Positions 1 through 60,489 of a stretch of DNA of 60,489 nucleotides are shown piece after piece; the stretch's first letter is position 1, and the number at the start of each line of letters is the position of its first letter. The notes under the pieces were generated by a model that ran no database searches, was not told the DNA's origin, and saw only the letters and a program-made list of their open reading frames with translations. The position numbers were made by a program, and so were the translations under genes. The DNA is from an uncultured Candidatus Actinomarina sp. Its GTDB lineage: Bacteria > Actinomycetota > Acidimicrobiia > Actinomarinales > Actinomarinaceae. The stretch covers positions 1-60,489 of the forward strand of contig CACJPC010000005.1 in assembly GCA_902595195.1 (NCBI GenBank), written 5' to 3'.

Positions 1-894
1 AACTTCAACAGACCTAGACAACTCTGCTCTTGTAGCCTTTTCAACATCAATTAACAGCAAAGTTTCTCTAAAAGTTACAGCACCGACATTTTCCATGGCG
101 CCCATAGCAAAATCTGGGATAGCAATTAAATCTAATTTCGTTCCTGGGTAATTGATATCATAATAATTTTCAAAAAAGTCCAAAATTTTTATGGCTGCTT
201 CTCCTGCAAATTTTGTTTGGTGCCCAAATCCAGGCCTGTGAACAACTCTAACATCTGTTGTTTTAGATTTTCCTATTTCAGTAATTTCTAGAGGACCAAC
301 CACAAAAGCAACAAGATAGGTAGACATTCTCATGGAGTCTTCAAACTTACTTGTAGTTTTCTCGTTCAAGGTTGTTTCGCTAATAACTTTTTCATTGCTA
401 ACTCTTATATCTGATTTATCAGATGTAAGAGTTATTGAAAAAACCGACTTATATTCTGGTTCATCCCAACAGGGAAAAGCCATTCTTGCAGAGGTGGGTT
501 CAAATTGGGTTGTAGCTATCCAGTGTTGTTCATCATTTTCATCTACAAACTTGCTTCTATAAAAACCTCTTAAATCATCAACAATTTCACCTTCGAAATC
601 AATATATAATTTCCAATCACCAGAAGTAACTTTTTCTTCAAAGTTTATTATTATTTTTTCATCTTCATTGAGATAATTTACAGATCCGTCAATATGTGCG
701 CCATTATCGTCTTCTATAAAAGAAGAATTGATTGTTAAACCGACTGCATGTAAATGTATTTCGTCAGTGTCCTCTACAACCTCTATGAATACGATTTCTT
801 TTCCAAGATATTTAAAATTTTTAAGGTCGATATCAAGACTTATTTCATATCTGTTAGGTATTGCTAATTTTGGAAGTAAAATATTTTGATTCAT
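1..894 (-). CDS. pepN: M1 family aminopeptidase (PepN-like), N-terminal part, cut by window edge
   Basis: The minus strand reads open from an ATG at 894 to the window edge, giving the first 298 residues of a zinc aminopeptidase that removes N-terminal residues from peptides in the cytosol. The substrate-anchoring motif GAMEN is at residues 265-269, within FAMGAMENVGAVTFRETLL. The N-terminal beta-domain signatures GFYRSKF (110-116) and ARMAFPCWDEP are also present. The HEXXH zinc site expected a few residues further on lies outside the window. The gene starts 25 nt after gnd. A TACAAT box exactly 6 nt before the ATG suggests it also has its own leaderless promoter. Family assignment is firm; substrate preference is unknown. 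Confidence 0.93.
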   Translation of the reverse strand, partial: MNQNILLPKLAIPNRYEISLDIDLKNFKYLGKEIVFIEVVEDTDEIHLHAVGLTINSSFIEDDNGAHIDGSVNYLNEDEKIIINFEEKVTSGDWKLYIDFEGEIVDDLRGFYRSKFVDENDEQHWIATTQFEPTSARMAFPCWDEPEYKSVFSITLTSDKSDIRVSNEKVISETTLNEKTTSKFEDSMRMSTYLVAFVVGPLEITEIGKSKTTDVRVVHRPGFGHQTKFAGEAAIKILDFFENYYDINYPGTKLDLIAIPDFAMGAMENVGAVTFRETLLLIDVEKATRAELSRSVEV

Positions 895-900
895 TAACAA

Positions 901-906
901 ATTGTA
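901..906 (-). promoter_or_regulatory. -10 box of a predicted leaderless promoter for the aminopeptidase
   Basis: On the minus strand TACAAT is followed by six bases and then the ATG at 894, so transcription would begin at the start codon. No convincing -35 element is visible. The spacing matches that of several other genes in the window. Confidence 0.5.
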
Positions 907-919
907 GTTTATATGAGAA

Positions 920-2284
920 TCAAACCCAGTCTAAGTGTATAAATTCATCTTCATTTAAAAGTTGTACCATGTGTGCACCAAAGAAATCTCGCTGAGCTTG
1001 GATTAATGATGAAGGGTTGAAATTATTCGAGGAATTGATATACCAATTATATGAGGAATAAATTACCGGTAGAGCAATCTGACTTTCAACAGATTTATTA
1101 ATTGTTGTTTTAATGTCATCTAATTTCTCTTCTAATTGGTTCTGTATTTCATCTATTTCAACAATGGATGAATCTGTTGAAATTTCTTCATAAATTTCTT
1201 TAATATCTTTAAGTAAGTCAGATCGAATTATGCAACCTGATAGCCAATTTTGTAATACTTCTGGAATTTTAATTTCAAGGCTTTCCTTGTTGCTGAAATG
1301 CTCAATAAATAAAATTCCTTGAATCAAAGTTGATAGACGTGCAAAATATATTGTATTTTCAATTTTATTTAAATCGACATTTAAATTTTTTGAATGTGTA
1401 ACTTTGGGCCAAATTTTTTGAAAATGACTTTCTACTCTTGCGTTAAAAGCTTCATAGATACTAGGCAAAGGAAAGTTGTATTCTAGAGACGTTTCTACTG
1501 TTAATTTACCAGTACCTTTGTTATTGGCAACAGGCTTAATATTATCAATTAGATATTCGTTATTTGTTTTCTTTTTTATAATTTCTGAAGATATTTCAAT
1601 TAGGTAAGAAGATTGATTTTTTTCTTTAAGACTTTCAAAAAAATTACTAATTTCTATATTACTAAGGTTAGAACTCTTTAAAATACTATAAATTTCTGCA
1701 AGTATTTGCATTTCAGCATACTCAATTCCATTATGTAGCATTTTTATAAAGTGTCCAGCGCCATAACCTTTGTAAACGCCAACACAATCCCCATAACTGC
1801 TTTTTGCCGATATAGATTTGATCATTGATAATAAATTTTCTGGAATGTTGTCATTAGAGCCAAGCATTAATGCAGGTCCGTGCCTTGCTCCTGTTTCTCC
1901 ACCTGAAACACCCATACCTACAAAGCGTATTTTTTTCTTTTTACATTTATTTCCAAGTTCAAGGCTATCTTTATAAAAAGAATTTCCACCATCAATTAAA
2001 ATATCGTCATGATCGAGCAAATCTAATAGTTCTTCCGCCACACTATTAGTAGCCTCACCAGATGGAACCATTAAAAGAATGTTTCTCGGACTTTCAATAT
2101 TTTTTACAAATTCATTGAGGCTAGTAAATCCAGATATATTTTTTTTAGAACCCTCATGAATAAGGTCATCAATCTTATCTTTGGACTTGTTAAATACAAC
2201 TACATTTATGTCATTATCAGAAAAATTTAATGCGATATTTCTCCCCATTACTCCGATGCCAACAATACCTATTGTTTCACTCAT
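920..2284 (-). CDS. gnd: 6-phosphogluconate dehydrogenase, decarboxylating
   Basis: This enzyme converts 6-phosphogluconate plus NADP+ to ribulose 5-phosphate, CO2 and NADPH in the oxidative pentose phosphate pathway. The 454-residue protein has the N-terminal Rossmann motif GIVGIGVMG (about residue 6) and the substrate loop GGNSFYKDS. It also has the family block GVSGGETGARHGPALMLG, the catalytic lysine segment KMLHNGIEYAEMQ, and the C-terminal LIQAQRDFFGAH tail typical of the long form of about 470 residues. The start codon overlaps the hflX stop by 4 nt (ATGA), so the two are translationally coupled. No partner glucose-6-phosphate dehydrogenase is in the window. Confidence 0.96.
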   Translation of the reverse strand: MSETIGIVGIGVMGRNIALNFSDNDINVVVFNKSKDKIDDLIHEGSKKNISGFTSLNEFVKNIESPRNILLMVPSGEATNSVAEELLDLLDHDDILIDGGNSFYKDSLELGNKCKKKKIRFVGMGVSGGETGARHGPALMLGSNDNIPENLLSMIKSISAKSSYGDCVGVYKGYGAGHFIKMLHNGIEYAEMQILAEIYSILKSSNLSNIEISNFFESLKEKNQSSYLIEISSEIIKKKTNNEYLIDNIKPVANNKGTGKLTVETSLEYNFPLPSIYEAFNARVESHFQKIWPKVTHSKNLNVDLNKIENTIYFARLSTLIQGILFIEHFSNKESLEIKIPEVLQNWLSGCIIRSDLLKDIKEIYEEISTDSSIVEIDEIQNQLEEKLDDIKTTINKSVESQIALPVIYSSYNWYINSSNNFNPSSLIQAQRDFFGAHMVQLLNEDEFIHLDWV

Positions 2285-3600
2285 GAGAGAATTTTAACAA
2301 CTTCCTTTTTAACTAAATTATTTAGATAATAATTTCTTATTGATACCTCAACTTCTAATTGATCTTCTTTATTGACTACATTTTTGATTGTTGAAAACTT
2401 ATGCAGTGTATCTAAATGCTTAGGGCCTGTTAAAAGTTTAACTTCAATTAAATTTCCAAAAATTTTATAAGTAATTGCTGAAATCAATTGATCAAGATTT
2501 GTTTGTTTTATCGAAGAAACAAAAATTGCACTTTCATATTTTTCCTGTAAAAAATTTAGAGATGCTTTATCTATTTTATCTATCTTGTTGAAGACTAAAA
2601 GCTCTTCTACATTTGATTCAATTTGTTTCAGAATTTCATGTACTGTAGAAATATGCATTTCTGGAATTGCAGATGCAGCATCAACAACATGTATTAGCAG
2701 GTTAGCTTCTTTCACTACTGTAAGTGTTGATTTAAAAGAATCGATCAATGTTGTAGGAAGGTTTTGTATGAAACCAACTGTATCAGAAATAATAATTGGT
2801 TCGCTTAAATCATCTACTTTTAATTCTCGTTGAAGGGAATCTACAGTCGCAAACAACTCATTAGCGACATAGGTTTTAGACTCTGTTATTTTTTCAAGTA
2901 AAGTAGATTTACCAGCATTTGTATATCCAACTATTGAAACTAATGGAGTATTGTTTTTTTTCCTAAAACTTGATTGAACTTCTCTTTGTTTACCTACTTT
3001 TTTTATTTCTTTTTTTAATTTGTTAATTCTGTTGTCAATTAATCGATTATCTGTTTCTAGCTTAGTCTCACCAGGACCTCTAGTACCTATGCCACCACCT
3101 TGCTGATTTAAAGTTTTTCCCAAGCCAGCTAATCTTGGTTTTAAATAAATTGATAATGCAAGTTCGACCTGTAAAGTTGCTTCCTTTGATTGAGCATGTA
3201 ATGCAAATATATCTAAGATCAAACCAGTTCTATCGACAACGTCACATTTAAATAATGCACGAAGTTCTTTTTGTTGATTTGGAGTAAGTTCACAATCAAA
3301 TATGACAACATCTATATCGTTTGCATCAGAAATATCTACTAATTCTGCAATAGAACCTTTTCCTATGTAAGTTTTAGGGTCTACTCTTTCAACTCTTTTT
3401 GTTTGTATAATTGTGGGATTTGAGCCAGCTGTTTTTACTAAATTCATAAGCTCTTTGAGAGATTCTTCTTTATCTGCTCTGATTTCATTTTTCAGGATTA
3501 TTCCGACTAGTAAAGCTTTTTGAGTAGTTACAAATATATCTCTGTCTGATACAGTTAGTAGTTTTCTATCGGATTGGTTAGGGTTATTTCTTTGATTCAA
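2281..3600 (-). CDS. hflX: ribosome-associated GTPase HflX
   Basis: HflX is a GTPase that binds the 50S subunit and splits stalled or hibernating ribosomes. The 439-residue protein has the N-terminal HflX domain and the glycine-rich linker GGGIGTRGPGETKLE. The GTPase domain follows, with the P-loop GYTNAGKST at residues 225-233, the G3 motif DTVGF and the G4 motif NKID. The start codon is TTG at 3600, immediately after the stop of the upstream small gene. A perfect TATAAT lies 7 nt before this TTG, inside the end of the upstream gene, which supports the start and suggests an internal leaderless promoter. It sits in an operon with gnd. Confidence 0.95.
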   Translation of the reverse strand: MNQRNNPNQSDRKLLTVSDRDIFVTTQKALLVGIILKNEIRADKEESLKELMNLVKTAGSNPTIIQTKRVERVDPKTYIGKGSIAELVDISDANDIDVVIFDCELTPNQQKELRALFKCDVVDRTGLILDIFALHAQSKEATLQVELALSIYLKPRLAGLGKTLNQQGGGIGTRGPGETKLETDNRLIDNRINKLKKEIKKVGKQREVQSSFRKKNNTPLVSIVGYTNAGKSTLLEKITESKTYVANELFATVDSLQRELKVDDLSEPIIISDTVGFIQNLPTTLIDSFKSTLTVVKEANLLIHVVDAASAIPEMHISTVHEILKQIESNVEELLVFNKIDKIDKASLNFLQEKYESAIFVSSIKQTNLDQLISAITYKIFGNLIEVKLLTGPKHLDTLHKFSTIKNVVNKEDQLEVEVSIRNYYLNNLVKKEVVKILS

Positions 3601-3927
3601 TTATTTCATTATAGGTAGTTGTCCACTATCAGATTTATTGGAGATTTCTTCTTCAGCAATAATTTGAGACTCTCTTACTGCTAATACGACCTTACCTGTT
3701 GGTGGCCATATAAATTTCCATGCACCACTTGCAACTGCCCAAAATTGATTTCCAGAATCAACATCGATTAAAGGAAGTGCTTCAGAAGTTTTTTCGCTAC
3801 CTGCTGGAACTAATAATCCAGATTTAGTAAAAGTTTCTTCTCTTAAATGACCCACTCTCCAACCTGGTGAAACTTTAAATCCAGGTGGTGCAAAATCTAT
3901 GTTATCTAAGGTATTTTCTTCTGTCAT
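3601..3927 (-). CDS. small GroES-like (Cpn10-like) protein, function unknown
   Basis: This is a 108-residue protein directly upstream of hflX with no gap. Residues about 22-45 (GWRVGHLREETFTKSGLLVP) resemble the first strands and mobile loop of GroES, where DRVLVK is followed by a loop and GLVIP. Residues about 80-92 (VVLAVRESQIIAEE) resemble the last GroES strand (YLILRESDILA). The middle differs and is rich in Trp (FWAVASGAWKFIWPP). The likeness is by eye and weak, so an unrelated beta-barrel remains possible. No groEL is adjacent. A TAATAT box 6 nt before the ATG suggests a leaderless transcript that starts the hflX-gnd operon. Confidence 0.7.
   Translation of the reverse strand: MTEENTLDNIDFAPPGFKVSPGWRVGHLREETFTKSGLLVPAGSEKTSEALPLIDVDSGNQFWAVASGAWKFIWPPTGKVVLAVRESQIIAEEEISNKSDSGQLPIMK
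3608..3613 (-). promoter_or_regulatory. -10 box (TATAAT) before hflX TTG start
   Basis: A consensus TATAAT on the minus strand ends 7 nt before the TTG start of hflX and overlaps the last codons of the upstream gene. It would place the transcription start at or next to the start codon. Confidence 0.45.
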
Positions 3928-3933
3928 TTTCTT

Positions 3934-3939
3934 ATATTA
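3934..3939 (-). promoter_or_regulatory. -10 box of a predicted leaderless promoter for the GroES-like gene
   Basis: TAATAT on the minus strand, then six bases, then the ATG at 3927. It lies between the tRNA-Sec gene and the small gene, in the only gap before the hflX operon. Confidence 0.5.
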
Positions 3940-3962
3940 AACACAAAAAAAGTATAAATTAG

Positions 3963-4054
3963 CGGAGGTGGACAGGAATCGAACCTGCCAAAGACTTTTA
4001 CACCTTTCAACAGTTTTGAAGACTGTGGAGCCCACCAGGCGCTCATTCACCTCC
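3963..4054 (-). tRNA. selC: tRNA-Sec (anticodon TCA)
   Basis: Read on the minus strand this is a 92-nt tRNA. The acceptor strands GGAGGTG and CACCTCC pair. The anticodon stem ACAGT/ACTGT encloses the loop CTTCAAA, giving anticodon TCA. The D-arm is long (GAGC/GCTC plus CC/GG), as expected for tRNA-Sec. A long variable arm has an AAAG/CTTT stem, and the T-arm contains GCAGGTTCGATTCCTGT. The discriminator base is G and the 3' CCA is not encoded. Length, anticodon and the two long arms together identify the selenocysteine tRNA, so the organism should make selenoproteins. No selA, selB or selD and no interrupted selenoprotein frame is seen in this window. Confidence 0.94.
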
Positions 4055-4106
4055 ATTATTAAGACTAGTTATATAAAAAAATATTATTTGAATAGAATTA
4101 AATGTA

Positions 4107-4691
4107 ATGAAAAGTTTTCACCAAATATTTAATGAACTTAAGAAAGATAGAGGATTAAGCAATAAACAGATTGCTTCATTTACTGGTGTAAAACTAAAAG
4201 AAGTTAAACAATGGGAAGCAGGAACCAGTTTTCCAATTGAAACCAAGGTAGTTGATGCACTAGAAGGATTACTAGGAACTGAAATTAGCGAATCATTAGA
4301 AGGGTACAGTTCGCAAAGTAAAATAAATAGCCAAGTCAAAACTGCAGAGGATGATATTTTCAAAGTAAAAAATGAAAAAATAGATGTTACAAATACAAAA
4401 ATTGATAAGTTACGAAACTTGTTTCAAAAACAACCTCAAAATACTACGGAGTACCAATTTGATAATGAAATTGAACACATAGCAGATGATTACTATTTTG
4501 AAGAGGACATAGTTGCATCTGAACAGAATGTTTTAGAAAAACCATATATATATGATGAAAATCAAATAGGTTTTTATTTTTCGAGAAATTTAAAAACTCT
4601 TGGTTTACTTTCTATTTTAGGTGCAATTATTTTTAGTTTTTTTCAACTATTTTGGGACTCTTTTAACTTATTTTTAGATAACTTACTGTGA
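4107..4691 (+). CDS. N-terminal helix-turn-helix, C-terminal membrane-anchored protein, function unknown
   Basis: This is a 194-residue protein. Residues about 5-55 form an XRE-like helix-turn-helix (KDRGLSNKQIASFTGVKLKE, then VKQWEAGTSFP). Residues about 60-160 are polar, acidic and probably disordered. One hydrophobic helix near the C-terminus (LLSILGAIIFSFFQLFW, about 168-184) should anchor it in the membrane. The layout recalls RodZ-type cytoskeletal anchors, but with the membrane helix at the very end and no periplasmic domain. The stop overlaps the GTG start of ctaA (GTGA), so it is coupled to heme A synthesis. A TAGAAT box lies 8 nt before the ATG. I do not recognise the family. Confidence 0.85.
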   Translation: MKSFHQIFNELKKDRGLSNKQIASFTGVKLKEVKQWEAGTSFPIETKVVDALEGLLGTEISESLEGYSSQSKINSQVKTAEDDIFKVKNEKIDVTNTKIDKLRNLFQKQPQNTTEYQFDNEIEHIADDYYFEEDIVASEQNVLEKPYIYDENQIGFYFSRNLKTLGLLSILGAIIFSFFQLFWDSFNLFLDNLL

Positions 4692-5572
4692 GATTACTTT
4701 TTTACACAAAACTAGGTTTAGTCCTTTCAGTACTCTCTATCCTTGCTGGTGCATTTGTAAGGGCAACAGGATCTGGGGATGGATGTGGTGCAACTTGGCC
4801 AACTTGCAAAGGAAAAATAATTCCAACACTTTCAGATACATCAGAAATTATTGAGTTTTCACATCGAAGCGTTAGTGGAGTCTTGTTAATTGTTACTATG
4901 TATATTTTTATTAATTCAAGAAAATTAGAAAAAGACAGTATTGCACGAACCGCAGTAAACTACCTCACATTTTTTGTAGTATTTGAGGCATTAATAGGTG
5001 CTGTAATAGTGGTATTTGAATGGGTAGGATTAAATAGTTCACTACCTAGAATCATTGCTGTACCAATCCACCTAGTTAATACTTTCGGCCTTTTAGCTAG
5101 CTATGTAATTCTCTATAAAATACTTGAAAACAAATTAGACAGCATAAAAAATCTTTGGGATAGAAATTTTATTATTATATCTATTTTCTTTCTTCTTACT
5201 GGGGCTACTGGATCAATAACTGCACTTGCTGATGTACTATATCCAAGCGCATCTTTTTACGAAGGTTTTCTAGATGATTTTGATAAAACTTCTGAGTTAT
5301 TGACCAGATTGAGAATTTTTCATCCTATAGTTTCAACAATTTTATCAATAGGTTTATATATTGAATCCAGGCAACTTCAAGAAAGATTCAATATAAACAC
5401 AAATTTTCTTAAATTTTTGATTTTTGCAGCAATTTTTCTTGGTGTTACTAATGTTTTATCAAACATTGTTCTATTTCTTAGTATTTTTCACCTAGCAATG
5501 GCTGATTTACTATGGATTACCTATATATATGTGAGTTTGGATAAGGTAAAAAATAATCTACCTACAAATTAG
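4688..5572 (+). CDS. ctaA: heme A synthase, CtaA/COX15 family
   Basis: CtaA oxidises the C8 methyl of heme O to give heme A for aa3-type cytochrome oxidase and sits in the cytoplasmic membrane. The 294-residue, multi-spanning protein begins RLLFYTKLGLVLSVLSILAG. It carries the signature RATGSGDGCGATWPTC and conserved histidines in EFSHRSVSG and AVPIHLVNTFG in the first half, then RIFHPIVS and SIFHLAMAD in the second half, which are heme-ligand positions in this family. The GTG start overlaps the stop of the HTH protein gene. No ctaB or oxidase subunit is in the window. Confidence 0.92.
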   Translation: MRLLFYTKLGLVLSVLSILAGAFVRATGSGDGCGATWPTCKGKIIPTLSDTSEIIEFSHRSVSGVLLIVTMYIFINSRKLEKDSIARTAVNYLTFFVVFEALIGAVIVVFEWVGLNSSLPRIIAVPIHLVNTFGLLASYVILYKILENKLDSIKNLWDRNFIIISIFFLLTGATGSITALADVLYPSASFYEGFLDDFDKTSELLTRLRIFHPIVSTILSIGLYIESRQLQERFNINTNFLKFLIFAAIFLGVTNVLSNIVLFLSIFHLAMADLLWITYIYVSLDKVKNNLPTN

Positions 5573-5642
5573 CTTTAAATTAAACATGGTTATAGACTTC
5601 ATCTTTGTAACTAGATGAGAAAAGGAAAAGTCAAAATATACG

Positions 5643-6698
5643 ATGGTAACTAAAACAATTCCTTCAAAACCAAAACCTGAGGCTAAAGAGGTCGATTTTT
5701 CAAATGAAGACACGACTTTAACACCTGAACAGGAAAAAGCTGCTCGTGAAAAAGCTAAATCTCTTACAAAAAAATTAGCTGACGACAAAGGAAAACTTAC
5801 TACTGATCTCGTAAGTCAATACCTTACAGCTATTGGTAACTTTGACTTATTGACTGCTGAGCAAGAAGTAGAATTAGCCCAAAAAATTGAATCAGGTGAA
5901 AAAGCTGCTGTCAAACTTCATAAAAAACAATTTAAAGATAAAAAAGGTGAGATAAGACTCAAAAGAGATAGAAAGAAAGGCGCAGAAGCGAAAGATGCGT
6001 TTTTAACAGCTAACTTAAGACTTGTTGTTGCAAATGCTAGGAGATATGCAAACACATCTGGAATTGACTTTTTGGACTTAATTCAAGAAGGTAACTTAGG
6101 CTTAATTAGAGCAGTTGAAAAATTTGATTGGAGAAAAGGTTTTAAATTCTCAACCTACGCTACTTGGTGGATTAGGCAGGCAATTACAAGAGCAATAGCA
6201 GATAAATCTCGTACTGTGAGAATTCCTGTTCACTTACATGACACAATGGCAGCTGTTAGAGCAGCACAAGCACAATTAAAAGCTGAGTTAGGTAGAGATC
6301 CAAAACCTCAGGAAATTGCAAAAGAAGCTGGTGTAGGCGTAGATAAGGTTGAACTTGCTTTAAGTGTTGCTGATACGGTCTCTCTAGAGCAGCCAGTTGG
6401 TGAAGATGGTGCTCAACTTGGAGATTTTATTCAAGATGAAGATGCAAGCGACCCTTCATTGATTGTTCAAGATCTTGATGTTGCTGAAAGTTTACGAGAC
6501 AGCATAAGCAGATTACCCGAGAGAGAGGGAAGAATTCTTGCACTTAGATATGGCTTTTATGATGGCGTTCCCAGAACCCTTGAAGAAATTGGTGAAGAAT
6601 TTGATTTAACACGAGAAAGAATTAGACAATTAGAAAAACTCGCTCTTTGTAGATTAAGACATCCATCGTTTGGAATTAGAGAACAAGATTTAGTCTAA
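5643..6698 (+). CDS. rpoD: RNA polymerase sigma factor, primary (RpoD/SigA/HrdB) type
   Basis: This 351-residue sigma-70 factor recruits core RNA polymerase to housekeeping promoters. Residues about 1-50 are Lys/Glu-rich and stand in for a very short region 1.1. Region 1.2 is [20 protein letters not shown]. Region 2 contains [29 protein letters not shown] and the -10 reader [17 protein letters not shown]. Region 3 follows. Region 4.2 contains [19 protein letters not shown]. The end of region 4.2 reads [12 protein letters not shown] where KALRKLRHPSR is usual. It is the only sigma factor seen here. It stands between ctaA and tldD, reading the same way. Confidence 0.95.
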
Positions 6699-6738
6699 TT
6701 TTTTCATAAGAAATTCGCTTTACTCCATTCATCATTGT

Positions 6739-6744
6739 TAAGCT
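6739..6744 (+). promoter_or_regulatory. -10 box of a predicted leaderless promoter for tldD
   Basis: TAAGCT, six bases, then the ATG of tldD at 6751. No Shine-Dalgarno sequence precedes this start, which agrees with leaderless translation. Confidence 0.5.
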
Positions 6745-6750
6745 AAATAC

Positions 6751-8187
6751 ATGTTTGAATACCTTGAATTAGCTATCGATTCTGCAGTAAATAGTGGTGC
6801 AAAATACTCTGATGCAAGAATTTTAATTTCAAAATCAAGAAATATAGCAGCTAAAAATGGTGAAGTAGAAAACTACAATGAATCAGAAAAAATAGGTATA
6901 GGAATAAGGGCTTTAGTGGGGTCATCTTGGGGTTTTTACTCAACTTATGATCTGTCGAAACCTTCATTAACTAATGCCGGTATTAGAGCTTTTCAAACTG
7001 CAAAAGCTTCATCTATGGTTTCGGGTGATGATTTACCCTTTGCAGATGTACCAGTAGTTGAAGATAGTTATACAACTCCTCATGATGAAAATCCTTTTTC
7101 TATTTCAAGCACAGATCAAGTTGATTTACTACTTAGATCTACCGAACAAATGAAAAAACTTGGGAGTTCTAGAGCTTCAGGCAGATTAGATTTTTGGGAT
7201 ACTGAAAAATGGTTTGCATCAAGCCAGGGCCATAAAATTTATCAAAATATTATTGAGTCTGGAGGAGGGATTTCATCATTAGCAGTTGGAGATGGAGAAA
7301 CTCAAATTCGTTCATATCCACAATCTTTTGGTGAATACAGAACTGGCGGATGGGAAGTAATAAAAAGTTTTGAATTTGAAAATCACACTGAAAGATTAGC
7401 CGAAGAATCTCAGAGATTATTAGTAGCCCCACAATGCCCTGAAGGAACAATGGATTTGATTTTAGAAGGAAGTCAACTTGCTCTGCAAATTCATGAATCT
7501 GTGGGTCATGCAATAGAACTAGACAGAATCCTGGGGTGGGAAGCGGCATATGCAGGTACATCGCATTTAGATTTAACAAAATTAAACCAACATAAATATG
7601 GTTCAGAATTAATGAATATTGTTGCTGATGCAACTTTGCCTGGTGCACTTGCAACTTTTAAGTACGATGACGAGGGTACTCCTGCACAAAGAGTAGACAT
7701 CGTAAAAGAAGGAATTTGGACTGGAGTTCTTTCAGGGAGAGATAGTGCAGCAGTCGCAGGTGTCAAACCTGGGGGAATGGTTCGAGCAGATGGGTTCGGT
7801 AGACTTCCTATGGTAAGAATGACTAATGTTGGGCTGTTGCCTGGTACATCTTCATTAGATGAAATAATTCAGTCAACTGAAGATGGTGTATATATGGAGA
7901 CAAACAGGTCTTGGTCCATAGACGATCTTAGATTAAATTTTCAATTTGGATGTGAAGTTGGCTGGCTTGTTAAAAACGGAAAAATTATAGATATGGTAAA
8001 AAACCCAACTTATACAGGAATCACACCTCAATTTTGGGGAAATATGGATATGTTAGCTGGTGAAGAAGAGTGGGTTTTTTGGGGAACTCCAAACTGTGGA
8101 AAAGGTCAACCAAGCCAAGTAGGACATACTGGTCATCCAGCATCACCCGCAAGATTTAAAGACACAAGAATTGGAGTTAGAGGATGA
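6751..8187 (+). CDS. tldD: metalloprotease TldD subunit
   Basis: TldD is the catalytic half of the TldD/TldE heterodimer, a zinc protease that trims unfolded or modified peptides. The 478-residue protein contains the zinc motif HESVGHAIELD (HExxxH), followed by the family block WEAAYAGTSHL. The C-terminal half has GMVRADGFGRLPMVRMTN and the substrate-channel segment FGCEVGWLVKNGK. Its last codons overlap the tldE start (ATGA, 4 nt), so the two subunits are translationally coupled. No nearby small precursor-peptide gene is evident, so the substrate is unknown. Confidence 0.95.
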   Translation: MFEYLELAIDSAVNSGAKYSDARILISKSRNIAAKNGEVENYNESEKIGIGIRALVGSSWGFYSTYDLSKPSLTNAGIRAFQTAKASSMVSGDDLPFADVPVVEDSYTTPHDENPFSISSTDQVDLLLRSTEQMKKLGSSRASGRLDFWDTEKWFASSQGHKIYQNIIESGGGISSLAVGDGETQIRSYPQSFGEYRTGGWEVIKSFEFENHTERLAEESQRLLVAPQCPEGTMDLILEGSQLALQIHESVGHAIELDRILGWEAAYAGTSHLDLTKLNQHKYGSELMNIVADATLPGALATFKYDDEGTPAQRVDIVKEGIWTGVLSGRDSAAVAGVKPGGMVRADGFGRLPMVRMTNVGLLPGTSSLDEIIQSTEDGVYMETNRSWSIDDLRLNFQFGCEVGWLVKNGKIIDMVKNPTYTGITPQFWGNMDMLAGEEEWVFWGTPNCGKGQPSQVGHTGHPASPARFKDTRIGVRG

Positions 8188-9509
8188 ATATTTGGAATGA
8201 CTTACTCGATGAGGTTAAAAAAAATCTTCCAGACGAAATAGAGTGTGAACTAAAATTAATGCATTCAAAAAGCGCACTTACAAGATTTGCTAATTCCCAA
8301 ATTCATCAAAATGTAGATGAAGAATCAGCAGAAATTTATTTAACAATTCACAAAGATTCAAAAACCACAACAATCTCTAATAATCTGACAGCTATTAAGG
8401 ATGTAGGAGAATTTGTTAACAAAGCCCTAGTCTCTTTAGAGGACAGTCCTATAGACAAGGGATGGTCAGGACTTCCAGATAAATCTAATTCTTATGAAGG
8501 ATTCAAAGACCTTGAAGAGTCAACTCCTGACGACAGAGCAAAAGTTGTTAAAGAGTTTATTGAAGAGGGGAAAAGTATGAATGCAGCTGGATATTGTTCA
8601 ACTTATATTAACAATTATTTTGTTTGGAACTCTAATGGGTTAAATTCTTGTGACTCATCAAGCAGTGCATTTATAGATGGCATCTTTAGAACGGATACAT
8701 CTGCTGGATCTTCACACAGAGGCGGTCAAACTCTTGCCTCTCTTGAAGGCACAGCTGCTGGATTTGAAGCAGCCAAACTTGCTACTGACTCACAAAATCC
8801 AGTCGATATTGATCCAGGAAATTATGAAGTTGTTTTAGGACACGAAGCAGTAAGTACAATATTGGTCTTTTTAGGAGTCTACGGTTTTAACGCAAAAAGT
8901 AAAATCGACGGCATGAGTCCAATAATTATTGGAGAACAACAATTTGATGAAAAAATTAGCTTGATTGATACTCCTGAAGATCAAGATTCAATTGGTTTTA
9001 AAATTGATGCATCGGGTTCCAAAAAGTTAAATTTAGATGTTATTAATAATGGTGTTCCCCAATCCTATTTCCATACAAGAAGAACTGCTAACGAGCTTGG
9101 AATGAAAAATACATTCCATGAACTTTTTGGTTGGGGTGAAAACTTTGGGGGAATTGGAACAAACGTAAAGCTCTTGAATGGTGATAAAAGTTTTGAGGAT
9201 ATGATATCTGATGTAAAAAAAGGAATTTATATTAATGAATTTTGGTACTGCAGAGTACTAGATCCAATAACGCAAGTAGTCACAGGTTTGAATAGAAATG
9301 GCTCATTTCTAGTAGAAAATGGAAAAATAACCAAACCAGTTGGAAGACTACGCTTTACTCAAAGTTTTATCTCAGCATTAGCAAATGGAAATGTCGAATC
9401 AGTAGGTAATCATTCAAGGTATGCAGATTCAGAATTTGGAGAAGGCATTCTTTCAGTTCCTCAACTCCATTTAAAAGAATTTAATTTCACCGGCGGTGTT
9501 TCTGGATAA
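8184..9509 (+). CDS. tldE: TldE/PmbA subunit of the TldD/E protease
   Basis: This 441-residue protein is the non-zinc partner of TldD. It lacks the HExxxH motif but has the family's N-terminal domain (ECELKLMHSKSALTRFANSQ, then HQN) and the conserved block TDTSAGSSHRGGQTL. It also has the shared C-terminal fold, including SYFHTRRTANELG and a GWGENFGGIGTN loop. It overlaps tldD by 4 nt and the following phosphodiesterase by 14 nt. Together with TldD it should form a heterodimeric cytosolic protease. Confidence 0.94.
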   Translation: MNIWNDLLDEVKKNLPDEIECELKLMHSKSALTRFANSQIHQNVDEESAEIYLTIHKDSKTTTISNNLTAIKDVGEFVNKALVSLEDSPIDKGWSGLPDKSNSYEGFKDLEESTPDDRAKVVKEFIEEGKSMNAAGYCSTYINNYFVWNSNGLNSCDSSSSAFIDGIFRTDTSAGSSHRGGQTLASLEGTAAGFEAAKLATDSQNPVDIDPGNYEVVLGHEAVSTILVFLGVYGFNAKSKIDGMSPIIIGEQQFDEKISLIDTPEDQDSIGFKIDASGSKKLNLDVINNGVPQSYFHTRRTANELGMKNTFHELFGWGENFGGIGTNVKLLNGDKSFEDMISDVKKGIYINEFWYCRVLDPITQVVTGLNRNGSFLVENGKITKPVGRLRFTQSFISALANGNVESVGNHSRYADSEFGEGILSVPQLHLKEFNFTGGVSG

Positions 9510-10275
9510 CCTAAGTTATTTTGACGGTCAAAAGCCATTAATTATTCCTCATAGAGGTGGTTCAAATATAGTTCCTGAAAATACACTTCACGGTCTTCAA
9601 ATGGTAATATCTGAAGGCTTTACCCATTTTGAAACTGATTTGAGAATGTCGAAGGATGGAGAAATATTTTTGCATCATGACGATTCATTTAATAGGACCA
9701 CTGACGTTGAAGGAAAAGTAAAAGATTTCAATTGGTCTGAAATAAAAACTATTAATGCTGGGTACAAATTTTACAATAGTAACAATTTACAAGGCAATAC
9801 AACAAGTTTTGTAAGACTAGAGGATGCTTTATTGATGAGCCAAGTTTTAAAATTTAATCTTGATTTGAAAGAAACAGGTCTCGCAAAAAAAGTTGTAGAA
9901 ATTGTATTGTCATTAAACGCACAAAACAGAGTTCTAGTTTCTTCATTTAGCCCATCAAGGCTTGATGAATTTTTACTTGAAAGTAAAGGTCAAATTGCTA
10001 CATCAGGTACTTTTAGAGAAAATGCAATTGCTAGATTCCTGCCGGTAAAAAAAAGAAATTTTCAAGTACAGGCTTTGCAAGCTCCATTTAAGTGGAGAGG
10101 TATGCAGATTTATTCTAAAAAATTAGTTGATTTTTGTAAATTAAACGATTTACAACTTCACATTTGGACGGTGAATTCTTTAGATAATTTAAAAATATGT
10201 TTGGATTTAGGATGTGATGGAATTATTACTGATGAACCGATATTGTTTAGAAAATATATAAATTCACAAACTTAA
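9496..10275 (+). CDS. ugpQ: glycerophosphodiester phosphodiesterase
   Basis: This enzyme hydrolyses glycerophosphodiesters, released by phospholipid turnover, to glycerol 3-phosphate and an alcohol. The 259-residue protein has the GDPD catalytic block IPHRGGSNIVPENTL (catalytic His and Arg), then FETDLRMSKDG and LHHDDSFNRTT with the metal-binding Glu/Asp and second His. It ends with LHIWTVNSL and CDGIITDEP. There is no signal peptide, so the enzyme is cytosolic. The GTG start lies inside the end of tldE. The stop codon overlaps the stop of the convergent photolyase gene by 4 nt (TTAA). Confidence 0.92.
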   Translation: MFLDNLSYFDGQKPLIIPHRGGSNIVPENTLHGLQMVISEGFTHFETDLRMSKDGEIFLHHDDSFNRTTDVEGKVKDFNWSEIKTINAGYKFYNSNNLQGNTTSFVRLEDALLMSQVLKFNLDLKETGLAKKVVEIVLSLNAQNRVLVSSFSPSRLDEFLLESKGQIATSGTFRENAIARFLPVKKRNFQVQALQAPFKWRGMQIYSKKLVDFCKLNDLQLHIWTVNSLDNLKICLDLGCDGIITDEPILFRKYINSQT

Positions 10276-11765
10276 TTTGTATTTTTTTCTATAAACATTT
10301 CTGCTTGACTAAAAATATGCTGTTTTCTTTCCGGATTCATTTTGTCAAGTGAACGAGTTAATAGTGCAAGTCTTGGGTTATTTTCATAAAAAGTTCTATT
10401 TTCTTCCGTAAATTTCCAATAAAGTCCATCTAGAACATCACACCAATCACCCTTTTTATAATTGGACATTTTTAAAATATAATTCGATCCACACGTGTAA
10501 GGCTTTGTTGACATAAGACCACCATCGGCATATGTTGCCATTCCGAATACATTTGGTACCATAACCCAGTCTGAAGAGTCTATATACATTTCCATAAACC
10601 ATTTATAAATTTCTTTAGGAGCGATTCCAGCAAGATTCATGATATTGCTGATCACCATCAACCTTGGTATGTGATGAATGTATCCATCATTTAAAGTAGT
10701 TTTGATACAATCATCAAGAGGGTCTATGCCAGTTGTTCCCTCGTACCAAGACTTCGTCAACTTTTTTTCGTGGTTCCAATAATTTTGTTTAATTTGAAAC
10801 TTGCCTTCTTCATGATAAATACCTCTTATAAATTCACGCCAGCCAATTATCTGCCTAATAAAACCTTCAAGTGAATTAATGGGAATATTATTATCTGATG
10901 CAAACTTCATGGTTTTCTTAATGACAGTTTCTGGATCAAGTAAACCAATATTCAACAAAGCACTTATACAACTATGAAATAGGAAATTTTTTCCCTCCAA
11001 CATCGCATCTTCATAAATACCAAAATTTGTAAATTTGTTTTTTAAAAAATCTTCGAGTTGTTTTTCAGCGCCCTTCCTGTTGACTGGAAACCAAATATTT
11101 TCTAAGTTTCCTGGGTGTTTATTAAAGTATTTGTTAATCAAATTAATTATGTCATTGTGATGTTTAGACGATTTAAATTTCAAGTTTTTTGGTGGTTCTA
11201 CTCCTTTAGGAATTTTTTTTCTGTTCTCTTCATCAAAAGACCACTTACCTCCAATGGGTTTCTGATTTTCATCAACCAATATATCTAAACTTTTTCTAGC
11301 CTTTTGATAAAAAGAAGACATTCTGTAAACTTTTTTACCTTTAGCCATAGGTACAAAATCTTCTCTTTTAAATAAAAACATTGGCGATTTAACAAATGTT
11401 ATTTCAATATTTTCTTTTTTTAAGTGTGAAACTAATTCAAGTTCAAATTCTTTATCTTCTATTTCAAACATATAAATATGGTTTATTTTTTTTGATTTTA
11501 AGAATTTAGCCAAAAATATGGAATATTTATCGTCGTCATCTCTTTCATCTAATTTAAAGTAATTGACTTTAATTGAATTTTTCGTTAGTTCATCTTTGTA
11601 CTCTCTCATTGCTGTTAAAAATAAATATAGCTTCGCTTTGTGGTGTTTGAAATAAGTACACAATCCAAGGTCCTCGGCCATGAAAACTTCATTACAATTA
11701 TTTTTCTTAAGTATTTTTGGATTAAAGAGCTGATTGCCAAGTATTATAAAAAAATTGCTTTCCAT
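10272..11765 (-). CDS. FeS-type bacterial cryptochrome/photolyase family protein
   Basis: This is a DNA photolyase of the deoxyribodipyrimidine-photolyase-related (FeS-BCP, PhrB-like) group, which repairs UV lesions with light and FAD. I chose the ATG at 11765 (497 residues, starting MESNFFIILGNQLF). A longer frame reaching 11837 would overlap the start of the divergent dioxygenase gene, and a TATGTT box lies 8 nt before 11765. Family features are the N-terminal antenna-domain start ILGNQLF, IIGWREFIRG, HHIPRLMV, ADGGLMSTKPY and a C-terminal GLYWKF. The usual CxxC pair of the iron-sulfur site is missing; single cysteines remain in DDCIK, YTCGSN and DWCDV. The lesion repaired, (6-4) or cyclobutane, is not decidable here. 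Confidence 0.9.
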   Translation of the reverse strand: MESNFFIILGNQLFNPKILKKNNCNEVFMAEDLGLCTYFKHHKAKLYLFLTAMREYKDELTKNSIKVNYFKLDERDDDDKYSIFLAKFLKSKKINHIYMFEIEDKEFELELVSHLKKENIEITFVKSPMFLFKREDFVPMAKGKKVYRMSSFYQKARKSLDILVDENQKPIGGKWSFDEENRKKIPKGVEPPKNLKFKSSKHHNDIINLINKYFNKHPGNLENIWFPVNRKGAEKQLEDFLKNKFTNFGIYEDAMLEGKNFLFHSCISALLNIGLLDPETVIKKTMKFASDNNIPINSLEGFIRQIIGWREFIRGIYHEEGKFQIKQNYWNHEKKLTKSWYEGTTGIDPLDDCIKTTLNDGYIHHIPRLMVISNIMNLAGIAPKEIYKWFMEMYIDSSDWVMVPNVFGMATYADGGLMSTKPYTCGSNYILKMSNYKKGDWCDVLDGLYWKFTEENRTFYENNPRLALLTRSLDKMNPERKQHIFSQAEMFIEKNTN

Positions 11766-11828
11766 GTTAATCGAACATAGTTTACCATTGTAATGTACAA
11801 GTAATAAATCTATAGCCATGGGGGAAAT

Positions 11829-12944
11829 ATGAATCAAGATATCTTAAATAGTGGATTTATTCCAGAAGTTATTTGTGAACAACTACCTGGGGGCTTCGAA
11901 GATATAGAATTGCTCGCAGAAGAGTTACCAAAAGTTTTGGCTAACGAACAAATAACAGATAGGGTATCAAAGCTTGAAATAGAAAAAGATATCTCAAAAC
12001 TATCTTTAAGCGAACTTGAGAGAGCAATGCTTCTTTATTCATATATTGGCCATGCTTACATGTGGGGAAAAAGTAAAGTCGAAAACGTAATACCTATTCA
12101 AATCTCAAAAACCTGGTATGAGATTTCACAAAAACTAGATAGACCTCCAATACTTTCTTATGCCTCATATGCTTTAAATAACTGGAAGATAGCAGACCCA
12201 GACAAACCATTTGATGTTGAAAATATATCAATTATGCAAAATTTTCTAGGTGGAGTAGATGAAGACTGGTTTATCATGATTCATGTTGCCATTGAATATG
12301 AAGCGAAAGAAATATTATCAAATTTGAAATCTTATTTTCTTGAAAAAAATTTAGATCAATCATATTTACTAAAAGCTTTAGATAGTATCAGAAAAATAAA
12401 TTCGATTATGAACAGGATGCCAGAAAAATGTGATCCATTTATTTATTACAATCGAGTTAGACCCTACATATTTGGCTGGAAAAATAATCCTGCAACACCT
12501 GATGGTGTAATTTACGAAGGTGTTGATGCATACAATGGAAAATCACAGCTTTTCAGGGGAGAAACAGGTGCCCAAAGTTCAATTGTTCCTGCATTAGATG
12601 CTCTTCTCGGAGTTACTCATTCCAATGATCCTTTAAGAGAGTATCTTGATGAGATGAGACTTTATATGCCAAAAGAACATAGGGAACTATTAAATGGCTT
12701 AGATGAATGGTCAAATAATGAAAGAACAAAATTAAATATAAATGAAGAATCAGTTGAGATTATCAACGAATTAATAAAAGAGGTCCATACTTTTAGGGAC
12801 AAGCACCTAGAGTATGCGAGAGTTTATATTTACGAACAGTCATTAACAAACAATTCGAACTCTAACATTGTTGGTACAGGGGGAACTCCATTCATGAAGT
12901 ATTTAGACAAACATTTACAGGAGACAGTTCCAGCAAATGATTAA
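11829..12944 (+). CDS. indoleamine 2,3-dioxygenase family protein
   Basis: This heme enzyme opens the indole ring of tryptophan to give N-formylkynurenine. The 371-residue protein shows the family blocks PPILSYASYALNNW, VRPYIFGWKNNP, FRGETGAQSS followed by IVPALDALLG, YMPKEHRELL and RDKHLEYARVYI, where the His is the proximal heme ligand. It ends with GTGGTPFMKYL. The ATG at 11829 follows a good ribosome site (GGGGGA, 4 nt spacer). The last 8 nt overlap the alanine dehydrogenase gene. Kynurenine formamidase and kynureninase are not in the window. The true substrate could be another indole, since bacterial members are poorly characterised. Confidence 0.9.
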   Translation: MNQDILNSGFIPEVICEQLPGGFEDIELLAEELPKVLANEQITDRVSKLEIEKDISKLSLSELERAMLLYSYIGHAYMWGKSKVENVIPIQISKTWYEISQKLDRPPILSYASYALNNWKIADPDKPFDVENISIMQNFLGGVDEDWFIMIHVAIEYEAKEILSNLKSYFLEKNLDQSYLLKALDSIRKINSIMNRMPEKCDPFIYYNRVRPYIFGWKNNPATPDGVIYEGVDAYNGKSQLFRGETGAQSSIVPALDALLGVTHSNDPLREYLDEMRLYMPKEHRELLNGLDEWSNNERTKLNINEESVEIINELIKEVHTFRDKHLEYARVYIYEQSLTNNSNSNIVGTGGTPFMKYLDKHLQETVPAND

Positions 12945-14040
12945 AAAGCTTGGAATTCCAAAAGAAGTAAAACAGGATGAAGGAAGAATTGCACTAATAC
13001 CTGAGCACATTACCCAATTTACCCGTTTAGCAGATATTTTTGTTGAAACACAAGCAGGATTAGGGTCTGGATTTAATGATAAAGATTATGAGGATGCCGG
13101 AGCAAAAATAATACATTCTGCAAAAGAGCTTTATGAAATTTCTGAAATTATATGTAAAGTTAAGGAGCCTCAACCTCAAGAACTGGAATTGTTGAATTCA
13201 TCTCATGTATTGTTTGGGTACCTTCATTTGTCATCAAATATATCATTAACAAAGGCATTGCTTGATAAAAAATTAACCGGTATTGCAACTGAAATGATTA
13301 TGGATGGAAATGAATACCCCTTGTTGATTCCAATGTCGAGGATTGCAGGTAACCTAGCAATTCAGAAAGGTATGCAGTTTTTAGAGTATTCATCTCAAGG
13401 TAAAGGGGTACTTTTATCTTCAATTTCAGGAGAGAAAAATTCAAAAGTCACAATTATAGGTTGTGGTGAAGTTGGCCGAGCTTCAATACACAAATCTGTT
13501 CAAATTGGAGCTTCGGTAACTGCTATTGATGTAAACGAGAAAACTTTGGAGGATTTAAAAAATAAATACGGCGAAAATATTTCGACAATAATTAGTGGAA
13601 CTGATGAAGCTGTAAATGCAATTAGATCAGCTGACTTAATAATCGGTGCTGTTTTACTTCCAGGCAGGAAGCCGCCAGTAGTCATAACAGAAGAAGACAT
13701 TAGCGCAATGGAGAAAGGAACAGTCATTGTTGATGTTGCTATTGATCAAGGTGGTTGTGTTGAAGGTGTCACACCTAATACTCACAGTGATCCTTTTAAA
13801 ATAAGAAACGGTGTAATCGTTTCGGCAATTGCAAACTTACCAGGAGCAGTTCCTAGAACCTCTTCCATTGAGCTATCTACAAATTTACAAAAATATGTTG
13901 ATAATCTTTTAATTGAAAACTGGTTTGATGAATATAAAAATAATGAAAGCTTAAGACCTTCACTGCAAATACACAATGGACTTTTGTTATCAAAAGAGGT
14001 CGCAGATAGCTTAAGTTTGACTTTGTCTAAGCTAGTTTAG
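12937..14040 (+). CDS. ald: alanine dehydrogenase
   Basis: This NAD-dependent enzyme interconverts L-alanine and pyruvate plus ammonia. The 367-residue length is normal for the family. The N-terminus GIPKEVKQDEGRIALIP is diagnostic. KVKEPQPQE carries the substrate-binding lysine and GYLHL follows. The Rossmann motif is VTIIGCGEVGRASIHKS (about residues 170-186). VDVAIDQGGCVE and ANLPGAVPRTSS complete the active site. The ATG lies inside the end of the dioxygenase gene, so the two are translationally coupled. The final 14 nt overlap the end of the convergent leuD gene. Confidence 0.95.
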   Translation: MIKKLGIPKEVKQDEGRIALIPEHITQFTRLADIFVETQAGLGSGFNDKDYEDAGAKIIHSAKELYEISEIICKVKEPQPQELELLNSSHVLFGYLHLSSNISLTKALLDKKLTGIATEMIMDGNEYPLLIPMSRIAGNLAIQKGMQFLEYSSQGKGVLLSSISGEKNSKVTIIGCGEVGRASIHKSVQIGASVTAIDVNEKTLEDLKNKYGENISTIISGTDEAVNAIRSADLIIGAVLLPGRKPPVVITEEDISAMEKGTVIVDVAIDQGGCVEGVTPNTHSDPFKIRNGVIVSAIANLPGAVPRTSSIELSTNLQKYVDNLLIENWFDEYKNNESLRPSLQIHNGLLLSKEVADSLSLTLSKLV

Positions 14041-14614
14041 GCATCCATTTCTTTCTAGATTTACTAAAGCTATCTATTTGATCTGTGTACCCCAATGTTA
14101 TATCAATTTTGTCTAAACCTTCAAGGATTCGTTTTTGAGAAAAATCATCTAATTCAAATGAAAATGCTATTTCTTCACATTGAACTGTTTTATTTTCTAT
14201 AGAAATTTCTATGTTGGTACTTGGATTAGCTTCAATTTTCGCAAAAAGAGCATCTACATTTTCTTGACTTGTTTCTATAGGTACAAGACCGATATTGATT
14301 GAATTTAATCTGAAAATATCAGCAAATTTAGTTGAAATTATCGCATCAAATCCCCAATCTTGTAAGCCCCAAGGTGCATGCTCCCTAGAAGAACCAGTTC
14401 CAAAATTATCTCCTGCAACCAAAACTTTTGATCCTTGATATGCTTCATTATTTAAGGGAAATTCAGGCTCTTTCTTCCAATCATAAAACAAGAACTCACC
14501 ATAACCTGAGCGTTCAACACGCTTAAGAAATTGTTTTGGCATTATTTGATCAGTGTCAACATTAGACATATTAAGTGGAAGCATTGTTGAATTAATAGTG
14601 CTTAGTTTCTTCAT
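14027..14614 (-). CDS. leuD: 3-isopropylmalate dehydratase small subunit
   Basis: LeuD supplies the swivelling domain of isopropylmalate isomerase, which converts 2- to 3-isopropylmalate in leucine synthesis. The 195-residue protein has the expected NVDTDQIMPKQFLK start and the substrate-specificity segment GDNFGTGSSREHAPW, followed by IISTKFADIFRLNSINIGL. It starts immediately after the leuC stop with no gap. The 3' end overlaps ald by 14 nt in convergent orientation. No leuB or leuA is seen nearby. Confidence 0.95.
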   Translation of the reverse strand: MKKLSTINSTMLPLNMSNVDTDQIMPKQFLKRVERSGYGEFLFYDWKKEPEFPLNNEAYQGSKVLVAGDNFGTGSSREHAPWGLQDWGFDAIISTKFADIFRLNSINIGLVPIETSQENVDALFAKIEANPSTNIEISIENKTVQCEEIAFSFELDDFSQKRILEGLDKIDITLGYTDQIDSFSKSRKKWMPKLA

Positions 14615-16012
14615 CTACAGGCTCCTTATATCAACAAATTTTCCATATAAAGCTGCAGCAGCTGCCATTTTTGGACTCACTAAGTGGGTTCGCCCTCCAG
14701 CACCTTGTCTACCTTCATAGTTTCTATTTGATGTAGAGGCACATCTTTCACCGGGACTTAAAATGTCTGGATTCATTCCTAAACACATTGAGCAACCTGC
14801 TTCTCTCCAGTCAAAACCGGCTTCAATAAAGATTTTGTCTAACCCTTCTTCTTCCGCTTGTTTTTTAACAAGTGTTGATCCAGGAACAATCATCGCGCCT
14901 ATTGTCGATGAGACTTTTTTTCCTTTTACTACTTCTGCAGCTTCTCTTAAATCTTCGATTCTTCCATTGGTGCAGCTACCAATAAAAACTCTATCTAATT
15001 GGATTTCATTAATTTTTTCTCCAGGCTTTAAATCCATATATTCCAAAGCTCTTGATGCCGCTTCTTTTTCAGATTCTTCATTAAAATCATCTGGATGAGG
15101 AATGGTATCGTTAACAAAAATTACCTGTGAAGGATTTGTTCCCCATGATATAGATGGTTCAAGTTCATCAGCGTTTATTGTTACAACTTTATCAAACTCA
15201 GCATCTTCATCAGAATATAAATTTTCCCATTCAGCAATTGCATCATTCCAGTCAGAACCCTTAGGAGCATAATTTTTCTCTTTTAGATAATTGAAAGTTA
15301 CCTCATCTGGAGCAATCATTCCTGCTCTAGCTCCTCCTTCAATTGACATATTGCAGATAGTCATTCTGTTTTCCATGCTCATATTTTGAATAACATCACC
15401 TACATATTCAATAACATGACCGGCTCCACCACCAGTTCCAATTTTTCTGATTATTCCTAAAATTATATCTTTTGGTCCTACACCTTTAGATACATCTCCA
15501 ATTACTTCAACTTTCATTGTTTTGGGTTTTTCCATTGCTAATGTTTGTGTAGCTAAAACATGTTCTACTTCTGAAGTCCCTATACCAAAAGCTAGTGCAC
15601 CAAACGCTCCATGAGTTGCTGTATGGCTATCACCACAAACAATTGTCATTCCTGGTTGGGTTATTCCTTGTTCTGGTCCAATAACATGTACGATTCCTTG
15701 GCGTGGATCATTAATGCCAAATAATGTAACTCCGAATTCCTCACAATTATTTTCTAAAGCTTCAATCTGGATTTTAGAGAGAGGATCTTTTATTCCCAGT
15801 AGCCTATTTGAAGTTGGGACACCATGGTCTACTGTTGCAAGAGTCATTTCAGGATGTTTAACTTTTCTACCAGCAAGTCTCAAGCTATCAAACGCTTGAG
15901 GTGATGTTACTTCATGTACAAGATGTAAATCTATAAATACTAAATTTGTACTCTCATCTATAGACGCAACTAAGTGACTATCCCAGATTTTTTCAAATAA
16001 TGTTTTTCCCAT
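14615..16012 (-). CDS. leuC: 3-isopropylmalate dehydratase large subunit
   Basis: LeuC is the aconitase-fold, [4Fe-4S]-containing subunit of isopropylmalate isomerase. The 465-residue protein carries the cluster cysteines in FIGSCTNGR and in [10 protein letters not shown]. It also has [22 protein letters not shown] and the C-terminal [24 protein letters not shown] box lies 11 nt before the ATG, leaving only a few bases of leader. It forms an operon with leuD. Confidence 0.96.
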
Positions 16013-16044
16013 TTCAGATATAAATTATATATTTTTTTCTACAT

Positions 16045-17346
16045 TTAATCTATAGGGATGTTTTTTGTTTTATCAATTAATTTTTGAGATAAAAGTTTAG
16101 GTGCGGTCAAAAAGAGAATAAACATAAAAATACCACTTAATAAAAAGGGAAATCTTAGAGCAAATTCTCTTGAAAATGAACTATCAAGAATTTTAACGAT
16201 AGCACCTCCAAAAATTGCACCTATGGGATTTAATCCAAGTGCTAAAAGACGGTAAACGCTATTGACCCTTCCTAATAGATTGTCTGGAATCAATGCTTGT
16301 CTTATTGAAACTGCTTGAACATTCCACAAAACACTTCCAAAGCTACTAAGTCCGAATGATCCAGCAACAATAAAAGGATTTGTTGTTACATAAGGTGCAA
16401 ACATTCCAATTCCAAATAAAGCAACAGAAATCAACAGAGTTTTAGATTCTTCCAATCTAGCATTTACTTTGTTTGCTACCTGACTTCCAACTAAACCACC
16501 AATAGCTGCACCGTATGCAAGAAAAGAGTACTGGATAGCATTCAAGCCTATTAACTCTTGAGCGAAAAGAATCATTATTGGGAATTGCATCGAACCAAAA
16601 AAATTCGCAATCCCTGTGTAAATAGCCAACCTTTTTAATAACGTATTATTTTTAAGCCACTCCACTCCTTCTTTAATCATTTCTGATGTATTTTGTTCTT
16701 TATTAATACCTTCAGGCCTTTCAAACTTACCTTTTATTCCAGTTATGAAAAAAACAGATACCAACATTAATAAAGTGTCAAATATGAAAGGTGTAATTAA
16801 ACTGAAGCCAATTAAAAAACCACCAACAGGTGTTCCAAGAAAGCTATTAGTAACGATTTCGATTCCAAATAATCTTCCATTTGCCTTAGGTAGATTATCT
16901 TTAGACACTATTTGCGGCAGGAATGCTTGAGCAGCATTATCTCTTGTTACCTCTAGTAAGCCAAACATGATTGCCAGTAAATATGCAGCCGATATAATTA
17001 AAAATTTTGAATCAAATTGAGGTTCATCGAACTGAACTACTTTTGGTATGTTATCTAAATTTATATAAATTAGAATTATAAATATTGCAGTTAAAAATAC
17101 TTGACCCAACCTTGTGTAAATTAAAATTTTCTGACGATTAAATTTATCTGCAATTACTCCCGCATACAAAACAAAAATCAAACGAGGTAAGTTAACTAAT
17201 ACAGAGACAATTGAAATTAAAAGAGGATCTCTTGTTAAAAGCGAAAACAACCATGGATAAGCAAATCCTGCTATTCCGTCTGCAAGATTACTAAAAGTTG
17301 ATGCAGTCAATAACAAGTTAAAGTTTTTATTTGATTCTTTTTTCAT
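16045..17346 (-). CDS. MFS transporter, EntS-like efflux type
   Basis: This 433-residue membrane protein has about 12 hydrophobic segments. The N-terminal half contains the MFS motif A region as VIADKFNRQKILIYTRL, typical of the enterobactin-exporter/macrolide-efflux branch (MFS_3). DNAAQAFLPQIV and LGRVNSVYRLLALGLNPIGA are further family blocks. Substrate is not deducible. It lies 32 nt upstream of leuC in the same direction and diverges from the antiporter gene. Two other MFS genes occur in the window (25754 and 31261). Confidence 0.9.
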   Translation of the reverse strand: MKKESNKNFNLLLTASTFSNLADGIAGFAYPWLFSLLTRDPLLISIVSVLVNLPRLIFVLYAGVIADKFNRQKILIYTRLGQVFLTAIFIILIYINLDNIPKVVQFDEPQFDSKFLIISAAYLLAIMFGLLEVTRDNAAQAFLPQIVSKDNLPKANGRLFGIEIVTNSFLGTPVGGFLIGFSLITPFIFDTLLMLVSVFFITGIKGKFERPEGINKEQNTSEMIKEGVEWLKNNTLLKRLAIYTGIANFFGSMQFPIMILFAQELIGLNAIQYSFLAYGAAIGGLVGSQVANKVNARLEESKTLLISVALFGIGMFAPYVTTNPFIVAGSFGLSSFGSVLWNVQAVSIRQALIPDNLLGRVNSVYRLLALGLNPIGAIFGGAIVKILDSSFSREFALRFPFLLSGIFMFILFLTAPKLLSQKLIDKTKNIPID

Positions 17347-17395
17347 ATTTCTATTTTCTTATCATTTAATCTATGCTCATTTAGAATAAAACATC

Positions 17396-18622
17396 ATGGA
17401 AACAATTATTGAAAAGTTTTTAGAAATAGCGATTATATTAGTTGCCGCTAAGTTCGGTGCTGAATTAATGAGAAGAATTAATCAACCTGCAGTAATAGGA
17501 GAGTTAGTGATCGGAATCATTATTGGTTATTACGGACTTGGCCTCCTTCCACATTTTGAATCTGGAGATGTTGTGTCTACTTTAGCTGAGATTGGTGTAG
17601 TTCTTTTGCTGTTTGAAGTAGGATTAGAAACTAATTTGGACGAGTTTATTGAACTAGGCTCAACTTCTCTTCTTGTAGCATTGATAGGTGTTGTAGCACC
17701 GTTTGCTTTGGGCTTTGGCTCAATCTATGCACTCAATTTAGGAGGAGAAGATCAGTTCGGAATAGCTTTATTCGTAGGTGCGGCAATGACCGCAACCTCT
17801 GTAGGTATTACCGCTAGAGTGTTTGGAGATTTGGGCGCTTTAAAATCAAGAGAAGCAAAAACAATTATCGGAGCAGCAGTTGTAGATGATATTTTAGGTT
17901 TATTAATCCTTACTGTTGTTGCAGGAGTTTTAGGAAGTTCAGGAGATTTCTCAATAGTTGATCTTGGGATAATCAGCGCAAAGGCAATCGGTTTTTTAGT
18001 TGCAGTAGTAATTGTTGGAAGAAAGCTTTCAAAACCAATATTTAACTTCTTTGTAAAAATTCCATCTCCAGGAACATTTGTAACAGGCAGTTTCATTTTT
18101 GCAATGCTTCTTGGTGCAGCAGCCCACTTTGTTGGACTTCATCCTATTGTAGGTGCTTTTGCTGGGGGCGTAGTTGCTGGTGAATCAGGCATGACTCATA
18201 GAATTAGAGATGAGATGAAGCCTCTAAATTTTTTACTCGTTCCAATATTTTTTGTATATATTGGTTCAGAAGTAAATATTCAAACTTTAGCTTCTCTTGA
18301 TGTATTTTTATACGGAATGTTGGTAAGTCTTTTAGCGTTTGTTGGTAAATATGTATCAGCTCTAGGAGCTATGGGCAAAGGATTAAATACTTCTTTAATT
18401 GGAATTGGAATGTCTCCAAGAGGAGAGGTTGGTCTGATATTTGTTGCTGTAGCTACAACCACATTATCAGACATAATTACAGGTGATATTATCTCAATAA
18501 TTATTTGGATGGTCATAGTAACAACAGTTATCGCTCCTATATTACTTAATAGAATACTGCAAAAAGTGCCTTCATCTGAGAGAGATGATGATGAAAGGTT
18601 CGAAACTCCAGTAGTAGAGTAA
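17396..18622 (+). CDS. cation:proton antiporter, CPA2 family
   Basis: This 408-residue membrane protein has about 12 spans and should exchange Na+ or K+ for protons. The first part resembles KefB/NapA-type exchangers (NQPAVIGELVIGIIIGYYGL, then LAEIGVVLLLFEVGLETNL). The transport core has TATSVGITARVFGDLGAL and the paired aspartates in AAVVDDILGL. No TrkA-N or other regulatory C-terminal domain is attached. The gene lies 63 nt before the pyrophosphatase gene, suggesting a joint role in ion and pH balance. TAGAAT lies 8 nt before the ATG. Confidence 0.9.
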   Translation: METIIEKFLEIAIILVAAKFGAELMRRINQPAVIGELVIGIIIGYYGLGLLPHFESGDVVSTLAEIGVVLLLFEVGLETNLDEFIELGSTSLLVALIGVVAPFALGFGSIYALNLGGEDQFGIALFVGAAMTATSVGITARVFGDLGALKSREAKTIIGAAVVDDILGLLILTVVAGVLGSSGDFSIVDLGIISAKAIGFLVAVVIVGRKLSKPIFNFFVKIPSPGTFVTGSFIFAMLLGAAAHFVGLHPIVGAFAGGVVAGESGMTHRIRDEMKPLNFLLVPIFFVYIGSEVNIQTLASLDVFLYGMLVSLLAFVGKYVSALGAMGKGLNTSLIGIGMSPRGEVGLIFVAVATTTLSDIITGDIISIIIWMVIVTTVIAPILLNRILQKVPSSERDDDERFETPVVE

Positions 18623-18685
18623 TTTTTTACTACAAAATAATTTAACTTTATTATTATTAATTTGTTCAAAAAAGGGGAAAATTAA

Positions 18686-20728
18686 ATGTTATTAAACTAC
18701 CAAGGTTCAATCATTGCAGCCTTGCTCGGACTTGGTCTTGCAGCATATTTTGCTAACAGAATACTTTCAATAGAGGTAACAGATAGTAAAGTTCAAAGCC
18801 TATCCGATGCGATAAGAAAAGGTTCAATGGCATTTCTTAAAAGACAATATTCCTGGGTAAGTATTTTTGTTGTAATTCTTGCAGTTCTAATTTCAACCTT
18901 AACTGATTGGGGCTATCCATATGGAGCAATAGCATTCATCGGAGGTGCTCTTTTTTCGTCACTAGCAGGATTTATCGGAATGAGAATTGCAACAGCTGCT
19001 AACGGTAGAACTACAGAAGCTGCAAGAGACGGAGGTACACTCAAAGCTTTACCAGTGGCGTTCAGAGGTGGAGCAGTAATGGGATTTTCTGTTGCTGGAC
19101 TAGGCCTTCTTGGTGTGGCATTAGGTTACTGGGTATTTATCGACATAATGGATTTAGAAAATGGATATGATATTTTAGCTGCAATAGGCTTAGGAGGATC
19201 TTCAATTGCTCTCTTTGCCAGAGTCGGTGGCGGTATCTATACAAAAGCAGCGGATGTTGGTGCTGATTTAGTTGGAAAAGTAGAAGCAGGAATACCCGAA
19301 GACGATCCAAGAAATCCGGCAACAATTGCAGATAATGTTGGAGACAATGTTGGTGATGTTGCAGGAATGGGTGCAGATCTTTTTGAAAGCTATGTTGGAT
19401 CTCTAGTTGCACCATTAGCTTATGCAGCAATTGTATTTGCTGGAACTGATGTTTTACCTTCGCTACTATTTTTCCCGCTAGCAGTAGGAACTATTGGTAT
19501 GTTGGCATCTATCGTCTCCTCTTTTCTTGTAGTACCTAAGGAAGGCAAATTAGCTCAAGCACTTCACAGAGGAACCTACTCAGCTGCAGGAATAACTGCT
19601 ATTGGTGTGTATTTTCTATCAGATACGATGTTTGCTGATTTTTCAGAAAACCCAATGGGATTATTTATATCAGTTATCATCGGTTTGCTCGTTGGTATTA
19701 CAGTTGGTCAAATATCAGAATGGTTTACCTCTGACCACTATTCAATTGTTAAAAATATTGCAGATCAAGCTAAAACTGGACCAGCGACAGTAGTTTTATC
19801 TGGAATTTCTGAAGGAATGCGATCTGCTGCATTCTCTGTAATAGTAGTTGTTATTGGTGTTGGTGGAGCTTACACATCTGGAGCATGGGCTTTAGGAGAG
19901 TCTGGGGGAATTTATGGCGTTGCTGTTGCAGCAATTGGTGTTTTGGCAACACTCGGAATAACTGTTGCAGTTGATGCATATGGTCCTATTGCAGATAACG
20001 CAGGTGGTATTGCAGAAATGGCCCATCTTGATCCTGAAGTTAGGAAAGCTACAGATGAACTCGACTCATTAGGAAACACAACAGCTGCAATTGCAAAGGG
20101 ATTTGCAATTGGGTCTGCTGCTGTAACAGCATTAGCTTTATTCTCTGCATTTGTGCAAAGTGCAGGTCTGACTGAACTTGATATTACGCAGGTAGAAGTT
20201 ACAGCAGGATTGTTTTTAGGTGGAATGTTTCCTTTCTTATTTGCTGCAATGACAATTAATGCAGTAGGAAGAGCTGCATTTAAAATGATTGAAGAAGTCA
20301 GGCGTCAATTTAGAGAAATACCTGGATTGCGTGAAGGAAAAGAAGGTGTAACTCCTGAATATGAAGAGTGTGTTGATATTGCAACTTCAGCAGCTTTAAA
20401 AGAAATGCTTCTTCCAGGCGGTCTTGCAATTGTATCGCCTTTAATTATTGGTTTCTGGAACAAAGAAGCTCTTGGCGGCTTTTTAGCTGGTGCCTTAGTA
20501 ACAGGATTCTTACTTGCAATATTTATGGCTAACTCAGGTGGCGCATGGGACAATGCAAAAAAATATATTGAAGCTGGTGGCGGCGCTGGTAAAGGATCTG
20601 AAGAACATAAAGCCGCAGTAATTGGCGACACTATAGGTGATCCATTTAAAGACACCTCTGGTCCGGCAATGAATATTGTTATAAAAGTTATGACTATAGT
20701 AAGTCTGATATTCGCTTCTGCGTTTTAA
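18686..20728 (+). CDS. hppA: membrane-bound ion-translocating pyrophosphatase
   Basis: This 680-residue, roughly 16-span enzyme couples pyrophosphate hydrolysis to H+ (or Na+) export. The catalytic block GADLVGKVEAGIPEDDPRNP followed by DNVGDNVGDVAGMGADLFES is complete. The second metal-pyrophosphate site is GGGAGKGSEEHKAAVIGDT with GDPFKDTSGP. The K+-site segment reads GNTTAAIAKGFAIGS. Alanine rather than lysine at the diagnostic position indicates the K+-dependent subclass. H+ versus Na+ specificity is not settled by eye. A strong ribosome site (AAGGGGAAAA) precedes the ATG. The histidine phosphatase gene follows after 7 nt. Confidence 0.96.
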   Translation: MLLNYQGSIIAALLGLGLAAYFANRILSIEVTDSKVQSLSDAIRKGSMAFLKRQYSWVSIFVVILAVLISTLTDWGYPYGAIAFIGGALFSSLAGFIGMRIATAANGRTTEAARDGGTLKALPVAFRGGAVMGFSVAGLGLLGVALGYWVFIDIMDLENGYDILAAIGLGGSSIALFARVGGGIYTKAADVGADLVGKVEAGIPEDDPRNPATIADNVGDNVGDVAGMGADLFESYVGSLVAPLAYAAIVFAGTDVLPSLLFFPLAVGTIGMLASIVSSFLVVPKEGKLAQALHRGTYSAAGITAIGVYFLSDTMFADFSENPMGLFISVIIGLLVGITVGQISEWFTSDHYSIVKNIADQAKTGPATVVLSGISEGMRSAAFSVIVVVIGVGGAYTSGAWALGESGGIYGVAVAAIGVLATLGITVAVDAYGPIADNAGGIAEMAHLDPEVRKATDELDSLGNTTAAIAKGFAIGSAAVTALALFSAFVQSAGLTELDITQVEVTAGLFLGGMFPFLFAAMTINAVGRAAFKMIEEVRRQFREIPGLREGKEGVTPEYEECVDIATSAALKEMLLPGGLAIVSPLIIGFWNKEALGGFLAGALVTGFLLAIFMANSGGAWDNAKKYIEAGGGAGKGSEEHKAAVIGDTIGDPFKDTSGPAMNIVIKVMTIVSLIFASAF

Positions 20729-20735
20729 AATTTAA

Positions 20736-21965
20736 TTGAAAACAATTCATTTTGTTCGTCATGGAGAAACAGAGCAAAATAAAGATGGAATTTGGCAGGG
20801 TCATACAAATACACAATTAAGTAAAATTGGAAAAGCTCAAGCCAAGCTTTTGTCAGATAGATTAAATTTAAAAAATCAAACAGTTTTCACCTCAGATCTG
20901 GCTAGAGCAAAAGAAACTGCTTATTTCTTATCAGATTCACCAACGGTAAGAGAAAATTTAAGAGAAATAAATGTTGGAGACTTCACAGGAAAGTCTGTAA
21001 AAGAAACTTATTCAGATAATTTAGACATATTTGATGCTTTACAAGATGACACGTATGTTTTTCCAAATGGAGAATCTGTTCAGGAGTTTAAACAAAGAGT
21101 CCAACAAGAGGTTGATTATATTTTTGAAAATATTGATGAAGACTCTGAATGCATAGTAGTTACACATGGTTTCTTTATTGGTACAGCTATAGGCTTAGTT
21201 TTAGGGTTTAATCAGTATCCATATCCAATTGGCAATATTCAAAATACATCTGTTTCTACAGTTATAAAAAGAGACTCTGTAATGCAAGTTAATAAATTCA
21301 ACGATGCTATTCACCTACCTAATTCATATATTGATTATCCAGCTAAAGATAAAAGTAGGATTTTAACTTTTATTAGACACGGTCAGACCGATTCTAACAC
21401 TCAAGGCGTATGGCAGGGTCATGTTGACAATCCTTTAAATACATATGGTGTTGAAACTGCAAAAGAACTCAAAGGTAAATTTTCAAATTATGATTTATAT
21501 TTATCTTCATCATTTAAAAGAGCTTTTGAAACTATCTCATTAATAGTTGATGATAAAGATATAATCGCAACTGAACTTTTAGCTGAAATGGACTTAGGTC
21601 AGTGGGAAGGTTTAAGCACATCAGAAATAATGGAAAATTATAGAGAAAATTTTATTCAGTCCTTGTTCATTAACTTTAGAGTTAAGTACGGAATAGATGG
21701 AGAGTCAATGAATGATGCCGGCATTAGAGTTAGAGATTTACTAAACGATTATGATAAAGCCAAAATGTTAGTTGCTAGTCATGGCGGTACTATTAAAGCT
21801 GCAATTACAACCTTTTTAAACTGTCCAGAACTAAAAGCTGCTTCATCATTTACGATTCCGAATAATTTAGGAGTATCTTGTTTGGAGGTCAAGGACAACA
21901 AATATTCTTTATGGTCGTATAATGTAGGAAAAATAGGATATGAAAACATTAGTTATAACGAATGA
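20736..21965 (+). CDS. tandem two-domain histidine phosphatase (phosphoglycerate mutase-like)
   Basis: This 409-residue protein is made of two complete histidine-phosphatase domains. The first half begins IHFVRHGETEQNKDGIWQGH and closes with CIVVTHGFF. The second, from about residue 208, begins FIRHGQTDSNTQGVWQGH and closes with LVASHGGT. Both halves keep the phospho-accepting His (RHG) and the second catalytic His. Substrates of such proteins range from sugar phosphates to alpha-ribazole phosphate and cannot be named. The start is TTG at 20736, only two codons before the first strand; no other start fits. Its end overlaps the glycosyltransferase gene by 26 nt. Confidence 0.88.
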   Translation: MKTIHFVRHGETEQNKDGIWQGHTNTQLSKIGKAQAKLLSDRLNLKNQTVFTSDLARAKETAYFLSDSPTVRENLREINVGDFTGKSVKETYSDNLDIFDALQDDTYVFPNGESVQEFKQRVQQEVDYIFENIDEDSECIVVTHGFFIGTAIGLVLGFNQYPYPIGNIQNTSVSTVIKRDSVMQVNKFNDAIHLPNSYIDYPAKDKSRILTFIRHGQTDSNTQGVWQGHVDNPLNTYGVETAKELKGKFSNYDLYLSSSFKRAFETISLIVDDKDIIATELLAEMDLGQWEGLSTSEIMENYRENFIQSLFINFRVKYGIDGESMNDAGIRVRDLLNDYDKAKMLVASHGGTIKAAITTFLNCPELKAASSFTIPNNLGVSCLEVKDNKYSLWSYNVGKIGYENISYNE

Positions 21966-22983
21966 TTATTTTCCAAAAAAAGGTGGAATTTCTACTTACA
22001 TAAAATCTTTTGAAGACCATCTTGAATTTGAAAAAATAATATATGCCCCAAATTGGGCAGAAGGACCTAATGTTGTTAAATCTAAATCAAGGTTTATCTT
22101 TGGTAGTAGAACTCATTTAAGAGAAATTAATCAAATAATTAATCAGCACAACATCGAAATAATTTTACACGCATCAAGCAATCCACAGTTCTACTTGGTT
22201 AATAAATTAAAAAATTTTGGATTGAAACAGTATATGATTATTCACGGAGCGGAATTCAATGTGATTGATTCGATTCCAATTGTCAAAAAAATATTTAGAA
22301 GATCACTTGAATCCTTAGAAAAAATATTTACTGTTAGCTACTTTACAGGTAGAAAATTGCAAGAAATTACTTCAACTGAGATTGTACTTATGGGTGCAGG
22401 TGTAGAAAAAAATGAATATCAAAAAGAATTTAATGAAAATGAAAAATTAATTGTAGGAGTAAGTAGTCGATTTGTATCCAGAAAAAAAATTGATTGGGTT
22501 ATTGATTCTTTAAATGATTTACAAATGGATGGATATGACGTTACATTAAATATTTTCGGTTATGGAAAACTAGAAAAGTATTTAAAAAAACTTTCCGATA
22601 TTTCATCTCAAGAGGTAAATTTTTACTCAGATGATGATGAAAATGCGTTGGATAGTTTTTACAAAGACTTAGATTTATTTGTCATGCCTGCAAAATCTAG
22701 ATTTTTTGGAAGAGAATATGAAGGTCTCGGGTTAGTTTATTTAGAGGCTGCAAGCTATGGATTACCAGTTCTTGTTGGAAGTTCTGGAGGGGCTTTCGAA
22801 ACTATTATTCCTGGAAAAACTGGTTTTATTGTTGGTTCAAGAAACGAAATATATGATGCTATTAGATATTTCTATGAAAACAAGGACATGATTAAAGATT
22901 TTGGAAGTAATTCAAAGTTATTTGTCGAAGAAAATTTTTCATGGGAATCTGTAGTTGAAAAATTTAAAATAAACACTAACTAG
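21940..22983 (+). CDS. GT4 family glycosyltransferase, PimB-like
   Basis: This 347-residue GT-B fold protein starts LVITNDYFPKKGGISTYI, the usual nucleotide-independent acceptor domain. The donor domain has VGVSSRFVSRKKIDWVIDSL, IFGYGKLEKYLKKL and the signature MPAKSRFFGREYEGLGLVYL with LEAASYGLPVLVGSSGGA. The EGLGLVYLEA block is close to actinobacterial phosphatidylinositol mannosyltransferase PimB', so a role in mannolipid or cell-envelope glycan synthesis is likely but unproven. It overlaps the preceding gene by 26 nt and the convergent topA by 8 nt. Confidence 0.88.
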   Translation: MKTLVITNDYFPKKGGISTYIKSFEDHLEFEKIIYAPNWAEGPNVVKSKSRFIFGSRTHLREINQIINQHNIEIILHASSNPQFYLVNKLKNFGLKQYMIIHGAEFNVIDSIPIVKKIFRRSLESLEKIFTVSYFTGRKLQEITSTEIVLMGAGVEKNEYQKEFNENEKLIVGVSSRFVSRKKIDWVIDSLNDLQMDGYDVTLNIFGYGKLEKYLKKLSDISSQEVNFYSDDDENALDSFYKDLDLFVMPAKSRFFGREYEGLGLVYLEAASYGLPVLVGSSGGAFETIIPGKTGFIVGSRNEIYDAIRYFYENKDMIKDFGSNSKLFVEENFSWESVVEKFKINTN

Positions 22984-25666
22984 ATTCAGTATCTCCAAAC
23001 AATTCAAGAACTTCTGAAGGGGAAACAGTTAGAGCTTTTCTTGGACTTTCAAGTGGTTTGTTTTTTTTCTCAAAAAGAATTTTGTTAATAAGATTATCTT
23101 TAGTTGCATCCTCAGGCTTCATTCTGAATCTTCCTCTATAAAATACAATCTCTAACGATTTGGCAAGTTCAACTAAATTTTCTTTCGATAATGTCTTTAT
23201 ATCTTTTTCATTAAGTTCAAAATGTTTAGAAATTTTATCAATCATACTTTCTTTGCTTGCATTTTTTGGAAGTTTCAATATTTCACCACCAAGAAAATTA
23301 GATATTTTTCTTGATTTTTCATTTTCTATCAACTCTCTTATTTCATCCTTCTTCATTTCCGCTAATTCCGAATTTTCAAATACCGTTCTGTCTCGTTGTT
23401 TCATTGCATAACCTCCATAGGGTCCAACTGCTGCAGAATAAGTCCATTCATTTAACGATGTGACATATCTAGGATTTTTAGCTGATAGCGAAAATCTTTT
23501 AATACATTCTTCTTCTGTTAATTTATCTGGATCTTCATCTTCAAAAATAGGTCCAATTAAATTTTTATAAACGCATTTTTCTTGCCTTACACCTTTTTCT
23601 TTTATTCCATGTTGTATATAAAAACTTCCATTTGGTCCAAGTTTTATAAATATAGATGAAGAACATTCAGGGCATTTTGCAACTATTCTCTCTTTTTTTA
23701 AGCTTTTCTCTTGTTGGGCTTCAACTTCACTTATATATTCAGCTTCTATTTCTTCTATGGTTATCTCGGGGGGTAATCCAACCTTAAAATCATCATCTCT
23801 CAATAAATATGGATATGGTATTTTCCCCTGTATTCTTCCTGTTTTTACGACATACCTTGATTCAAATGGTAATTTTACAGTAGTCAAAGCCAGTGGGTCT
23901 TGGACTCCATAATCTTCAACGTGGCTTTTGATTGTCTCATGAGATTTCTCGAGAAATTCAATTTTTGATTCCTCTGGATTTTTACTTTCAAGAATTAAAT
24001 CTAAATCATCTTCCATAGTTTTTGAGAACTCATAATCAATGTATTGATTGAAATAAGGTTTCATGAAATTATTGATTAAAGCCATAGCTAGAATTCTTGG
24101 TTTCAGACTAGATTCAGAATTTATAAATACGGAAGTAATGCTTTCAATAATTGACACATATGTTGATGGCCTACCTATACCTAATTCCTCCAATTTATTA
24201 ATAAGTGAAGTTGAAGAATACCTATTGGGAGGATTTGTATATTTTTCTTCGCTCTCTGATTCAATAATTTTTATTTCATCATTTTCTCTCAAGTCTGGAA
24301 GCTCTTGAGACTTCTCTGACAAATCTTTAATTAAATCCCTGTAGCCACCAAATATCCAAGTTGTTCCTGAGATTCCCAAAATTAATGGAGAGTAAGTATT
24401 TTCTTTTGCTTCTATTTCAATAGTTTTCGTAATTCCTTGAGCATCAGTCATCTGAGATGCGACTGTTGTGTTAAAAATTAAACTGTAAAGCTTGTACTCA
24501 TCGCTGTCCTCTTTATGTGTTTTCAGTAATTCTTGAGGAGTAGTAAAGCTTTCACCAGAAGGCCTAATTGCTTCATGAGCTGCTTGCGCATTTTTGCTGT
24601 CACCATATAGATTTGGAGAATCAGGTAAGTGTTTTTCAGAAAAATTATCCTTAATATACGCTCTTGAGGCTTTAATTGCGACATCTGATAACCTAATTGA
24701 ATCAGTTCTCATATATGTAATTAAACCTTCTTGGTAAAGTCGCTGGGCCACACTCATAGTTTTTCTTGGCTGAAAACCTAAATTACTTCTTGCGGAAGAT
24801 TGTAAACTTGTTGTTTTAAATGGCTTTGGAGGCTTACCACTCCGAGACGACTCTTTAATGGATGAGATTGATGCAGTTTGATTTTTTAATATACTAACTA
24901 TTTCGTTAGCTTCATTTTCATCTAGGTATTTTTTATCCTTACTAGTCTTATTTCCTTTTTCATTAAAATCCGAAGATGAAGCCAACCTCTTTCCACTAAC
25001 TCTTTTAAGATTTGCTGTAAATTCATAATCATTACTTTTACATAATGCCTTGATTTCAAAATATTTTGATTTTACAAATTTTAGTCTTTCTTCTTCTCTC
25101 TCAACAATTAACCTGATAGCAGGACCCTGGACTCTTCCTGTAGAGATGAATGCTCCTCCAAGATCCCTAACTTTTGGTGAAATTTCATATCCAATCATCC
25201 GATCAAGAGTTCTCCTAGCCTCATAAGATTTAAATTTGCCAATATCAATAGTTTCAGGATTATTGATTGCGTTTGTTACTGCTGCTTCTGTAATTTCATT
25301 GAACTTAATTCTCTTTGGTTCACTTTTGAGTTCAAGTGATTCCATCAAATGATATGCAATAGCTTCACCTTCTCTATCATCATCAGTCGCTAGATATACA
25401 TCCGACGCTTCATCTGCTATGTCTTTTAGTTCTTTAACAATTGCTTTTCTGTCTTCAGGTATTACATATATATTCTCAAAATTCTTAGGCTTAACAGCAC
25501 CCCACAAGATTTCCTTATTGGAATAGCTAGCAGGTATAGCTTTAGCATTACGTGGAAGATCCCTTATGTGGCCAACACTTGATTTAACGATATATTCAGA
25601 ACCTAGAATCTTAGAAATAGTTTTTACTTTTGTTGGCGACTCAACAATAACTAAAGGTTTTGACAT
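22976..25666 (-). CDS. topA: DNA topoisomerase I
   Basis: This type IA topoisomerase relaxes negative supercoils. The 896-residue protein opens with the Toprim domain (PLVIVESPTKVKTISKILG, and VYLATDDDREGEAIAYHL with the acidic triad). The active-site tyrosine is in GLITYMRTDS. One C-terminal zinc-ribbon remnant has CPEC and a third Cys about 30 residues on, followed by divergent repeats (YVTSLNEWTYSAAVGPYGGY). A ribosome site (AAGGAC) precedes the ATG. In many actinobacteria topA reads with tmk and holB; here it is divergent from them. Confidence 0.95.
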   Translation of the reverse strand: MSKPLVIVESPTKVKTISKILGSEYIVKSSVGHIRDLPRNAKAIPASYSNKEILWGAVKPKNFENIYVIPEDRKAIVKELKDIADEASDVYLATDDDREGEAIAYHLMESLELKSEPKRIKFNEITEAAVTNAINNPETIDIGKFKSYEARRTLDRMIGYEISPKVRDLGGAFISTGRVQGPAIRLIVEREEERLKFVKSKYFEIKALCKSNDYEFTANLKRVSGKRLASSSDFNEKGNKTSKDKKYLDENEANEIVSILKNQTASISSIKESSRSGKPPKPFKTTSLQSSARSNLGFQPRKTMSVAQRLYQEGLITYMRTDSIRLSDVAIKASRAYIKDNFSEKHLPDSPNLYGDSKNAQAAHEAIRPSGESFTTPQELLKTHKEDSDEYKLYSLIFNTTVASQMTDAQGITKTIEIEAKENTYSPLILGISGTTWIFGGYRDLIKDLSEKSQELPDLRENDEIKIIESESEEKYTNPPNRYSSTSLINKLEELGIGRPSTYVSIIESITSVFINSESSLKPRILAMALINNFMKPYFNQYIDYEFSKTMEDDLDLILESKNPEESKIEFLEKSHETIKSHVEDYGVQDPLALTTVKLPFESRYVVKTGRIQGKIPYPYLLRDDDFKVGLPPEITIEEIEAEYISEVEAQQEKSLKKERIVAKCPECSSSIFIKLGPNGSFYIQHGIKEKGVRQEKCVYKNLIGPIFEDEDPDKLTEEECIKRFSLSAKNPRYVTSLNEWTYSAAVGPYGGYAMKQRDRTVFENSELAEMKKDEIRELIENEKSRKISNFLGGEILKLPKNASKESMIDKISKHFELNEKDIKTLSKENLVELAKSLEIVFYRGRFRMKPEDATKDNLINKILFEKKNKPLESPRKALTVSPSEVLELFGDTESS

Positions 25667-25753
25667 GTCCTTATTGATAACACTATTTTTGTCATATGTA
25701 CAGGATTTAAGAAAAAAAGTATTCTAAACATAAACTAGGATGGGTATAAGGCA

Positions 25754-27085
25754 ATGAAATCAATAAAAATATTTTCAAAATCTCAGTTCTCAGTTCTATG
25801 GTGGTCGGGCACTTTGTCAAGCTTTGGAGACTGGGCAACATTATTTGCTTCTGTCGCATTAGCAAGTTCTTTAGGATCTGAAGGCGGCAATTCTGAGCTT
25901 ACCGCCGTTATTCCAATAGTTGCAAGGATAATCCCTGCGCTCATGTCATCTTTCGCAGGAATACTGGCTGATAGGTTTAATAAAAAAAATGTGATGATCA
26001 TATGTGATCTATCAAGAATGGTTATAGTTCTAGGGCTTTTTTTTACAACTACCTTAATTCAACTTTTTCTTATAAATTTTTTATCTGAAATTTTTTCCCT
26101 TATCAGACAACCTTCAAGAGAATCAGTAGTTCCTGAAGTAGTTGACAATGAATATTTAGTTAAAGCAAATTCTTTGTTTACAGTAGGCACATATGCGTCA
26201 CTTCCACTAGCTTCATTAGCTTTTGGTGTAATTTCTGATAATTCTTTAATTGAAGGAATTGTTTCTTATGGAAATGGTTGGAATGGGTCTGTAATATTTG
26301 TAATTGATTCGGTCACTTTTTTAATTTCATCATTTTTACTTTTGTATCTTAAAACAGATTCTCCAAATAAAAATATAGAAAAGCAATCGAATGTTCTTGG
26401 TGATCTTAAGGAAGGCTTAAATTATTTTCTTTCTGTTCAAGAACTCAGAACAGTGACAACATCGATATCGTTAAGTCTTGTTGGGGCAGGAGCTCTTTTT
26501 GTTTTAGGAAACACATATTTGACAGAGTCACTTAAGTTTACTCAGAGCTCTTTTGGTTTTATGATTGCTTCGTTTGGGTTTGGGATTATTTTTACAATGG
26601 TAATTTTAAGTTACTTTGTAACCTCGTTCAGTAGAATTCCATTTTTTATTGGTATAAGCATGGTAATAACTGGCCTCTCACTTTTATTTGCATTTAACTC
26701 ATCAGAATTTTCCACAATCTTATTTTTTATTTTTATTTCGGGAATAGGATCAGGATCTGTTTACTTATTAACTATAAGTTATCTTCAAAGCACAACAGAT
26801 AAAAATTTAAGAGGAAGAGTATTTGGTAATTTTTATACAATTGGGAGACTGTCAATTCTACTTTCACTATTTATTTCTGGATTTGCCGCAAATTTTATTA
26901 ATCAATATTTTGAGTTTGATGGAGTACTTTTTGTTTTAAGAATAAGCTCTGGGTTTATATTGCTTTCGGGTTTAATTACTTTTGTTAAAGGGTACAGAAC
27001 GATAATTAAAGATTTTGGATTTGAAAATTCCAATTTTAACAAGTTAAGATTAAATCTTGATACTGATGAAGATGAACCATTATGA
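25754..27085 (+). CDS. MFS transporter, EntS-like
   Basis: This 443-residue, roughly 12-span carrier carries ILADRFNKKNVMIICDLSRM, the motif A loop of the MFS_3 branch, and RQPSRESVVPEVV after the fourth span. The C-terminal half has LRGRVFGNFYTIGRLSILLS. It resembles the MFS gene at 16045 but is clearly a separate copy. The gene diverges from topA and overlaps the tmk start by 4 nt (ATGA), so it is co-translated with tmk and holB. Substrate unknown. Confidence 0.9.
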   Translation: MKSIKIFSKSQFSVLWWSGTLSSFGDWATLFASVALASSLGSEGGNSELTAVIPIVARIIPALMSSFAGILADRFNKKNVMIICDLSRMVIVLGLFFTTTLIQLFLINFLSEIFSLIRQPSRESVVPEVVDNEYLVKANSLFTVGTYASLPLASLAFGVISDNSLIEGIVSYGNGWNGSVIFVIDSVTFLISSFLLLYLKTDSPNKNIEKQSNVLGDLKEGLNYFLSVQELRTVTTSISLSLVGAGALFVLGNTYLTESLKFTQSSFGFMIASFGFGIIFTMVILSYFVTSFSRIPFFIGISMVITGLSLLFAFNSSEFSTILFFIFISGIGSGSVYLLTISYLQSTTDKNLRGRVFGNFYTIGRLSILLSLFISGFAANFINQYFEFDGVLFVLRISSGFILLSGLITFVKGYRTIIKDFGFENSNFNKLRLNLDTDEDEPL

Positions 27086-27690
27086 ATTGTGACTATGTAG
27101 CTTTTGAAGGGATTGATGGATCTGGAAAGTCAAGCATCATTGAACAGCTTTCAAAAATTTTAGATAAGAACAAAATAGAAAATAAGATAGTCAGAGAACC
27201 AGGCGGAACTAAAGTAGGTGAAGGTATTAGGGAGTTATTATTAAGCCATGACTACAAAGTTGGCCCCCTCACAGAAGCCTTATTATTTTGTGCTCAAAGA
27301 TCTCAATTAGTAAACGAGCTTATAAAACCATCAATTCAAAATGAAATAAAAATTTTGTCAGATAGAAGTGCATATTCCTCTGTTGCTTACCAGGGTATTG
27401 GAAGAGAACTGGGCTATGAAAAAATCTATCAGTTAAACGATATTGCTATTGGAGGTTTCTGGCCAGAAAAAGTTGTTTTACTTGATATTGATCCATTAGT
27501 TTCTTTAGATCGTCAAAAAGTTGCAGACAGAATTGGTAGTGACAAAATAGAGTTTTTTCAAAATATAAGAGAAGGATATTTGAGGCTTTCAGAAGAATTT
27601 TCGGACAGCTTCTTAGTATTAGACGCTGAAAAAAATTTAGAAGAAAATTTGATGAAGATATGTAACTGGTTAGGAATTGACAAAGCTTAA
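27082..27690 (+). CDS. tmk: thymidylate kinase
   Basis: This enzyme phosphorylates dTMP to dTDP for DNA synthesis. The 202-residue protein begins with the P-loop FEGIDGSGKSSIIEQL and has the DRX-type motif IVREPGGTKVGEGIRELLL. It also has LFCAQRSQLV, SDRSAYSSVAYQG and the LID region DRQKVADRIGSDKIE. Length is normal. It overlaps the MFS gene by 4 nt and holB by 14 nt. Confidence 0.95.
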   Translation: MNCDYVAFEGIDGSGKSSIIEQLSKILDKNKIENKIVREPGGTKVGEGIRELLLSHDYKVGPLTEALLFCAQRSQLVNELIKPSIQNEIKILSDRSAYSSVAYQGIGRELGYEKIYQLNDIAIGGFWPEKVVLLDIDPLVSLDRQKVADRIGSDKIEFFQNIREGYLRLSEEFSDSFLVLDAEKNLEENLMKICNWLGIDKA

Positions 27691-28510
27691 TAAATCACTT
27701 GAAAAAGAACTAGATGGCGTATTCCATGCCTATCTTCTGTTTTCAAACTCTTCAAGAGAACTTATCAAACAAGCAAAAAAATTTGCGGGCCTTATTGCGT
27801 TTAACGATGAATCTATAGATGCCCATCCAGATATTAAAATAGTTGAATCTGACAATCTTCGTACATTAGGTGTTGAAGATATTAGGACAGTTATAACACA
27901 AGATAATCTTTCTCCAATTGAGGGAAGATATAAGGTCGTCATATTTCCACCACTAAAATCTTTGACTGAGGAAGCATCAAATGCACTATTAAAGACCATA
28001 GAAGAGCCATCAAAAACAAGTGTATTTTTGATACTGTCTACTGGGAATTTTTGGTCTCACAGTAGAGATGATTCAAACAATATGATTCTCTCAACTATAA
28101 AAAGTAGATGTAGAACTATTTTTGTAGATACTGATAAAGATATAAAGTTTAATTATTCAGATGAAGACTTTATTGATTTTTTAGATTTTGAAATAGTTGA
28201 TGGAAATCAGTCTTTTAAAAAAATTTTAGACATTTTAAATATCCAAAAAAAAGAGTTAAGTAATTTGATCCACTCATTTGCTCTAGTAAACGAATGTAAG
28301 AAAGTCATTGATAATCTTGATGATGTATCTTTAACTCTTAATTCACTTATTGTTAGCTGTCTTGAGTACTTAACTAACTCAATAATCATTCAACAGAACA
28401 TATCAAGAGAGATGTACGAATTTGCGGTCAAAGTTGAAATAGCTATGGCAGATATAAGTTCTGGTATGAGGCCGCAAGTAGTCTTAAGCAACTTGTCACT
28501 AGAGGTTTAA
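27677..28510 (+). CDS. holB: DNA polymerase III delta' subunit
   Basis: This clamp-loader subunit helps place the sliding clamp on DNA. The 277-residue protein is short compared with the usual length of about 330. It lacks a P-loop, which is normal for delta' in many bacteria. Residues about 70-110 carry GRYKVVIFPPLKSLTEEASN followed by ALLKTIEEPSKTSVFLIL, the sensor and walker-like strands of this family, and the SRC arginine finger is in TIKSRCRTIF. Position directly after tmk, a common actinobacterial arrangement, supports the call. Confidence 0.9.
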   Translation: MTKLNKSLEKELDGVFHAYLLFSNSSRELIKQAKKFAGLIAFNDESIDAHPDIKIVESDNLRTLGVEDIRTVITQDNLSPIEGRYKVVIFPPLKSLTEEASNALLKTIEEPSKTSVFLILSTGNFWSHSRDDSNNMILSTIKSRCRTIFVDTDKDIKFNYSDEDFIDFLDFEIVDGNQSFKKILDILNIQKKELSNLIHSFALVNECKKVIDNLDDVSLTLNSLIVSCLEYLTNSIIIQQNISREMYEFAVKVEIAMADISSGMRPQVVLSNLSLEV

Positions 28511-28514
28511 TAAT

Positions 28515-29339
28515 ATGAACAAATTAACCCTTTTAGGTACAGGTTGTCCAAGTCCAAGTCATTTAAGATATGGACCAAGTAGTTTAGTGTCCTATGAAAG
28601 AACAAATTATTTAATTGATGCTGGTTCGGGAGTCACTCAAAGGCTTAGTGAAGCAGGAATAAAGCCAGGAGAAATAGACTATTTTTTTATTACCCATTTA
28701 CACTCAGATCATATTGTTGACTTATATCAATTATTTATATCTGGTTGGCACACTGGGCGAGAAACTAAATTTAAAGTATTTGGCCCGAAAGGTCTTAAAA
28801 GCCATTTCGACAAAATCTTTGAAGCTTATAAAGAAGAATTAGATTTACGAAAAGAATGGGAGAAAAGACCTAACATAGAGGGATTAGCATATGAAATTAC
28901 CGAAATTAATAATGAATTAAAAATTAAGCTTGATAACGCAACAATTGAAAGTGTAAAAGTGGACCACCATCCTGTTGATCCTGCATTTGGGTATAAATTT
29001 ATTCTCGGACCAAAAAATATAATTTTTTCTGGAGATACTCGATACTGTGAGGTTCTAGAAAAATCTTCAAAAGATGCCGATATTTTAGTACATGAAGTGT
29101 TTGTGGGTTTGGATTATGATCCAGTACGAATGTCATCGGACACGATTGAAAATATAAGTGATTATCATACCACCCCAGAAGAAATTGGGGTATTAGCCAG
29201 TAATGCAAGTGTTAAAAAATTAATCTTAAACCATTTTGTACCTCCTGTTTTTGATGAAGATGTATTAGTAGAGAGAATTGCTAAACATTTTGATGGGGAA
29301 ATTGTAGTTGGTAAAGATTTGATGCAGTTTGATATCTAA
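28515..29339 (+). CDS. MBL-fold hydrolase, ribonuclease Z/phosphodiesterase-like
   Basis: This 274-residue metallo-beta-lactamase-fold protein has zinc ligands in HLHSDHIVD (HxHxDH), VDHHPVDPAFGYKF, the bridging Asp in FSGDTRYCE and the final His in LNHFVPP. The N-terminus LLGTGCPSPSHLRYGPSSLV is that of the RNase Z/ElaC and cyclic-phosphodiesterase branch. It could process tRNA 3' ends or cleave a cyclic nucleotide; the sequence does not decide. It follows holB after 4 nt in the same operon. Confidence 0.88.
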   Translation: MNKLTLLGTGCPSPSHLRYGPSSLVSYERTNYLIDAGSGVTQRLSEAGIKPGEIDYFFITHLHSDHIVDLYQLFISGWHTGRETKFKVFGPKGLKSHFDKIFEAYKEELDLRKEWEKRPNIEGLAYEITEINNELKIKLDNATIESVKVDHHPVDPAFGYKFILGPKNIIFSGDTRYCEVLEKSSKDADILVHEVFVGLDYDPVRMSSDTIENISDYHTTPEEIGVLASNASVKKLILNHFVPPVFDEDVLVERIAKHFDGEIVVGKDLMQFDI

Positions 29340-29381
29340 TAGAAATATGCTTTTTTCTTTTTAAACTTTAATTTTAAATTG

Positions 29382-29387
29382 TAAAAT
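29382..29387 (+). promoter_or_regulatory. -10 box of a predicted leaderless promoter for the P450 gene
   Basis: TAAAAT, six bases, then the ATG at 29394. The 50-base gap before the gene holds no Shine-Dalgarno sequence. Confidence 0.5.
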
Positions 29388-29393
29388 ATTTAC

Positions 29394-30662
29394 ATGACAG
29401 TTCCAGTAATTCCAAGCCTTCCTATCATTGGTCATTCTTTACCTTTTCAGCGTAATGCGCTTAAATTTACTTCTGAAATGCAAAAAAAATATGGAGATGT
29501 ATTTCAGATTTCATTGTTAAATGAAAAGTTTATTGCACTTTTAACCCCAGAGGCTACAAAAGATATTTTTTTAGATAAAGACGATCTATTTTCTTCCAAG
29601 GAAGGTTGGGCTGTATCACTAGGACCAACTTTTGAAAATGGGTTAATGTTAAGAGATTTTGATGATCACAAATATCATAGAACTTTACTGCAAGATTCTT
29701 TTCGACACGATGCAATTCATGGATATTTAGAAATCATTCAACCAATTATTAATCAATGGGTAGAAAACTTAAAGAAAGCGGGGAGTTTTAATTTGTATCA
29801 ATCTGTTAAACAGCTCATGTTTGATATTTCTCTAAGTCTTTTTTTTCTTGATGTAAAACAAGACGAATCTGAAAAGTTAAACAAACTTTTTATGGATTCA
29901 ATTGCCTCTGCAACTTCTGCAATAAGGTGGCCACTGCCATTTACCAAAATGAAAAAAGGACTTAAAGCACGTGAGTTTTTGCTTGATTATTTTGAATCAA
30001 AAGCAGGACTTATTAATGATGACAGTAAAAAGACTTTATTTGCTGAATTAGTAAATACAAATAAAGGGGATGCGGGGTTAACAAATTTTGAGATAGCTGA
30101 ACATATGATTTTTTTACTGTTGGCAGCTCATGACACTACAACTATCACTCTTACAAATTCAATTTATAGTTTGTCTCAAAATGTAGATTTCAGGAATGAC
30201 CTAATTAAAGAAGCAAATGAAGTTAATCATTCTGACATCTCCTCATTGAAGAATGGATTAGTAGGGGAATCAATATTTAAAGAAGCTATGAGATATTATC
30301 CACCAGTGCCGTTTTCAATCAGATATGTTGTAAGGGATACCGAAATTCAGAGTTACCCACTTAAAGCAGGCACTTATGTGACGATAAGCCCATTACTTTT
30401 ACATCACGATGATAGGTACTGGGACAATCCAGATGCTTTTGATCCATATAGATTTATTGATCCAAACTATCATAACAAAGCTTATTTTCCATTTGCTGGA
30501 GGGGCTCATACATGTTTAGGTAAGTTCTTTGCAAGTTATATTTACAAAAATGTAATCTACAAATTTGTTCAAAATATTGACAATTTTGAGATAGATGAAT
30601 CCCTTGAAATAAGGCCAACCCCGATACCACATCCAGTTAAAGATGTGCTTGTTTCAGCCTAA
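29394..30662 (+). CDS. cytochrome P450
   Basis: This 422-residue soluble P450 monooxygenase begins PSLPIIGHSLPF, the proline-rich hinge. The I-helix is LLLAAHDTTTITL, the K-helix ExxR is KEAMRYYPPVPF, and the heme-thiolate loop is FAGGAHTCLGKFFASY with the axial Cys. Layout and the YPPVPFSIRYV segment recall the CYP51/CYP120-like bacterial group acting on sterols, retinoids or fatty acids, but this is only an impression. No ferredoxin or reductase gene is adjacent. It appears monocistronic, and its stop overlaps the convergent glycosylase stop by 4 nt. Confidence 0.93.
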   Translation: MTVPVIPSLPIIGHSLPFQRNALKFTSEMQKKYGDVFQISLLNEKFIALLTPEATKDIFLDKDDLFSSKEGWAVSLGPTFENGLMLRDFDDHKYHRTLLQDSFRHDAIHGYLEIIQPIINQWVENLKKAGSFNLYQSVKQLMFDISLSLFFLDVKQDESEKLNKLFMDSIASATSAIRWPLPFTKMKKGLKAREFLLDYFESKAGLINDDSKKTLFAELVNTNKGDAGLTNFEIAEHMIFLLLAAHDTTTITLTNSIYSLSQNVDFRNDLIKEANEVNHSDISSLKNGLVGESIFKEAMRYYPPVPFSIRYVVRDTEIQSYPLKAGTYVTISPLLLHHDDRYWDNPDAFDPYRFIDPNYHNKAYFPFAGGAHTCLGKFFASYIYKNVIYKFVQNIDNFEIDESLEIRPTPIPHPVKDVLVSA

Positions 30663-31264
30663 GATTCAATAAAATGCCAAAGATGTAAGCACGCAATAGT
30701 TTTATAAGGGTCCCACTTTTTTGCATATTTATCATATTTTTCAAAATCGCTAGTTTTTTTGACCATTTTAAGTTCTTCCATTGCGACCCTTATAGCAGCA
30801 TCTCCGCTAGAAAAAATATTTTTGTTTCTAACACAAAACATCTCAAACATTTCAATACTCCATTTACCGATTCCAAAAATTTTAATTAGATTATCGTATC
30901 GTTCTTCCTCGGACAGCCTATAGAGATTTTTAGAATTTGGATTTTGACTAAAGAACAACACTAACGATTTAATAGATTTAGCCTTGTTTTTACTTAATCC
31001 GAGGCTTTTTATTTGACTGACAGTAAGGTTTTTGAAACTTAAAATTTTAAAACTTTCTTCATTGAGTTGCTTTAACATTTTTTCTTTGATGCCTTTGGCA
31101 GCTTTTGTGGAAATGAACTGTGAAATAACAATATTTACTAATTCATTAAACGGGTCTATTTTTTTGATTGAAAATTGTAAATGACCGTTATTTTCAATAA
31201 CTTTTCCTAATTTTGGATCAGTTTCTATCAAACTTTTTTCAGCTTTTGAAAAATTTTTATTCAT
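30659..31264 (-). CDS. DNA-3-methyladenine glycosylase II-like (AlkA, HhH-GPD)
   Basis: This base-excision repair glycosylase removes alkylated bases. The 201-residue protein corresponds to the HhH-GPD core without the N-terminal AlkA domain. It has NIVISQFISTKAAKGIKEKM, then the helix-hairpin-helix LIKIFGIGKWSIEMFEMFC. The catalytic aspartate is in FSSGDAAIRVAM, and the typical C-terminal Trp-rich stretch is WDPYKTIACLHLWHF. Its start overlaps the stop of the upstream MFS gene by 4 nt (ATGA). Confidence 0.9.
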   Translation of the reverse strand: MNKNFSKAEKSLIETDPKLGKVIENNGHLQFSIKKIDPFNELVNIVISQFISTKAAKGIKEKMLKQLNEESFKILSFKNLTVSQIKSLGLSKNKAKSIKSLVLFFSQNPNSKNLYRLSEEERYDNLIKIFGIGKWSIEMFEMFCVRNKNIFSSGDAAIRVAMEELKMVKKTSDFEKYDKYAKKWDPYKTIACLHLWHFIES

Positions 31265-32439
31265 TCAATATTTAACTTATTTAAATTTTTTAAATTGTAA
31301 AATAAAAAAACACTTACAGCAATTCCTACAAAAGATAAGCCTTTAAATCCAATTAGCAAGTAGCTTAAACCTAAAGATGTATGAGCTACAAAACTTCCTA
31401 AGAAAACAAAAGAGTCACTTTTTATGTTTAGAGGAGTTCTGTACTTGATTGAAAATTTTGAAATAGCTGCACTAATTGCAACATAATTAAAATTCCATCC
31501 AAGTCCTAATAGGTATAAACCTATTTTTAACGCAGTAGGTCCAGAATTAATTAAAGTAATTAAGCAACTTATAAATAAAATTACTGTTCCTACATATGTA
31601 AATTTCTTGTATCCATATTTATCTACATAATTTCCGAGAATGGGTGAAAATAGAAACATCCCTAAAGTGTGATAGCTAATAATAATTCCAACTAGCTGAA
31701 CGGTTTCACCTATATCTTGTATATGCAATGGTGTAGCAGACATTATTACAACCATTGTGAAATGATTTAAAACTAAGAGAAGCGATAATAAGTTACCATT
31801 TTTTCTTTCAGAACTTTGATCACTTGATTCACTTTCTAAATCACTTGGGCTCCTTAAAATACTTTTTTTTGAAGTAAATGTGAACAGAGAGGCCGCTGCA
31901 AATAGCATTCCAACGAACGCAATTACATAACCAACGATTAGGTCAGAGTTAAATATATTTTCAAAAAAATTTGAATAGCTTCCAACCATACGTGGTCCAA
32001 ATACAGAACCAAAAACTGAAAACCAAACTGCTAGAGACAATGCAGTAGCTTTAAATTTCGTACCTGCCACAAATGAAGCTGCGTACCTGGTTTGAAGTGT
32101 TGCTGATTGTCCAATTCCTAAGATGAAAGCTCCAAGCAAGAGAAGCAAAAAAGAGTCAATTATAAGACTATAAAACATAATTGCTCCCCCAAAGGCACCT
32201 ATTAAAAAGGTAAAAGCCAGTGCATTAAGTTGAGAATTAGTTTTTGATATTAAATATATCATTCTTGTCCCAAGGACTGCACCACCCACTCCGACAGCAT
32301 TTGGAAAGCCGACAAAAAGTGGATTACTAGATACCTCTCTTGCCGCCAGCACAGTAACGGTTATTGAAGCTATAAAACCTATCGAAGAAAAAGCTACTGA
32401 TAAAAGAAGGCTTGATATTTTTTTTATCTCGCTGAACAT
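31261..32439 (-). CDS. MFS transporter
   Basis: This 392-residue membrane protein has about 12 hydrophobic spans. The loop SPILGNYVDKYGYKKFTYVG between spans 6 and 8 is a motif A copy in the second half. The first half has FVGFPNAVGVGGAVLGTR and GIGQSATLQTRYAAS, resembling the YfcJ/arabinose-efflux-like branch. Substrate unknown. It reads with the DNA glycosylase and diverges from metK, sharing a 200-base intergenic region that contains the metK riboswitch. Confidence 0.88.
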   Translation of the reverse strand: MFSEIKKISSLLLSVAFSSIGFIASITVTVLAAREVSSNPLFVGFPNAVGVGGAVLGTRMIYLISKTNSQLNALAFTFLIGAFGGAIMFYSLIIDSFLLLLLGAFILGIGQSATLQTRYAASFVAGTKFKATALSLAVWFSVFGSVFGPRMVGSYSNFFENIFNSDLIVGYVIAFVGMLFAAASLFTFTSKKSILRSPSDLESESSDQSSERKNGNLLSLLLVLNHFTMVVIMSATPLHIQDIGETVQLVGIIISYHTLGMFLFSPILGNYVDKYGYKKFTYVGTVILFISCLITLINSGPTALKIGLYLLGLGWNFNYVAISAAISKFSIKYRTPLNIKSDSFVFLGSFVAHTSLGLSYLLIGFKGLSFVGIAVSVFLFYNLKNLNKLNIE

Positions 32440-32520
32440 ATAAGAAGGTTACCTAATTTAGTAATTTAATCTTTTACATATGTCCTTTGAAAAAAAAATT
32501 TCTTTTATTACCATTAGGTT

Positions 32521-32639
32521 TGCATATAGAGAGGAAATCCTCAGCAACCTAGAATACCAACTAAGGTGCTTTTTGATGTGGTTTTACAACAAAAAATGGT
32601 ATTTCCAAAACTTTTGCAAAAAATTTAATTGGAGGAAAA
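32521..32639 (+). promoter_or_regulatory. SAM riboswitch (SAM-I/IV-variant-like) controlling metK
   Basis: The aptamer core runs from CATAT (32523-32527) to ATGTG (32576-32580), which pair as P1. Inside are the P2 hairpin GAGGA/TCCTC (32531-32542), the SAM-I-type strand AGCAACC and P3 ACCT/AGGT followed by TGC. The long SAM-I P2/kink-turn and P4 are absent, which suits the compact SAM-I/IV variant class. Downstream, ATTTCC (32601-32606) can pair either with the aptamer GGAAAT (32533-32538) or, through TTTCC, with the ribosome site GGAAA (32634-32638). Ligand binding should therefore hide the ribosome site and shut off metK. Class assignment is by eye. Confidence 0.85.
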
Positions 32640-33728
32640 GTGACTAAATTTGTAACAGCTGAAACAGTTTCACCCGGCCATCCAGATAAAATTGCAGATT
32701 TGATCTCAGATTATGTCTTGACTAAGGCATTAGAAAACAACAGTTCATCAAGAGTTGCAGTAGAGACTTTTCTTACTGGTACAAAAAAAGGCGGTTTAGT
32801 TCTCGTTGGAGGAGAAATAAGTGAAATTGCCAATATTACAACAGAAGATGTAATCAACATTGTTAATGAAGCTTTAAATAAAACAATAAAAACGAGTTTC
32901 GAAGATTTTGATCTACAAAATTTATCTATTTTTAATGAGCTAACGCCACAGTCCGAGGAAATCCGCGCAGCAGTTGAAGACGATGAAGATCAAGGTGCTG
33001 GAGATCAGGGAATCATGGTAGGATTTGCCACAAATAAGACAGAATCATTTATGCCACCAACATTTGATAAATCAAGAAATATACAAAAAGACTTATGGGA
33101 CCTTCAAAACTCAAATGAGTTGCTAGATCTTGATTCAAAAGTACAAGTTACAAGTGGAGGAGAGAAAACAAAAGTTGTTGTCTCAACTCAGCACCACAAA
33201 GATATCGACATGGAAGCTCTTCATAATGAAGTTTCTGAAATTGTTTCTAAACATGTTTCAGGAGAGTATGAATTAGATTTAAATCCGTCTGGCTCATTTG
33301 TCAAAGGAGGACCAGCTGGGGATACAGGTTTGACAGGAAGAAAAATAGTTGTTGACGCATACGGTCCTTCAGTACCTGTTGGTGGTGGAGCGTTTTCAGG
33401 CAAAGATCCTAGCAAAGTAGATAGATCTGCAGCTTATGCTGCTAGGCATTTAGCTAAAAATATTGTAGCCCATGAACTTGCAGAGGAATGCCTTGTGAGA
33501 GTTTCTTATGCAATTGGAAAAGCGGAACCTTATGAATTGACTATTGAAACTTTCGATACTCTTAAAGTTGATGAAAAGAAACTTAATGATTTTGTAAGAG
33601 CTTTTGATATGAAACCCGGTGCGATTATTGAAAGACTAAATTTAACAAGCGTTAATTATAAAACTGATACACTTTTTTCTCATTTTGGACATTCAAATAG
33701 AAACTGGGAAAAAATAGAAAATATTTAG
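32640..33728 (+). CDS. metK: S-adenosylmethionine synthase
   Basis: MetK makes SAM from methionine and ATP. The 362-residue protein (a little shorter than the usual 380-400) starts TKFVTAETVSPGHPDKIADL with the ATP-site HPDK. It has the signature GAGDQGIMVGFA, the P-loop-like GGGAFSGKDPSKVDRSAAY and the C-terminal GHSNRNWEK. The start is GTG at 32640 directly after GGAGGAAAA. Expression should be lowered by SAM itself through the upstream riboswitch. metY and metX follow in the same direction. Confidence 0.96.
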   Translation: MTKFVTAETVSPGHPDKIADLISDYVLTKALENNSSSRVAVETFLTGTKKGGLVLVGGEISEIANITTEDVINIVNEALNKTIKTSFEDFDLQNLSIFNELTPQSEEIRAAVEDDEDQGAGDQGIMVGFATNKTESFMPPTFDKSRNIQKDLWDLQNSNELLDLDSKVQVTSGGEKTKVVVSTQHHKDIDMEALHNEVSEIVSKHVSGEYELDLNPSGSFVKGGPAGDTGLTGRKIVVDAYGPSVPVGGGAFSGKDPSKVDRSAAYAARHLAKNIVAHELAEECLVRVSYAIGKAEPYELTIETFDTLKVDEKKLNDFVRAFDMKPGAIIERLNLTSVNYKTDTLFSHFGHSNRNWEKIENI

Positions 33729-33747
33729 TTAAATCAAAATACTTTGA

Positions 33748-33753
33748 TATAAT
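33748..33753 (+). promoter_or_regulatory. -10 box (TATAAT) for the metY riboswitch transcript
   Basis: A perfect TATAAT lies 9 nt before the CATAT that opens the metY aptamer, so the transcript would start just upstream of P1. The -35 region (TTAGTT with a 17-nt spacer) is weak. Confidence 0.6.
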
Positions 33754-33761
33754 TTTCATAA

Positions 33762-33875
33762 GCATATAGAGAAGGTTAAGACCTCGGCAACCTGGAAGAC
33801 TATCCAAGGTGCCTGAAGATGTGGCAGAAATGCAACTAAATAGTCAAAGTCCTTCTCCAAATTTAAGGAGAAATA
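33762..33875 (+). promoter_or_regulatory. SAM riboswitch (SAM-I/IV-variant-like) controlling metY
   Basis: This is the same fold as the metK leader. P1 is CATAT (33763-33767) with ATGTG (33819-33823). The P2 hairpin is AGGT-TAAG-ACCT, the core strand is CGGCAACC, and P3 is ACCTGG with CCAAGGT followed by TGC. The expression platform is clear. CCTTCTC (33851-33857) is a perfect 7-nt complement of aptamer GAGAAGG (33769-33775), and the overlapping TTCTCC (33853-33858) pairs perfectly with the ribosome site GGAGAA (33867-33872). When SAM stabilises the aptamer, the anti-ribosome-site strand is freed to block translation. Confidence 0.88.
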
Positions 33876-33876
33876 T

Positions 33877-35157
33877 ATGAAGTTTAATTCAAAACTAATA
33901 CATGCAGGTTGGGATTCTGATGAAAATTCTGAAGGATCAATAACAGTTCCTATTTACAGAACAACAGCTTATCAATTTAACAATACCGAACATGCTGCAA
34001 ACCTATTTGGCTTAAAAGAGTTTGGCAATATTTATTCCAGATTAGGCAACCCAACAGTTGGAGCATTGGAAGCCAGATTAACAGCCCTTGAAGAAGGTGC
34101 TATGTGTGTAGCATTATCTTCAGGAACCTCTGCTGTTATGTACTCGCTAATCAACATCATGAGTCAGGGGGACAACTTTGTTACTGCTAATCAACTTTAC
34201 GGTGGAACCTATACAATGTTTGATAATATCTTGCCAGAATATGGTATCAATTCTAAAAAAGTCGACATTACTGATTTAGAAGCTGTTGAAGCAGCAATTG
34301 ATGAAAAGACTCGAGCAATTTATTGTGAAACAATAACCAATCCAGGATTAGTTGTTGCTGACATATCTGCTTTAGCAGATATCGCACATTCAAAGGGAAT
34401 TCCTTTAATTGTTGACGCTACCTTCACAACATCAGCCATACTAAAACCCTTTGAATATGGTGCGGACATCGTTGTCTACTCATTAACTAAATGGATGTCT
34501 GGTCATGGAAGAGTTATTGCAGGTGCAGTGATTGAAAAAGGTGGCTTTGATTGGGGCAATGGTAATTTCCCACTTTATGATAAACCCGATACCAGCTATG
34601 GAGGTATGAGATGGGGCCATGACCTTGGTGATTTAGGAAATGTTGCATACTCACTCAGATTGAGAACAGTTCCTTTGAGAAATCTTGGTGCAAATATGTC
34701 TCCAGATACTGCTTTTGAAGTTATGAGTGGCCTTGAAACACTAGCTCTAAGAATGGAGCGTCATTGTGAAAATGCAATTAAAGCTGCGGAATATTTGACT
34801 GAACACGAGCTTGTTGAGTGGGTTAGGTTTCCTGGACTCAAAGATGATCCAGCATATGATCTGTCAGAAAAGTATTTAAAAGGTACTGGTGGAACAATGG
34901 TGGTCTTTGGGATTAAAGGCGGAAAAGATGCTGGACAAAAATTTATAGACAATTTAAAAATGTTCAGACATGTTGCTAATGTTGGAGACACTAGATCTTT
35001 AGCTATTCACCCAGCAACAACTACACATTCCCAATTAGATGAAGACCAACTTATTGCAGCAGGATCACCACCTGAACTAATAAGACTTTCAATAGGTATT
35101 GAAGATATTGACGATATCATTGAGGACCTTTCACAAGCACTTGAAAGTACAAAATAG
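33877..35157 (+). CDS. metY: O-acetylhomoserine sulfhydrylase
   Basis: MetY joins sulfide (or methanethiol) to O-acetylhomoserine with PLP to give homocysteine (or methionine). The 426-residue protein is of normal length for the long MetY group. It starts FNSKLIHAGWDSDENSEGSI and has YSRLGNPTVGALEARL. The PLP lysine is in VVYSLTKWMSGHGRVIAG. The C-terminal region has NVGDTRSLAIHPATTTHSQL, the MetY/MetC family signature. The ribosome site GGAGAA is masked by the riboswitch. metX overlaps or directly follows its end. Confidence 0.95.
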   Translation: MKFNSKLIHAGWDSDENSEGSITVPIYRTTAYQFNNTEHAANLFGLKEFGNIYSRLGNPTVGALEARLTALEEGAMCVALSSGTSAVMYSLINIMSQGDNFVTANQLYGGTYTMFDNILPEYGINSKKVDITDLEAVEAAIDEKTRAIYCETITNPGLVVADISALADIAHSKGIPLIVDATFTTSAILKPFEYGADIVVYSLTKWMSGHGRVIAGAVIEKGGFDWGNGNFPLYDKPDTSYGGMRWGHDLGDLGNVAYSLRLRTVPLRNLGANMSPDTAFEVMSGLETLALRMERHCENAIKAAEYLTEHELVEWVRFPGLKDDPAYDLSEKYLKGTGGTMVVFGIKGGKDAGQKFIDNLKMFRHVANVGDTRSLAIHPATTTHSQLDEDQLIAAGSPPELIRLSIGIEDIDDIIEDLSQALESTK

Positions 35158-36220
35158 CTTTAATAAGTTTTTCATTCCACAATTTACACTTGAAACGGGT
35201 GAGATACTTAAAGAGGTTGAAATTGCCTACTCAACATATGGAGAATTATCAAAAGATGGAAAAAATGGTGTCTTAATCTTCCATGCTTTAACTGGAAGCC
35301 AATTATTGTCGGGCAACTTTTCTAGTGAAGATTTTCCAGAAATTCCTTGGAATGAAGAACTAGAAACAGGTTGGTGGGACGAATTCGTTGGACCAAATAA
35401 AATAATTGATACCAACAAATACTTTGTTGTTTGTGCCAATTACTTGGGTGGGTGTTACGGCTCTACTGGTCCCAACTCTAAAAATTCCACCACAGGAGAT
35501 AATTATGGATATGATTTTCCACATATTTCTTTTAAAGATATTGAAAAATCGCAAAAATTACTCCTAGACCATATTGGAGTCACCCATTTAGAGGCTGTAA
35601 TTGGACCTTCTATTGGAGGGTTAATGGCTCTTGAGTTTTGTACTTTATATCCTGACTTTGTAAACAAGTTTATATCAATATCAAGTGGATATAAGCTATC
35701 TACTTTGCAGCTTTTACATAATCTTGAGCAAGGATATATATTAGATCTAAGTAAGGATTCAAGAAATCGTCAGAATGAATATCTATCTCTTGCAAGAATG
35801 ATTGCTCATAAAACATATATTTCCTTGGAGTTGCTTTCTACAAGAGCTAAAAATAAAAGCTTATATAGTGAAGATACAATTGAGGGGTTTTTAGCTACTT
35901 CACAAGAATCTTATATGATGCATCAAGGCGAAAAATTCATTGAGAGGTTTACTCCAGAATCATATAACTCAATAATTAAAGGCTGGCAAAATTTTAATTT
36001 AGAAACAGAAAGCATATATAACCTAAAAGATATTAAAACCCTTGTAATTTCTGTTGATTCAGATGTCTGTTTCTATCCTGAAGAGCAAAAAGAATTTGTT
36101 GAAATTTTAAGAGAATATAAAATAGACACTGAATATAAAATCATCGAATCTACTAAAGGCCATGATTGTTTTCTTCTAGAGCCACAATTGTTTAAAAAAA
36201 TAATTAAAAACTTCTTATAA
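35141..36220 (+). CDS. metX: homoserine O-acetyltransferase
   Basis: MetX acetylates homoserine to supply the MetY substrate. The alpha/beta-hydrolase fold protein has FTLETGEILKEVEIAYSTYG at its start. The nucleophile serine is in GPSIGGLMALEF, the acid is in VISVDSDVCFYP and the His is in GHDCFLLE. I place the start at TTG 35141 (359 residues), which overlaps the metY end by 17 nt. A longer frame from TTG 35099 would add 14 unrelated residues. There is no ATG before the conserved region. MetX and MetY form a two-step direct sulfhydrylation route under one SAM riboswitch. Confidence 0.92.
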   Translation: MKVQNSFNKFFIPQFTLETGEILKEVEIAYSTYGELSKDGKNGVLIFHALTGSQLLSGNFSSEDFPEIPWNEELETGWWDEFVGPNKIIDTNKYFVVCANYLGGCYGSTGPNSKNSTTGDNYGYDFPHISFKDIEKSQKLLLDHIGVTHLEAVIGPSIGGLMALEFCTLYPDFVNKFISISSGYKLSTLQLLHNLEQGYILDLSKDSRNRQNEYLSLARMIAHKTYISLELLSTRAKNKSLYSEDTIEGFLATSQESYMMHQGEKFIERFTPESYNSIIKGWQNFNLETESIYNLKDIKTLVISVDSDVCFYPEEQKEFVEILREYKIDTEYKIIESTKGHDCFLLEPQLFKKIIKNFL

Positions 36221-36249
36221 ACCTCGCGAAAAATAGATTAGTAAATATC

Positions 36250-36278
36250 TTGCATAAGAGTAAAAACTAACGTATATT
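36250..36278 (+). promoter_or_regulatory. sigma-70-type promoter of a candidate small RNA gene
   Basis: The -35 is TTGCAT (36250-36255), followed by an exact 17-nt spacer and the -10 TATATT (36273-36278). It predicts transcription from about 36285. This is the best complete promoter in the window and lies in the metX to exonuclease gap. Confidence 0.65.
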
Positions 36279-36284
36279 TATAGA

Positions 36285-36367
36285 ACACTATCGGAAAAGA
36301 AATCGCAAGATAGAAAAGAAGATAGAACAGAAAATCCCGAAGGGTCGCAAGATCAATCGGGATTTTT
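36285..36367 (+). ncRNA. candidate free-standing small RNA, about 83 nt
   Basis: The interval runs from the predicted start (7 nt after the -10) to the T-run of an intrinsic terminator. Two small hairpins share the same loop sequence TCGCAAGAT: ATC-GCAA-GAT (36302-36311), which can extend to CTATC/GATAG, and GGTC-GCAA-GATC (36343-36354) at the tip of the terminator. Both loops are GNRA tetraloops. No open frame with a ribosome site is present. The exonuclease gene downstream has its own -10 box, so the RNA is probably independent rather than a leader. I do not recognise it as a known family. Confidence 0.55.
36331..36367 (+). terminator. intrinsic terminator of the candidate small RNA
   Basis: AAAATCCCGA (36331-36340) pairs with TCGGGATTTT (36357-36366) over 10 bp, capped by an inner GGTC-GCAA-GATC hairpin and followed by a T-run. 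It could also stop read-through from metX. Confidence 0.8.
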
Positions 36368-36393
36368 GCTTTCCACGGTTTATTTTCATGAAG

Positions 36394-36399
36394 TAAAAT
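36394..36399 (+). promoter_or_regulatory. -10 box of a predicted leaderless promoter for the exonuclease gene
   Basis: TAAAAT, six bases, then the ATG at 36406. It sits after the small RNA terminator, so the exonuclease is transcribed separately. Confidence 0.5.
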
Positions 36400-36405
36400 C
36401 AAATT

Positions 36406-37239
36406 ATGGAGCTATATATTGTTGATGGTACATATGAATTATTTAGGTCGCATTTTGGTTACCCAAGTAGAATTTCACCAGGTGGATCTGAAGTTGGAGC
36501 ATTAAAGGGATATATAACTCACCTCAACTCCTTAAAAAAACAATATAAATATTTGTGCGTATCTTTTGATTCAACAGTTGAGTCATTTCGTAATGAACTT
36601 TATGACGGTTATAAATCCAGTAACGATATTGATCCGGATATCCTTAATCAATTTCCTCTAGCAGAGGAAGTAACAAAATTACTTGGAATAACCCTTTTGT
36701 CTATGAAGAAATATGAAGCTGATGATGGAATTGCTTCGGTATGTGAACAATTTAGTGACAAAAATATAAAGATCATAATTGGGTCATTAGATAAAGATTT
36801 AATGCAATGTGTAAAAGGAGATGAAGTTGTAATGTACTCGACTAGGTATAAAACTTTTACAAACGATAAAGGAGTAAAAGAAAAATTTGGTATCTTGCCA
36901 AATCAAATACCGGATTTTCTTGCTCTTACAGGAGATAGTTCTGATGGAATTCCAGGAATGAAGGGAATAGGTCAAAAGACTGCAGCTTTGCTTCTTCAAA
37001 AATATGAAAATATTGATTCAATTTTAAATGATGTAGACAATTGGAAAAAGACAGTTAGAGGTGGTGAGAGGCATGCTGAAACTATATCTAACAATTTTGA
37101 ACTTTTAAAATTATTTAAAGAACTAACAACACTAAAAAAATCTGTGAATGTTCCAAAAGACATTGAAGATTACAAAGTAAAAGACATAAATCAAAATAAG
37201 TTGATTAAATTTTCTGAAAAATACAGATTAAATATTTAG
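36406..37239 (+). CDS. 5'-3' exonuclease (PolI N-terminal / ExoIX-like FEN)
   Basis: This 277-residue flap-endonuclease-type nuclease corresponds to the N-terminal domain of DNA polymerase I. It begins LYIVDGTYELFRSHFG. The metal-binding acidic residues are in EADDGIAS, IIGSLDKDLMQCV and LTGDSSDGIPGMKGIG, the last running into the helix-hairpin-helix GIGQKTAALLLQKY. It likely acts on RNA primers or DNA flaps. It stands alone with its own predicted leaderless promoter. Confidence 0.92.
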   Translation: MELYIVDGTYELFRSHFGYPSRISPGGSEVGALKGYITHLNSLKKQYKYLCVSFDSTVESFRNELYDGYKSSNDIDPDILNQFPLAEEVTKLLGITLLSMKKYEADDGIASVCEQFSDKNIKIIIGSLDKDLMQCVKGDEVVMYSTRYKTFTNDKGVKEKFGILPNQIPDFLALTGDSSDGIPGMKGIGQKTAALLLQKYENIDSILNDVDNWKKTVRGGERHAETISNNFELLKLFKELTTLKKSVNVPKDIEDYKVKDINQNKLIKFSEKYRLNI

Positions 37240-37290
37240 CAATCGGTAAATAAAAATCATTAAATTCTTCTTATTTCTAATTTCTTTTAG

Positions 37291-37296
37291 TAGTCT
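37291..37296 (+). promoter_or_regulatory. -10 box of a predicted leaderless promoter for the small membrane protein
   Basis: TAGTCT, six bases, then GTG at 37303. It is the likely head of the tilS-hpt transcript. Confidence 0.45.
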
Positions 37297-37302
37297 CATA
37301 TT

Positions 37303-37566
37303 GTGAAAAAGTTTCTTTTAATTTTGGGTTTATTAATTTTGTTCTCTCCTGCAGGAATTGTAATTGCAGATGACCATACTGAAGGAGAAGTACCAACTCC
37401 TGCGATCGTGGTTGAAGAGCCACCAGAGCAAATTGAAGATGTAGCATGGACCTACAGATTTTTAATTCCAACAACTGTTGCTATAGCAACATTAGTAATT
37501 CTTGGAAACGTTATTCAATATTTCAGACAAGTAACTCGAAAAAGATATAAGGTTATAGAGAAATAA
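37303..37566 (+). CDS. small secreted/membrane protein, function unknown
   Basis: This 87-residue protein has an N-terminal signal peptide (KKFLLILGLLILFSPAGIVIA, cut before DDHTEG). A short acidic, proline-rich extracytoplasmic stretch follows (EVPTPAIVVEEPPEQIEDVA), then one membrane helix (about residues 50-70) and a basic tail (RKRYKVIEK). It resembles small accessory subunits of membrane complexes but I cannot name it. The GTG start has a TAGTCT box 6 nt upstream. It precedes tilS by 15 nt and may be co-transcribed. Confidence 0.8.
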   Translation: MKKFLLILGLLILFSPAGIVIADDHTEGEVPTPAIVVEEPPEQIEDVAWTYRFLIPTTVAIATLVILGNVIQYFRQVTRKRYKVIEK

Positions 37567-37581
37567 AAAAACTTTTTCTTT

Positions 37582-38847
37582 ATGACAGATATTAAAAATA
37601 AGATACTCAAATTAGTTAATAAGAACAATGAATATGTTTTAGCACTTAGTGGAGGTGTTGATAGTGCGGTATTAGCTTCAATCTTTAATGAACTAAATCT
37701 GTCTTATAGAACAATTTTTGTTAATCATAATCAGAAAGATTCTAATTTATTACAAAAATCTGCTGAAGAAATTGCAAAAAATCTTGAAACAAGCCATGAA
37801 AATATAATTACAGATTTAGAAGAAAACGCCTCCGAAACAAAAATGAGAGAAAAAAGGTATGGTTTATTATTTGATAATCTTAAAAAAAATGAAATATTAG
37901 TAACAGGTCATCATAAAGATGATAAAGTTGAAACTTTTTTGATTAATCTATTTAGAGGCACCAGGCTAAAAGGGCTAACATCAATCAAAGCTGAAAATGA
38001 AAATTTATTAAGACCACTAATAAATACAAAGAAGTCTGAGATCCAAGATTATGCAATAAAAAATAATATTGCATTTACTGAAGACACTACAAACCAAAAT
38101 AATGAAATTTCTAGAAATTGGATTAGAAATCAATTAATACCAGAAGTAGATGAAAGGTTTCCAGGAGAGATAAATAAAAAAATTTTCAATTTAATTTTGG
38201 AAATAGAGGTGCTGCTTGAAAATAAAGTAGAAGTAAGAAAATTTATTAAGTTTGCAAAAGGATATTTTGAAGTACCGCTTTTACTTATTCAGGAAAATGA
38301 TTCAAAATCAAATTACTTAATTTCTTTAATCTCTTCATCTATTGGACAAAGTGGTCTCCAAGGAGATGATTTGAAAAAAATATTTTTATCAATTACTAGT
38401 GGAAGCCATGTAAGTTATCACAAAAACTGGGTGGTTTCTAATCAATCTGGTTTAGTTGTATTTATTGAAAAAGAAATGTGGAATTTAAATTCTGATGAAG
38501 ACATGACTTTTGGTTATTTTAATTTTCAACATGCTACAAAATTTAATTATTCAAACAACTGGAAACTTGGAGTACCGCAAAATTTCGTGGAAAATTTCAA
38601 TCTATCCTCAATCTCTAGTGGTGACAAGATTTCAATTAATGGTTCATCACAGAAAGTATCTGAGGTATTGAGGTCTTTTGGAGTTAAAGAACCTCTCAGA
38701 GAAGTTTGGCCTATTGCAAAAGTTGAAAATGAAGTCATATGGATTCCAGGGGTTAGAAAAAGTGATTTAGTAAAAGATTTTGATTCAGAAGACAACAAAC
38801 ATATAATTACAACTTCAATAGAAAAGAGCAATTTTGAAAGTATCTAA
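37582..38847 (+). CDS. tilS: tRNA(Ile)-lysidine synthase
   Basis: TilS attaches lysine to C34 of the CAU-anticodon tRNA-Ile so that it reads AUA. The 421-residue protein has the PP-loop ATPase motif VLALSGGVDSAVLAS at about residues 18-32. It also has FVNHNQKDSN, TGHHKDDKVETFLINLFRGT and LRPLINTKKSEI, and a C-terminal lysine-tRNA binding domain. The hpt start lies inside its last codons (14 nt overlap). tilS-hpt-ftsH is a conserved actinobacterial order. Confidence 0.94.
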   Translation: MTDIKNKILKLVNKNNEYVLALSGGVDSAVLASIFNELNLSYRTIFVNHNQKDSNLLQKSAEEIAKNLETSHENIITDLEENASETKMREKRYGLLFDNLKKNEILVTGHHKDDKVETFLINLFRGTRLKGLTSIKAENENLLRPLINTKKSEIQDYAIKNNIAFTEDTTNQNNEISRNWIRNQLIPEVDERFPGEINKKIFNLILEIEVLLENKVEVRKFIKFAKGYFEVPLLLIQENDSKSNYLISLISSSIGQSGLQGDDLKKIFLSITSGSHVSYHKNWVVSNQSGLVVFIEKEMWNLNSDEDMTFGYFNFQHATKFNYSNNWKLGVPQNFVENFNLSSISSGDKISINGSSQKVSEVLRSFGVKEPLREVWPIAKVENEVIWIPGVRKSDLVKDFDSEDNKHIITTSIEKSNFESI

Positions 38848-39346
38848 AGTCCTAATTGAACAAGATGAAATTGAACAAAAAGTTAAAGAACTAGCTGAAA
38901 GAATCAACAAAGACTACTTGGGAGAAGAACTTGTAATAGTTGGAATCCTAAAAGGTGCGTTTATTGTGATCAGCGACTTAGCAAAGCAGCTCAATGTAGA
39001 TGTAACATTCGAATTTATGAGCATCCAATCTTATGAAGGAACAAAATCTACTGGTCAAATAAAAATTGATAAGGATTTAGATACAGATATAACTGGAAAA
39101 AATATATTAATTGTTGAAGATATTTTTGATACAGGTTTGACTATATCTCACTTAAAAAACTTGCTTGAATCTAGAAACCCAAAAACCATTGAAATATTGT
39201 GTATGTTTATTAAAAAAGATGTTGCAACTGAACCAGTAGAAATAAAATATTCAGGATTTGAGATAGGACCAGAATTTGTTGTTGGATATGGTCTCGATTA
39301 TGAAGGAAAATATAGAGAACTCCCTTACCTTGGCGTTTTGTCATAA
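38834..39346 (+). CDS. hpt: hypoxanthine phosphoribosyltransferase
   Basis: This purine-salvage enzyme makes IMP or GMP from hypoxanthine or guanine and PRPP. The 170-residue protein carries the PRPP loop ILIVEDIFDTGLTISHL and VGILKGAFIVISDLA. FEFMSIQSYEGTKSTGQIKI is the flexible catalytic loop, and FVVGYGLDYEGKYRELPYLG ends the protein. The TTG start at 38834 falls within tilS; no ATG fits better. It is co-transcribed with tilS. Confidence 0.95.
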   Translation: MKVSKVLIEQDEIEQKVKELAERINKDYLGEELVIVGILKGAFIVISDLAKQLNVDVTFEFMSIQSYEGTKSTGQIKIDKDLDTDITGKNILIVEDIFDTGLTISHLKNLLESRNPKTIEILCMFIKKDVATEPVEIKYSGFEIGPEFVVGYGLDYEGKYRELPYLGVLS

Positions 39347-39377
39347 ATCTCACTATTGCTTTTAAACTCAACAGTAT

Positions 39378-39383
39378 TAAATT
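39378..39383 (+). promoter_or_regulatory. possible -10 box of a leaderless promoter for ftsH
   Basis: TAAATT, six bases, then the ATG at 39390. The intervening AAGAAG could instead act as a weak ribosome site, so this is less certain than the others. Confidence 0.35.
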
Positions 39384-39389
39384 AAGAAG

Positions 39390-41249
39390 ATGGAAAATAA
39401 AAAAGAAAACAAAAACAACAACAGGTCTTTTCTTCTTTATGTTGGGCTTGGTCTTTTAATATTTTTTGGAGTACAGCAATATAATTCAACTGTAAACTCA
39501 CCAGAAAGTAAATCTTTCACAATATTTAAAAATGACATACAGTCTGGAAATGTATCTGAAGCAACTATAAAAGAACAGTCCAATCTTGTTGAATTTAAAT
39601 TAAATAATGATGACACAATTTATCAAACAGAATATCCAGAAGGTTTTGAAGGAGAAGTCTTTCAACTCCTTGTAGATCAAGATATTATTTTGAACACAGA
39701 CACAGAACCTGCAGGATTTCAGGACTACTTTTTTGCATTTTTACCTTGGCTATTCTTAGCTGCTTTCATGTTTTATATGTTTTCTCAGGTTAGATCAAAC
39801 GGAAATCAAATAATGCAATTTGGAAAATCAAAGGCAAAAGAACTAGATGAAGAATCACCAAAGGTAACTTTTAAAGATGTCGCTGGTGTAGAAGAAGCTA
39901 AAGAAGAACTTGAAGAGATTAAAGAGTTCCTAAAGTCTCCAGAAAAATTTAATAAGTTAGGAGCAAAGATTCCAAAAGGAGTTCTACTTGTTGGACCACC
40001 GGGAACCGGAAAAACTCTTTTAGCAAAAGCAGTAGCAGGAGAGGCAGGAGTTCCATTCTTTAGTATTTCAGGATCGGATTTTGTCGAAATGTTTGTCGGA
40101 GTTGGAGCAAGTAGGGTTAGAGATCTATTTAAAAAAGCTAAAGAAGCATCTCCAGCAATAATTTTTATCGATGAAATTGACGCAGTTGGAAGAATGAGAG
40201 GGGCAGGTCTAGGCGGAGGTCATGATGAGCGGGAGCAAACATTAAACCAACTTTTAGTTGAGATGGATGGGTTTGAAGCAAATCAGGGCGTAATCCTTAT
40301 GGCTGCGACTAATAGACCAGATGTTTTAGACCCTGCACTTCTAAGGCCCGGTAGATTTGATAGACAAGTCATTGTTGGTAGGCCAGATTTATCTGGAAGA
40401 ACACAAATACTTAAAGTTCATGCAAAAGATAAGCCATTAGCAAAAAATGTCAATTTTGAAACATTAGCAAAACAAACACCCGGTTTTACTGGAGCCGATC
40501 TAGCAAATTTATTAAATGAAGCAGCTTTATTAGCAGCAAGAAAAAATAAAAAAACGATTGGTATTGCAGATATTGAAAATTCCATAGATAGGGTCATGGC
40601 TGGTCCAGAAAAGAAAAGCCAAGTAATGACCGAAGAAGAAAAATTAATTATCGCTTATCATGAAACAGGCCATGCCTTAGTTGGATGGGCTCTTCCTAAT
40701 GCTGATCCTATCCACAAAGTTACCATTATTCCCCGTGGTCGAGCTTTAGGTTATACTCAAGCACTTCCTGATAGTGAAAAGTATCTTTCATCCAAAGCTG
40801 AGCTTAAAGATAGGCTTGCAATGTTGATGGGAGGTCGAGTGGCAGAAGAATTAATTTTTGCTGACCCTACAACAGGTGCTTCAAACGACATAGAAAAAGC
40901 TACAGACATTGCAAGAAGAATGGTTATGGAATTTGGGATGAGTGAAAAGCTAGGGCCAATGCTTTACGGAAAAGGATCTAATGAAGTATTTCTAGGAAGA
41001 GATTACGGAAGACAACAAGATTACTCCGATGAAATAGCTTCTTCTATTGACGACGAAGTAAGAAATTTGTTAAACGATGCACATGTAATTGCTGGAAAGA
41101 TTCTGAAGAAATTTAAGAAACAAATGGATGCAATGGTCAAACAGTTAATGGAAAAAGAGACATTAAACAAAGACGAAGTAGCAGATATTTTTAAAACTAT
41201 TGCAAAAGTTAAAATAACCGGTTCTGGAAAAAGCCTAAGGCTTGCTTAA
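39390..41249 (+). CDS. ftsH: ATP-dependent zinc metalloprotease FtsH
   Basis: FtsH is a membrane-anchored AAA+ protease that degrades damaged or unassembled membrane proteins and some regulators. The 619-residue protein has two N-terminal membrane helices (about 14-24 and 114-133) flanking a short extracytoplasmic domain. The Walker A is [13 protein letters not shown], Walker B is [11 protein letters not shown], and the SRH has [19 protein letters not shown]. The zinc site is [10 protein letters not shown] (HEXXH). The stop overlaps the folE start by 1 nt (TAATG). Confidence 0.97.
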
Positions 41250-41806
41250 TGAGTTCTATAAATGAAACTAAGAGCAATATTGAGATTGCTCTTTTCGAAT
41301 TTTTAAAAACAAAGACTGACAAATCAGAAGAGGAAATAATGAAACTTTCCAAAAAATTTCTTGAGCAAATAGAGTTAAAATTACACAAATCACACTTACC
41401 ATCTGAAGTTTTAACTAATCTTGACAACGTAGAACATAATCAACCTATCTACTTAAAAGGAATAAATTTTGTTAGCTTATGTGAGCATCACTTACTTCCT
41501 TTTACAGGCTTGGTCAATATAGCTGTTTATCCAAATAGCAAAATAGCGGGAGTTTCTAAATTTAGTGAACTCGTAAATATACTTTCAAATAATTTAACTT
41601 TGCAGGAAACTCTAACAAAAAATATAGCAATTGAAATCCAAAATGCACTTGATCCTAAAGGAGTAATGGTAAAAATAAGTGCAAATCACATGTGTTCAAG
41701 TTTGTTAAATATTGAAAATTCCCAAACTGAATTTGAAACAACTTACAGTACTGGAATCTACGAAATCGACCACACGCTTCGTAATGAAGCCATATTAAAT
41801 TTTTAG
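41249..41806 (+). CDS. folE: GTP cyclohydrolase I
   Basis: FolE is the first enzyme of folate synthesis, turning GTP into 7,8-dihydroneopterin triphosphate. The 185-residue protein has the zinc and catalytic block SLCEHHLLPFTGLVNIAVYP, then GVSKFSELVNIL and NHMCSSLLNI with the third zinc ligand. It is the first gene of a folE-folP-X-folB-folK operon and is coupled to ftsH by a 1-nt overlap. Confidence 0.95.
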   Translation: MSSINETKSNIEIALFEFLKTKTDKSEEEIMKLSKKFLEQIELKLHKSHLPSEVLTNLDNVEHNQPIYLKGINFVSLCEHHLLPFTGLVNIAVYPNSKIAGVSKFSELVNILSNNLTLQETLTKNIAIEIQNALDPKGVMVKISANHMCSSLLNIENSQTEFETTYSTGIYEIDHTLRNEAILNF

Positions 41807-41809
41807 AAA

Positions 41810-42553
41810 TTGTCCAATTGGAATCGTGCATTATCTTTAGATAATTCAAAAATATTAGGAATTATAAATTTATCTAATGATTCATTTTCAGGTGATGGTG
41901 TATTTAATAAGGACGCTAAATTAAATAAGTTATTGAATTCAGCAAAACAAAAAAATATCAATTTTATTGATGTTGGTTGTGCTTCAACAAAACCAGGATT
42001 TGATAGTGTTACAACTGAAGAGGAGATTAAAAGGTTAAATTATTTTATAAATATAAATCAAAATAAATTTTCATTTTCAATTGATTCATTTAATCCAATT
42101 GTTACAAAACATGCAGTTGAAAATAACTTTGAAATAATCAATGATGTAAGTGGCTTCATGAAAGAAGAAATGATTCGATTAGCCGTTGATTCAAAATCAA
42201 AAATCATCTTAGTTCATAGACATCCTAAATCAGAATCTTTGCATCATAAAATGATTTATAAAGATGTCGTGAAGGAAGTAAAGGAACACCTAAATTCAAA
42301 AATAAAATCACTAATAAGTTTGGGAGTTAGGGAAGAACAAATCGCAATTGATCCAGGTTTAGGGTTTGGTAAAAATTTGTCTGACTCTGTTGATTTATTG
42401 CTTAATATCAAAGAACTTAAAGACAACTTTCCCTTGATTGTTGGGTATTCAAAAAAGAAATTTATTAAAAATATTCCAATGTCAAATTCTGATTTATTTA
42501 AACACTGCGTTGATTCTGGGGTTTCACTAGTGAGAATGCATCTAACAAATTAG
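41810..42553 (+). CDS. folP: dihydropteroate synthase
   Basis: FolP condenses 6-hydroxymethyl-dihydropterin pyrophosphate with p-aminobenzoate and is the sulfonamide target. The 247-residue TIM barrel has LGIINLSNDSFSGDG, INFIDVGCASTKPG and NDVSGF. It also has DPGLGFGKN and the pyrophosphate lysine loop VGYSKKKFI. It ends SLVRMHL. The start is TTG at 41810, 3 nt after folE. It is slightly shorter than typical (270-280). Confidence 0.93.
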   Translation: MSNWNRALSLDNSKILGIINLSNDSFSGDGVFNKDAKLNKLLNSAKQKNINFIDVGCASTKPGFDSVTTEEEIKRLNYFININQNKFSFSIDSFNPIVTKHAVENNFEIINDVSGFMKEEMIRLAVDSKSKIILVHRHPKSESLHHKMIYKDVVKEVKEHLNSKIKSLISLGVREEQIAIDPGLGFGKNLSDSVDLLLNIKELKDNFPLIVGYSKKKFIKNIPMSNSDLFKHCVDSGVSLVRMHLTN

Positions 42554-42593
42554 TAATTAGTGTAAGCTATTATTGTGTTTACAGAAAGGAATT

Positions 42594-43178
42594 ATGGCTG
42601 GTTTAAAACCAAATGACTTTAACTGGATTATTGAAGGAAAACTAGCAGTTTCTGAATGTATTGGTGGTGGTGGATTAACACCAAGGAAAATTAGAAGAGA
42701 AGAAGAAATCCAGTGGATTAAGAGTCAAGGAATAAATGCAATTTTCTCTTTGTTAGACTCAGATTTCAATCTAAAAAACTACCAAGAGGTTGGATTTAGG
42801 ACTTATCATTATCCTGCGGTTGGAGATCATCCGACAACTTCTCTTTATACTATTTTTGATGCGATAAAAGAAGCTTTATCAGACAAAGATATAAAATTAT
42901 TAATCCATAGAGAAACTTTAGATGAATATGTACCAGGGATACTTGCTGGTTACTTAATACACTCTGAGCTTTTAAATGACCCAATTCTAGCAAGAACAAT
43001 TCTTGAAAGAATATTGGGGAAACCACTCTCACCGGAATCTATCGCTTTAATACCTCCTCTAGAGTCATCTTTCGTTAACTTCGGTGCTGTTACTTATACT
43101 GCTACTACTACTAAACCAAAAACTGTTTCAGATACAAAACCAAAAACTGTTTCAGAGCTAGGTACACTAGACGAGTAA
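42594..43178 (+). CDS. dual-specificity-phosphatase-like protein with degenerate active site
   Basis: This 194-residue protein lies between folP and folB. Start ATG 42594 follows AAAGGA; a TTG 21 nt upstream is less likely. The pattern NWIIEGKLAVSE, IKSQGINAIFSLL, YQEVGFRTYHYPAVGD and IKLLIHRETLDEYVPGILAG is that of tyrosine/dual-specificity phosphatases. In that family the last block should read HCxxxxxR, but here the catalytic Cys is Arg and the catalytic Arg is Tyr. It is therefore probably a pseudophosphatase that binds rather than hydrolyses. The C-terminus carries a duplicated TKPKTVSD/E octapeptide. Position suggests a link to folate synthesis, which is inference. I know of no named family for it. 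Confidence 0.8.
   Translation: MAGLKPNDFNWIIEGKLAVSECIGGGGLTPRKIRREEEIQWIKSQGINAIFSLLDSDFNLKNYQEVGFRTYHYPAVGDHPTTSLYTIFDAIKEALSDKDIKLLIHRETLDEYVPGILAGYLIHSELLNDPILARTILERILGKPLSPESIALIPPLESSFVNFGAVTYTATTTKPKTVSDTKPKTVSELGTLDE
43110..43157 (+). repeat. 24-nt direct tandem repeat inside the phosphatase-like gene
   Basis: Two adjacent 24-nt units (43110-43133 and 43134-43157) differ at three bases and encode TKPKTVSD and TKPKTVSE. They lie in the disordered C-terminal tail, outside the phosphatase-like fold. Confidence 0.9.
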
Positions 43179-43179
43179 A

Positions 43180-43551
43180 ATGTCATTTGACATAAATATT
43201 CATAAAATAGAATGCTTTGGGAAACATGGTATTTATGAAATTGAAAAGTCAAGTGATCAAAAACTCCAAGTAGATGTAAAAATTACTATAGATAATTTTC
43301 AAGGTGATGAAATATATGACACAATTAACTATGAAAACGTAGTGGATGATGTAATTGAAATTGTCAAAACCGAAAGCTACAACCTCATTGAGACATTATC
43401 AAAAAAAATTACACAAGATATTTATAAAAAATATAATTCCGAAAGTAATATAAAAATATTTGAAATCATTGTGACAGTTTATAAACCAGATACTATTTTG
43501 AAAGACAAAACAAATAATTTATCAGTTACTTACAGTGAAAAATTTAAATAG
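43180..43551 (+). CDS. folB: dihydroneopterin aldolase
   Basis: FolB cleaves dihydroneopterin to 6-hydroxymethyl-dihydropterin. The 123-residue protein has the family start INIHKIECFGKHGIYEIEK, with the pterin-binding segment DTINYENVVDDVIEIV followed by SYNLIETLSKKI. The pterin-anchoring Glu and the C-terminal catalytic lysine region (ITVYKP equivalent, IVTVYKPD) are present. It starts 1 nt after the preceding gene and overlaps folK by 17 nt. Confidence 0.92.
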   Translation: MSFDINIHKIECFGKHGIYEIEKSSDQKLQVDVKITIDNFQGDEIYDTINYENVVDDVIEIVKTESYNLIETLSKKITQDIYKKYNSESNIKIFEIIVTVYKPDTILKDKTNNLSVTYSEKFK

Positions 43552-44008
43552 TATTTATCTTTCTTTAGGATCAAATATCGGAGATAGAGCTGACAACCTT
43601 ACTAAAGCAATAGTGGAACTTTCTAAAAAAATGAAAATTGTTAAATCGTCCTCTATTTATGAAACAGAACCATTACTTTTTGAAAATCAAAATAGTTTTT
43701 TAAATATGATTTTGGAAGTTGAATACAAAGGGTCACCAGACCAATTGTTAGAAAGTATAAAGATAATAGAAAATGATATGGGGAGAGAATCCACATTTAG
43801 GTATGGACCTAGATTAATTGACATAGACATCATATTTTTTAACAATTACGAAGTTAATCAAGATAACCTGACTATTCCACATTATGACTGGAAAAATAGA
43901 TTATTTGTAATAGAGCCTTTATATGAAGTTTTAGAGCTAGAGTTGAATAAATCTGAATATAAAATTAATGGTCAAAAAGTTAAAAGAGTAGGTAATATAA
44001 ATTTGTAA
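43535..44008 (+). CDS. folK: 6-hydroxymethyl-7,8-dihydropterin pyrophosphokinase
   Basis: FolK transfers pyrophosphate from ATP to hydroxymethyl-dihydropterin, making the FolP substrate. The 157-residue protein has IYLSLGSNIGDRADNL, SIYETEPL, FLNMILEVEY and the signature ENDMGRESTFRYGPRLIDID with the Mg-binding DID. It ends with NLTIPHYDWKNRLFVIEPL. The GTG start lies inside folB. panC follows after 27 nt. Confidence 0.95.
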   Translation: MKNLNSIYLSLGSNIGDRADNLTKAIVELSKKMKIVKSSSIYETEPLLFENQNSFLNMILEVEYKGSPDQLLESIKIIENDMGRESTFRYGPRLIDIDIIFFNNYEVNQDNLTIPHYDWKNRLFVIEPLYEVLELELNKSEYKINGQKVKRVGNINL

Positions 44009-44035
44009 GTACGGGCACCATATTTAGGGCACGAT

Positions 44036-44863
44036 ATGACAAGAATAATAAATGAAATCGATAAAAAAATATTTCTTGAAGAGAAATGTTTTATTCCAAC
44101 AATGGGGGCATTGCATAAAGGACATTTGTCATTAGTTAAACTTGGAAAGCAGTCTACAAATGGCAAAACAATTGTTTCGATCTTTGTTAATAAAAGGCAA
44201 TTTAATGATGAAAGTGATTACGATAATTATCCGATTGACCTTGATAAAGATATAGAACTCTTAAGAAAAGAGGAAGTTGATTATATATTCGTACCAGATG
44301 AAAATTACATTTACCCAAAAGATTTTGTAGAACTAGATGGAATGGAATCTGGAGAAAAAGGAAGTTTGTTTGAAGGCGCTCACAGGCCAGGTCATTTTGA
44401 TGGGGTCTTAACTGTTGTCAACAGGTTGTTTGAATTAGTAAACCCAACATCAGCAGTTTTTGGAAAAAAAGACGCTCAACAACTTTATTTAGTTAAAGAA
44501 TTTTTTGCTAATAAAAGCAATAATTTAAAAATAATAGAAGCAGAAATAATTAGAGATAAATATGGATTAGCTATGAGTAGTAGAAATCGTTTACTATCTA
44601 AAAGCGGTATTAATATTGCTAGGAATATTTTTCAAATTCTCAAGAATACAAAAGAACACTTCTTTCAAAATCAAGACATTCAACAAGCTGAAGCTTTTGG
44701 CAAAGAATTATTCAATGAAAATGATATTGAGTATGATTATTTAAATTTTGTAGACCCAAAATATTTTGAAACACCAGATAAAAATCACGAGAAATTATTG
44801 TTAATTACTGCTGCTTATGTAGAAGGAATTCGATTAATTGACAATATGGAGGTAATACAATGA
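44036..44863 (+). CDS. panC: pantoate--beta-alanine ligase
   Basis: PanC makes pantothenate from pantoate, beta-alanine and ATP. The 275-residue protein has the HIGH-type motif PTMGALHKGHLSLVKLG, SIFVNKRQFN and FEGAHRPGHFDGVLTVV. It also has VFGKKDAQQLYLVKEF and the KMSKS-like GLAMSSRNRLLS. It overlaps coaX by 4 nt. The beta-alanine source panD, which lies between panC and coaX in many actinobacteria, is missing here. Confidence 0.95.
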   Translation: MTRIINEIDKKIFLEEKCFIPTMGALHKGHLSLVKLGKQSTNGKTIVSIFVNKRQFNDESDYDNYPIDLDKDIELLRKEEVDYIFVPDENYIYPKDFVELDGMESGEKGSLFEGAHRPGHFDGVLTVVNRLFELVNPTSAVFGKKDAQQLYLVKEFFANKSNNLKIIEAEIIRDKYGLAMSSRNRLLSKSGINIARNIFQILKNTKEHFFQNQDIQQAEAFGKELFNENDIEYDYLNFVDPKYFETPDKNHEKLLLITAAYVEGIRLIDNMEVIQ

Positions 44864-45627
44864 GGAACATAATTGCTGTAGATATTGGCAATACAGAAAC
44901 CACAGTAGGGATAGGAAGTAAAGATAATTGGGATTCCTACAGATTTACAACGAGAGACACAAATACACCAGACGAATTATTAGCTCTTTTTAATTCAACT
45001 TTTCAAATTAAAAGTGAAGTTAAGAAAGATATTGAAGGCGCTATCATTTGCTCTGTTGTCCCACAGGCTACGAATAGCTTTAGTGAAGCTATTCGTAAAT
45101 ATTTAAATTTAGAACCAGTTATTGTTGGTCCTGGAATTAAGACTGGATTAAAAGTTAATATCGACAACCCAAAAGAACTTGGTCCAGATAGGATTGCTAA
45201 TTCAGTAGCAGGATATCTCATAACTGAAACTGATACTGTGGTAATTGATCTTGGTACAGCTACAACTTTTGATGTAGTCAGTAAAAATAAGGAATATCTT
45301 GGAGGATCTATAGCTCCTGGAATCAAAATAAGTCTTGATGCATTAACTTTAAAAACAGCATCACTAAAATCGGTCGAACTTGATACTCCAAACAAAGTTA
45401 TTGGAAAAAACACATACGAAGCTATACAAAGCGGATTAATTATGGGGCATGCTTCAATGATTGATTCAATGGTCGAAAAGATAATATTAGAAATAGATAT
45501 TGAACCAAAAATCATCCTAACTGGTGGATTAAGTAAAGTGGTTCAACCGATTCTGAATGTTAATGTTGAATATATAGAAAACCTAACATTAGTTGGTCTT
45601 GAAGAAATATTTAAATTAAATAATTAA
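44860..45627 (+). CDS. coaX: type III pantothenate kinase
   Basis: CoaX phosphorylates pantothenate, the first step of coenzyme A synthesis. The 255-residue ASKHA-fold protein has the phosphate loop IIAVDIGNTETTVGIG, the catalytic segment GPDRIANSVAGYL, VIDLGTATTFDVV and GGSIAPGIKISLDAL. Its ATG sits in the end of panC, so pantothenate formation and use are coupled. lysS follows after 9 nt. Confidence 0.95.
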   Translation: MRNIIAVDIGNTETTVGIGSKDNWDSYRFTTRDTNTPDELLALFNSTFQIKSEVKKDIEGAIICSVVPQATNSFSEAIRKYLNLEPVIVGPGIKTGLKVNIDNPKELGPDRIANSVAGYLITETDTVVIDLGTATTFDVVSKNKEYLGGSIAPGIKISLDALTLKTASLKSVELDTPNKVIGKNTYEAIQSGLIMGHASMIDSMVEKIILEIDIEPKIILTGGLSKVVQPILNVNVEYIENLTLVGLEEIFKLNN

Positions 45628-45636
45628 GCTGTAGTT

Positions 45637-47124
45637 GTGAGTGACTTATCTAAATCAGAGAATGAAATTTACTCTTTAAGAAAAGAAAAAGAGCAAAAAA
45701 TAAAAGATAGTAAACTTGAGTCATTCCAAACAAGTTTTAAAAATTCTACTCCTATAGATTTCCTACACAGAGAACATAAAGATATAGAAAATGGTTTTAA
45801 GACAGATATAAATGCTTCAGTAAGGGGAAGAATTTTAAGCATTAGATCCTTTGGAAAATTAACATTTATTGATCTTAAAGATGAAACTGGAAAAATTCAG
45901 TTAGTTTATTCAGACAAAGACCTTTCAGAAGAGCTAATTGATTATCTTCAAAATCTTGATGTAGGAGATATTGTTGGAGTTTCTGGAATAATAATGAAAA
46001 CCAAAAAAGGAGAACTATCAATATACATAAGCAATCTTTCATTACTTACAAAATCATTTAGAAATTTTCCTGAGAAATGGCATGGACTTAAAGACAAAGA
46101 AACTAGATTTAGACAAAGATATCTTGACTTTGTAGTAAATGAAGATGCAAAGAATACAATTTCAACAAGATTTAATATTTTAAAGTTAATCAGAGAATTC
46201 ATGACATCAGAGGGTTTTACTGAAGTTGAAACACCAACACTCCAGCCAAAAGCAGGTGGAGCAATAGCGAGACCCTTTTCTACCCACCACAATGCAATGA
46301 ATATAGATATGTATTTACGAATTGCTCCTGAACTTTATCTCAAGAGATTAATAATTGGAGGTTTTGAAAAAGTATTTGAGCTTGGAAAAGTATTTCGAAA
46401 TGAAGGAGTTGACCAAACACATTCACCAGAATTCACGATGATGGAAAGTTATGAAGCATATACAGACGTCAATGGAGTCATGGATATGGTTGAAAATATG
46501 TGCCAATATGTGCTTGAAAATTTAAAAGTAGATAAAAGCATTGAATTCAATGAAAAAGTTGCTGATTTTAGTTTTCCTTGGGATAGAAAAAGTATGTTTG
46601 AATTGGTTAATGATAAGTTTGAAATAAACGTATCACATGATTCAAACCTTGATGAGGTTAAGGCATTATTAGAGTCAAAATATCAAATTGAATCTGAATC
46701 AACCACAGTTGGAGAGCTTGTTTTTGACATTTTTGAAAATTATATTGAGCATGATATTGTAGACCCAGTGTTTGTTACTGATTATCCCAAAGAAGTATCT
46801 CCTTTTGCTAGAGAAAGTGATGAGAAAGAGGGGATCACTGAGAGATTCGAACTTTTTGCATTTGGTAGTGAATTAGCAAATGGATTTTCAGAATTGATTG
46901 ATCCTGTTGACCAAGAAAACAGATTGAAAAGCCAAGCAGAAAAAAAAGCTGAAGGCGATGAAGAAGCTCATGTTGAAGATAGTGATTACATTGAAGCTTT
47001 AGAGTTCGGACTTCCTCCTACTGGAGGATTAGGCTTTGGTGTAGATAGGTTTGTAATGATGATTACAAACAATGATTCAATAAGAGAGGTAATTGCTTTT
47101 CCTCATTTAAAACCAGAGAATTAA
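45637..47124 (+). CDS. lysS: lysyl-tRNA synthetase, class II
   Basis: LysS charges tRNA-Lys. The 495-residue protein has an N-terminal OB-fold anticodon domain (about 55-150). The class II core follows: motif 1 around EVETPTLQPKAGGAIARPF, motif 2 as FELGKVFRNEGVDQTHSPEF, and motif 3 as PPTGGLGFGVDRFVMM. The start is GTG at 45637. In many actinobacteria lsr2 lies between lysS and clpC; here a polyprenyl synthase on the other strand takes that place. The stop codon overlaps that gene's stop by 4 nt. Confidence 0.96.
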   Translation: MSDLSKSENEIYSLRKEKEQKIKDSKLESFQTSFKNSTPIDFLHREHKDIENGFKTDINASVRGRILSIRSFGKLTFIDLKDETGKIQLVYSDKDLSEELIDYLQNLDVGDIVGVSGIIMKTKKGELSIYISNLSLLTKSFRNFPEKWHGLKDKETRFRQRYLDFVVNEDAKNTISTRFNILKLIREFMTSEGFTEVETPTLQPKAGGAIARPFSTHHNAMNIDMYLRIAPELYLKRLIIGGFEKVFELGKVFRNEGVDQTHSPEFTMMESYEAYTDVNGVMDMVENMCQYVLENLKVDKSIEFNEKVADFSFPWDRKSMFELVNDKFEINVSHDSNLDEVKALLESKYQIESESTTVGELVFDIFENYIEHDIVDPVFVTDYPKEVSPFARESDEKEGITERFELFAFGSELANGFSELIDPVDQENRLKSQAEKKAEGDEEAHVEDSDYIEALEFGLPPTGGLGFGVDRFVMMITNNDSIREVIAFPHLKPEN

Positions 47125-48104
47125 TTCGTTCTATTAATTAAATAATTGTTTATATTCTCTAAAACTGGAAATAACGAATGGTTTTTTAGTTCAAATATTG
47201 ACTCAATACTTTTACTAAAGTAGTCATTAATTATATCTTTAGAGTTACTAATTATTTCATCAGTTGTAAATTCATTAATTACCGAATTAATTTCAACTTC
47301 CTCGTTTTGTATTGATTTTAAAATATCTTCATATTTTCCACGATTCATTTCTAGTGCAATCAAGACTGGAAGAGTATAGGTTCCTTCCAAGATATCATTT
47401 CCAGATGGTTTTCCTAGAGTTTTCTCATCTGAAGTTAAATCTAAAATATCGTCAGATATTTGAAATATAATTCCACAGTTCCAACCCCATTCACTTAAAG
47501 CATCAATAATTTCTATATCTGCATTACTTGCAATTGCACCAAGTCTTGCACTTGTTCTTATTAAACTAGCTGTTTTGCCTTCGATAACTTTTAGGTAGTC
47601 CTCAACGCCATGATCTAAGTTAAATGAAAGATTTAATTCTTTAGTTTGTCCTTCTACTAATTCTGCATAAGTTGAAGCTAGTAATTTCACAGACTCTAGT
47701 CCTAAATTTTCGGCAGCTAACTCAGATGATCTTGCTAAGAGATAGTCTCCAGCCAATATAGATAAATTAGAATTCCATTTTGAATTTGAACTTTCAACAC
47801 CCCTTCGTGTTGTAGCATTGTCCATTACGTCATCATGATAAAGGCTTCCAATATGAATCAACTCAACTGCAACACCTGCATCTATAATTTTGTTAATATA
47901 GTTTTTTTCGTCTCCAAATTTTCCCGAAAGAAGCGAAATTATGGGTCTAAATCTTTTTCCACCAGCTTTTATTAAGTATTGTGAGATTGAAGATAGATAT
48001 TCATCGTTTGAACTAGAAACATCAATTAGCCGTTCTTCTAGTTTGTCCAAATTTTCCCACAAATCGTCAAATGGAATGATTTTTTGTATTTCTTTACTTT
48101 CCAT
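47121..48104 (-). CDS. polyprenyl diphosphate synthase
   Basis: This trans-prenyltransferase builds the C35-C50 chain for menaquinone or similar lipids. The 327-residue protein has GGKRFRPIISLLSG. The first aspartate-rich motif is in LYHDDVMDNATTRRG and the second in QISDDILDLTSDEKTLGKP. Product length is not readable by eye; hepta-, octa- or nonaprenyl are all possible. A TATTCT box 6 nt before the ATG suggests a leaderless transcript divergent from clpC. Confidence 0.94.
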   Translation of the reverse strand: MESKEIQKIIPFDDLWENLDKLEERLIDVSSSNDEYLSSISQYLIKAGGKRFRPIISLLSGKFGDEKNYINKIIDAGVAVELIHIGSLYHDDVMDNATTRRGVESSNSKWNSNLSILAGDYLLARSSELAAENLGLESVKLLASTYAELVEGQTKELNLSFNLDHGVEDYLKVIEGKTASLIRTSARLGAIASNADIEIIDALSEWGWNCGIIFQISDDILDLTSDEKTLGKPSGNDILEGTYTLPVLIALEMNRGKYEDILKSIQNEEVEINSVINEFTTDEIISNSKDIINDYFSKSIESIFELKNHSLFPVLENINNYLINRTN

Positions 48105-48110
48105 AGTTAA

Positions 48111-48116
48111 AGAATA
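48111..48116 (-). promoter_or_regulatory. -10 box of a predicted leaderless promoter for the polyprenyl synthase
   Basis: On the minus strand TATTCT is followed by six bases and the ATG at 48104. Confidence 0.5.
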
Positions 48117-48171
48117 CGTGAAATGTATAAATACTTGTAATTTTCATTTAAGTGTATAAACGGATAGTTAT

Positions 48172-48177
48172 TAATAT
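48172..48177 (+). promoter_or_regulatory. -10 box of a predicted leaderless promoter for clpC
   Basis: TAATAT, six bases, then the ATG at 48184. No Shine-Dalgarno sequence is present despite the gene's expected high expression. Confidence 0.55.
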
Positions 48178-48183
48178 GAATAC

Positions 48184-50664
48184 ATGTTTGAAAGATTTAC
48201 AGATCGTGCCAGAAGAGTAGTTGTTCTTGCCCAAGAAGAAGCAAGAAGATTAAATCACAATTATATTGGTACCGAGCACATCCTTCTTGGCTTAATTCAA
48301 GAAGGAGAAGGACATGCTGCAAAGGCCCTTGACGAACTTAACATCAACATAGATAGTGTGAGGTCAGAAGTTGTAGAAATTATTGGCGAAGGGCAGCAGT
48401 CTCCGAGTGGACATATTCCATTTACACCTCGCGCAAAAAAAGTTTTAGAACTTTCATTGAGAGAAGCTTTACAATTAGGCCACAACTATATAGGCACAGA
48501 ACATATTCTTTTGGGTCTTATTAGAGAAGGTGAAGGTGTAGCTGCACAGGTACTTAAAAAGCTTGGAGCAGAGCTTTCGCAGGTAAGACAAACTGTAATT
48601 AAATTAATTTCCTCATCAGGTGAAAGTAAAAAACAGCAGTCAGCATCAACTGGCGGTAGAGAGAGACCAGGATCAAGTACCGGTTCTGCTATCTTAGATC
48701 AGTTTGGTAGAAACTTAACCAGAATGGCAAAAGAAGGAAAGCTCGATCCTGTTATTGGACGTACTACTGAAATCGAAAGAGTTATGCAAATCCTTTCACG
48801 TAGAACAAAAAACAATCCTGTTTTGATTGGAGAGCCAGGAGTTGGAAAAACTGCAATCGTTGAAGGACTAGCTCAAAAAATTGTTTCAGGTGATGTACCT
48901 GTAACTCTTGAAGGAAAACAAATTTATACCTTAGACCTATCTGCTTTAGTAGCTGGTTCTAGATATCGAGGAGATTTTGAAGAAAGACTTAAAAAAGTTT
49001 TAAAAGAAATAAAAACTAGAGGTGACATCGTACTTTTTATTGATGAAATCCATACTCTTGTTGGTGCTGGAGCTGCAGAAGGTGCAATTGATGCTGCATC
49101 AATACTAAAACCAATGTTAGCTAGAGGAGAGCTACAAACTATTGGCGCAACAACACTTGAAGAATTCAGAAAGCATTTTGAAAAAGATGCAGCTTTAGAA
49201 AGAAGATTTCAATCTGTACAAGTTGATGAACCTAAGCTCTCTGATGCAATTGAGATTCTTGATGGACTGAAAGACAGATATGAAGTTCACCACGGTGTTC
49301 GATTTACAGACCAAGCTATAGCTTCAGCTGTAAATATGGCAGACAGGTATATTTCAGATAGATTTTTACCTGATAAAGCAATAGATTTAATTGATGAAGC
49401 TGGTAGCCGAATGAGAGTTTATAAAAAGCCTTTAGAGCCTGAAAAACAAGAAGCAGCTGACAAACTTAAGAACTTAAGAGAACAAAAAATTGATGCTGTA
49501 CAGTCACAACTTTATGAGAAAGCAGCACAAATTAGAGATCAAGAAAAACTTCTTCTAGACGAGGTTTCTGGTAGCAACCCAAGTGAAGTTTCTGAAATAG
49601 AGATGGTTATTGATGAAGAAGAAATAGCTGAAGTCTTAGCTCAGTGGACTGGTATTCCGGTACACAGATTAACACAAGAAGAAACAGCTAGATTGCTGGA
49701 AATGGAAAATGAATTACATAAAAGAATTATTGGACAAGAAGAAGCTATTTCAGCAGTTTCTAAAGCTATTAGAAGAACTAGATCAGGTCTAAAAGACCCG
49801 AAACGACCATCTGGATCATTTATATTCTTAGGACCTTCCGGAGTTGGTAAAACAGAAACAGCAAAAGCTTTGGCAGAGTTTCTTTTTGGAGATGAAGATT
49901 CATTAATTCAAATTGACATGTCTGAATATATGGAAAAACACACTGTTAGTAGATTAATTGGTTCTCCTCCAGGTTACGTTGGTTATGATGAAGGCGGACA
50001 ACTTACAGAAGCAGTTCGTAGGAAACCATTCAGCATAGTACTTCTTGATGAGGTTGAAAAAGCGCATCCAGACGTATTTAATACTCTTCTTCAAATTTTA
50101 GAAGATGGACGTTTAACTGATGCTCAAGGAAGAACTGTTGACTTCAAAAATACAATTATCATCATGACTTCTAACCTTGGAACGAAAGATATTGCTAAGA
50201 ACGTTGGTTTTAGTAGCCTGTCAGAGATTGATAATTACGAAAAAATGAAATCTAAAGTTAGAGAAGAGTTAAAAAGATATTTCAAGCCAGAATTCTTAAA
50301 TAGAATAGATGAAACAATTGTGTTCCACGAACTTACATTAGATGAAGTAAAAGAGATAGTTGACTTAATGCTTGATAGAGTTCATGAACAATTAAAAAAT
50401 TCTGACTTAGAGGTTGTTCTTTCCGATGAAGCAAAAGAGTATTTGGCAACTGAAGGATACGATAAAGAATTTGGTGCCAGACCACTTAGAAGATCTATTC
50501 AACGTCTTTTAGAAGATCCTTTATCTGAAGAACTTTTAATGGGTAAATATAAGGCTGGATCAACGATTGTCGTTTCTCTTGATAGTGAAAATCAAAAGCT
50601 TGAATTTGAACCTGTTGAAGCACCTGACGAACCCCCAGTAGATTTTGTCGATTCAGAATCATAG
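48184..50664 (+). CDS. clpC: ATP-dependent Clp protease ATPase subunit ClpC
   Basis: ClpC is the Hsp100 unfoldase that feeds ClpP. The 826-residue protein has two Clp-N repeats ([20 protein letters not shown], and a second from about residue 80). AAA-1 has the Walker [16 protein letters not shown] and Walker [19 protein letters not shown]-like linker around [20 protein letters not shown] is present. AAA-2 has [20 protein letters not shown] and [15 protein letters not shown]. No CtsR-type operator was recognised upstream. lysS-clpC neighbourhood is actinobacterial. Confidence 0.97.
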
Positions 50665-50741
50665 TTTTGTCAAATCGAACTAAAAAAGTTCTACAACTAG
50701 ACCTCTTCATCAAAAATTATTGTCTAATATAAATCTCGTAT

Positions 50742-50771
50742 AGGTATTTAATATACCTTCAACTAGTTGAA
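50742..50771 (+). promoter_or_regulatory. two abutting palindromes upstream of the BMP lipoprotein gene
   Basis: AGGTAT-N5-ATACCT (50742-50758) is joined by one shared base to the perfect 14-bp palindrome TTCAACTAGTTGAA (50758-50771). The ribosome site AAGGAG follows at once. They could be a repressor operator pair or, in RNA, small hairpins next to the ribosome site. No matching copies were noticed elsewhere in the window. Confidence 0.45.
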
Positions 50772-50784
50772 CAAGGAGTAAGAA

Positions 50785-51891
50785 GTGACTCGAATGAAGT
50801 CAAAATGGCTAATACTTTTTATGGTATTTGCCTTATTAATTACTGCTTGCGGAGGATCCGATACCGCGGAAGAAACAGTTGAAGTCGCAGAAGAGCCAGC
50901 TGAAGAATTAGAATCTCCAGCCACTACTGCTGCTCCAACAACTACTGCTGGTCCAACCGCAAGTGTTGGTGTTGTTTATGATATTGGTGGACGAGGAGAC
51001 TTGTCTTTCAATGATATGGCATATGCCGGTTTAGAAAGAGCAATCGCTGAGCTAGGAGTTGACGGAATTGATCTTGAGCCAAATGAAGGTGGAGAGAACA
51101 GACCAGAGCTTCTATCGCTATTAGCTGATCAAGGAAAAGATCTCATTATTGGAGTTGGTTTCTTGTTTGCAGACGCAATGACAGAAGTTGCAACTGCAAA
51201 TCCAGATACTTACTTTGGTATTATTGACTCAGCTGTTGACCCAGCGAACGTTTCAGGAATGGTTTTTGCTGAAGAGCAAGGTTCATATCTTGTAGGTGTT
51301 GCTGCTGGTCTTAAAACAACTACAAATAAAATTGGTTTTATTGGTGGTGTTGAATTTCCATTAATCCAAAAATTTGAAGCTGGTTTCGTAGCTGGTGTAG
51401 CTGCTGCATGTCCATCATGTACAGTGGATGTAAAGTATGTAACTTATCCACCTGACTTTGGAGGATTTAATGACGCTGCAAAAGCTAAAGAAATCGCATT
51501 AGCACAATATGAAGAAGGCGCAGATATTATTTATCATGCAGCTGGTGGTGCTGGTAACGGTTTATTCGAAGCAGCTAAAGAGGTTTCAGACAATACTGGA
51601 ACAAAAGTATGGGCAATTGGTGTTGATGCAGATCAAGCAAAAACTGTTTCAGCAGAATTAGCACCATATATTCTTACATCAATGATTAAGAGAGTTGATG
51701 TTGCGGTATATAACACAATCAAAGCAGTTGTCGATGGCACTTTTGCCGGAGGCGTAACTGTATTTGACTTGTCAGTTGATGGTGTTGGGTACTCAACCAC
51801 AGGTGGTTGGATAGATGATATCGTTTCTGATATTGAAGCTTATAAAGCACAAATTATCAGTGGGGACATAGAAGTACCTGCTGCTCCGTAA
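50785..51891 (+). CDS. BMP family ABC transporter substrate-binding lipoprotein
   Basis: This is the extracytoplasmic binding protein of a nucleoside-type ABC importer. The 368-residue precursor has a signal peptide with the lipobox LLITAC (lipid-modified Cys at about residue 22). A Thr/Ala/Pro-rich linker (TTAAPTTTAGPT) follows, then the BMP/PnrA fold (VGVVYDIGGRGDLSFNDMAY, NPDTYFGIIDS, IGFIGGVEFPLIQKFEAGFV, IYHAAGGAGNGLFEAAKEV). Ligand is probably a purine nucleoside. Start is GTG 50785 after AAGGAG. A terminator separates it from the ATPase gene, so it should be made in excess. Confidence 0.93.
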   Translation: MTRMKSKWLILFMVFALLITACGGSDTAEETVEVAEEPAEELESPATTAAPTTTAGPTASVGVVYDIGGRGDLSFNDMAYAGLERAIAELGVDGIDLEPNEGGENRPELLSLLADQGKDLIIGVGFLFADAMTEVATANPDTYFGIIDSAVDPANVSGMVFAEEQGSYLVGVAAGLKTTTNKIGFIGGVEFPLIQKFEAGFVAGVAAACPSCTVDVKYVTYPPDFGGFNDAAKAKEIALAQYEEGADIIYHAAGGAGNGLFEAAKEVSDNTGTKVWAIGVDADQAKTVSAELAPYILTSMIKRVDVAVYNTIKAVVDGTFAGGVTVFDLSVDGVGYSTTGGWIDDIVSDIEAYKAQIISGDIEVPAAP

Positions 51892-51905
51892 TAGAAATTA
51901 AAGTA

Positions 51906-51944
51906 AAAGTCCCAAGACTAAAAAACTTGGGACTTTACTTTTTT
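51906..51944 (+). terminator. intrinsic terminator after the BMP lipoprotein gene
   Basis: AAAGTCCCAAG (51906-51916) and CTTGGGACTTT (51926-51936) form an 11-bp stem with a 9-nt loop, followed by a T-rich tract. It lies between the binding protein and the ATPase gene of the same transporter. Confidence 0.85.
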
Positions 51945-51978
51945 AACAAAATAAAAACTTTTAAAATAAATAATAATT

Positions 51979-53490
51979 ATGACATTAGCAATTGATTTAT
52001 CTAAAATTTCAAAATCATTTCCAGGGGTAAAAGCTAATGATGACATCAATCTAAAGATCAAAGAAGGCACCATTCACGCCGTTGTTGGAGAAAATGGTGC
52101 TGGCAAATCTACATTGATGAAAATTCTTTATGGAATGCTAAAACAAGATGAAGGAACAATAAAGATTTTTAATGATGAAGTAAATTTTTCTTCGCCCAAA
52201 GATGCGATTTCTAAAGGAATAGGAATGGTTCATCAGCACTTTATGTTAGCTGATAACCTATCAGTATTAGAGAGCATTATTTTAGGAATGGATAAAGCTT
52301 CTCTAAAAGTTCTTAATAAAAGCAAATACACTGAAGAAATTAATGAAATCACAAAAAAATACTCCATGCCCTTAAATACCTTATCTATGATTGATGAACT
52401 AGGTGTTGGTGAAAAACAACGAGTAGAAATAATTAAAGTTTTATTTAGAGGGGCAAAAATTTTAATTCTAGATGAACCAACTGCAGTGCTAGTACCACAA
52501 GAAGTTAATGAATTGTTCAATAATCTCAAAAACCTAAAAGATAGTGGAGTAACTATTATTTTTATTTCTCATAAGTTAGACGAAGTCTTAGAAATTGCTG
52601 ATGAAATATCAGTCATGAGAGGAGGAAAGCACATAGATACTGTTGACGCAAACACAGTATCAAAAACAGATTTAGCTGAAATGATGATTGGTCAAAACCT
52701 TCCAACTCCTCCAAAAAGAGAACAGAACTCTATAGATGAAAAATCTCTTATTATAAATAATTTAACAGCAGAGGAAGAAAACGGAAGGAAAGCATTTTCA
52801 AATATTAATTTTTCTATTAATCAAGGTGAAGTTGTTGGTATAGCTGGTGTTGAGGGAAATGGACAGAGAGAGCTAGCTGAGGCAATACTAGGTGTATACC
52901 CTGTAGAATCGGGTGAAATTATTTTAGGAGAAACAACAATTAATGACCTCAGCACAAGAGACAGAAGAGAGTACGGATTAAGCTTCATACCTGAAGATCG
53001 ACAATCACAAGGTTTGTTAATGGATGTATCTCTTTCTGAAAATGTAATTCTTGGAAAACAATCATCAAAAAAATATAAAACTAAATATCACAATATAAAA
53101 TTCAATGAGGCTGCAGTAAATTCAAATGTTGTAATTGAAAATTTTGATGTAAGAACTCCCGGTAACGAAACGCTTGCACTTGCACTTTCTGGCGGCAATC
53201 AACAAAAATTTGTTGTAGGAAGGGAAATAGAAAATAAGCCCAGTCTTTTAATTGCGTCACAGCCAACAAGGGGTATTGACATCGGTGCCCAGTCGTTAAT
53301 TTGGAATAAATTAAGAGACGCTAGAGATAATGGATTAGGGGTTCTCTTAATTTCTGCAGATTTGGATGAATTAATTGGTTTGTCGGACAGAATTTTTGTA
53401 ATTTATGAAGGTAGCTTTGTTAAAGAATTAGATCCTGAAGAGGCATCACCTGAATTACTGGGAAGTTATATGACAGGACTTAAGACATGA
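51979..53490 (+). CDS. ABC transporter ATP-binding protein (nucleoside importer, double ATPase)
   Basis: This 503-residue protein contains two ABC domains. The first has Walker A VGENGAGKSTLMKIL and Walker B ILILDEPTAVL, with a signature region LGVGEKQRVEIIK in place of LSGGQ. The second starts near residue 256 with a degenerate Walker A (GVEGNGQRELAEA) and the signature LALSGGNQQKFVVGREI. This arrangement is normal for the sugar/nucleoside (RbsA/NupA) ATPases. It overlaps the first permease by 4 nt. Confidence 0.93.
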   Translation: MTLAIDLSKISKSFPGVKANDDINLKIKEGTIHAVVGENGAGKSTLMKILYGMLKQDEGTIKIFNDEVNFSSPKDAISKGIGMVHQHFMLADNLSVLESIILGMDKASLKVLNKSKYTEEINEITKKYSMPLNTLSMIDELGVGEKQRVEIIKVLFRGAKILILDEPTAVLVPQEVNELFNNLKNLKDSGVTIIFISHKLDEVLEIADEISVMRGGKHIDTVDANTVSKTDLAEMMIGQNLPTPPKREQNSIDEKSLIINNLTAEEENGRKAFSNINFSINQGEVVGIAGVEGNGQRELAEAILGVYPVESGEIILGETTINDLSTRDRREYGLSFIPEDRQSQGLLMDVSLSENVILGKQSSKKYKTKYHNIKFNEAAVNSNVVIENFDVRTPGNETLALALSGGNQQKFVVGREIENKPSLLIASQPTRGIDIGAQSLIWNKLRDARDNGLGVLLISADLDELIGLSDRIFVIYEGSFVKELDPEEASPELLGSYMTGLKT

Positions 53491-54572
53491 AATTATCACT
53501 TAAATTCACAACACTTCTTGCACCAGTTTTTGCGTTAATCGTTGCTTTTGGACTTTCAACAGTAATGCTTTATTTAATTGGAGAAGACCCAATCGAAACT
53601 TTTAAAATTATGTACGACTATGGAAAAACTGGTAAGTCTATAGTCTCCATCCTTAATAGGTCAGTACCGCTTTACATTTCAGCTGTAGCAGTAGCTGTTG
53701 GATTTAAAATGGGTTTATTTAATATTGGGGTTGAGTCACAATATTTAATGGGTGCGTTGCTGTCCGCAGCTCTTGGTGCTGCTGTAGCTCTACCATCGAT
53801 TGTACACATCTCTTTAATCATATTTGTTGCGATTCTTACTTCAGCACTTTGGGCAGCAATAGCTGGATATTTAAAAGTAAAAAAGGGTGTCCACGAAGTT
53901 ATTTCAACCATAATGCTTAATTACATTGGCACTGGGATTAGTGCTTATTTATTGGCAAATATTTTCTTTGAGAAAGTAGAACTTTCTACTACCGCACCAC
54001 AAACTGATTTGCTTCCTGAGACAGCAAGAATACCATCACTTAATGGTGTTCTAGGGATTGAAGATTTACCAAATCTTCATGGTTTTATTGTAGGTGCAGT
54101 TTTTGTTGGTATTTTGTATTATTGGATTGTTTGGAAAACTTCACTGGGGTTTGACTTAAGAGCTACAGGTTCTAGTCCTATTGCTGCAAAGTTTAGTGGA
54201 GCAAACCCAGGAAGATTAACAATTCTTGCAATGATGATATCTGGAGGGTTTGCAGGATTAGTAGGCATGGCTCCATTAACTGGTTATTTCTTTAAATATA
54301 CAACTGACTTTCCATCTGGATTGGGTTTTGCTGGAATAACTGTGGCTTTGCTGGGACGAAATCATCCAATAGGTATGGCTTTCGGTGCAATCCTCCTTTC
54401 ATTTTTAGAGAGATCTGCGCAGATTCTAGATTTATATGATGTACCTAAAGAAATTGAAAAAATCATGCAAGCTGTAATTGTTTTGTCTGTTGTAGTTGCA
54501 TATGAAGTAGTTAAAAGATATGTGACTAATAAGCAAATTAAAGAAGCATCTAAGGTGGTAGCAGATGGTTAA
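53487..54572 (+). CDS. ABC transporter permease (nucleoside importer), subunit 1
   Basis: This 361-residue membrane protein with about 8-10 spans belongs to the branched-chain/ribose permease superfamily (NupB/YufP-like). It has FKMGLFNIGVESQYLMGALL near span 3, HEVISTIMLNYIG, and the coupling region GFDLRATGSSPIAAKFSGAN. It ends GFAGITVALLGRNHPIGMAFG. It overlaps the ATPase gene by 4 nt and the second permease by 8 nt. Confidence 0.93.
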   Translation: MKLSLKFTTLLAPVFALIVAFGLSTVMLYLIGEDPIETFKIMYDYGKTGKSIVSILNRSVPLYISAVAVAVGFKMGLFNIGVESQYLMGALLSAALGAAVALPSIVHISLIIFVAILTSALWAAIAGYLKVKKGVHEVISTIMLNYIGTGISAYLLANIFFEKVELSTTAPQTDLLPETARIPSLNGVLGIEDLPNLHGFIVGAVFVGILYYWIVWKTSLGFDLRATGSSPIAAKFSGANPGRLTILAMMISGGFAGLVGMAPLTGYFFKYTTDFPSGLGFAGITVALLGRNHPIGMAFGAILLSFLERSAQILDLYDVPKEIEKIMQAVIVLSVVVAYEVVKRYVTNKQIKEASKVVADG

Positions 54573-55788
54573 TTTTGTTAAGAAATACTATTTAATAATT
54601 CTTCCTGTAGTTTTTATTGTTTTAATTGCTCAAGTAGATAAATATGATCAGTTAACTACAAGTGGAACGTTTGGCGCTGCTATAAGGCTTGCCATACCAA
54701 TATGCCTTGCAGGACTTGGAGGAATGTTTTCTGAAAGGACAGGTATTGTTAACATTGGTTTAGAAGGTATGATGATAATGGGCACCTGGTTTGGAGCTTG
54801 GGCAGCTTGGATGTATGGACCTTGGTATGGAATAATGGCTGGTATTCTCGGCGGAGCAATGTTCGGCTTGATACATGCAGTAGGAACAGTTACATTTCAA
54901 GTTGATCACATTGTTTCGGGTGTAGCTATAAATATTCTCGCAGCAGGTGTTGCAAGATTTTTAAATGTAGTAGCGTATGCAGATCAACCTACAAAGAGCT
55001 CTACGCAATCACCAAGAATAGATGGAGAGGTTGGAGATTTTACTCTTCCTTATTTATCTGGTGGAGCAGATACTCCAAGTTTATTTGGATATTTGCAAGA
55101 TCTTGACATACCTTTTATATCTGACTTAGGAGGATTACTTCTTGGAGCCACATCTAATTTATCTTATATTTCAATTTTTGCACTGGCTTTGATTCCACTT
55201 GCTGCTTGGATACTTTGGTCTACGCCGTTTGGCTTACAAATGAGAAGCGTTGGTGAGCTACCAACAGGAAGTGAATCATTAGGAGTCAATGTTTATTTAA
55301 TGAAATATATTGGTGTTATGATTTCTGGCGGATTTGCTGGTTTGGCTGGGGCATATTTAGTTCTTGAAAGCTCTGGTATATATAGAGAAGGTCAAACTGC
55401 TGGTAGAGGTTTTATTGGTCTTGCATCTATGATTTTTGGCAACTATAGACCTTTAGGAATATTTATGGGTTCAGGCTTATTTGGGTTTGCAGATGCGCTT
55501 CAATTGAGATCAGACGATGCAGTACATGGATTACTAATTTTAATTTCGTTAATCTTATTAATTTTTGCAATCAAACAACTTATTGAAAAAAAATACACTA
55601 ATGCTTCTATTTCCATTGCATTAAGTATTGCATTTCTAATTTGGTTTTTAAGTTCAGAAAATGTACCGAGTGAATTTGTTTACTTTACACCACATATAAC
55701 AACCTTGATAGTCTTATCTTCAGCTAGTCAAAAATTGAGAATGCCACAGAAAATTGGACAACCATACAGAAAAGGAGAGCTTAATTAG
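54565..55788 (+). CDS. ABC transporter permease (nucleoside importer), subunit 2
   Basis: This 407-residue permease is of the NupC/YufQ type. It contains MFSERTGIVNIGLEGMMIMG, FQVDHIVSGVAINILAAG, the coupling segment FGLQMRSVGELPTGSESLGV and GRGFIGLASMIFGNYRPLG. The extra C-terminal spans after about residue 320 make it longer than usual (about 310 residues). The stop overlaps that of the convergent zinc-ribbon gene by 4 nt. Confidence 0.92.
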   Translation: MVNFVKKYYLIILPVVFIVLIAQVDKYDQLTTSGTFGAAIRLAIPICLAGLGGMFSERTGIVNIGLEGMMIMGTWFGAWAAWMYGPWYGIMAGILGGAMFGLIHAVGTVTFQVDHIVSGVAINILAAGVARFLNVVAYADQPTKSSTQSPRIDGEVGDFTLPYLSGGADTPSLFGYLQDLDIPFISDLGGLLLGATSNLSYISIFALALIPLAAWILWSTPFGLQMRSVGELPTGSESLGVNVYLMKYIGVMISGGFAGLAGAYLVLESSGIYREGQTAGRGFIGLASMIFGNYRPLGIFMGSGLFGFADALQLRSDDAVHGLLILISLILLIFAIKQLIEKKYTNASISIALSIAFLIWFLSSENVPSEFVYFTPHITTLIVLSSASQKLRMPQKIGQPYRKGELN

Positions 55789-56603
55789 CCTCTTCCATAA
55801 AAAGTTATTTCTTGTATGGCACATTCTTCAAATGGCTGACTGCCGCTAACCTCTTCTCCAGGGTAAGCGCTAAGAATGTCTATCTTTAAATATGATGTTG
55901 TTGCATTAATATCTATCCATTGAGAAGTATTATCATTTTCAAGTTCTTTGTTTAATGAAAACTCACTGTCAGTAGTAGTAATTAAAATATCTCTAGCTTT
56001 AAAATTTCTTGAAAATGATTTTGAATCCTCAACATTTTGAAAAACAAGGAACTCTATATATAGTTCCTGTGAAAAACTAAACTCAACCCATCCATCTTGG
56101 CATTGCAAACTATTATCTTGCCAAGATGAAGGATCTCCATCGTATAAATTTTCACAGGACCACCCATCTCCATTATTGTATGAGCTTGAAGATGAACAAT
56201 TAATTGGATACTGTTTTTGTAAAATGCTTTGAACAGTTGTTGTAGAAGAGGTTGTAGTAATCTGTTGAACAACTTCAACTTGTTCAATTACTTCTTCTGA
56301 AACATTTAAATTATAAAAATAACTAGCTAGAGCTATAACAGGAATTAAAAAAGTAAGGAAAAACACAGCTCTTATTCCCGGCACTTCTTTTCTAGAAGGC
56401 ATAGGCGTAGCACCATATGTAGAGAGAGGTTTATTTAATAACTGTTCAGGAACTCTTGTTGTTCTCTGAATTTTCTCCTCTTGAGTAGAATTTTCTTTTT
56501 CCATATCTTGAAGACTTAATCCGAGCCAATCACCACAGCTAGAACAAAACTCTATAGACTTATCTACTACAGCAGAACAACTCTTACATTCAATTTTTTC
56601 CAT
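55785..56603 (-). CDS. zinc-ribbon membrane protein with extracytoplasmic discoidin-like domain
   Basis: This 272-residue protein begins with a zinc ribbon (CKSC and CSSC at about residues 6-24), then a polar linker. One membrane helix (about 77-95, AVFFLTFLIPVIALASYFYN) and a Ser/Thr-rich stalk (TTTSSTTTV) follow. The exported C-terminal domain (about 130-272) reads like a discoidin or NADase-type glycan-binding fold (DGDPSSWQDN, GWVEFSFSQELYIEFLVFQN, then WIDINATTSYLKIDIL). Its four Cys may form disulfides. Similar zinc-ribbon/discoidin proteins are common in actinobacteria but their role is unknown. It diverges from disA. Confidence 0.85.
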   Translation of the reverse strand: MEKIECKSCSAVVDKSIEFCSSCGDWLGLSLQDMEKENSTQEEKIQRTTRVPEQLLNKPLSTYGATPMPSRKEVPGIRAVFFLTFLIPVIALASYFYNLNVSEEVIEQVEVVQQITTTSSTTTVQSILQKQYPINCSSSSSYNNGDGWSCENLYDGDPSSWQDNSLQCQDGWVEFSFSQELYIEFLVFQNVEDSKSFSRNFKARDILITTTDSEFSLNKELENDNTSQWIDINATTSYLKIDILSAYPGEEVSGSQPFEECAIQEITFYGRG

Positions 56604-56683
56604 AAAATACTAACTAATTACTAATAATAAAATAATACAGTAACATTCAAATAAAAAAATAACTCATATATAAAAGAGGAAAT

Positions 56684-57736
56684 ATGGAAAACGGCAATGA
56701 ACTAAATCAACTACTGCCTGGCCAACCATTGAGAGTTGGAGTCGATTTAATTGCAGATAAAAATTCTGGAGCATTGATAGTCATTGGTACTTCAAATAAG
56801 TTAGAAAAAATTTCTTCAGGAGGAATAAATTTAATTGATTGTAGCTATTCTCCAGAAATGCTTAGTGAATTATCAAAAATGGATGGCGCAATTATTGTCA
56901 GCAATGATGTAACCAAAATATTAAAAGCCAATGTTCATTTAAATCCTTCTGATTCTCTACCTACTTCCCAAACTGGCACCAGACACAGAACAGCAGAAAG
57001 AACAGCTGAAGAAACTGATTTAACTGTTATAACTGTTTCAGAAGAGTCATCATTAGTAAAAGTTTTTAATAATGCTGGCACAACTGAACTAGAAGAGCCA
57101 TCAGTCACATTGGGTCGAGTTAATGAATCGTTGCAGTCAGTTGATAGAATGAGAAGAAGATTTGATGATGCTGTGGCCGAACTGGGTGAATTAGAAATTG
57201 AAAACTCTCTTACTAATCAGGAAGTATTAGAAGTTATTCAAAGGGGAGAGTTGTTAACCAGATTAGCCAAACAAGTTAGAACAGAAGCTTTAAAACTTGG
57301 TGGCGAAGCTGGTTTAATTTTGATTCAGATTGATTCTTTTGAGTCTGGAGTTAAAAATACTTTTAATTTAGTTTTAAAAGATCATTTACCTTCTAAAAAA
57401 TACAGAAATATTTCAAAAGCAGTAGAAGAAATTTCACAACTTTCCTATGAGGAATTAAACAATATTGACTTTCTTGGGTCAGTGTTAAGCAAACTCCCAC
57501 TCGATGATTTGTCTATTGCAAAAGGCTACAGAGTTCTTGCAAGGCTGCCAAACCTACCAGAAAATTTACATGATTCTTTAGTCCAAAAATTTAAAACATT
57601 ACCAAAATTACTTAATTCTACTCCAGAAAATCTATATAGTGTTGAAGGAATTGGGCGTGGTAGAGCTCAACAATTAAGGGATTATTTCGATACATTATTA
57701 AAAAATGTTGGTTTTTCCTATCTAAATGGCCATTAA
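56684..57736 (+). CDS. disA: DNA integrity scanning diadenylate cyclase DisA
   Basis: DisA makes the second messenger c-di-AMP from two ATP and senses branched DNA. The 350-residue protein has the DAC domain with KMDGAIIVSND (DGA) and GTRHRTAERTAEET (RHR). A helical linker follows, and a C-terminal helix-hairpin-helix domain has VEGIGRGRAQQLRDYF. A ribosome site (GAGGAAAT) precedes the ATG. radA, its usual upstream partner, is replaced here by a divergent zinc-ribbon gene. carD follows after 32 nt. Confidence 0.96.
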   Translation: MENGNELNQLLPGQPLRVGVDLIADKNSGALIVIGTSNKLEKISSGGINLIDCSYSPEMLSELSKMDGAIIVSNDVTKILKANVHLNPSDSLPTSQTGTRHRTAERTAEETDLTVITVSEESSLVKVFNNAGTTELEEPSVTLGRVNESLQSVDRMRRRFDDAVAELGELEIENSLTNQEVLEVIQRGELLTRLAKQVRTEALKLGGEAGLILIQIDSFESGVKNTFNLVLKDHLPSKKYRNISKAVEEISQLSYEELNNIDFLGSVLSKLPLDDLSIAKGYRVLARLPNLPENLHDSLVQKFKTLPKLLNSTPENLYSVEGIGRGRAQQLRDYFDTLLKNVGFSYLNGH

Positions 57737-57768
57737 ATAGATTTCAATCTATAGTAATGTTGTAATCT

Positions 57769-58326
57769 ATGGCAACTAAAACTAAAAAAACTCCAAAAGA
57801 TAAATACAAACCAAATCAATTTGTTGTCCACCCTCATCACGGTGCGGCGAAAGTAATTAGAAAAGTTAATAAAAATGTAGAAGTATTTGTTGAAGGTGAA
57901 CCAAAGTCAAAGAGAATTCAGTATTTTGAAATTGAAGTTCTTACAGATGGTTTATTAGTTATGGTTCCTGTTGATAGTGTTGATGAAGTCATAAGACCTG
58001 TAATTTCAAAGAATGCAGTATCAAAAAAAGTATTTCCTATTTTTAAAGAAAAACCTGAAGAAGCAGGAACAAATTGGAGTAGATGGTACAAAGTCCTAAC
58101 TGAAAAAATGACATCTGGAGATGTGATACAGGTTGCTGAAGTTGTGCGAGACTTAACACACGCACAAATCAATAAAGGTATTTCTCCAGCATTAAAAAGA
58201 ATGTTAGCCAAGGCAAGAATGACCCTTGCAAGTGAAATTGCATGTGCGCTAAATGTTGATGAGGAAACTGCAATAGATAAAATTAATCAGCAACTTCCAG
58301 AAGAAGATCCTGAAGACGGTTTATAA
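57769..58326 (+). CDS. carD: CarD family transcriptional regulator
   Basis: CarD binds RNA polymerase beta and stabilises open promoter complexes, notably at rRNA genes. The 185-residue protein has the N-terminal RID/Tudor-like domain (NQFVVHPHHGAAKVIRKV). The DNA-binding helical domain has NWSRWYKVLTEKMTSGD, VAEVVRDLTH and MLAKARMTLASEIACAL. A TAATGT box lies 8 nt before the ATG with no ribosome site, so it may have its own near-leaderless promoter. In many actinobacteria ispD follows; here ispF comes directly. Confidence 0.94.
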   Translation: MATKTKKTPKDKYKPNQFVVHPHHGAAKVIRKVNKNVEVFVEGEPKSKRIQYFEIEVLTDGLLVMVPVDSVDEVIRPVISKNAVSKKVFPIFKEKPEEAGTNWSRWYKVLTEKMTSGDVIQVAEVVRDLTHAQINKGISPALKRMLAKARMTLASEIACALNVDEETAIDKINQQLPEEDPEDGL

Positions 58327-58356
58327 TCAAATTAAACCAAGTTATCTGAGGTATTT

Positions 58357-58827
58357 ATGTTGGTTGGAATAGGTTTTGATATACATAGACATTCTCAAGA
58401 GGACACTCTTTATTTAGGTGGTCTAAAAATAGATGGTCCTGGATTCGAAGCACATTCGGATGGAGATATTCTTTTACATACATTGTGTGATGCTCTGCTT
58501 GGAGCTTTATCTAAAAAAGACTTAGGCCACTACTTCCCGTCTAATAGCGAGACGCCTAAAAAAATATCTAGTGTTGAGATGCTTGAAGAGGTTCTAAGGA
58601 TTATTGACTACAAAAAATATATCGTAAACAATATTGATATTATTGTTATTTCACAAGTAGTAAATGTTGCAAATATTAGAACTGAATTGGTTGAAAATTT
58701 AGGTATTTTATTAAATATTGATACATCAAAAATTAATATAAAGGGTAAAACGACTGACAATATTGGGACTATTGGAAGTAAAGAGGCATCAGCATGCCAA
58801 ACTATAATATCCTTATCACATGCTTAA
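58357..58827 (+). CDS. ispF: 2-C-methyl-D-erythritol 2,4-cyclodiphosphate synthase
   Basis: IspF closes the cyclodiphosphate ring in the MEP isoprenoid pathway. The 156-residue protein has the zinc ligands in GIGFDIHRHSQ, AHSDGDILLHTLCDALLGAL and the C-terminal KGKTTDNIGTIGSKEASA. This last block is a somewhat diverged form of the usual TTTEGLGFTGRKEGIA. Length is normal. A GAGGT ribosome site precedes the ATG. It overlaps cysS by 8 nt. Its pathway neighbour ispD is not in the window. Confidence 0.94.
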   Translation: MLVGIGFDIHRHSQEDTLYLGGLKIDGPGFEAHSDGDILLHTLCDALLGALSKKDLGHYFPSNSETPKKISSVEMLEEVLRIIDYKKYIVNNIDIIVISQVVNVANIRTELVENLGILLNIDTSKINIKGKTTDNIGTIGSKEASACQTIISLSHA

Positions 58828-60214
58828 GTTATATAACACATTTACTAAATCCTTGGAGACTTTAGAAAGTAATGGTTCTGACATAAAGATATATCTTTGT
58901 GGTCCAACTGTTCAATCCTCTCCTCACATAGGTCATGGCAGGTCCGCAGTAGTATTTGATTTCATGGTTCGGTATATAAAATTTTCTGGTAACAGTGTTA
59001 TTTTTGCAAGAAACATCACAGATATTGATGACAAAATTATTGAAAAATCAGTTGAAGAAAATATTACATACCAAGAGCTAGGTGAGAGAGTATCTAAAGA
59101 GTTCAAAGATTCTTATGATGCGTTAAATTGTCTTACTCCAGATTTTGAACCAAAGGCAACTGAAACTATTGATCAAATGATTGAATTAATTGATGATTTG
59201 ATTGAAAAAAATTATGGTTACATTACTGAGTCTGGTGTTTACTTTGATGTAAGCAAATATGATTCCTATTTAGAGCTTTCTGGTAGAAGTTTTGATGAAG
59301 TGTTAAGTGGAACCAGAGTAAATGTTGAAGAAGATAAGAAAAATCCTGAAGATTTTGCTTTATGGAAAATTTCAAAAGATAATGAGCCAAGCTGGAAATC
59401 CCCATGGGGCAACGGTCGACCAGGGTGGCATATTGAATGCTCAGCAATGATTCATGATATTTTTAAAGGAGAAATTGATATTCATTGTGGTGGCAATGAT
59501 TTAATTTTTCCACATCATGAAAATGAGAGGGCTCAATCCACCTCTGCATTTGATCATAAATTTGTAAAACACTGGGTACATAATGGAATGATAAATTTCT
59601 CAGGTAAAAAAATGTCTAAATCTGAAGGAAACTCCAAATTTCTTCAAGAGTATATTAACAATTATGGTGGCAATGTATTGAGGTACTTTTTTCTAAGAGC
59701 AAACTATAGAAAACCTCAAGAATTTTCTGAAGCTCTTTTAGACGAATCAAAAGCAACTTTTAAAAATATAGAAAATTTAACTTCTGGAGTTGAAGCTGAT
59801 TTAAAAGATAGCAATCTTGAAACAATATTTATTGAATCAATGAATGATGATTTAAACACACCAAAATTTCTTGGTGAAATGTTTGAATACATCAATAAGA
59901 ATAAAAATGGAGATCAAACTCAAATAACTAATATGAAATCAACAATTAAATTTTTATTTGAGATTTTAGGCTTTGTTTTCGAAGACAACAAGCTAACAAT
60001 TGATACCAAATTGCTAGAAGATATATTAACTGAACAAAATATAAAAATTGAAAATGATATGAATATTTCAATTAATAAATTTGTTATAAAAAGAAATAAT
60101 CATAGGAAAAATAAAGAATTTGAAATTGCTGATTACATGAGAGATAGATTAGAAGAAGTTGGAATTGTGATTGAAGACGGGAATGAAAGTGGATGGCGTT
60201 GGAAAAATAGTTGA
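58820..60214 (+). CDS. cysS: cysteinyl-tRNA synthetase
   Basis: This enzyme charges tRNA-Cys. The 464-residue class I synthetase has zinc-binding CGPTVQSSPHIGHGRSAV with the HIGH motif, NITDIDDKII, WHIECSAM and DLIFPHHENERAQS. The KMSKS motif is KKMSKSEGN. The C-terminal helical domain ends with ADYMRDRLEEVGIVIEDG followed by WRW. It overlaps ispF by 8 nt and the following methyltransferase by 32 nt, the usual actinobacterial order. Confidence 0.96.
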   Translation: MLKLYNTFTKSLETLESNGSDIKIYLCGPTVQSSPHIGHGRSAVVFDFMVRYIKFSGNSVIFARNITDIDDKIIEKSVEENITYQELGERVSKEFKDSYDALNCLTPDFEPKATETIDQMIELIDDLIEKNYGYITESGVYFDVSKYDSYLELSGRSFDEVLSGTRVNVEEDKKNPEDFALWKISKDNEPSWKSPWGNGRPGWHIECSAMIHDIFKGEIDIHCGGNDLIFPHHENERAQSTSAFDHKFVKHWVHNGMINFSGKKMSKSEGNSKFLQEYINNYGGNVLRYFFLRANYRKPQEFSEALLDESKATFKNIENLTSGVEADLKDSNLETIFIESMNDDLNTPKFLGEMFEYINKNKNGDQTQITNMKSTIKFLFEILGFVFEDNKLTIDTKLLEDILTEQNIKIENDMNISINKFVIKRNNHRKNKEFEIADYMRDRLEEVGIVIEDGNESGWRWKNS

Positions 60215-60489
60215 AGGCGTAAATGCGTTAGAGGCTGCATTAAATTCAAATAGAGTCAAAAAAGTTATTGTTCTTGATACCAAGCTCAATAAATCAAATA
60301 AGTTCAATTTTCTAATTGAGGGTATTAAAAAACAAAATATAGAAATTGAAATCGTCAAAGATAATAAATTATGGGAATTTCACTCGAGGCACAATATAGT
60401 TGGAATTTGTGAGGAAAAAGAAATATTCGATGAAAAAAATTTTGAAAATATTATTTCTGAAAAAATATTAATACTAGACCATTTTCAAG
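60183..60489 (+). CDS. rlmB: 23S rRNA 2'-O-methyltransferase, RlmB/SpoU-like, N-terminal part, cut by window edge
   Basis: The open frame from ATG 60183 runs off the window end (102 codons). It starts KVDGVGKIVEGVNALEAAL and continues with VKKVIVLDT, the substrate-binding domain of TrmH/SpoU methyltransferases, which ends at ILDHFQ, the beginning of the catalytic domain (usually LDxxQDPxNLGAI). RlmB methylates G2251-type positions of 23S rRNA. The order cysS-rlmB supports the name. GTG 60189 is an alternative start. The knot-forming SAM site is outside the window. Confidence 0.85.
   Translation, partial: MKVDGVGKIVEGVNALEAALNSNRVKKVIVLDTKLNKSNKFNFLIEGIKKQNIEIEIVKDNKLWEFHSRHNIVGICEEKEIFDEKNFENIISEKILILDHFQ

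Follow-up and report, generated by a model that had tools for sequence, protein, structure and literature searches.

The window analyzed here, a 60,489-nucleotide stretch of a Candidatus Actinomarina contig, carries a gap of 185 non-coding bases (36221-36405) between metX (35099-36220) and a gene for a 5'-3' exonuclease (36406-37239). Candidatus Actinomarina is a tiny, abundant bacterium of the surface ocean. Its genome is streamlined, having few paralogous genes and intergenic spacers with a median of 2-3 bp (PMC7771536). The exonuclease (PF02739/PF01367) is a stand-alone protein that most resembles the N-terminal portion of DNA polymerase I, and its gene was found in only 16 of 42 Actinomarina genomes, alongside the full-length polymerase. 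An earlier note on this DNA had proposed that these roughly 185 bases hold an independent RNA gene of about 83 nt with a full promoter, the motif TCGCAAGAT twice in GCAA-capped hairpins, and a 10-bp terminator. The length of the gap, the promoter elements, both copies of the motif, and both arms of the terminator stem were all found as proposed, and the length of the RNA is consistent with the predicted start and terminator (Table 1). The upstream box, the further copies, and the covariation described below go beyond that note.

Table 1. Features of the predicted small-RNA gene between metX and the exonuclease gene (positions in the window).
Feature	Position	Strand	Remarks
Complete unit: box, promoter, RNA, and terminator	36217..36372	+	duplicated; second copy 100% identical (G000:C1:77529-77684)
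Upstream box CTCGCGAAAAA (YTCGCGAAAA)	36223..36233	+	conserved; center 23 nt 5' of -35, about -59 from predicted start
-35 element TTGCAT	36250..36255	+	TTGC in nearly all copies
-10 element TATATT	36273..36278	+	17-nt spacer to -35
Predicted small RNA, about 83 nt	36285..36367	+	start inferred from -10, end from terminator
Hairpin 1	36288..36325	+	fold and alignment of copies
Hairpin 1, outer stem, 5 bp	36288-36292/36321-36325	+	
Hairpin 1, internal loop, symmetric 9x9, A-rich	between 5-bp and 3-bp stems	+	
Hairpin 1, inner stem, 3 bp	36302-36304/36309-36311	+	
Hairpin 1, GNRA loop (GCAA here)	36305-36308	+	
Hairpin 2, intrinsic terminator with U-rich tail	36331..36366	+	fold and alignment of copies
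Hairpin 2, 10-bp stem, AAAATCCCGA / TCGGGATTTT	36331-36340 / 36357-36366	+	
Hairpin 2, conserved 2x2 internal loop, then 4-bp stem	internal loop 36341-36342/36355-36356	+	
Hairpin 2, GNRA loop (GCAA here)	36347-36350	+	
Repeated motif TCGCAAGAT	36303-36311 and 36345-36353	+	

The region 36285-36372 folds with -25.3 kcal/mol (z -4.7), and none of 200 shuffled sequences folded equally well. A simple consensus scan passes neither the promoter nor the terminator: the -35 element matches TTGACA at only three of six positions, and the terminator has a 16-nt loop. Because the consensus match fails, both elements were judged by their conservation in 47 copies; this conservation, not the consensus, supports the full promoter and the terminator. 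The exonuclease gene had also been credited with a -10 box of its own; a match is present (36370-36399), but it is weak (9/12).

We aligned 45 distinct sequences of the RNA over 80 columns. Standard base pairs filled 98.9% of the 989 pair cells, compared with 26-50% in slid controls, and the terminator stem was 100% paired. Two-sided changes were found in 6 of the 22 pairs: pair 16-25 is A-U in 23 sequences and G-C in 22, and pair 54-71 occurs as A-U, G-C, and G-U. That few pairs vary reflects the similarity of the copies, whose mean column identity is 91%. All 45 sequences retain GNRA loops, GCAA or GAAA in the first hairpin and GCAA, GGAA, or GAGA in the second. The invariant columns are those of the stems, the GNRA caps, and the internal loop of the terminator; the A-rich strands of the other internal loop are variable, and in L040 and its relatives one base is deleted on each side of this loop with its symmetry retained. 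No reading frame is open throughout the 45 sequences, and their lengths of 78, 79, and 80 nt shift the frames, indicating that the gene is not protein-coding. Between the window and its relatives G009, G005, G003, G004, G025, G033, and G029, the RNA is 91-100% identical, versus approximately 72% for the adjacent exonuclease gene, which agrees with the earlier suggestion that the structure is under selection. Loss of the hairpins with retention of the flanking genes, named in the same note as evidence against the RNA, was looked for in the relatives, and the outcome did not refute the RNA gene, although some relatives that retain other copies lack the one at this locus. Thus, at the level of sequence, the locus combines a conserved promoter and terminator, a structure with compensatory changes, and a non-coding character, as expected of an independent sRNA gene.

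The covariance search in related genomes that had been suggested as a check was performed with a model of the RNA (R1), which matched 36 of the 42 genomes of the order Actinomarinales, including all eight high-quality ones; the six genomes without a match are all incomplete. There are one to four copies per genome, counts that are lower bounds because several contigs end inside a copy (G034:C6, G025:C3, G001:C7, G026:C5). The window genome (G000) has three, namely the copy in the window, one identical to it over 156 nt (C1:77529-77684), and a diverged one (C1:76851-76947). The conserved block comprises precisely the box, promoter, RNA, and terminator, and the flanks differ between copies. In a DNA search of 59 relatives, the unit was found in most genomes of the same genus, and the remaining sampled genera yielded none that was convincing. 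The exact terminator-hairpin pattern was present in 44 contig stretches among 84,980 species genomes, with titles of Actinomarina, Actinomarinales, OCS155, or unclassified Actinomycetota/Acidimicrobiia, and it had no exact match in viral contigs.

The copies occupy two loci. At locus 1 the unit lies after metX, and this copy is missing in some relatives that retain others; in G002, G008, G013, G014, and G060, the unit is lacking and a small gene comes directly after metX. Locus 2 has one to three copies next to nfo and a phosphoglycerate-mutase-like gene; depending on the genome, the separating gene codes for an acetyltransferase of the GNAT type, a cytochrome P450, or a membrane protein of 176 aa. 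In G005 (L024:1898-4204), the membrane protein gene and the sRNA unit have been duplicated jointly in tandem. The two to four copies per genome, the presence or absence of the copy at locus 1, and the assembly breaks at copies could also point to a small DNA repeat (REP/MITE-like), or to a mere terminator of the met operon, with no RNA function. This explanation is scarcely credible, since the copy number is low and stable, the stems show compensatory changes, nearly all copies have the promoter box at the exact spacing, neither terminal inverted repeats nor target duplications were seen, and even the diverged copies retain the folded structure (z -3.5 to -6.1).

The unit lies 40 nt upstream of the start of the exonuclease gene in the window and likewise upstream of it in relatives that have the gene where the contig continues, an arrangement that would suit a leader or attenuator of the exonuclease gene acting by conditional termination. 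However, G024, G026, and G061 carry the unit after metX with the exonuclease gene absent, and other copies precede a convergent GNAT acetyltransferase gene, a P450 gene, or different genes. The strength of the terminator stem is also invariant, and no conserved alternative antiterminator was seen. Because the 3' neighbors differ between copies and some of them are convergent, the RNA is not the leader of one gene; a riboswitch or attenuator would be expected to precede one regulated gene in every case and to be collinear with it, which these copies are not. We regard conditional termination as highly improbable. Strong support thus exists for the view that the gap encodes a real small-RNA gene family of Candidatus Actinomarina, predicted to be independently transcribed as the earlier note had proposed: the RNA is multi-copy, has its own conserved promoter and terminator, shows covariation, and in its copies elsewhere is not a leader.

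The upstream box YTCGCGAA was present in 47 of 47 aligned copies, and in 46 of them its center lay 23 nt before the -35 element, with variable DNA in between. In G000 this 8-mer is limited to eight places. Three are sRNA promoters, two are neighboring sites in the dnaA/rpmH intergenic region, and the others lie ahead of a whiB-like gene, ahead of nrdJ, and within a coding region. The longer form YTCGCGAAAA was found at 237 sites in the 42 genomes versus 81 for the reversed control. We inspected 40 of these sites from 17 genomes, leaving out the sRNA promoters already listed, and 36 belonged to three promoters, those of dnaA/rpmH (12), nrdJ for class II ribonucleotide reductase (13), and the whiB-like gene (11); one more was a truncated sRNA copy, and three lay elsewhere. 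The protein families were confirmed by Pfam and NCBIfam. The center of the box is 22 nt before a candidate -35 element at nrdJ, about as in the sRNA, and 13 nt before it at whiB, one helical turn less; these spacings fit a putative activator on one face of the DNA. At dnaA there are usually two boxes, with a spacing of exactly 20 bp. Because the box is common to the dnaA/rpmH, nrdJ, and whiB-like promoters, the assignment of the sRNA to a small replication-linked regulon together with these genes is well supported as far as the box is concerned, and the RNA seems to share its activating DNA signal with the genes for replication start and DNA building blocks.

Two of these promoters showed additional features. 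The rpmH-dnaA double box, 20 bp apart at G000:C1:117660-117687 and in 15 other genomes, is a candidate replication-initiation control site. In the nrdJ promoter (L135 around 1501-1600, and relatives), the new box is accompanied by an NrdR-box-like palindrome, ACACTACATTTAGTGT, downstream of the -10 element, so that this promoter seems to be under two controls.

Most bacterial sRNAs of this size work by antisense pairing, which favors a reading of the same gene as a trans-acting antisense sRNA whose A/G-rich internal-loop strands pair with pyrimidine-rich ribosome-binding regions, for example those of replication, growth, or envelope mRNAs. EcpR1, which represses dnaA mRNA, also speaks for it (PMC4414408). 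We predicted targets among the regulon members and the window genes by a crude duplex energy. In G000 the best of 61 duplexes was formed with the start region of a small gene at 37303 (-24.4 kcal/mol), but the same duplex reached only -10 to -14 kcal/mol in relatives with the same locus, and this target was rejected as a species-specific, unconserved U-rich match. For the 5' regions of dnaA, nrdJ, and whiB (10-12 genomes each), the mean z was about 0; pairing with the dnaA mRNA 5' region in this crude test gave a mean z of -0.2 to 0.5 over 10 genomes. The target prediction that had been advised for the single-stranded A-rich middle thus returned no conserved pairing with co-regulated mRNAs. 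Moreover, the candidate seed strands vary between copies and the structure does not. We consider antisense action, which would then be on other mRNAs, somewhat unlikely.

The explanation that we judge probable is a multi-copy family of independently transcribed sRNAs with a box-activated promoter and an intrinsic terminator, whose activation would be linked to replication; that it acts by binding a protein is the weaker part of this explanation and, taken by itself, slightly less likely than not. The explanation draws on the gene layout, the paralogy, the conserved structure, and the promoter box common to dnaA/rpmH, nrdJ, and the whiB-like gene. A putative activator bound at the box (about -59, the position of a class-I activator) would turn the RNA on together with the replication genes, the RNA would bind a protein via its two near-identical GNRA-capped hairpins, and this binding, rather than antisense pairing, may feed back on the replication or growth program. 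Protein binding by the twin hairpins is the mode that we tentatively prefer, because the strands that could serve as seeds vary, the invariant positions are those of the stems, the caps, and the terminator internal loop, and there is no pairing signal with co-regulated mRNAs. Outside the sRNAs, the genomes contain hardly any copy of the cap RTCGCAAGAYC; the apical hairpin was rejected as a shared site in mRNA leaders, since in three genomes it was found only inside the sRNAs and at one other place (G064). The earlier note had also considered that the GNRA loops could dock into a receptor, an idea that gained no support.

A more specific version of protein binding, which is speculative and in our estimation rather doubtful, is that one putative factor reads the CGCGAAAA boxes at dnaA, nrdJ, whiB, and the RNA genes, and that the twin GNRA hairpins bind and restrain this factor or a partner. 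If true, this would be an undescribed replication-control circuit of the Acidimicrobiia. Its origin would then predate Actinomarina, since a GC-rich genus of the class (f27/g51) has a structured RNA between genes whose terminator hairpin is similar, a double box upstream of it, and a box before a whiB-like gene (L170). When R1 was applied to 296 genomes of the class, matches outside the order were confined to six genomes of this genus (E 0.001-0.008). The best of them, E 0.0012 in one genome, is not significant alone among about 254 genomes outside the order, so that homology of the RNA is a lead only. The double box was the reason to retain the lead: about 450 nt upstream of the terminator hairpin CCCGAGAGGGCGCAAGCUCACUCGGGG, which itself resembles that of Actinomarina, there are two CGCGAAAA boxes at a distance of exactly 20 bp.

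Side observations on f27/g51 were as follows. G105 and G176 (L157-L186) have 67-81 CGCGAAAA[AT] sites per genome versus 2-5 for the reversed control, and many such sites stand at the start or the end of a ~230-bp intergenic repeat (CCGGTGCTCCGCACCGGGCCCTCCCCCGCCACCACC ... GTGTGACAGTTTCAACCCC) that is dispersed and sometimes in tandem. The genus has a conserved, strongly folded intergenic RNA candidate of ~400 nt (L095:1140-1640, L096-L100; z -7.1) between a RecB-like gene and an acyl-CoA synthetase gene, with no Rfam match.

The Actinomarina RNA matched no family of Rfam 15 at gathering or relaxed thresholds (best BTnc005, 21.3 bits versus a threshold of 174.8), in keeping with its proposal as a new RNA, and 6S covariance models gave no match. 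A likeness of GUCGCAAGACC to helix 9 of E. coli 16S rRNA was considered and dropped, the motif search having given no sign of an rRNA copy. 6S RNA and Ms1, the latter in actinobacteria, are growth-linked structured bacterial RNAs; they are far longer and bind RNA polymerase, whereas the RNA described here has about 85 nt and no Rfam match. Nearest in the proposed mode are the protein-titrating sRNAs of the CsrB/RsmZ type, which are likewise stand-alone, often multi-copy, and built of repeated near-identical hairpins, but they carry GGA in the hairpin loops, unlike the GNRA of all apical loops here, and again there is no Rfam match. Nearest in theme is EcpR1, a cell-cycle sRNA of Sinorhizobium meliloti that uses a conserved loop for base pairing with dnaA and gcrA mRNA (PMC4414408). 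It shares with the present RNA an independent gene, two stem-loop domains, and a tie to dnaA and the cell cycle; in contrast, the loops here are GNRA caps, the search for pairing with dnaA found none, what ties the RNA to dnaA is the common promoter box, and there is no sequence relation (no Rfam match). In ecology and multiplicity, the nearest is Yfr103, a multi-copy sRNA of marine Synechococcus/Prochlorococcus (PMC5069720), which also has several paralogous stand-alone genes in a marine bacterium but is longer (290-328 nt), cyanobacterial, and of another structure. None of the compared systems is a family match. A figure of the Actinomarinales genome paper has an ncRNA track, and this RNA is not described in the accessible part of that paper (PMC7771536). 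Our literature search found no description of the RNA or the box. Within these sources the RNA family is previously undescribed, and an earlier, unnamed sighting of the transcript, for example in the Nature 2009 report on ocean small RNAs (cited in PMC5069720), is possible.

The presence of up to four copies of an RNA gene of about 85 nt in a streamlined genome implies a real benefit. The common box names a four-member regulon and makes replication control in minimal cells directly testable, and the covariance model and promoter motif can now be used to search expression data. Elsewhere in the window, two SAM-I/IV riboswitches (32517-32606 and 33757-33849) lie upstream of metK and metY, and a selenocysteine tRNA (3964-4054, minus strand) indicates that a selenoprotein system has been retained, at least in part, despite the streamlining of the genome.
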